From positions 1-31,888 of the IMG/VR virus record IMGVR_UViG_3300042337_000272: a stretch of DNA of 31,888 bases, one strand, 5' to 3'. The stretch is from a virus. The position numbers and the translations under genes were made by a program. Positions 1 to 31,888 of this stretch are shown one piece after another. The notes below the pieces were generated by a model that did not search any database, was not told the DNA's origin, and saw only the letters and a program-made list of their open reading frames with translations. Each line of letters starts with the position of its first letter. Within the stretch, counting starts at the first letter, position 1.

Positions 1-2888
1 GTATTAGTAGCTGTTTGAGCAGCAGAAGCATTTGCATTACTTGTAAATTGATCTGTTATTATAGTAGCAGCAGTACCTTGTCTTGTAACCATTGTTGCTT
101 TTTCCCATGCTGGAGTATCATATCCTCCTCCTACAGTTCCCATTTGACCTTGTGCACCTGAAGTACCAGTACACATTGTAAGAGTTCCAGCTGTAAGTTG
201 ACCTTGTAATTTTAAATCAGGTACTTTAACACTTTGAAGATCTCTTCTTTCAGTTTCTGTAGTATATGTTCCTGCTACTGATACAAGTGCAATTCCAATA
301 CCAACAAGTGCAGCCATACCAAATGCAAAATCTGTAATCAACTTTTCTTTAGGATGTCTATATGGTAATTCATATGCACCTGTAGCAACACCATATTGTT
401 CTCTGTATATTCTAGTATACACACCTCTACCTAAATATGGTTTAACAAATGCTGTCTCTGGTGAATTAAAAGAAAAATAATTTCTTACTGGTGTTGTACC
501 TGAACCTAAAAAAGGATCAGGGCGTAAATCATTATAAGGATAGTTTTGAATAAGTCCTTTTCTATTACCAGTAGTAGATCCAGGTATATTGTACTCAAGC
601 ATATTGTTAAATAAACCTTTTGCAACAACTGACCTGTTACCTTCTCTTGAACCTCTAAGTATCTCATAACCAGATATATCTGTAAGAGGATTACCTTGGT
701 TATCTACAGGATGTAGTATATTACTAAACTGAACACCTAATATATTTATAACAAGTTTATCAACATTAACTTCATCATGAATATGTATTGTTTCATTTGA
801 AGGCATCTTGTGATGTCTTATAGGTCTATTACATAACTCACCCCAAATTTCTGGATGATTGTTAGGATAAAGATTACCACTGTATGGAGGATTAATACTT
901 CCATCTCCTGACTCCCAATATGCCATATCACCTTTTGCAATTACAACACCACCATCTTCAAGAGTACCAGTAAACGCTGCTATTGTAGAAGTGTCATATG
1001 TTTGCCATCTTTTATTTCTACCAAGATCTATTAAATCAGGATTTGTATTTGGTAATATTGCAAGGTCAGAAGGTAATGCTTCTCTACCAGGAATATGATA
1101 AGATGCAGATCTTGCACCTGTTTTATATACCCATCTGATAAAGAATGAATATACTTCATCACGCATGTACCCTGTTTTGTTACCACCTTTCCAGTAGTAG
1201 TCTGCAGGATATTGTACAGCAACCCATTCTACTTTTATTCTATTAGCAAAGGGTTGATAGTTAAAATAAGGTTGTGTAGTTACACTAGTTCTTATAAGAT
1301 AGTTATTAAGAGAAAACATCTTTTTACTTTTCTCATATATCTGTGATCTTAAAGGAATAAGTGATAATGGTATTGTTTCTAAACTTGCTAAGTATTGATC
1401 TAAGTGTACTTTTGTTTGTGAAATATCATAGTTACCAACTTTCTTTGCAACAGTTTGATTTGCAATAACTGATATGATTACCAATTCATACTCTTCAAAG
1501 TTTGGATCTAATCCTGTTATGTTTATATCAATTGAACCACCAAAAGATGAATGATCCCACAATGCTTGTGGAGTTGAAGGAACTGAATAATCTGTAAGTC
1601 TAATTCCATTGTATGAATATGCTACAACTGCTTGATAACTACCATTTTGTAATTGACCTGCACCTACAGCTGTATTTACAGTAACACATGGCTGATCTAC
1701 AAATGGATGTAATCTGAGTTCATCACAATTTACAAAAGGAGTACAATCAAGTGCACCACATGCATCTGGATCTGGTATAGTAACACTAATAGTATCACAT
1801 AATGCTCCTTGTGCTAATGTGTAATCATTATTTGGAAATCCTGTAACACTATCTTCTAACGCACATACAGTAATACTATCACCATAATCTAAAGCTGGTA
1901 TCTGTATAGTTTCATTTTCAGTATCTATATAGTATATACCTGTTGCTATTGGAGGCATTGGAGGTGTACCAGGTGCATTTGGATCTGGACAACTTAATAG
2001 AAAATCCCACACTGTATTACTTTGACCAGCACATCCTCCAAATACTGTAACAGTTGCTGTTTGTGTTACAGAACTTTTCATAAATGTAGCTATTGCAGGA
2101 GAACTACATCTTGTTCCTGGACCAACACCTGGGGTTGTTCCTCCTGGTCCACCTGCAGCAACACAACCTGTATCTATTACAACAACACCATCAAAAGTAA
2201 CAACAAATCTATCTAATAAAGTAAAACTACAAAAATATAATGTTACAAGTCCAAATGTTGGTCCAAGAGCAATTGTATAATTATTTACTCCAATTCCACC
2301 ACCACTTACATTTAATGCTGTACCACAAGGATTTAATGGTTCATTTCTTGTAATAGTATAAAAATAATAATCTTTTTCTATTGTTACTAGTTTAGGATTA
2401 CATATATAAGGTATGCGTGAAGGATCCAGAATCATTGTTCTATCTGGATTATTATTATCTTGCCAGTATGCAGAATAAGTACAATCTGCATTATACTTTA
2501 CAGCTCCTGTAATTATATATTTCTTTTTAAAATTTAAACATCTATCATTTACTAAAACAGTATATGAACAATCAGATTCATCAAATATTCCTATTTCAGA
2601 ATTTGTATCATCAGTAGCAAATACTACCCATTCAGTTCTATACTTATGTAATAAACCTATAATAGTATAAGTTGCAGATGTACAATATTTATTAGATTGT
2701 TCATTACCAAGATTACCTTCATCACCTTTATGTGATGTGTTTATAGCATTAATAGCATTAGTCCATACTCCTTCAGGTATATAGATTTCAGAATAATCTT
2801 TAATCATACCTTTTACAAAACTATTTGTCTTTCCTGTACTTGAACCTTGAGATGGTAAGTTGTCTTGGTTTGTTCTATCTTCAGCCAT
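1..2888 (-). CDS. Large tail (muzzle-like) protein, N-terminal 962 residues, runs off the left edge
   Basis: An uninterrupted frame starts with ATG at 2888 (MAEDRTNQDNLPSQ) and has no stop before base 1, so the C-terminus is missing. The N-terminal half is Cys- and Thr-rich and beta-like. From about residue 480 comes a region typical of the very large tail protein of crAss-like phages, including the motif YWKGGNKTGYMRDEVYSFF and, shortly after, SYHIPGREAL. A strongly hydrophobic segment lies at residues 853-875 (DFAFGMAALVGIGIALVSV). The start overlaps the upstream stop as TAATG, which suggests translational coupling with the ring protein. By family knowledge such proteins form the distal tail 'muzzle' assembled on the ring proteins. 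The assignment rests on length, position after two ring proteins and the remembered motif; the exact structural role is inferred. Confidence 0.75.
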   Translation of the reverse strand, partial: MAEDRTNQDNLPSQGSSTGKTNSFVKGMIKDYSEIYIPEGVWTNAINAINTSHKGDEGNLGNEQSNKYCTSATYTIIGLLHKYRTEWVVFATDDTNSEIGIFDESDCSYTVLVNDRCLNFKKKYIITGAVKYNADCTYSAYWQDNNNPDRTMILDPSRIPYICNPKLVTIEKDYYFYTITRNEPLNPCGTALNVSGGGIGVNNYTIALGPTFGLVTLYFCSFTLLDRFVVTFDGVVVIDTGCVAAGGPGGTTPGVGPGTRCSSPAIATFMKSSVTQTATVTVFGGCAGQSNTVWDFLLSCPDPNAPGTPPMPPIATGIYYIDTENETIQIPALDYGDSITVCALEDSVTGFPNNDYTLAQGALCDTISVTIPDPDACGALDCTPFVNCDELRLHPFVDQPCVTVNTAVGAGQLQNGSYQAVVAYSYNGIRLTDYSVPSTPQALWDHSSFGGSIDINITGLDPNFEEYELVIISVIANQTVAKKVGNYDISQTKVHLDQYLASLETIPLSLIPLRSQIYEKSKKMFSLNNYLIRTSVTTQPYFNYQPFANRIKVEWVAVQYPADYYWKGGNKTGYMRDEVYSFFIRWVYKTGARSASYHIPGREALPSDLAILPNTNPDLIDLGRNKRWQTYDTSTIAAFTGTLEDGGVVIAKGDMAYWESGDGSINPPYSGNLYPNNHPEIWGELCNRPIRHHKMPSNETIHIHDEVNVDKLVINILGVQFSNILHPVDNQGNPLTDISGYEILRGSREGNRSVVAKGLFNNMLEYNIPGSTTGNRKGLIQNYPYNDLRPDPFLGSGTTPVRNYFSFNSPETAFVKPYLGRGVYTRIYREQYGVATGAYELPYRHPKEKLITDFAFGMAALVGIGIALVSVAGTYTTETERRDLQSVKVPDLKLQGQLTAGTLTMCTGTSGAQGQMGTVGGGYDTPAWEKATMVTRQGTAATIITDQFTSNANASAAQTATN

Positions 2889-4033
2889 TAGATATAATTT
2901 TTGAACATATTATAATAATTATGATACTGAGCTTTTCTATTTATTTCATGAAGTTTTTTCATCTCAGCAAAATCAGGAGTATTAACAAAAGATAAAGCAT
3001 TATTTCTTGCAGCTCTTAATTGACCACTCATTAACTGTAAATGATTTTGTACAGGTTCACCAGCCATAAACAAGTTTTCAAAGATGCGTTGTTTTAATGC
3101 ATACTCATAATACTCATTTGTATATGGATTATCTAGTACAAGTAAATTACCATCATCATCTTCCATAACTGATTGGTAATTTAAAAATACAACTCCTTCA
3201 TCAAAGTTAACATGTAAGAATCCATTCTTTAAATATGCATCATAGTAGTTACCTTTTTTTCTACCTAATCCTGTAATAAAACTATCATCCATTCTTGCAT
3301 CATAATCTTCTCTACATTCAGGTGATAATGATTCAGTTTTGTATATATGAAGTCTTACAGGATTTCTGCTTTCATTTCTTCTACCATTTGTTGTGTAATA
3401 AACTCTAGGTGTACCATCTGCAGCACAGTCAAGTAATGCAGGACAAGTTCCTGAACCAGTACCAACAGTACTTATTTTAGCACCCATTACAACAATCTTA
3501 ACACCTATTATTGTTTGAACTGATTCAGAGTATAGTCTTACATTGTCCATATCTAAAACAGTAACATCAAAATCTAGTAAACTACCATCAGTTGCAAAAG
3601 CTTGTATTACTACATTCATAGTATGTAACTGATGATTAATCACATTCATACCTAATGTAACATCTGTGTATATTGTAGATTGATTAACAAACCTTGGCTC
3701 TAAAAAGTTTTGAGCTAATATAACTCCTTCAAGAATACCTTCAGTATATGTTTTATTATAACTAGGAATTTCAGATACTAATCTATCTTCACATACTAAA
3801 GCAAAGTTTAACACATCCATGTCTTCTGGAACTTTACCCTTTCCTTTACGTATATCTATTATTCTAGACTTTTGCATGTTAATGCGCAATCCTAAATCAT
3901 AGTTACAACGCATTGCAACTTTGATCATTTGTTGAGGATTTAAAAGACCTTCAAGATCATAAGTGTATAAATCAATTTTAACACTGTCCATTAAATCATC
4001 AAAGGTTCTGTATTTAGGTTCAGTTAATGGCAT
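2888..4033 (-). CDS. Tail ring / connector structural protein (crAss-like)
   Basis: A 381-residue protein starting MPLTEPKYRTFDDLMDSV. Its N-terminus is helical and the middle (about residues 100-200) is beta-rich. The C-terminal part (about 285-381) includes FLNYQSVMEDDDGN and a terminal helix ending YYNMFKNYI. It has no signal peptide or catalytic motif. It lies between another ring-like protein and the muzzle-like protein, and its stop shares bases with the next start (TAATG). The sequence pattern and position match the conserved ring proteins that form the stacked tail rings below the portal in crAss-like phages. Which ring it makes cannot be decided from sequence alone. Confidence 0.65.
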   Translation of the reverse strand: MPLTEPKYRTFDDLMDSVKIDLYTYDLEGLLNPQQMIKVAMRCNYDLGLRINMQKSRIIDIRKGKGKVPEDMDVLNFALVCEDRLVSEIPSYNKTYTEGILEGVILAQNFLEPRFVNQSTIYTDVTLGMNVINHQLHTMNVVIQAFATDGSLLDFDVTVLDMDNVRLYSESVQTIIGVKIVVMGAKISTVGTGSGTCPALLDCAADGTPRVYYTTNGRRNESRNPVRLHIYKTESLSPECREDYDARMDDSFITGLGRKKGNYYDAYLKNGFLHVNFDEGVVFLNYQSVMEDDDGNLLVLDNPYTNEYYEYALKQRIFENLFMAGEPVQNHLQLMSGQLRAARNNALSFVNTPDFAEMKKLHEINRKAQYHNYYNMFKNYI

Positions 4034-4039
4034 GATATA

Positions 4040-4711
4040 TTATTTTACAATGTTTTTATTATCTTGTTGATTGTCTTGTGGTACATTCATCATTCCATAT
4101 AAGTCTTTTATAACAAGCTGTTCTATTTCTGAATATAAGTATTCTGGTATTGTAAACATAGTGTCTTGTATATAAGCGCAGTCATCTGTAGTATCACAAT
4201 TATAACTACTTATATCTCCTTCAAATAATCCCTCTATTCTTACTGCATCCCATTCTAAGTTAGGAAAATATACATATCCATCAAGATACCAATAGTATTT
4301 CTTTTTATTGTACTTGAATGTTTTTTGATTTACCATTTTTTGGAACACAGAAGGGAATGTAGGCACTATTTCTTCTGAAAGGTCTATTGATGTCACTGAT
4401 CTAAATAGTGGTCCAAATATGCCTTCAAATGCGCGAGGCACTCTTTCTTTTGTACGCTTGAATGTACAACCTGTAGTAATGCAATGACATTGAGATTCAG
4501 CTCTATCTACTTCTATCAATTCAACAAAGTTTAATACTTGAAATACAGCATTAAACTTCATGATTTTATTTTGTATGTCTTGTCTTCTTATGAGCATTTT
4601 TGCATGCTTCATAACTAAAGAATACAAGTATCTATCAGTAAGGAATGCATCTTGTTTGGATCCCTTAACTTGATTACGTACTCTTGATAAAACTTCACCT
4701 ATTGCTATCAT
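4040..4711 (-). CDS. Tail ring / connector structural protein (crAss-like)
   Basis: A 223-residue protein starting MIAIGEVLSRVRNQVKG. The N-terminal helices (about 1-75) resemble the start of adaptor or head-completion proteins. A beta-rich middle follows (KKYYWYLDGYVYFPNLEW), then a C-terminal helix (PEYLYSEIEQLVIKDLYGM) and a polar tail rich in Gln, Asn and Asp. Four Cys sit in the middle (CHCITTGC around residues 75-82) and at about 172-178. Six bases separate it from the next gene and five from the previous one, so it belongs to one operon with the ring and muzzle-like proteins. Position and pattern fit a conserved crAss-like ring protein; the precise ring is not assigned. Confidence 0.6.
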   Translation of the reverse strand: MIAIGEVLSRVRNQVKGSKQDAFLTDRYLYSLVMKHAKMLIRRQDIQNKIMKFNAVFQVLNFVELIEVDRAESQCHCITTGCTFKRTKERVPRAFEGIFGPLFRSVTSIDLSEEIVPTFPSVFQKMVNQKTFKYNKKKYYWYLDGYVYFPNLEWDAVRIEGLFEGDISSYNCDTTDDCAYIQDTMFTIPEYLYSEIEQLVIKDLYGMMNVPQDNQQDNKNIVK

Positions 4712-4716
4712 AATCT

Positions 4717-5301
4717 TTATATGTCAAATTCATTATAATCTTGTAAAAGGTCTTTTGCTGATTCTTCTCTTTCTCTGTAATAGTTATCTCTATTAAAGAC
4801 TTTTGAGATTTTCATGCGAGGATCAACTTCTACATATTTTTTCCAGTTAGTTGGATATGTTGCACTTACTGTTCTGCTAAAATCTCTAGTAGCATCAAAT
4901 GCCCACAGTTCATGATTTTTAAACCTATACTTGTTAGCAAAGGTTGTAAAAAATATCTTTGCTATATGTTGATCACTTTCCCAGTTTCTATGCTTTATTT
5001 TTTGCATATACTCAAGGCTTGTTTTCATATCCATGTTATATCTCTTTTTAGCAGCAGGACATGTACCAATAAACATATGACCAATTTGTGATGGTAATTC
5101 TACACCATCTCTTTCTTCAATTACTGTTTTCCAAACATTTTCATTAAAACAGTGTATGATGTTTTTTATTTCATCTGATGTAAGATGCTCATACTGAGGA
5201 AATTTCAATTTTAAATTTTCTATGAACTCAGCATTCAGTATATTACAACTTGTTTTTCTAAACCTAGGTGCATTTAAATCTGGTTTTCTTATTTCATTCA
5301 T
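4717..5301 (-). CDS. Conserved tail-operon protein of unknown function
   Basis: A 194-residue protein starting MNEIRKPDLNAPRFRKTS. Residues 40-80 hold a helix followed by a strand with the pattern VELPSQIGHMFIG, which loosely recalls the helix-then-'P-x-x-G-x-x-x-I' pattern of the IHF-like protein at 29580-29972. A basic, aromatic-rich region follows (LWAFDATRDFSRTVSATY), then a charged C-terminus. It sits between the metallophosphoesterase and a ring protein. I recognise it as a type of protein conserved in this place in crAss-like genomes, but no function is established from the sequence. The IHF resemblance is too weak to name it. Confidence 0.55.
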   Translation of the reverse strand: MNEIRKPDLNAPRFRKTSCNILNAEFIENLKLKFPQYEHLTSDEIKNIIHCFNENVWKTVIEERDGVELPSQIGHMFIGTCPAAKKRYNMDMKTSLEYMQKIKHRNWESDQHIAKIFFTTFANKYRFKNHELWAFDATRDFSRTVSATYPTNWKKYVEVDPRMKISKVFNRDNYYREREESAKDLLQDYNEFDI

Positions 5302-5362
5302 ACAGTATACATTAAGAATTTACTAAAAATTATGTAGATATTAAAGGATTTTTGAAAGTATC

Positions 5363-6631
5363 TTATATTGTGAATACAAATTCAGATATCAAACCTTTGT
5401 TTGCTTCATGTATATGTATGATAGCTGCGCGTTGATTACCTGTCCATTTGTTATGATAATGATAATAATCTGATGAAGTTAGTGCAGGAATTATTCTAGT
5501 AATAAATCCTTGTTCTTCATTCTCAGTAATTACTTCTTTTGTTTTTCTACCATGATAATGTCCTGTATATAAGAATCTATGTTTAGAAGATCCCCACTCT
5601 TTTGGAAATTCAGTAGCAAATACTAAAGGATTATTTTTAGAAGATACATCACCATGTTCAATAGCAATCATGTTGTCATAGTACATTACAACTTTTCTTT
5701 CTTTGTATGTTGTGTTAAATACTATTTCTGGAGTAAGTTTAAACACTTGTGACACTGCATGTATCAAATGAAAAGAGGATAATCTATCATGATTGCCTGG
5801 AATAAATACAACTTCAAGATTATCACAAAAGTGTTTTATCTTACCTATTGCTAGACATATAGCATCAAATGCTTTCATGTATGCTTTAGTAGCTGTTTCT
5901 GAATTTTCTACAGGAGTTCCTTTTGTAGTAGTACCATCAAATGTGTCCATGTTAAGTGTATCTGGACCTATTACAAATACTATTTTTTCAAGATTATAAT
6001 TTGAATATGCTTTACCTATTAAATAGCATATAGCTTTATCCATAACTACACCCATGTTTTCATTACCAGGTTTACCAAAGTGTAAGTCTTGTAAAGAAAT
6101 AACCCCACATACTTTTTCTGAAGATGATTCATTTAAGTGTGCAGGGTTTATTTTATCATAAGTTGGTAGTTCATATTTAGATAACTCTTCTATAAAAGAA
6201 TTTTGAACTACTTGTTCTTGTGGAAGTCTAGTTATTAATGCTGATACTAACCATTTATTATTTTGTTCTTTGTTCCAAAACTGTGACAACTTCCATATCC
6301 TAGTATCAATGCCTAGTATTTTAATTATCTCATCAGGTGTTTTTGGTTCTGTACTAGATATACCTGTTATCTTACTTGTACCAGTATCTAAGTTCTGATG
6401 TGTTTCAATTACTTTAGATTCTTCATTTTTTTCTTTTAATATTTTACTATCAATATTTTTAAAAAAATTATCATCTAGTACTTGATCATCTGCTATATTT
6501 TTTATAACATCTAATGTTCTTTTCTTAAACCACATGTAATCATGAAAAGATAAACCTAGTCTGTCTGCTTCTTCTTGATTAGACTTTTTTCTTATTAATC
6601 CTTGGTAAACTAATTTGCTAATGATTTTCAT
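5363..6631 (-). CDS. Metallophosphoesterase with N-terminal helix-turn-helix-like region
   Basis: A 422-residue protein. The C-terminal two thirds carry the motif order of calcineurin-like metallophosphoesterases: D182-x-H184 in ISLQDLHFGK, then VIGPDTLN (220-227), GNHD (279-282), EHGD (325-328) and GHYHG (357-361). The second motif reads G-P-D rather than the usual G-D, with D224 the likely metal ligand. The N-terminus (about 1-50) is helical and basic with a helix-turn-helix look. Residues 98-130 (PDEIIKILGIDTRIWKLSQFW) resemble the linker often found in phage enzymes of this kind. The substrate is unknown; a nuclease or phosphodiesterase is plausible. It lies after a terminator and a promoter-like site and heads the ring/muzzle operon, an unusual place for an enzyme. 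Confidence 0.8.
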   Translation of the reverse strand: MKIISKLVYQGLIRKKSNQEEADRLGLSFHDYMWFKKRTLDVIKNIADDQVLDDNFFKNIDSKILKEKNEESKVIETHQNLDTGTSKITGISSTEPKTPDEIIKILGIDTRIWKLSQFWNKEQNNKWLVSALITRLPQEQVVQNSFIEELSKYELPTYDKINPAHLNESSSEKVCGVISLQDLHFGKPGNENMGVVMDKAICYLIGKAYSNYNLEKIVFVIGPDTLNMDTFDGTTTKGTPVENSETATKAYMKAFDAICLAIGKIKHFCDNLEVVFIPGNHDRLSSFHLIHAVSQVFKLTPEIVFNTTYKERKVVMYYDNMIAIEHGDVSSKNNPLVFATEFPKEWGSSKHRFLYTGHYHGRKTKEVITENEEQGFITRIIPALTSSDYYHYHNKWTGNQRAAIIHIHEANKGLISEFVFTI

Positions 6632-6651
6632 ATCAATTATTTAGAGTTATA

Positions 6652-6659
6652 CAAATGTA
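6652..6659 (-). promoter_or_regulatory. Bacteroidota-type -7 promoter element upstream of the metallophosphoesterase operon
   Basis: On the minus strand this reads TACATTTG, an exact match to the TAnnTTTG -7 element of Bacteroidota sigma factor promoters. It lies just downstream of the terminator at 6675-6704 and about 20 bases before the ATG at 6631. A TTG lies 22 bases upstream of it, slightly further than the usual spacing, so the -33 element is weak. In such AT-rich DNA one exact -7 match can occur by chance; the position between a terminator and a gene start makes it more likely. Confidence 0.4.
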
Positions 6660-6674
6660 GTAAAAAGTTTTTAT

Positions 6675-6704
6675 AAAAAAACAACCCTCGCATAACAGCG
6701 AGGG
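6675..6704 (-). terminator. Rho-independent terminator after the large fibre gene
   Basis: A perfect 7-bp GC-rich stem (CCCTCGC / GCGAGGG, 6698-6704 with 6685-6691) with a 6-base loop. In the minus-strand direction it is followed by TTGTTTTTTT. It lies 46 bases beyond the stop of the 1086-residue fibre gene and closes that operon. Confidence 0.9.
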
Positions 6705-6749
6705 AAGTTCCTCAGAATATGGAAAACCAACAAACCATTTCTGATAATA

Positions 6750-9700
6750 TTACATTAAATATGACATAATATGATTACCATAAACTCTCCATCCTGCTGT
6801 TGTAGTAAATGCTGGAGGAGATATAATTATATTACCACTTGAATCAAGTACATAATATGCTTGTTTTGATGTTGTTCCTAAATAATTATTTAAAAATCCT
6901 GTAAATAAAACTCTATTATCACTTAATACTACAAGATCATATCCTGCTCTACTTACAGTTACAGGATTACCAGGAACAGTAAAATTTAAAGCAGTAGTCG
7001 TATCAGTTATAAAAGAAGTATCTATTGTACCATTAAGATTAAGTTTAACTAATGCATTGACTTGAGAACCATTATAATGTGCAAAGTTTCCTGCTACTAA
7101 AATTCCATTAACATGTTTAACAATTTTTTCTATACCTATACCTTGTTTTGCAACACCACCTACAGATCTTGTAAATGGTCTATGTACATCATTTGTTCCT
7201 GTTGTTCTAGGAGATGCCCATCCTACACACAAATTTCCTGGTTCTATAAATCCAGAACCACTATTAAATTCTGATGTAGGTGCAATTGAACCATTTTTTT
7301 TAATTTTAACAATGTTATTTGCTGAAACACCTTTGTATGTATAAAATGCTCCTCCTGCATATATATCACCAATATTATCAACATAAATAGTTCTTACATA
7401 TGAAAGAGCATTTAATGGAAAAGTACCTGCATCAACTAAAGCTTGCCTTTCAGAAAAACTAGTACCTGTTATAGCAAATGATGGATCAACAGTACCATTT
7501 AAAGTCATTCTAACAATATGCATTGCACTTATTGTTGTACCAGTTGCAGTCCATACTGTGTCAAATTGACCTGCTACTACAAGTTTAGTAGTACCATCAC
7601 TTTTATCAAATTGAATATCACTAACAAAAGAACTACTTTGACCATTTAAACTATTTAATAATCCAGCAGCACTAAGTTTAAATACAGTACTATCTTGTAA
7701 TGCTCCAGTTGTACCATCTAAACATACTAAATTTTTTGGACAATTTACACCTCTGTATTTTGCAAAATGACCACCAACATATAATTTATTTGTAGCAGCC
7801 TCATATCTTACAACTCTTACACATGCAGTTACAACATCACCTGGTTGTGTTTCAAATAGTTGTCCTGTTAAACCATTATTAAATGTTTTGTCCCAAGTAC
7901 CATTTAAAATTGAACTTGTAGAAGTACATTTAAGTTTACCAACACCTGCAAAATAATATATTCCTGTACTATCTTGTGCATTTAAACCAGCTACTCCTCC
8001 TACGTATAAACCATCAACACCAAGATCACTTGCCCAAAATCGTGGAAATTGATCATTTATTGCATTTGAAAAAACAGGAAAAGCAGATTCTATAGCTGCA
8101 GTAGTAGCATTGATTTTTAAAATTGCTTGTTGAGGAGTGTTAAAAGTTCCACTTATAAAAGATGTAACTTCACCATTACATCTTTGAGGTTGAGGACATG
8201 GTGGTATTTCAATAATAAAATTTGTAGGGTCACTAGTTAAAGTTCCACAATTTGTAGTAATAGAACCATTGTAAGTTACACCACACACCCATGGAAAACT
8301 AAATGATGGTAATGAACTTGTTAATGATGTAGGATTACCACCTGTAGCACTATATGTTAAAGTATAACCTACTGCGCCAGGTACAGCTGTAAATGTTACA
8401 AGTACATTAGTACCAGATATAACTACAGTAGGAGAAAGAGGTTGAGGACAACTTGGTTCACAACATGATTGCTGTGTAATAGGTGATTCTTCACATGTTC
8501 CATTACCTGAAGCTGGTGTAGTTATAGTACATGTACGTGTTTGAGTACACCCTGCATTACAAGCACTCCAAGGAGTACAGGTCCATACACAATCAACATC
8601 TGGTGGTGCTGTACAAGCATCTTGTGTTGATGATAACAATTGAGAACCGTAACCCTCAATATTTTCAACTGGTTGCCATTCAATAGTTGACGTACTAATA
8701 GGATAAAAAGTATTTGTGTCTAAAGTACCCCATGTTAGAGGTGTTGTATAAACACTATTATAAACAATATATACCCATTTGTTTTCAATAATACTATATT
8801 CTACAATAAGTGTATAAGGACCATATATTGCATCATTATTAGTCCATTGATAAATAGGAAAACTTCCTTCACCTAAACTTGTAGGTGCAATGTTTGCATA
8901 AAAAGTATAATTAACTGCTTCAGTCAGAATATAAAATTCAAAACAAATATTTACATCAGGACATGTTGTTGTCTGTGTAGTAATTAAATAATTATTACCT
9001 CCTTCAACAAAACTCCATCTTTGTGTAGTATTATTACTTATTGGTAAATAGTTACCACCATTATTTAATGTTTGATATAAAGCATTAGTAGTACCCAAAA
9101 CAGGTGTTATATGCCATAATAATGTAGTACTGTTATACCAAACATAAAGATCAGAAGCTTCACAATCAAATTCTAATAAATAATATGGTTTACCATTAAA
9201 CAAACCTGCAGGAGATTCTAATATTTGTGTAGAGTTAGGATCTGTGTCACATATATAACTACCAAAAGTAAAACATACATCTGGAACATCACATGGTTCA
9301 TATTCAACTAAAGGTGGACAAGGAGTACCACCATTTGCAGGAGGAGTGATAATAGTTTTTTCACGTTTTCTTCTACCACATACTAATAACTCATCTTCAT
9401 AATAACATTCACATGGACCCCATGGTCCCCATCCACTAACTACACAATTTTGTGGTATTTTTTCACAACAATCACATATAGGCAATGCATTATTAAAAAT
9501 GTTTAATACTTCTAAGAAAGTCATTCCTGATTCTATACCCAAACAATTTATATCCTCACCTGTGTATATTACACAAGCAGCATTATATTCCTCACCACAA
9601 AGTCCAGATAAATCTGGAAGTGGTAATGGTCCTGGACAAGGTCCTTCAAGTGATGATACCATTATAAGTTTTGGGTCATCCTCTATCCAATTAAAACCAC

Positions 9701-10010
9701 TATTTGAAATGGGATATAATCCAGGATTCATATTGTAACAAAGTACTTGACCTGAACCTAATGCTTGTGTAAATTCCCATCTATTTGTAATGATGTTCCA
9801 CCAAACAAATATATTAGCCAATTGTGTGCAACCTGATCCATATAATTGATAATAAGGTTTACTATTATAAATTCCTGCTTGTTCTGTTGCACAATTAGAA
9901 AACCCTCCTACTGCTTCAGAGTTTCCCCCTACTGCTTCAGCGTCTATTGTAAATGTTATACATATAGGAGGACAATCATCACAATTGTTACAGTTATTAT
10001 TTGGATACAT
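6750..10010 (-). CDS. Modular 1086-residue fibre / receptor-binding protein
   Basis: Domains in order: a beta-rich module at 15-120; the Cys-rich docking-like motif CVIYTGEDINCLGI (146-159, ending in CDCC near 182); a thrombospondin type-1-like repeat at 189-241 (WGPWGPC, a Cys/Arg-rich strand, GGTPCPPL, then EPC); two more copies of the first module at 245-347 and 353-463; a second thrombospondin-like repeat at 474-518 (CTPWSAC, CTQTRTC, CC); a fibronectin type III-like domain at about 519-602; and a C-terminal beta-propeller at about 610-1086. The propeller shows recurring LYVGGHFAKYRG, IYAGGAFYTYKG and ILVAGNFAHYNG blades with NGTIDTSF-type delta-60 repeats. The gene ends a fibre cluster and is followed by a terminator. 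A virion-surface, host-recognition role is inferred from architecture and position. It is complete, with an ATG start. Confidence 0.8.
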   Translation of the reverse strand: MYPNNNCNNCDDCPPICITFTIDAEAVGGNSEAVGGFSNCATEQAGIYNSKPYYQLYGSGCTQLANIFVWWNIITNRWEFTQALGSGQVLCYNMNPGLYPISNSGFNWIEDDPKLIMVSSLEGPCPGPLPLPDLSGLCGEEYNAACVIYTGEDINCLGIESGMTFLEVLNIFNNALPICDCCEKIPQNCVVSGWGPWGPCECYYEDELLVCGRRKREKTIITPPANGGTPCPPLVEYEPCDVPDVCFTFGSYICDTDPNSTQILESPAGLFNGKPYYLLEFDCEASDLYVWYNSTTLLWHITPVLGTTNALYQTLNNGGNYLPISNNTTQRWSFVEGGNNYLITTQTTTCPDVNICFEFYILTEAVNYTFYANIAPTSLGEGSFPIYQWTNNDAIYGPYTLIVEYSIIENKWVYIVYNSVYTTPLTWGTLDTNTFYPISTSTIEWQPVENIEGYGSQLLSSTQDACTAPPDVDCVWTCTPWSACNAGCTQTRTCTITTPASGNGTCEESPITQQSCCEPSCPQPLSPTVVISGTNVLVTFTAVPGAVGYTLTYSATGGNPTSLTSSLPSFSFPWVCGVTYNGSITTNCGTLTSDPTNFIIEIPPCPQPQRCNGEVTSFISGTFNTPQQAILKINATTAAIESAFPVFSNAINDQFPRFWASDLGVDGLYVGGVAGLNAQDSTGIYYFAGVGKLKCTSTSSILNGTWDKTFNNGLTGQLFETQPGDVVTACVRVVRYEAATNKLYVGGHFAKYRGVNCPKNLVCLDGTTGALQDSTVFKLSAAGLLNSLNGQSSSFVSDIQFDKSDGTTKLVVAGQFDTVWTATGTTISAMHIVRMTLNGTVDPSFAITGTSFSERQALVDAGTFPLNALSYVRTIYVDNIGDIYAGGAFYTYKGVSANNIVKIKKNGSIAPTSEFNSGSGFIEPGNLCVGWASPRTTGTNDVHRPFTRSVGGVAKQGIGIEKIVKHVNGILVAGNFAHYNGSQVNALVKLNLNGTIDTSFITDTTTALNFTVPGNPVTVSRAGYDLVVLSDNRVLFTGFLNNYLGTTSKQAYYVLDSSGNIIISPPAFTTTAGWRVYGNHIMSYLM

Positions 10011-10040
10011 GTAATTTTATATATGTTAGTTTAGTATTGA

Positions 10041-10649
10041 TTATGCTGGAACAGCGCCATTACCTAAAGGAAGCCATCCTAATGCTTCTGCAAGCTGTAA
10101 ATTAGTTTCTATATTAGTTGTTGTACTTAAACAACAAGACTTTTTACATGTCATACGAACAGAATCTCCTAATACTGCCTCTGCCCATTTAAGCCAAGTT
10201 TCTACAGAAGATACTATTGTATTACCATTAATGCAACTAACAACTACACCTAGGTCAAGAATGTATTGTATTAATTCTGTTAAATCATCTCCAGATAAAT
10301 TATTTTCATCAGCAAAATCTAACAAAAGACATACAAAAGATTGTCCTTGTATTGTAGAATATTCTGCAATTCCTGTTTCTAATATTTTATCAATGTTTTC
10401 TGCAGAACCTACATAATCATATAATTCTGTAATACATCTTTCATAACAACATGGAGTATCTGAAATAACAGGAGCAGTTCCACTAGGAACAGTTGCACCT
10501 ACAGCTTCTGCCCATTTTAGAAATGTTTCTGCACTAGAAAATACATAAATATCTCCACAATCAGGACAACATGTATTACATTCTACATCACTAGACCCTG
10601 CATTAAGGTATGCTGCTATATTAGTCTTAATAGTATTTAAAGTAGCCAT
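10041..10649 (-). CDS. Cys-rich repeat protein in the fibre cluster
   Basis: A 202-residue acidic, Cys-rich protein of unknown function. It contains the near-identical segments SSAETFLKWAEAVG (38-51) and SSVETWLKWAEAVLG (147-161), and a weaker third copy IETNLQLAEALG (180-191). Between them are Cys pairs (CCPDC, CCYERC, CKKSCC) and a helical stretch, DDLTELIQYILDLG. The repeats suggest duplication of a small helical unit with Cys at its ends. It has no membrane segment or enzyme motif. It is co-oriented between two fibre genes, with a short AT-rich leader and an ATG start. A structural or fibre-assembly role is a guess from context. Confidence 0.65.
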   Translation of the reverse strand: MATLNTIKTNIAAYLNAGSSDVECNTCCPDCGDIYVFSSAETFLKWAEAVGATVPSGTAPVISDTPCCYERCITELYDYVGSAENIDKILETGIAEYSTIQGQSFVCLLLDFADENNLSGDDLTELIQYILDLGVVVSCINGNTIVSSVETWLKWAEAVLGDSVRMTCKKSCCLSTTTNIETNLQLAEALGWLPLGNGAVPA

Positions 10650-10674
10650 TTTATTTTTATTTTTATAATTAATA

Positions 10675-10755
10675 TTAAGGTGTTGTGGTTGGTAAAAGTG
10701 ATCTGTTTAACAATGCTGTTAAAGGATTTACACAAGTTGATACTGGATTGCTCAT
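10675..10755 (-). CDS. 26-residue microprotein repeating the C-terminus of the neighbouring fibre protein
   Basis: ATG at 10755, TAA at 10675-10677. The segment CVNPLTALLNRSLLPTT matches CQNPLAELLNRSLLPTT at the C-terminus of the 215-residue fibre protein encoded just upstream (residues 195-211). The matching codons differ at many synonymous positions: Ser TCA versus AGT, Leu CTT versus CTG, Asn AAC versus AAT, Thr ACC/ACA versus ACA/ACT. That pattern favours constraint on the peptide rather than a recent DNA copy. The leader is A/T-rich like that of its neighbours. A translated stand-alone assembly or docking peptide is inferred. The alternative is a decayed remnant of a paralogous fibre gene. 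Confidence 0.55.
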   Translation of the reverse strand: MSNPVSTCVNPLTALLNRSLLPTTTP

Positions 10756-10812
10756 TTTATTTATTTTTTAATTGTTAATAATCATTTAGATATTTCTTCT
10801 CTACCATCCTTT

Positions 10813-11460
10813 TTACTCATAAAATTCAGTTGTTGGTAACAGACTTCTATTTAATAATTCTGCTAATGGATTTTGACAACAATTTGTACAAACAGTAACA
10901 CTTGATTCTAACTCTTCTGTTTGATCAGAAGTTAATGTTGCAACATTTTCATATGAACCATAACATGTAGGTTTTACAACTATTGTTAATGTAGAAACTT
11001 GTAAAGCTGCCATTGTACCAATTGTCCAAGTAGGTGCATTCCATGTACCATTTGTAACAGTATGACTTACCAATTCAAAACATTCATCTAATACATCTGT
11101 AACAATAACATTTGTAACATTTACATTAGTTGTATTAGTTACAACAATTGTAAATGTCAATTCAGAATTAACAACTGGAGTTAAATCGCTTGCTGATTTT
11201 TCAATTGTTAAAATATCATTTAAACAACAATTACAAATTCTAGTTGCTAAAGTTTGTATAATAGTATTTATACTATTGTTAGTTTGAATACCTACACAAG
11301 TAATGCTTGGACCTGTATATATTACACAAGCACCATCATAATGTTCAACACAATTTTCACCTATACATATAGGAGGTGTAGGTGGAACTGGTGGTGGAAC
11401 TGGAGGACAGCATCCATTACAGCCACATCCAGGATTACAATTAGTATTTTGACAAGACAT
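10813..11460 (-). CDS. Fibre protein with Cys-rich docking motif and DUF11-like domain
   Basis: 215 residues. The N-terminus is Cys-rich (CNPGCGCNGCC), followed by a proline run at about 19-30. The motif CVIYTGPSITCVGI (45-58) and CNCC (76-79) are shared with the neighbouring fibres. Residues 85-190 form one DUF11-type Ig-like repeat: it opens with IEKSASDLTPVVNSELTF, carries TNVIVTDVLDECFEL and ends YENVATLTSDQ. Lys88 in the first strand and Asn172 in the last are where such domains often form an isopeptide bond. The C-terminal tail LLNRSLLPTT is repeated in the adjacent microprotein. A head or tail fibre role is inferred from the cluster. Confidence 0.7.
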   Translation of the reverse strand: MSCQNTNCNPGCGCNGCCPPVPPPVPPTPPICIGENCVEHYDGACVIYTGPSITCVGIQTNNSINTIIQTLATRICNCCLNDILTIEKSASDLTPVVNSELTFTIVVTNTTNVNVTNVIVTDVLDECFELVSHTVTNGTWNAPTWTIGTMAALQVSTLTIVVKPTCYGSYENVATLTSDQTEELESSVTVCTNCCQNPLAELLNRSLLPTTEFYE

Positions 11461-11484
11461 ATCTTTATTATTTATTTATTTTTA

Positions 11485-13107
11485 TTATACTCCACAAACT
11501 GGAAAAGAACTTGCAGGATTAAACTCTGTATTTAGATCATTAATTGATACTCCACAATCTAGTGCTGTAATTACTTGAGTACATAAAGCAGTACCACAAT
11601 TGTTATAGGTTTCAGATTCATAAGTATAACTTCCTGTTGAACTACCAGGAGGTATAAGTATTGTTACATCTATGTAAGCTGGTCCAGAAAATGAACAACT
11701 TAAAATTGAATATCTTAATACAACTTCAATATCAGATACACCACCATTTGTTGCAGGTAAACCTGTACTAGCATTTGTCAAATCAACATCTGTTGTTACA
11801 TTTTGAGTTGTATATGAAACTGGTAAACTACTTTCAGTACAAAATGTAGTACCAGTTGGCATAGTTGTTTGTGAAACAGTAATGTAAAATAATACAGCAG
11901 GTACTAACAAATCACTAACTACAGGTGCACCATTTGATTCACCACAAGAATATATTGCATGAACATATACCACATATTGTGTACCTATTACTATACCTGC
12001 TGCTGTTATATTTGCACTAAAAGTAGTAGCTGGATAAGTATTATCAAAAAGAGAAGGTCCAGTTGGTGCTGTACCTGTCCATTCAAATACTTCTATTCTA
12101 TATCCTATAGGTACTTCAATTCCTGCATAAGTAGGTGCAGTCCAAGTAATTGTTGAATATGTTGTACCTATTGTTAATACTGTAACATTTCCTGGCACAA
12201 CTAATACACATGGTAATACAGAAGGTAATGAAAAATAATTTACAAGTTTATTTCTCATATCACATACTGTTAGCCATAAATTGTTTATAGCATCTGCAGC
12301 TGTTGTAGGTGTACCAACCCATCCTGGTATACTACCCATTGATCCTGAACCAAACAATACTGGAGAACTTGATAATGAAGGACATTGTCTGTTTACTGCT
12401 GCAATTAATATTGTTGAAATACCAACACTGCTTAACATGTTACAATAAGACGCTTCTAAATTTGCAAAAGCATCTTGTATTAATAATGTCTGTCCTGGTG
12501 TAGGTGCACTTGCACATTGTGAAGTTACAAATATTTCATATGTATATGAATACAAATTAGCAACTTGAAGCTGCAAAGTTGACACACTACTTGTCAGTAT
12601 TGACATATTATTATTAATATTATTAATATCTAATATAACTGTACATATAGTATTTGCTAAATATAAAAGATAATCTGTAAAAAGCATTGTAGTTACAAGA
12701 TCTCCATCTTCATTTGTAAAATATAAACATGGAGGTAAGTCTACATATGTATTTGATTCTGCATCACCTCCACCTCTTGCTTCATTTCCTGAACCAGAAC
12801 CTGAACCTCCTCCATTAGCTTCTAAATAACAAACTTTATTTATAATAAGTTGTAATAGTTGCTTTAAAGTCTGAGGATTTTCAACACCTGATTGTATAAA
12901 ACAAGCAAATTCTAGTGTTGTAACATCAAGTATATTTTCAGTAACATCGCATAATAATGTTGCAAGTTTAAATACAACTTCATCTATAGAATCTCCAGTA
13001 CATAAATCTATACAAGGAATATCTGGACCCTGCCATATCACACATGATGTAGATATTTTAGGACAGTTATCTCTATTAGATCCTGGAGTAGTTATTGGTG
13101 TTGCCAT
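11485..13107 (-). CDS. Fibre protein (crAss-like), fibronectin type III-containing
   Basis: 540 residues. The N-terminal motif SCVIWQGPDIPCIDLCTGDS (about 21-40) followed by a helical VVFKLATLLCDV segment is one I associate with crAss-like head or tail fibre proteins. A Gly/Ser linker follows at 99-114, then a coiled-coil-like stretch with heptad hydrophobics (about 155-190). A fibronectin type III-like domain is at about 302-402 (WTAPTYAGIEVPIGYRIEVFE), and a beta-rich C-terminal domain at 405-540 contains several Cys. The start ATG overlaps the preceding stop as TAATG. The oligomeric coil, Ig-like domains and shared docking motif support a virion-surface fibre; which virion position it binds is not known. 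Confidence 0.7.
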   Translation of the reverse strand: MATPITTPGSNRDNCPKISTSCVIWQGPDIPCIDLCTGDSIDEVVFKLATLLCDVTENILDVTTLEFACFIQSGVENPQTLKQLLQLIINKVCYLEANGGGSGSGSGNEARGGGDAESNTYVDLPPCLYFTNEDGDLVTTMLFTDYLLYLANTICTVILDINNINNNMSILTSSVSTLQLQVANLYSYTYEIFVTSQCASAPTPGQTLLIQDAFANLEASYCNMLSSVGISTILIAAVNRQCPSLSSSPVLFGSGSMGSIPGWVGTPTTAADAINNLWLTVCDMRNKLVNYFSLPSVLPCVLVVPGNVTVLTIGTTYSTITWTAPTYAGIEVPIGYRIEVFEWTGTAPTGPSLFDNTYPATTFSANITAAGIVIGTQYVVYVHAIYSCGESNGAPVVSDLLVPAVLFYITVSQTTMPTGTTFCTESSLPVSYTTQNVTTDVDLTNASTGLPATNGGVSDIEVVLRYSILSCSFSGPAYIDVTILIPPGSSTGSYTYESETYNNCGTALCTQVITALDCGVSINDLNTEFNPASSFPVCGV

Positions 13108-13331
13108 TATATTGTATTTATTTTTTCTTCAAGTTTTGATAAACTACACGCAGCAGGCATTACGCATGCACACAATTCCATTTCTCTTCCACGTATAAGA
13201 AGATTGCGCAAGTCATCTGCAAATTCTTCATCAATAAGTGCAGAACAAGTCTTTAATCCATAACGCTTTCTTTTGTAAGATGCGTATACAGATTCAGCAA
13301 ATACTTCATTTATACGTATAAGAGCATCCAT
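13107..13331 (-). CDS. Small conserved helical protein of the structural operon
   Basis: A 74-residue protein (MDALIRINEVFAESVYASYK). It is mostly helical and basic in its first half, with Cys at 29 and a CACVMPAAC cluster at 53-61. Its ATG directly abuts the TAG stop of the upstream zinc-ribbon gene, and its own stop overlaps the next ATG (TAATG), so the three genes are probably translationally coupled. I recognise the type as a small protein that recurs next to crAss-like structural genes. The function is unknown; an assembly factor or minor virion component is possible. Confidence 0.6.
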   Translation of the reverse strand: MDALIRINEVFAESVYASYKRKRYGLKTCSALIDEEFADDLRNLLIRGREMELCACVMPAACSLSKLEEKINTI

Positions 13332-13496
13332 CTACTTGTTTCTTTTATGATCTTGTAATCTTTGATTGTTGTTATTAACAACTAATGCTTGTTCATATGT
13401 GCTTAAACAATTTACACATACTGATGCACCATTTGATGCTTTTCTTGTTTGACAACCACAACCTAGTTGTGCTTGACAGTTGCTACATTGTGCCAT
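13332..13496 (-). CDS. 54-residue zinc-ribbon-like protein
   Basis: MAQCSNCQAQLGCGCQTRK followed by CVNC (27-30) gives CxxC, CGC and CxxC groups able to bind one or two zinc ions. The C-terminus is polar (NNNNQRL, ending HKRNK). It uses a TAG stop, followed without a gap by the next ATG. The clean Cys pairing, continuous packing with the neighbours and typical AT-rich leader support a real gene. A zinc-stabilised small structural or nucleic-acid-binding protein is inferred, with no specific function. Confidence 0.65.
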   Translation of the reverse strand: MAQCSNCQAQLGCGCQTRKASNGASVCVNCLSTYEQALVVNNNNQRLQDHKRNK

Positions 13497-13518
13497 TTGG
13501 TTTAATATTTAAAGGTTA

Positions 13519-14085
13519 TTAATGATTACATGTTACGCAACATCCTGTTAAATACTTGGCGAGAAGCTTTTCTGCATATGTATACATCTCTACTGCTTGT
13601 GTTGGAGCATGGCAATATTCTGCCTTTGCTTTTGCTGCATCAATATACATCTTGATATATCTCAAATCATGCATTTTTTGATGTTGTTCTGCAGTAGGTT
13701 CACATGCTTGCAATTGAATTTTACATACCTCTCTATAGTAAGTATTCATTAAATGCGTTACTCTCAAATGATAATATTGTACATACACTAAATCATTTGG
13801 TGATACACTATATCTTATTGTATATAGTCCATCAGGAAATGTTCCTGGATCAGTATTTGCTGCTGTTATACCTAAATCTGATGTAGACAAATTTAATACA
13901 AAATTTGGTGCTAAACCATCATCTTCAGTATAATAAATTGGAATAGAAAATCCTGGTAAATATATGTCAAGTCTAGGACAATCAATATCAAGTCCTTCTC
14001 CATATACAGATGCATCCAATATTCTTATAATATTTTCACAAGCTGTATCTGGAATGTCTAATGCAAGGGTGTGTTTAATTGCCAT
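13519..14085 (-). CDS. Conserved crAss-like structural protein
   Basis: 188 residues. The N-terminal half is beta-rich (CPRLDIYLPGFSIPIYYTEDD, then FPDGLYTIRYSVSPND), and the C-terminal half is helical (DLRYIKMYIDAAKAKAEYCH, then MYTYAEKLLAKYLTG), ending in CCVTCNH. I recognise this two-part pattern as a conserved structural protein next to the head auxiliary gene in crAss-like phages. It is the first gene after the terminator at 14141-14177. It has no enzyme motif. A connector, fibre-base or minor capsid function is possible; the sequence alone does not decide. Confidence 0.65.
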   Translation of the reverse strand: MAIKHTLALDIPDTACENIIRILDASVYGEGLDIDCPRLDIYLPGFSIPIYYTEDDGLAPNFVLNLSTSDLGITAANTDPGTFPDGLYTIRYSVSPNDLVYVQYYHLRVTHLMNTYYREVCKIQLQACEPTAEQHQKMHDLRYIKMYIDAAKAKAEYCHAPTQAVEMYTYAEKLLAKYLTGCCVTCNH

Positions 14086-14140
14086 AACTGGTTTATTATA
14101 AGTATCATTACAATAAGAATTTACAAAAAATATTTTAATA

Positions 14141-14177
14141 AAACAAAAAGAGGAAGCAAATTAATACTTCCTCTTTT
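14141..14177 (-). terminator. Rho-independent terminator after the head auxiliary-like gene
   Basis: An 11-bp stem (AAAAGAGGAAG / CTTCCTCTTTT, 14067-14077 side paired across 14146-14156 and 14167-14177) with a 10-base loop, followed on the minus strand by TTTTTGTTT. It sits 22 bases beyond the stop at 14199. The A-run on the other side could let it work in both directions, but no plus-strand gene needs it. Confidence 0.9.
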
Positions 14178-14198
14178 ATATTTATATACTTTGCAGTA

Positions 14199-15818
14199 TT
14201 ATGGTTGCAATACAAGATTTACATCATGATTGTTTGCAGAGTCTAACAAGTTTGTAAAGATACCTTCAAAAGTAGCATTACGTGTTGCAGTAACAATTCT
14301 TACCAAGTATTGATCATTATCCATCATTCCTGTTGGATTAGCTTTACGTGGAACACTGTGTAAGATGTTATAAACAACATATTTGTTACCACGTGTAATC
14401 TCAGTGAAAGGATTATAATCAAGAACCTCTCTTAAACGTGGATCTTGGATCCATGGTTCTTGTTGGTATCTCTTAGCTAAGATTAACTCTCTGATAAGAG
14501 TTTCTCCAAAACCTCTACCTTGAATAGCTTGTTGAGTTTCAGTAGGAACAAAACATTGAGCTAAACATTGGTTTCCTAATGGATCTAATGCAGTAAGAGA
14601 AGCGTAGATTTCAATTGGTTGTAATTCTACGTGATCTCTTGGAGCAAAAGAACAGTCACCAAATACAGTATCTACATAAGCACCAACAATTTCTAAGAAA
14701 GAGTTTACAGTATCAGGAGCAGTAGCACCTGTTAAAGGAGTATAAGTAGCAGTTGTAATTGCACCATAAATTTTTGGAGTTATGATAGTAGTTGTAACAT
14801 TACTAATAGCAGTTGAACTTGCAGTTTGAATAGTATCAGCAGCAACTAAAGCAACAGCACCAGAACCAGTAGCAGCAACATAACTTGAAATTACATAAGC
14901 AGTTACAGGAGTAACAGAACTAATAGTAGTAGAAGCAACAGTTTGTGAAATGTTAACTAAGAAAGTTGAACCTGTACCACCACCACCAGAAACACGAGAT
15001 ACAATTGTTGTACCAGCAGCAACACCAGTTCCAGTAAGTACTTGACCTACAGAGAAGATTGTGTTAGTTGCAGTACCTACAGTAAACAAGTTACCTGCAA
15101 TAGTAGAACCAGTTGCAGAAGTAGCAGTAGTTGGTGTAAACACAACTCTGTTACCAGCTAAGATACCTGTTCTGTCAGATACTGTTAATGCATTTGCAGC
15201 AGTAGCTGTAGCAGTAGCACCTAAACCAGTAGACAATAATACTTGGTTCCATACAGTTCCTTGTACAAAATCTTTAACAGTTGGGTATAAAGCCAATCTG
15301 TCTGCCCATCCTAACAATACAATGTTTGGATCTACGTTGTTATTAGATGCATCGCAACATCCTGTGTCAGCATCTAATGTGAAGTAAGCATTGTGAGTTA
15401 AGAAACGCAATGCAGGAGAACCTTTAAGATCAAGTCTTAATCTGTAAGTAGTGTTACAAGTAACAGCGCATCCAGGAGTACTAGCTATTTGTACAATATC
15501 TTGTACTGGATTAGATGGTTCAGTTACATAGTATGCACTAATGTACTTAGGGTTAATCCCTTTTGATTTCACTGATTCTTTGTAACCTCCATGATAAGGT
15601 CCCAATTTATCAACAGTGTGATAACTTCCTTGTGCAATATACACTAAAGGATTTACTTGATAAGCAGTAGTAGTTAATGTCGCATCAACAGTTAAGTTGG
15701 TAGCAGCACTAAATACACCTACTTGTCCAGCAGTTAAAGCAGAACTAGCAACACCAGTTGTTGTCTGGAAGCTTCCTGCTACGAGCATTTTTTGAAATGC
15801 ATGTGGAAAATAAGCCAT
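14199..15818 (-). CDS. Head auxiliary-like structural protein with inserted low-complexity beta domain
   Basis: 539 residues. The ends resemble a conserved crAss-like structural protein: MAYFPHAFQKMLVAGSF, then LVYIAQGSYHTVDKLGPYHG (58-77) and KSKGINPKYIS; later FGDCSFAPRDHVELQPIEIY (386-405), RGFGETLIRELILAKRYQQE and a C-terminal NHDVNLVLQP. Between about 200 and 348 lies an Ala/Thr/Ser/Gly-rich insert with the pattern VGQVLTGTGVAAGTTIVSRV, a GGGGTGSTF turn and SQTVASTTISS. That repeat style is common in phage decoration and fibre proteins. The core is likely a capsid-associated or abundant virion protein; the insert probably projects from the surface. It is placed last in its operon, before a strong terminator. 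The role is inferred from family memory and context. Confidence 0.7.
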   Translation of the reverse strand: MAYFPHAFQKMLVAGSFQTTTGVASSALTAGQVGVFSAATNLTVDATLTTTAYQVNPLVYIAQGSYHTVDKLGPYHGGYKESVKSKGINPKYISAYYVTEPSNPVQDIVQIASTPGCAVTCNTTYRLRLDLKGSPALRFLTHNAYFTLDADTGCCDASNNNVDPNIVLLGWADRLALYPTVKDFVQGTVWNQVLLSTGLGATATATAANALTVSDRTGILAGNRVVFTPTTATSATGSTIAGNLFTVGTATNTIFSVGQVLTGTGVAAGTTIVSRVSGGGGTGSTFLVNISQTVASTTISSVTPVTAYVISSYVAATGSGAVALVAADTIQTASSTAISNVTTTIITPKIYGAITTATYTPLTGATAPDTVNSFLEIVGAYVDTVFGDCSFAPRDHVELQPIEIYASLTALDPLGNQCLAQCFVPTETQQAIQGRGFGETLIRELILAKRYQQEPWIQDPRLREVLDYNPFTEITRGNKYVVYNILHSVPRKANPTGMMDNDQYLVRIVTATRNATFEGIFTNLLDSANNHDVNLVLQP

Positions 15819-15851
15819 TTTATAAAATATTTAAGGTTAATAATACATTCA

Positions 15852-16289
15852 TTATTTAAGGAATAGTAGTTTATATTTAATACCATTCAGTGTACTTTTG
15901 ATAGTATCTAGATCATTTACAATTTCACTATAAGGCATTACTGCTTGTAAACTGTTAACCATCTGATAGATATCTCTCATATAAGATAATGATTCTTCTA
16001 CAGAATTCAAAACTCTTGGAGCAGAATCTTCATAATTTAATAATTTTTCTGCAGCACCTTGAAATCCTTCTGCTAAAGCATCAGCATGTCCTGGTAATGC
16101 ATCATATAATTCATTCAAAGCACTATGTCCAGCAAATGAACCAATACCTGTAATTTTTAAATGCATCTTATGAAAACTTGTTGTTGCATTCATAAGTTCT
16201 GAAACACATGCTGCAGTTTGTGATTCAAGTGAAGATCCAGCTGAACTTGCTGGTCTTTTTAATTTATATGATCCTGATGTAAAGTCCAT
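15852..16289 (-). CDS. DUF5856-like / ferritin-like helical protein
   Basis: 145 residues, almost entirely helical after residue 25. The segments ATTSFHKMHLKITGIGSFAGH, ELYDALPGHADALAEGF and RDIYQMVNSLQAVMPYSEIV, with a terminal helix IKSTLNGIKYKLLFLK, have the four-helix layout and spaced His/Glu/Asp (H39, H42, H54, E60, H67, D70) of Dps or ferritin-like proteins. I associate this with the DUF5856 family seen in phages of Bacteroidota. Whether it binds metal or DNA is not shown. It lies between a connector-like protein and the head auxiliary-like protein, so it may be a virion component or an internal cargo protein. Confidence 0.6.
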   Translation of the reverse strand: MDFTSGSYKLKRPASSAGSSLESQTAACVSELMNATTSFHKMHLKITGIGSFAGHSALNELYDALPGHADALAEGFQGAAEKLLNYEDSAPRVLNSVEESLSYMRDIYQMVNSLQAVMPYSEIVNDLDTIKSTLNGIKYKLLFLK

Positions 16290-16294
16290 AGTGT

Positions 16295-17008
16295 TTAAGT
16301 ATTAGTTGTTGAATTTTGTTTGTTTCTTTGATATTGCATTATTGACTCAATATCACCAGCCAGTATTGCAGCAGCTTCATCTACTAACATTTCTGCAATG
16401 TCATCTTTAAATTCACAAGTAACATCTGCAATTACTACAACTCCTGTTGAAGGATTCACACAATTTAGAAATGCTACTTCTCTTGGTTTTCTATAATAGT
16501 ATAATACTGGATCTGTAAGATCAAACTCATTATTAGTATATACTTTTAACTTGTTACTAGACAATGTACAAAAGGTTTCACCCCATTCAGCACTTGGTTG
16601 TCTAAAATTATCTGTAAGAAGATTGTCTATATCTGCAACTTGTGCAAGATATACAGTCATTCTTCTAGGATCAGGACAACAATCTGCAATAGACTTTACA
16701 GCAAACCTTTTAAAATATAAATAATTAACTGGTAAATTACCAGTTTCATAATAAAGATCACGTTTGGTTAGTACTACAGGATTTGCTAAAGTATCTGTAA
16801 GTAGTATTTGAATGTCATCTATATTCATCTTAGAAGATTCATCACCTTCTTTAAACTGGTTTGCACCATGAACTTGTCTGCGCACCCACTCTAATTGTGC
16901 TTTATTAAATGCTTCACTAACTTGCCAGCACTCTATGTTATCATAGTCTAAGCTAGCAAGTTTGTTTAAGCGTTCTTTTATCTTTATTTGTAATAAAGCA
17001 TTTGTCAT
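16295..17008 (-). CDS. Connector / head-completion-like ring protein
   Basis: 237 residues. The N-terminus MTNALLQIKIKERLNKLASL and the following helices (CWQVSEAFNKAQLEWVRRQV) are typical of adaptor proteins that bind under the portal. A beta-rich middle follows (LYYETGNLPVNYLYFKRFAV, RRMTVYLAQ), then a C-terminal helix (DIAEMLVDEAAAILAGDIES). This helix-sheet-helix pattern and the gene order match a crAss-like ring or head-tail connector protein. It is tightly spaced with its neighbours (6 bases on each side). Exact ring position not determined. Confidence 0.65.
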   Translation of the reverse strand: MTNALLQIKIKERLNKLASLDYDNIECWQVSEAFNKAQLEWVRRQVHGANQFKEGDESSKMNIDDIQILLTDTLANPVVLTKRDLYYETGNLPVNYLYFKRFAVKSIADCCPDPRRMTVYLAQVADIDNLLTDNFRQPSAEWGETFCTLSSNKLKVYTNNEFDLTDPVLYYYRKPREVAFLNCVNPSTGVVVIADVTCEFKDDIAEMLVDEAAAILAGDIESIMQYQRNKQNSTTNT

Positions 17009-17014
17009 GTTTAC

Positions 17015-17137
17015 TTATTTTTTAGATGTTTTTTTAGAACCTGCAATTTTATCAGCAAAAGTTATTTTATTCTTTGGAGTTGCCAAAGATGCAAACTTTT
17101 TTTGCGCTGGTGTTGTTGGAGTTTTACCTTTTGCCAT
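17015..17137 (-). CDS. 40-residue lysine-rich protein
   Basis: Starts MAKGKTPTTPAQKKFASLAT and ends GSKKTSKK. Very basic, with no acidic residue apart from one Asp. Its ATG overlaps the previous stop as TAATG, and its own stop is 6 bases before the connector-like gene, which supports translation. The function is unknown. Three other short Lys-rich genes lie nearby (17137-17448, 18677-18802). Binding to packaged DNA or to acidic virion surfaces is a possibility from charge only. Confidence 0.6.
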   Translation of the reverse strand: MAKGKTPTTPAQKKFASLATPKNKITFADKIAGSKKTSKK

Positions 17138-17280
17138 TATTTCTTAGATTTTATTTTTTTCTCTTGTTTAAGCATATCAGCTGTAGGTTTCTTTCCAGAA
17201 CCTTTGTTAGCTCTAATGTTATCCCAAAGACCTCTTTGAGAAGTAGAACCATCTGCGCGTTTAATCATTTGCTTTGCCAT
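17137..17280 (-). CDS. 47-residue basic protein
   Basis: Starts MAKQMIKRADGSTSQRGLWD and ends KQEKKIKSKK. The TAATG overlap with the next small gene indicates coupling. Residues 12-25 (TSQRGLWDNIRANKG) look like a conserved small motif, and the rest is Lys-rich. No known domain. The same length class and charge as its neighbours suggest a related role, but no sequence homology among them is clear. Confidence 0.6.
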   Translation of the reverse strand: MAKQMIKRADGSTSQRGLWDNIRANKGSGKKPTADMLKQEKKIKSKK

Positions 17281-17292
17281 GACTTATACTTA

Positions 17293-17448
17293 TTAACAAC
17301 CTCTACCACTTTTTTTAATACTACCACCCATCTTTTTTACATTTGGTGTAGCAATACTTTTTGAAGCAGGAATAATAGGTTGTGGTTTATTCACCTTTTT
17401 TTTAGCAAATTTTGAATCTGCATCTAATTGTTTTTTATTGAATGACAT
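17293..17448 (-). CDS. 51-residue basic protein
   Basis: Starts MSFNKKQLDADSKFAKKKVN and ends MGGSIKKSGRGC. Basic with a proline-containing middle (KPQPIIPASK). A run of eight A residues within the gene keeps the frame as read; a one-base error there would break it. The ATG lies 18 bases after the stop of the 338-residue gene. Function unknown; part of the series of short Lys-rich genes. Confidence 0.55.
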   Translation of the reverse strand: MSFNKKQLDADSKFAKKKVNKPQPIIPASKSIATPNVKKMGGSIKKSGRGC

Positions 17449-17465
17449 GGTATATATATTTTAAA

Positions 17466-18482
17466 TTATGAATTCCAATACTTTTCTGTATTTGTAATAA
17501 CATCTAAAAGAATTTCTTCATTCAAAGGATTCTTAAGATACATTAAAATGTCAGAAGGATTTTTACCTAACATAGAACCTGACTTCATATGATAGATGTT
17601 ACCATCACCTCTTGTTGCAATTAACTTGTAGAAATTAGCATCTTTAATAACAGCTCTTAATTTTAGAGTTTCCATATCTAATGCACATACATCCAAGAAT
17701 TTTTGTGCAGTTTGACGCTTATTAACTTCTACAGTTTCACCACTTATATACTTATCCATGTTATCATACAACACATCAAGTGGTGTAGATTTTTTGTATT
17801 GTGTTGAATTTGGATCAACTACTTTACATACATAGAATAACTTATTTGTATTCTTATCAAACATTTTTTGTAACTCAGAAAATGCTTTGTTTTTAAGTTT
17901 CTTAAGTTCTGTTTTGATAGATGCAGTTTCTTCAAACTTATCTAAATAAAACTTAAACCTAGGAGCCTCAGCTCTAGCATGTTGTAATGATTTTGCAATA
18001 ATACTAAATCCTCCATGCTCAATAGCTCTTAACTTAATAAGATCATAAGGATCATTTGCAGCATCTAAATACACTGGATCATTACTACATCTTAATGCAA
18101 TCTTACTCCAAAACTCATCATTGTTTGGTCTAAGTAATTTTACTTTATTCCAAAAATCAGGATCTTTAGGATCAATAACATTTGCTGCTAATTCTTTTTC
18201 TAATTGAGCAACAGTGTTTCTAATGTCTTTGATAAATGCTTCTCTTTCTTCTTCAGGTAAGTTTTTTACCTCTGGAGCAAACTCATTAAGTCCTGTAACA
18301 TATCTTTTGATACCATTATTTTCAAGACATATAATTTGTTCTTCATGAAAAATACCTTCAAACAATACCATGTTGTATTTTTCTAAACCCATGTTTTCAT
18401 TTATGTTGTCAACAAAAGGTCTAATTGTAACACTGCTGCCTCTTTTTAAAGACTGATGCTTGTCTATCATTGTGATTTCCAT
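17466..18482 (-). CDS. Conserved 338-residue protein of the head operon, function unknown
   Basis: The first ATG of the frame is at 18482 (MEITMIDKHQSLKRG). A longer frame to a TTG at 18560 would run into a hairpin chain and is not preferred; ATG at 18470 is also possible. Residues about 60-85 read LEKYNMVLFEGIFHEEQIICLENNGI-like beta structure. A long helical, charged middle follows (NLPEEEREAFIKDI, QLEKELAANV, KTELKKLKNKAFSELQKMF), then a beta-helical C-terminus (MLGKNPSDILMYLKNPLNEE). No catalytic motif is visible. It lies downstream of the capsid gene among small basic genes. A virion or assembly protein is likely from context, but it is not recognised further. Confidence 0.6.
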   Translation of the reverse strand: MEITMIDKHQSLKRGSSVTIRPFVDNINENMGLEKYNMVLFEGIFHEEQIICLENNGIKRYVTGLNEFAPEVKNLPEEEREAFIKDIRNTVAQLEKELAANVIDPKDPDFWNKVKLLRPNNDEFWSKIALRCSNDPVYLDAANDPYDLIKLRAIEHGGFSIIAKSLQHARAEAPRFKFYLDKFEETASIKTELKKLKNKAFSELQKMFDKNTNKLFYVCKVVDPNSTQYKKSTPLDVLYDNMDKYISGETVEVNKRQTAQKFLDVCALDMETLKLRAVIKDANFYKLIATRGDGNIYHMKSGSMLGKNPSDILMYLKNPLNEEILLDVITNTEKYWNS

Positions 18483-18543
18483 CTGTAATAATTTAAGTTG
18501 TTGTTTTTTCTTTTCTCTGTTTTTTGTAACTACTAGTTTAAAG

Positions 18544-18670
18544 CTCCTAAACCACGTCAAGGTTGTTACATCTTAGGAGTAGCACCTGTATTTCTACAGG
18601 TACAGAAGTAGACCATGTCAACTTCGGGGAGAGAGGGTATCTCTTAAACTTGCCATACTATGTACAAGTT
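18544..18670 (-). ncRNA. Candidate structured RNA: five consecutive hairpins
   Basis: In the 194-base space between 18482 and 18677, five adjacent stems can form on the minus strand. They are 18665-18670/18647-18652 (AACTTG/CAAGTT); 18640-18644/18630-18634 (AGAGA/TCTCT); 18621-18625/18605-18609 (GAAGT/ACTTC, extended inside by GAC/GTC); 18595-18601/18584-18590 (ACCTGTA/TACAGGT with a GAAA loop); and 18573-18579/18544-18550 (CTCCTAA/TTAGGAG). The stretch is more G/C-rich than its surroundings. It is not a tRNA and has no terminator T-run. It could be a stand-alone RNA, a 5' regulatory leader of the 338-residue gene, or a processing site. Two very short frames (12 and 16 codons) overlap it. Confidence 0.4.
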
Positions 18671-18676
18671 ACAAAT

Positions 18677-18802
18677 TTATGCTTTTTTGTACTTTGTTGG
18701 TGACACAGTAGCTTTAGCACTTTTCTTTACAGATTGAGGATTTGTAGCTTTCTTTACTACAATGTTGTTCCCCATTACTGCTTTATTTTTACCTGTTGCC
18801 AT
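18677..18802 (-). CDS. 41-residue lysine-rich protein
   Basis: Starts MATGKNKAVMGNNIVVKKAT and ends SPTKYKKA. Strongly basic with no acidic residue. It lies 17 bases after the stop of the 74-residue gene with an ATG and an AT-rich leader. Charge and size resemble the basic genes at 17015-17448, although they do not align clearly. Function unknown. Confidence 0.55.
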   Translation of the reverse strand: MATGKNKAVMGNNIVVKKATNPQSVKKSAKATVSPTKYKKA

Positions 18803-18819
18803 TTCTTTATTGTTTATAA

Positions 18820-19044
18820 TTAATCAAATAAGTTTGTAAAGAATCCTTTTTCTGTAAGATCTTCAGGATTTCTTTTTGCTCTTTCTTCTGCTTTTGCAAT
18901 TTCTGCACTAGTAAATAGAATGCATCTTTCGTTTCCTCCATCTGCATCTTCTACTTGAACAGCAATATAACTTTCAGAAGAACCAAATTTTCTATCTGTA
19001 TTCTCTACAGATATTAATCTTCCTTTAACAACTTTTGCACTCAT
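18820..19044 (-). CDS. 74-residue conserved protein downstream of the capsid gene
   Basis: The ATG at 19044 (MSAKVVKGRLISVENTDRKF) is preferred. The frame extends up to a TTG at 19098, but that extension runs through the terminator hairpin and encodes no sensible sequence. The first half is beta-like (YIAVQVEDADGGNERCILF) and the second half helical and charged (EIAKAEERAKRNPEDL), ending GFFTNLFD. It is the first gene after the capsid terminator, so it needs readthrough or its own promoter. Function unknown; possibly a small capsid-associated protein. Confidence 0.6.
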   Translation of the reverse strand: MSAKVVKGRLISVENTDRKFGSSESYIAVQVEDADGGNERCILFTSAEIAKAEERAKRNPEDLTEKGFFTNLFD

Positions 19045-19056
19045 AATTTTTGGTTT

Positions 19057-19100
19057 AAAAAAAAAGACCTGGGTGCTGTTCTTATGGTAAGCACCCAAGG
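19057..19100 (-). terminator. Rho-independent terminator after the major capsid gene
   Basis: A 7-bp perfect stem (GGGTGCT/AGCACCC) extended with T-A and two C-G pairs around a one-base bulge (19090-19100 with 19068-19077), then TC and nine T residues on the minus strand. It begins 15 bases after the capsid stop. It probably separates high-level capsid transcription from the downstream genes. Confidence 0.9.
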
Positions 19101-19115
19101 TACATTTTTTATTTA

Positions 19116-20765
19116 TTAGAATGATCCACCAGTTACAGGGTTTCTCATTACAATTTTTAATACTTTGGTTGGATCTTTAACCCAGATACTTGGCATAGTT
19201 TGAGTCATAAATACTCTGTAACCATTAAAGTTTCCAGAAGATGCAAATCCTTGAGATCTACCCATATAGTCCATAGTACCATTTTGGTAGAACCATTTCA
19301 ATTGATTATCCCAGCTTAATTTCAACAAGAAGATGTTGTCATTAGTGTTGTCAGTAATATCAAATACAATGAAGTTGTAAGATGATAATGGGTATCCATC
19401 AATGATTGGATTCTCAATATCATTAGTGTGAACATTGTCAAATGCAGGATTCAATACAAACTTAACATTTGCCAAGAATGGAATTGTATAGCTTGTGAAA
19501 GCAAATCCAAAGTTCAAGTCCATTGCATTTTTACCAGAGATAGCACCAACACCAGACTGATCCATGTTAGCAATTAATCCAGTAGTACCTCCAATAGTTC
19601 CTGAGAATGCTTCTTTTTTGATAGCCTCATTAACCATTCTCATACCAGCCATACCAGTTTGAACAATGATTTGTCTGTTTGGATCTGGTCCTTTGAATTC
19701 AACTTTACCATTGTAGAAGTTGAAGATTTCTGATCTGAACAACTCTAAGTTGAAAGAACCTTTGTTGTAGATTCTCTTATAAGAGTTATCTAATTGAGAC
19801 CAAAGTCCTACTGATAATCTGATATCATCTGGACCATCTTGTTTAATTCTACCACCTTGTCCCCACATTAAGTAAGTCTCAATGTCATTAGCTACTTTAG
19901 ATAAGTGAGCTGCTTCAAGATTAGTAACAAAAGATCTTGTTAAATTTCCATTGTCATAAGATTTTTTGATCCAATCTTTACCCATTGATTTTACCATGTC
20001 ATCAATCTTAGTGATAGATGGATCAAGGTTTTTATCAAATGATCTCCAGATTTCAGTTACAGGAACTGTACCATCTGCATTAAGACCACCTTTCATCATC
20101 ATGTCAGCACGAGATGAAATAGAATAGTGTACGTGAGCTTCAGCACCTCCTACAAAGTTGTAGTACTCTCTGAAACCATTTTGTAATTCTCCTATGTCAG
20201 AGAATCTTTCTCCATACTCACCACGAGCAGAACCTTTTCTGAAGAATTTAGTACCTGGTTTAAGATACTTTTTGTCTAAGGTAGCTGTGTTGTTGTTGTT
20301 TACTAATTGTACTGTATAGATGAAACCATCTCCTGAAGGAAGGATGTCTTCACTAGGTACAATGTAAAGCTCTAGACCTTTATATTTGTCATAAGTGATA
20401 ATATCACCTGATCCAAATATACGTCTGTTAATTTTGATTTTGAAGAGTGTACCATCAGCTCCTAAAGCTGTTTGTGTAGGTTCAACATCTTCTACAATGT
20501 AAGGAAGATCTTGTACAATTGGTGTTTGCCATTTGTACTCTCCACGAGCATTGTCTACCATAATGGTGTTTTTACCACCAAAAGATGCCATCTGATAAAG
20601 AGGCATTTCTACCTTTTGCGTCATTGCCCATAAGTCAACAGGTCCTAAATCCATAGGCTCTGAAGTCTTAAGCATATTTTGCAAATGGTAAGAATCTACA
20701 TGCGAGCTTACCTTATAGGTAGTGTCACGCAAAAAGAGACCATTGTTTAAAACTGGAGTACTCAT
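19116..20765 (-). CDS. Major capsid protein (crAss-like, HK97-fold expected)
   Basis: 549 residues starting MSTPVLNNGLFLRDTTYK. Patterns typical of the crAss-like major capsid protein include PVDLWAMTQKVEMPLYQMAS, GAEAHVHYSISSRADMMMKG and LEAAHLSKVANDIETYLMWG. The C-terminal domain includes GYPLSSYNFIVFDITDNTND, LKWFYQNGTMDYMGRSQG and MPSIWVKDPTKVLKIVMRNP. The order portal, scaffold-like protein, capsid protein is that of a tailed-phage head module. The HK97 fold is expected from the family rather than visible. The gene is followed at once by a strong terminator. The length is usual for the group. Confidence 0.9.
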   Translation of the reverse strand: MSTPVLNNGLFLRDTTYKVSSHVDSYHLQNMLKTSEPMDLGPVDLWAMTQKVEMPLYQMASFGGKNTIMVDNARGEYKWQTPIVQDLPYIVEDVEPTQTALGADGTLFKIKINRRIFGSGDIITYDKYKGLELYIVPSEDILPSGDGFIYTVQLVNNNNTATLDKKYLKPGTKFFRKGSARGEYGERFSDIGELQNGFREYYNFVGGAEAHVHYSISSRADMMMKGGLNADGTVPVTEIWRSFDKNLDPSITKIDDMVKSMGKDWIKKSYDNGNLTRSFVTNLEAAHLSKVANDIETYLMWGQGGRIKQDGPDDIRLSVGLWSQLDNSYKRIYNKGSFNLELFRSEIFNFYNGKVEFKGPDPNRQIIVQTGMAGMRMVNEAIKKEAFSGTIGGTTGLIANMDQSGVGAISGKNAMDLNFGFAFTSYTIPFLANVKFVLNPAFDNVHTNDIENPIIDGYPLSSYNFIVFDITDNTNDNIFLLKLSWDNQLKWFYQNGTMDYMGRSQGFASSGNFNGYRVFMTQTMPSIWVKDPTKVLKIVMRNPVTGGSF

Positions 20766-20790
20766 TTGTAATAATTAATTAAGGTTAATG

Positions 20791-22050
20791 TTATCTTTTA
20801 AATATATTTGTTTGTCTTGTAATCTTTCTTGCAGCTGGTCTTTGATCATCATCATCATCTCTTGTATAAGAAGAAATCTTTCTTGCTTCTTCTGTTTTAA
20901 GTTTTCTAACTGTATCTGCAACCACCTCATTCTTTGCTTGCTTTCTTACATTCTCTTTATAATCTTCTGGATCAGAAAGTAACCATAAAGTTTCAGCAAT
21001 TAAATCATATCTTGGTTTTTCACCAAACTGATAGTCTTCTAACAATTTACCTAACATGTTTGTAGGTCTTCCTGAAATGCTTTCATACTTTACAGTAGTC
21101 AATTCATCCCATAGCATTTTTTGTCTTTTACCATCAATCTTTACACCATTCAATTCACCTGGTTTTAAAGTCTCATATATATTGTGCATATATGCTTCTT
21201 TTTTAGCTTGCTGTTGTCTTTTAAAATGTTCTTGTTGAGCTAACTTAGCTTGTAACATTTCTTCTTGCAAATCATCCAATTTAGGTTTAAACTGATTTGC
21301 TTTTTTAGATAAGTTACCAGCTTCAAACCATTCTTGAATCTGATCTTCAATTAACTCTTGATCACCATTTCCAAATCCTGTAGCTTGTAAATATTGTCTA
21401 ACAATCATCTCTTGATGCTCTGGTTGTCTTACATCTAATTCACGAACTTCTTCAACATGTGCAAGTGCTCTAAATAAACCTTTTAAATCTTGTCCACCTT
21501 TAGCAACATACTCTGCAGCATATTGTAATTCTTCAGGTAAACTTTCAAAGAACTCTTTTGGAGTTTTTGCAGCAACATCTTGTTTGATACTATCAACATT
21601 TGCTGTCCACAATTCCTCAACATCTTTTTCTGATAGACTTCCTAAGTAATCATCTAATGATTGTTTAGTTTCATCATAATCATCAAAAGCAAACATTTCA
21701 TTATTTTCAATTCTTTTCTTTAAGAATGAAACTAATCCACTTTTGTCTGTTTTAGTTCTGCCACCTTTTTTCTTAGGTTCATCTTCATCATCAAATTCAT
21801 CACCTGTTTTAAGTGTTGTATCTAATTCATCAAGAGCAGAATCTACAATTTCTTTATCATCTTGCTGATCATCATCATTCTTATCTAAGAAATCAAGATT
21901 AACAGCTTTGTTTTTTGCAGTAAATAAGTTTGGTTTTTCATCTTCATCATTTGAAGTTACCACACTATCTGCACCAGGCATTGGTAAAAAGTCATCAATG
22001 TTTTCAATAACTACGTCTTCTACCTGAGGTTTGTTGTTTTCTGTATTCAT
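20791..22050 (-). CDS. Putative head scaffolding protein
   Basis: 419 residues. The first about 90 residues are very acidic and disordered (DEDEKPN, NDDDQQDDKEIVDSALDELD), followed by a basic patch KKKGGRTKTDKSG. The middle is helical and charged with coiled-coil character (about 250-300: LDDLQEEMLQAKLAQQEHFK). The C-terminus is basic (ARKITRQTNIFKR) after a DDDDDQ stretch. Acidic, helical composition, a basic end and the position between portal and capsid genes all fit a scaffolding protein that guides procapsid assembly and may be cleaved or lost. There is no sequence proof of the function. Confidence 0.65.
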   Translation of the reverse strand: MNTENNKPQVEDVVIENIDDFLPMPGADSVVTSNDEDEKPNLFTAKNKAVNLDFLDKNDDDQQDDKEIVDSALDELDTTLKTGDEFDDEDEPKKKGGRTKTDKSGLVSFLKKRIENNEMFAFDDYDETKQSLDDYLGSLSEKDVEELWTANVDSIKQDVAAKTPKEFFESLPEELQYAAEYVAKGGQDLKGLFRALAHVEEVRELDVRQPEHQEMIVRQYLQATGFGNGDQELIEDQIQEWFEAGNLSKKANQFKPKLDDLQEEMLQAKLAQQEHFKRQQQAKKEAYMHNIYETLKPGELNGVKIDGKRQKMLWDELTTVKYESISGRPTNMLGKLLEDYQFGEKPRYDLIAETLWLLSDPEDYKENVRKQAKNEVVADTVRKLKTEEARKISSYTRDDDDDQRPAARKITRQTNIFKR

Positions 22051-22099
22051 CTGTTTAATAATTATTAGTTCTTATTCTTCTTCATATATAATCTACCAA

Positions 22100-22118
22100 T
22101 TAAATCTGAAAGATTTAA
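22100..22118 (-). repeat. Short hairpin between portal and scaffold-like genes
   Basis: An 8-bp AT-rich inverted repeat (TTAAATCT / AGATTTAA) with a 3-base loop, in the 109-base gap between the portal stop and the scaffold-like start. No T-run follows, so it is not a usual terminator. It may be an RNA-processing or translation-control element, or chance in AT-rich DNA. Confidence 0.35.
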
Positions 22119-22159
22119 CAGTGAGCTATTTTTATTTTTACATTTTTAACACTATAACG

Positions 22160-24895
22160 CTATGACTTCTTTTTGTCATATTTGTTTTTGTTTATTGATG
22201 CAACTTGTACTTGTTTATCAGCTATACTTTGACGCACTTGCAACTCTTTGTTTTTTAATGCATTCTTTTCTTGATCATTTATTTGTTGATTAACTTCACG
22301 TGTTCTAGCCAGTGATTGGTCAACTTGTTTTGCATTTTTCTTATCAAGATATTCTAATGTATCTATATAATCTGATTGTTCATTTGCATTAAGATCTTGT
22401 GTTGCAGTATTAACAGATGCTCTAACTTCAGCAACACGCTCATTAGATTCTCTATTAAGTTGATTTTGTTCTGCTATAAATCTTTGTTGAGATTCTTGTC
22501 TTTCAGCAGCAGCTTGCTCTTGCATTTGAATTTGTTCTTGTTGTGCTTGTTGATCTTGTTGACGTTGAGCATTAACTTTCTCTTCAATGTTTTTAAGAGT
22601 GTGATCAATTTCAGCAAGTGAATCAGCTTTGATAAGATTACCTAAATCATATATAGATGCACCAGCAGTATTGTTAGATAATGCTAATGATCTAATTTGT
22701 TCTGTAATTTGTTTTTGATTTACTTTTGTAGATGTAAATATATTCAACTCTCTTGCTAATAAATCTGTACCATTAATTTGAAAGTTTATTTTTTCATCAA
22801 GAGATGTTACATATTGTAATCTTATACTAGGTTTTGTACTATGATAGTATTGAGCTAAGTCTGTACGCATCTGGTGTACTCTTGGCATCAAATATTCTGA
22901 GTGATTTACAAAGTACATTTCTGTTTGTGAGTAACTCATATTGATAGCTTGCTCTATACCTGTAGCAGTTTCTTGTGCATTTACTGCACCCATACGCTGA
23001 GGTGTAAGACCAATAACTTCAAATGCTTGTTGTTTAAAGTAATTAGATAACTGTATTCTAGACATTAACCTTTGAGTTTGTTCAAGGTTAAGTACTTGAT
23101 AATGTTGGAAGTTTAATCCATTCTCAGTATTTGTGATAGATGTATCTAAAGGTAACATTTGAAAATCTTTCATTGCTACATATGCTTTAGCCAAATTGTT
23201 CTTACCCCAGTCTTCACCCATTGAGTGACGTGGTAATGCATTCTGATCAAGCATAATAACTGTACCTAACTCATCTACTAAGATATCTGCAATCTGATTA
23301 TTAGTAAGATTATATCCAATTTGGAATGGTTTCATCTTGTCTACAAGCGCGCGCGAGCGTGAGTTTCTATCATGGAATACAGAACCTTCAACAGGTAACT
23401 TGCAACCATATAAACTGTTATCACCTTTAAACTGAAACTTCAATGGATGACAATTTAAATACAAAGGTTTGAATCCCATGTTATCATTGTTACCATAGAA
23501 TGATGGTCTATTAGGACCTATCTTTACACCACCCCATACTTGGTTAATCCATATCCAATCAACATGATCTCCAAATATAAGAGTGTCTCTTGATTTACCT
23601 TTTATAACAGAGTTGTCATATATAGGTTTTTCTGTTACTTTAAAGTTTTCATCTACAATCATTTGATGCATTATTCCTTCATCATCCATTCTTGTAAGAT
23701 GTCCTAACATTCTTTGAGATTTCCAATATGCTGTAGTAACACGTAACAAAGAGTAATTACTAAAGTCCATTAAATCTTCAGACTCATTAAGTATTCTATA
23801 TATAATGTCATCACCAGTATTAAGTACTGCATCTCTATGTGCTAAGAACTGACGCATACCTAATGATGGACCCTCAACATTCCAGTCATGTGATCTTGTA
23901 GAGTCATAGAATGAACCATCATTTTGTACGCCTGGTAATGCATATCCTGCAGATTTAACAGGATATATAGCTTCTAACTGTTGCATTTGATCTTTAGTCA
24001 TCATGTATCCATATCTATCTATGATATCTGATATGGTCATTAAGTCTACTCTTCCTACCCAGTTTGATTGTGATATGTATCTTGCTTCAGGTGATTTATG
24101 ATAGAATGTAAGAACAGGGTTCCATATCTCAATATCATAATCATCTTCATTCAATTTAAAATGCCAGAACTCTCTATCAGTAATAAGCATATCTCTGAAA
24201 GCCATGTTCTCTAATTCTTTCATATAGAATCTTTCAGTATCTACTGAGTGCTGGTGAGCTGCCCATTGTTCTACCATAGATCTATAATCTTTTTTAAAGA
24301 ACTGCTCTATTTCTGGTAAAGTCTTAATACTTTCTGGAGACATCATCTGTTGAGCTTGTTGAGCCTGCTCTTGATTATTTGGATCTAATCCCATCTTAGC
24401 AATGTTCTCTTGCATTTTTTGCTCACCATATGCCATAAGAGTTTCTTCAATCATTCCTCTTTTAGCATCAAGCATCTCATTAAAAGAAGTATCATCTACA
24501 GCTCTGTATGTAATCTTATCATTTCTTTTAGCAAATTCACCAGTAAGTACATTGATTACATTAGGTATAATAGGAAAAAACTTTAATTCAAATGCAGATA
24601 AATCTTCTTTTGTAAGAGTATCTATTAGTTCTGCATACTCATTATCTTCTTCTACTATATAGTCTGTCTTGTCTATGATACCATTTGCAAGTTTATAATT
24701 TTTTAACAAGCGTCTTGCATTACGTCTTAACTGTTTAAGACCTTGCATTTCTAACCAATCTAGATTCCATGCTGCCCATTGCTCATTTTTTTGTGAAGCA
24801 AGCAAAAACTGAATAGGCTGGGTAAGAGTACCCATTCTATTATATTCTGTAGTAGCACCTCCTTTAAGCTGAAGAGCATTATATAATTTTGGCAT
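22160..24895 (-). CDS. Portal protein
   Basis: 911 residues, starting MPKLYNALQLKGGATTEYNR. The N-terminal and central parts (about 30-740) carry portal-like sequence of crAss-like phages: NLDWLEMQGLKQLRRNARRL, FFPIIPNVINVLTGEFAKRN, DREFWHFKLNEDDYDIEIWN and ESEDLMDFSNYSLLRVTTAY. The loop GLTPQRMGAVNAQETATGIE is typical near the portal stem. From about residue 755 to the end is a long Gln/Glu/Lys-rich coiled-coil extension (QQDQQAQQEQIQMQEQAAAE) ending YDKKKS. The gene starts 9 bases after the terminase stop, in the usual terminase-portal-scaffold-capsid order. The extension may form the portal barrel or an internal support. Confidence 0.9.
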   Translation of the reverse strand: MPKLYNALQLKGGATTEYNRMGTLTQPIQFLLASQKNEQWAAWNLDWLEMQGLKQLRRNARRLLKNYKLANGIIDKTDYIVEEDNEYAELIDTLTKEDLSAFELKFFPIIPNVINVLTGEFAKRNDKITYRAVDDTSFNEMLDAKRGMIEETLMAYGEQKMQENIAKMGLDPNNQEQAQQAQQMMSPESIKTLPEIEQFFKKDYRSMVEQWAAHQHSVDTERFYMKELENMAFRDMLITDREFWHFKLNEDDYDIEIWNPVLTFYHKSPEARYISQSNWVGRVDLMTISDIIDRYGYMMTKDQMQQLEAIYPVKSAGYALPGVQNDGSFYDSTRSHDWNVEGPSLGMRQFLAHRDAVLNTGDDIIYRILNESEDLMDFSNYSLLRVTTAYWKSQRMLGHLTRMDDEGIMHQMIVDENFKVTEKPIYDNSVIKGKSRDTLIFGDHVDWIWINQVWGGVKIGPNRPSFYGNNDNMGFKPLYLNCHPLKFQFKGDNSLYGCKLPVEGSVFHDRNSRSRALVDKMKPFQIGYNLTNNQIADILVDELGTVIMLDQNALPRHSMGEDWGKNNLAKAYVAMKDFQMLPLDTSITNTENGLNFQHYQVLNLEQTQRLMSRIQLSNYFKQQAFEVIGLTPQRMGAVNAQETATGIEQAINMSYSQTEMYFVNHSEYLMPRVHQMRTDLAQYYHSTKPSIRLQYVTSLDEKINFQINGTDLLARELNIFTSTKVNQKQITEQIRSLALSNNTAGASIYDLGNLIKADSLAEIDHTLKNIEEKVNAQRQQDQQAQQEQIQMQEQAAAERQESQQRFIAEQNQLNRESNERVAEVRASVNTATQDLNANEQSDYIDTLEYLDKKNAKQVDQSLARTREVNQQINDQEKNALKNKELQVRQSIADKQVQVASINKNKYDKKKS

Positions 24896-24903
24896 GTTGT
24901 ATG

Positions 24904-27105
24904 TTATTTAAAATTTTTAAATGGATTGCGTGGTTTTGTCATACCACTATTTATGCTTTTATTTTTTCCTATATGACGAAAAGGACTCACTTGTAATTTA
25001 GCATAATTATTTGACTTTTGCAAATTATCATCCTCTCTTTCAGTGCGTTTTACATATCCTCTGTTGGATTGTTGTACTTGTGCAAATGCAACCATAGCAC
25101 AAAATGCAACCAATCTATCCACGTTTAGTCCATCTCTATATGCTTGCATTTCTTTTAACAACATTATATCAGGTATTCTTTCAATACCATATGTTGTTTT
25201 TACAATTGTACCATCAGGTTTTGTTTCATGATCTAACTCTTCTTCAATAAATTGTTGTGCATATGATACAAGATTAGTCTTGAATAATGTGCTAACATTT
25301 CTCCAGCCATATTCTTGAAATACATTTGTATTACTTTGCAACTCTTTCAAGAAAAGTATCTGACTTTTAGGCACTAGATACTTTTGTTTTCTTTTAGCAA
25401 TCATATACTGAATAAACAAAGATATGTTATTTTCTACTATTGTCCAGGCATTATACCATTCAATAATAAGTTCTAGTCTTTCATGTGTTTTGTTAAGGTC
25501 ATCAAACCTACCACACCATGCTGCAACAATCTTGTCTCTTTCTATGTATGAATCTATTGTACCATCAGCCTTATGTTTGGTAATTTCTTGTGATGTCTTA
25601 TATACAAATATAGAACACAATGAGTCTGAGGTAGTTGTCTTTCCTTCTGCAACAGGGTCAATAGATGCGTAGTACATTCCAAAGGTTGCATCTTTTGCAG
25701 GTCTTTCCCATACAACAAGTACACCTTCTTTGTTTTCTGTTTTTGCTGATATAGGAAATTCTGATATAGGAATCTTTTTAGATTCTTTTGCAGTAATAGT
25801 ATTATTTTCACCTCTAGATAATTCTAGAAACTCTTTATAATATTCACCATCTTCAATTCTTCTTATCTGTGATACAACTAATGAAGGATTAAATTTAGCA
25901 GCTTTTCTACTTGCAAATGCTTCTTCAATAGTTATAGGATGCTGAGATATACGTAGTTGATAATCATCAGGTTTAAGATCTTTCTTCCATTGCAATCTTT
26001 CTTCCTTAATCATGTCTAATGCCTTCTCTACTAGAGAGTTACCATATTCATCTATGCATGGAATCATTGACCATTGTTGAGGTATAAATAAACCACACTG
26101 ACCTTTTGTACCTTTGTCATCTAGTAAATCAGTTTCAACAGCAAGTATATCTTTACTGTTTGGCATCATTAACATTTCTCTTAAAGGTTCACATTGATCT
26201 AAATCTCCAACAGATCCAGCAACAACAAATTGTCCAGTATATACCATACCAGACTTCATTGCAGGAAGTAAGTACTCTAAGGTTTGATTCATTTTAGGGG
26301 CAATACCTGCCTCCTCGTGAAAGAAAAAAGTACAAGGACCTCCTACACCATTTGTAGGATCTTTATCTAATATAAGTCCTAATAATACAGATTTTAAACC
26401 TATATCTCTTTTTCTACCACCTTGATTTATTTCAATCTTTTGTTCCCAGTTAAATATTTTATCTGGAGTACAAGGTCTATACCAACCTGTATATGTATTA
26501 AGAAAGTTTCTGTATTCTTCAAGAAAACGCCATGTACCTTTCTCACCAATATAGTCTTTTAAAGATCCTGCCATTTTATTAATAGATCCTTCTTCAAACC
26601 AAAAGTAGTTTATCATTTTTCCTGCATGATAATAACTTGAGGCTATCTGACGTTTCTTTAATATAAGAGCATGCTTAGAACTATGTCTGCCAATCTCTTC
26701 ATATAATGCAATATGATATTGTGCATCTCTGACACTAGCAAATCCAAACTTAGATATCTCTTTATTGTATATAGGTAAGAAGTTTAACCACATATAATAA
26801 TCTCTTGAAAGATACCATGAGTTTTTTGCATTCTTAAATATTACACCATTTCTACATTTATCTTTTTCATTTTCCCAATAAGTAATATAGTCTTTTGAAC
26901 GCATAGGTGCATAACAATATACTTTGTTATTCTTTTCAAAGTTTGTTGCCTGTTCATTAAACTTGTATGATGTTTTATCAAATGCATATTTACCTGGTTC
27001 CTTAAATAAGGACCACATAAACTTTACAAATTCTTCTTTTGTTTCAAAATCTGTGTGTGACCATACATCAGTTGTATCATCATATGTTGGTACAGATATA
27101 TACAT
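24904..27105 (-). CDS. terL: Terminase large subunit
   Basis: 733 residues. ATPase domain: an arginine-containing, non-canonical Walker A region at 148-163 (LILKKRQIASSYYHAG), lacking the G-K-S/T core, and a Walker B with catalytic Glu at 258-267 (CTFFFHEEAG), followed by FVVAGSVGD as coupling motif. Nuclease domain: the first metal-binding Asp in YASIDPVAEG (479-488), and further acidic residues at WCGRFDD (530-536) and IVENN (556-560). The overall pattern agrees with crAss-like terminases. It drives ATP-dependent packaging and cuts concatemers. It lies directly before the portal and after small genes, one of which may be the small subunit. Confidence 0.92.
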   Translation of the reverse strand: MYISVPTYDDTTDVWSHTDFETKEEFVKFMWSLFKEPGKYAFDKTSYKFNEQATNFEKNNKVYCYAPMRSKDYITYWENEKDKCRNGVIFKNAKNSWYLSRDYYMWLNFLPIYNKEISKFGFASVRDAQYHIALYEEIGRHSSKHALILKKRQIASSYYHAGKMINYFWFEEGSINKMAGSLKDYIGEKGTWRFLEEYRNFLNTYTGWYRPCTPDKIFNWEQKIEINQGGRKRDIGLKSVLLGLILDKDPTNGVGGPCTFFFHEEAGIAPKMNQTLEYLLPAMKSGMVYTGQFVVAGSVGDLDQCEPLREMLMMPNSKDILAVETDLLDDKGTKGQCGLFIPQQWSMIPCIDEYGNSLVEKALDMIKEERLQWKKDLKPDDYQLRISQHPITIEEAFASRKAAKFNPSLVVSQIRRIEDGEYYKEFLELSRGENNTITAKESKKIPISEFPISAKTENKEGVLVVWERPAKDATFGMYYASIDPVAEGKTTTSDSLCSIFVYKTSQEITKHKADGTIDSYIERDKIVAAWCGRFDDLNKTHERLELIIEWYNAWTIVENNISLFIQYMIAKRKQKYLVPKSQILFLKELQSNTNVFQEYGWRNVSTLFKTNLVSYAQQFIEEELDHETKPDGTIVKTTYGIERIPDIMLLKEMQAYRDGLNVDRLVAFCAMVAFAQVQQSNRGYVKRTEREDDNLQKSNNYAKLQVSPFRHIGKNKSINSGMTKPRNPFKNFK

Positions 27106-27107
27106 TC

Positions 27108-27299
27108 TTATGATTTGTTTGGAAATTCAAAATCAAAAAGTTGTATCAATAGACTTTCAAAAGAAGGATCTCTATATATTCTGTGTGTTGGCTGAGTACC
27201 ATTCCAATATGCTTTATGATCTTCTCTATGAAAAGCTGTCCAAAGTTCTTCATTGTAGTTATAGTGAAATAACCAGTTGTATAATTCTTGTTTTTCCAT
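27108..27299 (-). CDS. 63-residue protein before the terminase
   Basis: MEKQELYNWLFHYNYNEELW leads into an aromatic-rich, acidic short protein ending FDFEFPNKS. It lies 2 bases before the terminase start and 6 bases after the upstream stop, so it is embedded in the operon. No domain recognised. The tight spacing, ATG start and protein-like composition support a real gene. A packaging accessory role is only a guess from position. Confidence 0.6.
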   Translation of the reverse strand: MEKQELYNWLFHYNYNEELWTAFHREDHKAYWNGTQPTHRIYRDPSFESLLIQLFDFEFPNKS

Positions 27300-27305
27300 A
27301 ATGTT

Positions 27306-27821
27306 TTACATTTGATCGTATCCTAAGTTTTGCCCTCCTCTTACAGAGCTTTTTTGTTCTTCCATTAAATCTTTATAAGCTCCTCTAAATGAGAGTCTTA
27401 TTTGTTCAAATTTTGCTGCTGCATTTACAATAGAGTTTATATTACCATCTCTACCAGCAGTAATTTCACTTGTTTCCATATAAGTAGCTAGTTTATCTAA
27501 CATAGTTTTGATACCCATGTACGCGCGAAACGTAGGAGTTTGGTAAAGCTTTTCACAAAATTTTCTAGCAGTAATGATAGTGTCATCTTCCAAACTAAAA
27601 TTAACAGTAAGCTGCGAAAGTATAAGTTCTTCTTTTTCATGTTCTGGTGTATCAAAATATGGATTTAAATCTGGGTTAGGACATGTCATATAAAACAGAT
27701 ATGCATATACATTATGATAGTCATCAGGATATTCATCCATGATTGTCCTTAAATCTCTTAATGTGTAGCAATGTTCTGATGGTACAACTTGTCCATTGTT
27801 TATGTCAAATAATCTAATCAT
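27306..27821 (-). CDS. Conserved crAss-like protein upstream of the terminase, possible small terminase candidate
   Basis: 171 residues: MIRLFDINNGQVVPSEHCYT, then FYMTCPNPDLNPYFDTPEHE, FCEKLYQTPTFRAYMGIKTM, EITAGRDGNINSIVNAAAKF and a terminal helix RLSFRGAYKDLMEEQ. I recognise it as strongly conserved in crAss-like and other Bacteroidota phages immediately before the terminase. It is mainly helical, overlaps the upstream gene by 8 bases and is close to terL. The small terminase subunit is a reasonable candidate because of position and size, but no DNA-binding motif is clear. Confidence 0.6.
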   Translation of the reverse strand: MIRLFDINNGQVVPSEHCYTLRDLRTIMDEYPDDYHNVYAYLFYMTCPNPDLNPYFDTPEHEKEELILSQLTVNFSLEDDTIITARKFCEKLYQTPTFRAYMGIKTMLDKLATYMETSEITAGRDGNINSIVNAAAKFEQIRLSFRGAYKDLMEEQKSSVRGGQNLGYDQM

Positions 27822-28437
27822 TCTTTTCTAAATTTATGTTATAATAAAAAGAATCTCCATCTTCACTTACCCATCTATCTGAGTAAGATTCTACAGATTC
27901 AAGATTATTATCTACTTTTATATTTTTCTTTTCTATAGGAAAATCTTGTGTTACCCAGTTACTGTCTTTCCAGTATATTCTGTTGTTTGGTTGACACAAT
28001 AAATATCCATCATCAGAAACTAATATATGTCCACATTTATAATCACTTGGTTCATCACTATATGGATTGTTAAACCAATCTATAGTAAACATATATGTTG
28101 CCCAAACCTTTTCATTATTCTTTAAAACTACTTGGCATCTTTTTCCATTTAAGTAATCAAACTTTATAGCTGTTACATTTTGAGAAAAACAATCCCACAG
28201 TTGTTTATAATGTGAAGGTACATCTTTAGTAGGAATCTTTGAGAATATTTCTGATATAGGAACTCTACTTCTAAGCATTCCATAATCTGTCATTATGTGA
28301 AATGTTAAGATCTTTCCTTCTACAGATTGTATTGCAAAAGCATACCCATTATGATATGTATCATTGTCTTTTTCATCTTTTGTAAAATGAGAAAGTCTAA
28401 TAAAGCATTTAAATGATGGTATGTTTAGATTTAGCAT
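27814..28437 (-). CDS. Conserved hypothetical protein, beta-rich
   Basis: 207 residues starting MLNLNIPSFKCFIRLSHFTK. The sequence is beta-rich and aromatic (GYAFAIQSVEGKILTFHIMT, VWATYMFTIDWFNNPYSDEP, GHILVSDDGYLLCQPNNRIY). The motif WFNNPYSDEPSDYKCGHIL suggests a compact sheet with a loop. The start overlaps the nuclease stop as TAATG, and its end overlaps the next gene by 8 bases. It has no signal, membrane segment or catalytic motif. It is likely conserved among crAss-like phages in this operon, with unknown function. Confidence 0.55.
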   Translation of the reverse strand: MLNLNIPSFKCFIRLSHFTKDEKDNDTYHNGYAFAIQSVEGKILTFHIMTDYGMLRSRVPISEIFSKIPTKDVPSHYKQLWDCFSQNVTAIKFDYLNGKRCQVVLKNNEKVWATYMFTIDWFNNPYSDEPSDYKCGHILVSDDGYLLCQPNNRIYWKDSNWVTQDFPIEKKNIKVDNNLESVESYSDRWVSEDGDSFYYNINLEKND

Positions 28438-29282
28438 TACTTCTTTTTTACTTTGTCTTTATTATTCTCATACCACTTAAGTACTGCAATAACTTCACTT
28501 TTAAGATATGGCAGTTCATATATTTCTATATCTCTGATTATTGGCTCACCTTGATCAGATAACTTTGTTATTGGATAACCAAACTCATCTGTTTGTTCTT
28601 CTTCTTCAAAAGTAATATGATGAATAATAAGCTTACCTGCTTTTAAATTAGGATTATGCTTCAGTATAATATACATATAAATACTTAACTGTAAATTATA
28701 ATGATTTAAATTACAGTCATCTAAGTGTGCTACAGGACCTAACATTTTTTTAGAAACACCTTCCCAATTAACAAAAGAAGTTTTGTCAATCTTTTTATTA
28801 GTCTTATAATCAGTTATATGCACAGTATCATTGACAACCTCAACTAAGTCAGATTGTCCACATATACCTGCAGACTTTAGATACACCATATGCTCAGGGT
28901 ATATACCATTGATTAACTTCTGTAAAGGAGCTAACTTTTTTCCTGTACCATCTAAAAGAGGTTTGATAACTGGGAGTTCTACCTCATGTCTTACAATAGT
29001 ATTGCAACCTACAATGTCTTGTTCTCTTTGATCATGATACCAGTTACCTAATGTACATGCTCTTTCTGATTCTTTTTTCCAAGTAGCTTGAATCATTGCT
29101 GGTGACATACCACGCCACTTATTTGTTTTCTTTTGATTTTGAGAACATTTAAGTGCAATTGCTTCAGAATCAAATGGTTGTTTTAAAGCACCAAGTAATG
29201 TTGTTACTGACACCCATTTAGTTTTATCTTGTGGATCTACTGATATATAAGAATGTGTTTGTGCTTCAAATACTATTGCCAT
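28437..29282 (-). CDS. PD-(D/E)XK nuclease, RecB-like
   Basis: 281 residues. Motifs of the RecB-like fold are in order: GNWYHDQRE (79-87, motif with conserved His), an acidic site in YPEHMVY (128-134), GQSDLVEV (142-149, catalytic Asp145), ITDYKTNK (156-163, Asp158 and Lys160) and the QxxxY motif in HYNLQLSIYMYI (194-205). It should be a metal-dependent DNA exonuclease or endonuclease. Its neighbours are the zinc-cluster protein and a conserved unknown. Crassvirales genomes often carry such an enzyme near the packaging block. A role in recombination, repair or DNA end processing before packaging is inferred. Confidence 0.85.
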   Translation of the reverse strand: MAIVFEAQTHSYISVDPQDKTKWVSVTTLLGALKQPFDSEAIALKCSQNQKKTNKWRGMSPAMIQATWKKESERACTLGNWYHDQREQDIVGCNTIVRHEVELPVIKPLLDGTGKKLAPLQKLINGIYPEHMVYLKSAGICGQSDLVEVVNDTVHITDYKTNKKIDKTSFVNWEGVSKKMLGPVAHLDDCNLNHYNLQLSIYMYIILKHNPNLKAGKLIIHHITFEEEEQTDEFGYPITKLSDQGEPIIRDIEIYELPYLKSEVIAVLKWYENNKDKVKKK

Positions 29283-29284
29283 GA

Positions 29285-29596
29285 TTAGTTAATTTTTAGT
29301 TGCTGATTTACAATAGCTTCTTCTTCTTCAGTAAGTTCTGCTTTCCAAAAACCTCTTGGACAATCAGAAGATAAAGATCTAGTCTTTAATTTTAAAGAAC
29401 ATCCACACTCTCCACAACATGGTTGTGTACCAGGTACTGCACATTTTGCACCAGTAGTATCTATAAACTCACAAGACCTGCATATTTCATTTCTAAAAAA
29501 TGCAATGTCTTCTACATGTTTAGTTTTAAAGATGTTGTTCTTTACACCTTCTGCAATTTGATTGCGTGATTTCCAAATTTTAATTAGATTTTCCAT
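29285..29596 (-). CDS. Zinc-cluster protein
   Basis: 103 residues with eight Cys in one block: CRSC (39-42), C52, CCGECGC (60-66) and C79, in a pattern that can bind two zinc ions. The N-terminus is basic and helical (MENLIKIWKSRNQIAEGVKN), and the C-terminus acidic and helical (AELTEEEEAIVNQQLKIN). It overlaps the IHF-like gene by 17 bases and is 2 bases before the nuclease. It may bind DNA or the neighbouring nuclease; no more precise function is visible. Confidence 0.7.
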   Translation of the reverse strand: MENLIKIWKSRNQIAEGVKNNIFKTKHVEDIAFFRNEICRSCEFIDTTGAKCAVPGTQPCCGECGCSLKLKTRSLSSDCPRGFWKAELTEEEEAIVNQQLKIN

Positions 29597-29972
29597 CTTT
29601 GTATATTTGTTTTTTAAGTTTAACTTCTTCTCTTCTTTCTTGTTCTTGTTGCATTCTTTCTTGTAGTTTTGTAAGTCTTTGTATTTCAGCGCGTTTCTTT
29701 ATGATTAACTCATATGTGTGCACTGTTATATGCTCATCTTTTTCAATCTTGTTTACAAAGTTTTGATGCTTTGTTATCATGTCTACTAAAGATTTCTTTT
29801 TAACTACAAAAGTTCCCAATCTGGGAACTGCAATATATGGATGATCTGCACTAGATAACTTTCTTTGTAGTGTTAAATAATAATGTGATACAATATCATC
29901 TACCATATCAACTGCAAGATCTAAATCATTTGCAGTCAACTCTACTATGCTTTTACGCTTTATTGGATTCAA
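29580..29972 (-). CDS. IHF/HU-like DNA-binding protein with coiled-coil tail
   Basis: 130 residues. The first about 75 residues follow the HU/IHF half-fold: N-terminal helices (VDMVDDIVSHYYLTLQRKLS) then a strand with IAVPRLGTFVVKKKSL. From about 76 on there is a charged helical extension (RLTKLQERMQQEQERREEVK) in place of a full DNA-binding arm. The frame opens with TTG (reading LNPIKRKS at DNA level, Met when initiated); no ATG occurs before residue 23, so TTG is preferred because it keeps the first helix. It overlaps the preceding gene by 20 bases. IHF-like subunits are known near the packaging genes of crAss-like phages. Confidence 0.7.
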   Translation of the reverse strand: MNPIKRKSIVELTANDLDLAVDMVDDIVSHYYLTLQRKLSSADHPYIAVPRLGTFVVKKKSLVDMITKHQNFVNKIEKDEHITVHTYELIIKKRAEIQRLTKLQERMQQEQERREEVKLKKQIYKDGKSN

Positions 29973-30348
29973 CTGCTAAATAATTATAGTCTAACAATAT
30001 ATTACCTTTAGATTGTATATCAATATCAGGATTAAGTACAATTACTTTTCTACCTGTTTTTGATTTTACAATTATCTTTCTTTTTTCAAGTTTAACAATT
30101 CTGTTTCTAATGTTCTGCGCGCGTGTAGATAACTCTTCTGGTAAAGATTCTGGATATATAACTCTAGCAGCAGATGCACAAAATCCTCCTAAGTCAATAG
30201 GTCCCCACATTACAAGTAGTGTAAGTATCTCTAAATCAGAAGGTATCAAATATTCTTTTCTAAAGAATGATACTTCTGTTATAAGTTGATATCTCACTAT
30301 GTCTTGTGTAGATAATCTTAGTTTTTTATTTACTTTTTTTACTTCCAT
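29953..30348 (-). CDS. Winged-helix-like conserved protein
   Basis: 131 residues starting MEVKKVNKKLRLSTQDIVRY. It is helical with a helix-turn-helix look at about 35-95: YLIPSDLEILTLLVMWGPID, SLPEELSTRAQNIRNRIVKL and a wing-like KRKIIVKSKTGRKVIVLNP. The pattern is that of a small winged-helix DNA-binding protein. It is the first gene after the tmRNA and overlaps the IHF-like gene. It may regulate the late operon or act in packaging; both are inferred. I recognise it as conserved in this phage group. Confidence 0.6.
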   Translation of the reverse strand: MEVKKVNKKLRLSTQDIVRYQLITEVSFFRKEYLIPSDLEILTLLVMWGPIDLGGFCASAARVIYPESLPEELSTRAQNIRNRIVKLEKRKIIVKSKTGRKVIVLNPDIDIQSKGNILLDYNYLAVESNKA

Positions 30349-30374
30349 TTCTTCTTCTAATGTTTGTTATTTCA

Positions 30375-30409
30375 CACATAATGTGCAATTTTGTACAGAA
30401 TACTGTACA
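30375..30409. repeat. Two short inverted repeats between the tmRNA and the winged-helix gene
   Basis: A perfect 7-bp inverted repeat TGTACAG-AATA-CTGTACA (30392-30409) lies just past the tmRNA 3' end, and a second palindrome CACAT-A-ATGTG (30375-30385) lies 6 bases beyond. They are candidates for an operator or for a tmRNA 3'-processing hairpin. No strong T-run follows, so neither is a classical terminator. Confidence 0.45.
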
Positions 30410-30412
30410 TTT

Positions 30413-30733
30413 TGTGGAGGTGAGGGGAGTCGAACCCCTGTCCAAACCATGATCAATAATACAATTTATACAGCTTATAGGGTCAAGCTTGGCTTGAGCA
30501 ATCCACCACTCTGTTTAATCTAACAGAGAAATCTTTTTAATCTAGGCTGCTACAGCAACTTCTTCTCTAATCAAAGAGAATACTTTGTTCATGTTAGCTT
30601 CTACTTGTGCGTTGTCTCCTAGAGATACTACACTGATTGTGTTTTTGCCATTTATTAAATTCACCTTAGTTTACAGTTATCTCTCTGGCTGATTGTACTA
30701 CCTACTAATGACCTGTCAAAACCAGTCACCCCC
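30413..30733 (-). ncRNA. ssrA: tmRNA (transfer-messenger RNA)
   Basis: The 5' end reads GGGGGTGACTGGTTTTGACA, and the 3' end holds a tRNA-like half: T-arm AGGGG-TTCGACT-CCCCT followed by the acceptor strand CACCTCC. GGGGGTG pairs with CACCTCC (7 bp with one G-U). The bases after the acceptor read ACAA, so CCA is probably added after transcription. Inside is a tag reading frame ending in REEVAVAA and TAG. Downstream helices can form CTCTGTT/AACAGAG and TCAAGC/GCTTGA, as in the pseudoknot region. The length is about 320 bases. It rescues stalled ribosomes together with SmpB, which is not encoded in this window. The 5' end is 3 bases after the 64-residue gene's stop. Confidence 0.93.
30542..30649 (-). 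other. tmRNA tag-encoding frame (35 residues if GGC is the resume codon)
   Basis: Assuming GGC at 30649-30647 is the resume codon, the frame reads GKNTISVVSLGDNAQVEANM, continues through NKVFSLIREE and ends VAVAA before TAG (30542-30544). The Gly start agrees with what I recall of Bacteroidota tags. The hydrophobic end resembles the ALAA-type degron for ClpXP-like proteases. The tag is far longer than the usual 8-15 residues. The resume codon is inferred; a later one would shorten the tag. Confidence 0.6.
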
Positions 30734-30736
30734 AGG

Positions 30737-30931
30737 TTATTTTCTATCTAATGATAGGTTCTTACAAAATCTTATTTCTTTATTGTTTAATGTCCAAATT
30801 TCACCATCATCCATTGCACATGTAAATAATAAGTTATGTTCTTGACTATAATCAATAACTAAAAAAGCATAACCTTCCATGTTGTCAGATACTCTTTTAA
30901 TAGGTATCATTGGTTCCAATTGTAACATCAT
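30737..30931 (-). CDS. 64-residue conserved small beta protein
   Basis: The ATG at 30931 (MMLQLEPMIPIKRVSDNMEG) is chosen because the frame upstream only continues into the tRNA gene. The core GYAFLVIDYSQEHNLLFTCA then GEIWTLNNKEIRFCKNLSLD is a compact beta barrel-like pattern that I recognise as a common small protein in phages of Bacteroidota. It lies between the tRNA and tmRNA genes. Function unknown. Confidence 0.7.
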   Translation of the reverse strand: MMLQLEPMIPIKRVSDNMEGYAFLVIDYSQEHNLLFTCAMDDGEIWTLNNKEIRFCKNLSLDRK

Positions 30932-30945
30932 AGTAATAACTTTAG

Positions 30946-31016
30946 TTGCGTGGGAGGGAGTCGAACCCTCAGCTCTGGAATATGAGTCCAGCAAGTTACC
31001 ATTACTCTACCACACT
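30946..31016 (-). tRNA. tRNA with CAT anticodon (tRNA-Met)
   Basis: 71 bases: acceptor AGTGTGG/CCACGCA, D-arm GAGT/ACTT with a GG-containing loop, anticodon stem CTGGA/TCCAG with loop CTCATAT (anticodon CAT), a 4-base variable region, and T-arm GAGGG-TTCGACT-CCCTC. CCA is not encoded. The first pair is an A-A mismatch at 1-72, while the anticodon stem lacks the three G-C pairs of initiators. A lysidine-modified tRNA-Ile2 reading cannot be excluded. Confidence 0.88.
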
Positions 31017-31022
31017 ATAAAA

Positions 31023-31175
31023 CAGTTGTTTATGGCACAACTGACTAAGCCTTTAGTAACTTTTGAATACCCCCAGAGTTACAACTGTGCTAACCTACGA
31101 TTTAGAGAGCCTCCACGCCAACACTATAAGTGTCTGTAATCTCTGTCTTCGATACTTACTGGTGCACCAGCAGAG
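31023..31175 (-). ncRNA. Candidate structured RNA between phoH-like gene and tRNA
   Basis: This 165-base gap holds no gene but many complementary segments on the minus strand: CTCTG/CAGAG (31171-31175 with 31141-31145) enclosing the palindrome CTGGTGCACCAG (31059 side: 31159-31170); ACACT/AGTGT (31129-31133 with 31121-31125); GTAACT/AGTTAC (31077-31082 with 31056-31061); GCACA/TGTGC (31086-31090 with 31035-31039); and CAGTTGT/ACAACTG (31037-31043 with 31023-31029). The last two share bases, so alternative folds are possible. It may be a separate RNA or a leader/processing region of the tRNA-tmRNA transcript. Confidence 0.35.
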
Positions 31176-31181
31176 GTCTTT

Positions 31182-31832
31182 TTATTTTGAATACTCATAA
31201 TCAAGTATCTTACCTACTAAGTCAGATCTATGATTTTCTTTGAGCTTAATCCATTGTATTTCTTTAATCTTTTTAGAGAGTTCAATAACATATGATAAAC
31301 CATTGTACTCATCTCTAATATCTTTTTGTTCATTATCACCATTGATAATAATCTTACCAGTTTTACCTAGTCTTGTTAATAAAGCAAGCATCTCAGCCTT
31401 AGTCAGGTTTTGTGCTTCTTCTACAATAAGTACATCATCAATAGTTTTACCTCTAATAAACTGTACAGGAGTAGCTGAAATTTTATCATCCTTTACAAAC
31501 ATGTCAACCTTAGATTTATCCATACATTTGTATGCATTTTCTATTAGAGCTTCCATGTAAGGATTAAACTTTTCATCTAATGATCCTGGCAAGAACCCTA
31601 AAGATTTACCAACCTCAATTGCACTTCTTGTTACAAGTATCTTACTGATTTGTTTCTTATTTAAAAAATCTAATGCAGTAACAACACCTACTAAACTTTT
31701 TCCTGAACCAGCTCTACCTGTTATAATAGTAATCTGATTATCTAGTATTAATTGTTTGGCAAGCTTTTGTTCTTCATTAAGAGTAACATTATATTTAATG
31801 TCATTCTTTCTTGTTCTATTTGGTTCTTGCAT
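31182..31832 (-). CDS. PhoH-like ATPase
   Basis: 216 residues from the ATG at 31832 (MQEPNRTRKNDIKYNVTLNE). A GTG start at 31856 would overlap the end of the upstream gene and is less likely; the ATG leaves a 10-base gap. It has Walker A GRAGSGKS (39-46), Walker B VLIVEEAQN (134-142) and the PhoH-typical segments ILVTRSAIEVGKSLGFLPGS (65-84), MLALLTRLGKTGKIIINGD and a final LKENHRSDLVGKIL. PhoH proteins are cytoplasmic ATPases of the superfamily 1 helicase-like fold, common in phages; their phage role is not settled. Confidence 0.88.
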   Translation of the reverse strand: MQEPNRTRKNDIKYNVTLNEEQKLAKQLILDNQITIITGRAGSGKSLVGVVTALDFLNKKQISKILVTRSAIEVGKSLGFLPGSLDEKFNPYMEALIENAYKCMDKSKVDMFVKDDKISATPVQFIRGKTIDDVLIVEEAQNLTKAEMLALLTRLGKTGKIIINGDNEQKDIRDEYNGLSYVIELSKKIKEIQWIKLKENHRSDLVGKILDYEYSK

Positions 31833-31842
31833 GTTGTTGTTT

Positions 31843-31888
31843 TTAGCTATATGCACCTGTACCTAAACGCCCTTGTGACTCAGAACTA
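31843..31888 (-). CDS. C-terminal end of an upstream gene, possibly dUTPase
   Basis: Only 14 codons and the TAA are present: SSESQGRLGTGAYS. The Gly-rich R-x-G-T-G pattern near the C-terminus resembles motif V of trimeric dUTPases (usually GGFGSTG), which is disordered until substrate binds. That would fit nucleotide-metabolism genes seen in crAss-like phages, but the fragment is too short to be sure. Confidence 0.3.
   Translation of the reverse strand, partial: SSESQGRLGTGAYS

Follow-up and report, generated by a model that had tools for sequence, protein, structure and literature searches.

A predicted phage tmRNA with a long tag reading frame in a crAss-like phage, and its relatives in other phages

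The tmRNA gene and its surroundings

The DNA analysed here (the window) is the whole 31,888-base IMG/VR record IMGVR_UViG_3300042337_000272. Its genes of interest lie in the order PhoH-like ATPase, tRNA-Met, 64-aa ORF, tmRNA and 131-aa ORF, followed by more genes up to the terminase (Table 1). A tmRNA is called by ARAGORN at 30414-30733 on the minus strand, and the Rfam tmRNA model RF00023 matches 30412-30733 of that strand with 88.9 bits (E 1.7e-33; curated cut-off 47 bits) over the full model, positions 1-374. A preliminary description of this DNA had proposed a complete tmRNA gene, with both halves of the tRNA-like domain, lying between phage genes. This is borne out by the ARAGORN call and the full-length Rfam match, which place the proposed range correctly within 1-2 bases, by the presence of both acceptor strands and the T arm, and by the flanking frames, as the 64-aa ORF ends 3 nt upstream of the gene and the 131-aa ORF begins 65 nt downstream. 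Features characteristic of RF00023 members were found in the window, including an alanine-type acceptor with G3.U, a T arm with a TTC loop, a resume codon, an upstream UA, an open tag and a stop codon. The best reading of this sequence is that the window carries a working phage-encoded one-piece tmRNA.

Table 1. Coordinates of the tmRNA gene, its parts and neighbouring genes in the window, and of three related phage genes.
Feature	Position	Strand	Remarks
PhoH-like ATPase gene	31182..31856	(-)	phrog_170, E 3e-60
tRNA with CAT anticodon (called tRNA-Met)	30945..31016	(-)	ARAGORN, Rfam
64-aa ORF, upstream of tmRNA	30737..30931	(-)	clade comparison
One-piece tmRNA gene (ssrA)	30414..30733	(-)	5' end at 30733; ARAGORN and Rfam
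Acceptor stem, 5' strand GGGGGTG	30727..30733	(-)	G3 pairs with U (alanine identity)
Motif CAGAGAGATAACTGTAAACTAAGGTGAA, pseudoknot 1 position, before tag	30660..30687	(-)	family search key
Tag reading frame GKNTISVVSLGDNAQVEANMNKVFSLIREEVAVAA (35 aa)	30545..30649	(-)	resume codon GGC 30647-30649
Tag stop codon TAG	30542-30544	(-)	sequence, family alignment
Hairpin CTCTGTT-AGATTA-AACAGAG after tag, then TGGTGGA	30509..30528	(-)	sequence; 7-bp stem
T arm AGGGG-TTCGACT-CCCCT	30423-30439	(-)	Rfam and 79-gene comparison
Acceptor stem, 3' strand CACCTCC	30416-30422	(-)	pairs with 30727-30733; Rfam and 79-gene comparison
Discriminator A	30415	(-)	CCA absent from encoded sequence
Inverted repeat TGTACAG-TATT-CTGTACA	30392..30409	(-)	perfect 7 bp, directly 3' of tmRNA; sequence
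131-aa ORF, downstream of tmRNA	29953..30348	(-)	function not assigned; kept in tmRNA-less relatives too
Large terminase	24904..27105	(-)	phrog_6681; best named tblastn matches Crassvirales, ~25% identity
Major capsid protein	19116..20765	(-)	Pfam Crass_capsid PF23898, 103.5 bits, cut-off 27
phi14:2 tmRNA	L004:3608-4076		ARAGORN tag partial
phi38:1 tmRNA	L002:3741-4099		ARAGORN tag partial
FpV4 tmRNA	L001:3786-4197		ARAGORN misses this copy

The helices downstream of the tag, also proposed earlier, stand in reduced form. At least one clear 7-bp hairpin is present, and similar post-tag hairpins with different stem letters occur in relatives, but the post-tag region is much shorter than that of host tmRNAs. 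In the pseudoknot regions a conserved motif before the tag and the hairpin after it could be recognised, and the consensus fold of the 5' half retains only 3 pairs. The inverted repeat directly following the gene is possibly a processing or termination hairpin. A fragment left at an attachment site fits poorly, because the gene is complete and adjoins structural genes.

The earlier assignment of the DNA to a crAss-like phage held, with the capsid protein matching Crass_capsid and the terminase matching mainly Crassvirales; the portal, like the terminase, matches a PHROG family. Because of the capsid match and the low terminase identity to Crassvirales, the window phage is classed from its proteins as crAss-like, of a lineage distant from the gut genera, and this divergence suggests a separate aquatic lineage. 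Four relatives (L006, L007, L009 and L014) share the gene order of the window, the tRNA being uncalled in L007 and L014. In others (L011-L013, L018 and L020-L023) the tRNA and the 131-aa ORF are kept, without the tmRNA and without the 64-aa ORF. Whole-record searches of eight relatives of 97-126 kb gave no tmRNA, indicating that the gene is dispensable.

The 64-aa ORF lies directly 5' of the tmRNA in tmRNA-bearing clade members, at 7-12 nt in relatives (48 in L007) when measured from the last sense codon, and is 90-97% identical among these members, most neighbours being 58-95% identical. It was not found in tmRNA-less relatives, except for one 31% match located elsewhere. Outside the clade it is unlinked to tmRNA, with a 31% match in L029 and a 48% match in an unrelated sewage phage. 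The fold search with the 64-aa protein gave nothing convincing (best E 0.27, to SH3/Tudor-like small barrels), and the protein is modelled with low confidence (pLDDT 67) as a five-stranded small barrel of no known family. No SmpB gene was detected in the 31 phage records searched, and host SmpB is therefore presumably used or shared.

Related genes in phages and their structure

The family was searched with the motif AGAGATAACTGN{1,6}AACTAAGNTGAA, taken from the stretch that follows the tRNA-like 5' half and precedes the tag, with exact matches required, so that the invariance of CAGAGAGATAACTGTAAACTAAGGTGAA is partly a product of the search. The motif was found in at least 119 IMG/VR stretches and was absent from all 84,980 genomes of bacteria and archaea searched, a collection in which a 16S pattern does yield matches. 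R1, a covariance model of the tmRNA 5' half, recovers 8 of 8 known phage positives, some of them outside its training set, and found nothing in 400 Flavobacteriaceae genomes under the stricter filters used for this search. A general tmRNA 5' pattern in IMG/VR gave, among the matches listed, mostly two-piece tmRNAs or ordinary short tags, from which no prevalence is derivable.

Among named phages, an unannotated site in FpV4-type Flavobacterium phages matches the window tmRNA with 78% identity over ~190 bases, and related genes were found in Cellulophaga phages phi38:1, Calle_1 and phi14:2 (Crassvirales, Steigviridae). Calle_1 carries one annotated tmRNA (PMC8776804), the annotation making no comment on the tag, and the sites in phi14:2, phi38:1 and FpV4 are unannotated or under hypothetical ORFs in public records. 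Calle_1, phi38:1 and phi14:2 belong to the same family as the window, with the motif, a Q-x-x-A-N-M tag and the layout in common. The phi14:2 gene scores 46 bits, 1 below the cut-off, and ARAGORN and R1 agree on it. The distribution in CRASSVIRALES is marked by the Crass capsid family in 26 of 28 tested tmRNA-bearing records, in about three score groups.

The preliminary description had doubted that tmRNA is a standard part of Crassvirales genomes, rightly so, since a clear copy was found in phi14:2 only among 16 named genomes tested; the others, apart from 'tikkala', gave tRNA-level matches only. In this gut crAss phage (Kehishuvirus 'tikkala', OQ198717.1 87749-88032; L503:1501-1784, minus strand), a sub-threshold, relict-like tmRNA-like place of 41.7 bits was observed. 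It has the post-tag hairpin of the family, a GAC preceded by UA, and a tag, DNTYRVAA, that is short and resembles those of hosts. The acceptor pairs incompletely, without G3.U, and the 5' half lies inside the apparent end of a longer protein frame. The literature search gave few papers naming tmRNA and crAss-like phages together, and none of those consulted describes a tmRNA gene in such phages. Phage tmRNA as such is already known; a virus-only family with long, conserved and exchanged tags, as predicted here, is not described in the literature searched. Going by these predicted genes, the long-tag family is widespread in aquatic crAss-like phages.

For comparison, 79 distinct complete genes were taken from the motif-retrieved loci, with at least 6 of 7 acceptor pairs and at least 4 of 5 T-arm pairs required. 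Because pairing, U(-5)A(-4) and an open frame also served as filters on this motif-retrieved set, counts of these three features are partly built in. Acceptor pairs 4, 5 and 6 covary among G-C, C-G, A-U and U-A, and T-arm pairs likewise vary with pairing kept. The third acceptor pair is G.U in all 79 genes, though the filter admitted any pair. The preliminary description had looked to a covariance-model hit and to conserved acceptor and T-arm pairing in related phages; the hit was found, and the pairing is kept by compensatory changes across the 79 genes.

The filter was failed by 23 places, many cut by a contig end, several with a group I intron in the T loop and a few with an unusual T loop. 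Group I introns are known in bacterial tmRNA. Here they occur in the T loop of phage tmRNA in L239, L242, L300 and L305 (RF00028, 94-96 bits) and, by similarity, in L306 and L319. In L227, L263 and L320 the acceptor and T stem are apparently intact and the T loop is without the letters TTCGA, which may reflect either decay or an altered loop. In addition, the tmRNA-bearing phage contig L306 has a Hatchet ribozyme match at 3304-3454 (75 bits).

The tmRNAs of Flavobacteriaceae and other Bacteroidota (RF00023) share with the phage family the one-piece form, the G3.U acceptor, the TTCGANT T loop, the lack of an encoded CCA and a resume codon GGC preceded by UAAAC or UAAAU. They differ from it in the sequence of pseudoknot 1 and in size, the host gene being ~395 nt with a long post-tag region, whereas the window gene has 320 nt and the phage family 301-474.

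The tag reading frame

The preliminary description had recognised a tag frame, which is present, and had missed its length of 35 residues, which places it in a virus-only long-tag family. In the window ARAGORN reports ANMNKVFSLIREEVAVAA, 18 aa from ANM and only the last 18 of the 35 residues, and it begins tags at the wrong codon in several family members. The ANM start was rejected because position -4 relative to it is not always A (C in L009), the UA farther upstream is found generally, and the Rfam and host alignments both place the start at the upstream codon. The Rfam consensus resume codon GCA falls on the GGC of the window, 17 codons upstream of ANM, and in the alignment with Flavobacteriaceae tmRNAs (tag GENNYALAA) the host GGC is in register with the same codon. 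U(-5)A(-4) before GGC, GGA or GAC, together with an open frame, occurs in 79 of 79 genes, a count to which the filters contribute. Its counterpart in E. coli tmRNA, U85/A86, is needed there (PMC2481249).

Tags of the family have 24-49 aa (median 35), and none of the 79 has 9-10 aa, the length of 38 of 39 Bacteroidota tags by ARAGORN, which are also of other sequence. Q-x-x-A-N-M is found in 78 of the 79 tags and an AA end in 72; the window tag ends in VAVAA, a degron-like hydrophobic-A-A terminus, and the predicted tag peptide of FpV4 is ...NAQVEANMNMAFSLIREDVAVAA. Seven different spacings, from 15 to 51 nt, occur between the resume site and GCN-AAY-ATG, and all are multiples of three even though frame played no part in measuring them. 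The fixed A, N and Q and the terminal alanines have codons that vary at the third base. Among 28 genes with 35-aa tags, pN/pS, summed over related sequences, is 0.55 in frame, the two other frames giving 1.03 and 1.20; a value of 0.55 was also reached in 15 of 200 column shuffles, so that pN/pS alone is weak. The corresponding values are 0.81 versus 1.88 and 1.59 for codons 1-14, and 0.38 versus 0.55 and 1.02 for codons 15-35. From an alignment of 69 tags, AlphaFold2 models residues 10-34 as a helix (pLDDT 88-89 mid-helix). Judged from sequence comparison, the tag frame is conserved as a peptide. It was not recognised as part of any known protein: no Pfam match lay above cut-off, and phage tblastn yielded only the tmRNA genes of relatives.

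Within the clade, loci with orthologous neighbours bear different tag types. The first 79 nt of the gene are identical in L301 and L232, and their tags, GNANLSVVSQGDNAQVEANMNKVFSLLREEVAVAA and DNKVISLDVDQVNANMSKVFSLINSNVEELEIAA, are of unrelated types. A third type (GNTKENAQVQANM..., 38 aa) occurs in L228, L266 and L323 on a body like that of L014, and L228 and L275 likewise share the body of L014 with a different tag type. The window and FpV4 have similar tags (77% identical), with terminases and capsids far apart. Unlike tags in like bodies and like tags in distant phages thus point to recombination inside the tmRNA gene and transfer between lineages.

Possible roles of the long tag

Long tags are also known from Mollicute (Mesoplasma/Mycoplasma) tmRNA, where they are read by Lon. 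PMC10873288 mentions the mf-Lon tag system. These tags are unrelated in sequence and cellular, not viral, and provide a precedent for a longer tag going with another protease. With a probability of roughly 0.6, the phage gene is taken here as a functional tmRNA with a long and probably helical tag that retains a degron-like end and changes the recognition of tagged proteins. The RNA would be processed from a longer transcript, given that the 64-aa ORF ends 3 nt before it, and host enzymes would add CCA and alanine. During infection, host SmpB and EF-Tu would load it onto ribosomes that have stalled on broken mRNAs, and alanine plus the tag peptide would be appended to the stalled chain. The hydrophobic-A-A end would suit ClpXP-type proteases, and tagged chains would be degraded, while the conserved, probably helical Q-x-x-A-N-M segment, absent from the 9-residue host tag, would alter recognition, by engaging a different protease or an adaptor or by evading a host adaptor. 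Phages would trade such long tags by recombination. Changed recognition is the most likely role of the long helical segment and the least certain part of this proposal; it was chosen because conservation is strongest in this segment and because Mollicute tags indicate that length and protease can change together. The earlier suggestion that the phage tmRNA replaces or competes with the host tmRNA is plausible.

The main rival to changed recognition is that the extra length is a neutral spacer before a normal ClpXP end, and that the gene is an ordinary supplement which adds rescue capacity as host mRNA breaks down. The prevalent AA end (72/79), the dispensability of the tmRNA in the clade and the fast evolution of the upstream tag part (pN/pS 0.81) would all fit such a supplement, but the near invariance of Q, A, N and M across divergent phages, the length of 24-49 aa in all 79 tags with none at 9-10 aa, and the movement of tags between phages as units speak against it, and it is considered possible but unlikely. 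More tentative, and rather doubtful, is the proposal that virus-only, recombining long tags re-route unfinished proteins in infected Bacteroidota to a phage-chosen receptor, which may be a different protease, an adaptor or a protein of the phage itself, for instance the 64-aa product that co-occurs with the tmRNA.

An RNA that mainly occupies host SmpB or ribosomes, and so shuts down host trans-translation, has a precedent in the tmRNA-like RNA of phage DS6A, which is tag-less and is reported to inhibit host tmRNA (PMC11915505). Both RNAs are phage-borne with a tRNA-like domain, and host SmpB would be shared in the absence of a phage SmpB; the DS6A RNA, unlike that of the window, lacks a tag frame, and a decoy needs none of the tag frame, resume site and stop that are all kept here, which makes this role improbable. 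Still less credible is a small protein gene embedded in the RNA and started by ordinary initiation, for example at the ATG of ANM (16 codons). That ATG is invariant (78/78) and conservation is in frame, but frame keeping reaches upstream of the ATG to the resume codon, the frame occupies the tag position of a gene with an intact tRNA-like domain, and in many members it is not open immediately before the resume codon, which leaves no shared start at that place. Finally, a decayed, functionless relic of a host tmRNA, for which the patchy presence and the odd T loops of L227, L263 and L320 might be cited, is the least probable of all in view of the compensatory stem changes, the invariant G3.U, the open frames in 79 of 79 genes and the lack of a close cellular relative in 84,980 genomes searched by motif and 400 Flavobacteriaceae genomes searched by R1.

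Phage tmRNAs have so far been scattered annotations; here they appear as a coherent family in about a hundred or more environmental phage contigs, with a long tag that the searches of cellular genomes did not find, is conserved in sequence and is apparently traded between phages. This gives a direct handle on why phages carry tmRNA. As the tag is very unlike that of the host, phage-tagged and host-tagged proteins should be separable by mass spectrometry, and cultured systems exist in Flavobacterium psychrophilum with FpV4 and in Cellulophaga baltica with phi38:1 and phi14:2. If the long tags do re-route unfinished proteins, the phage would be rewriting the protein quality-control code of the cell, beyond adding rescue capacity.
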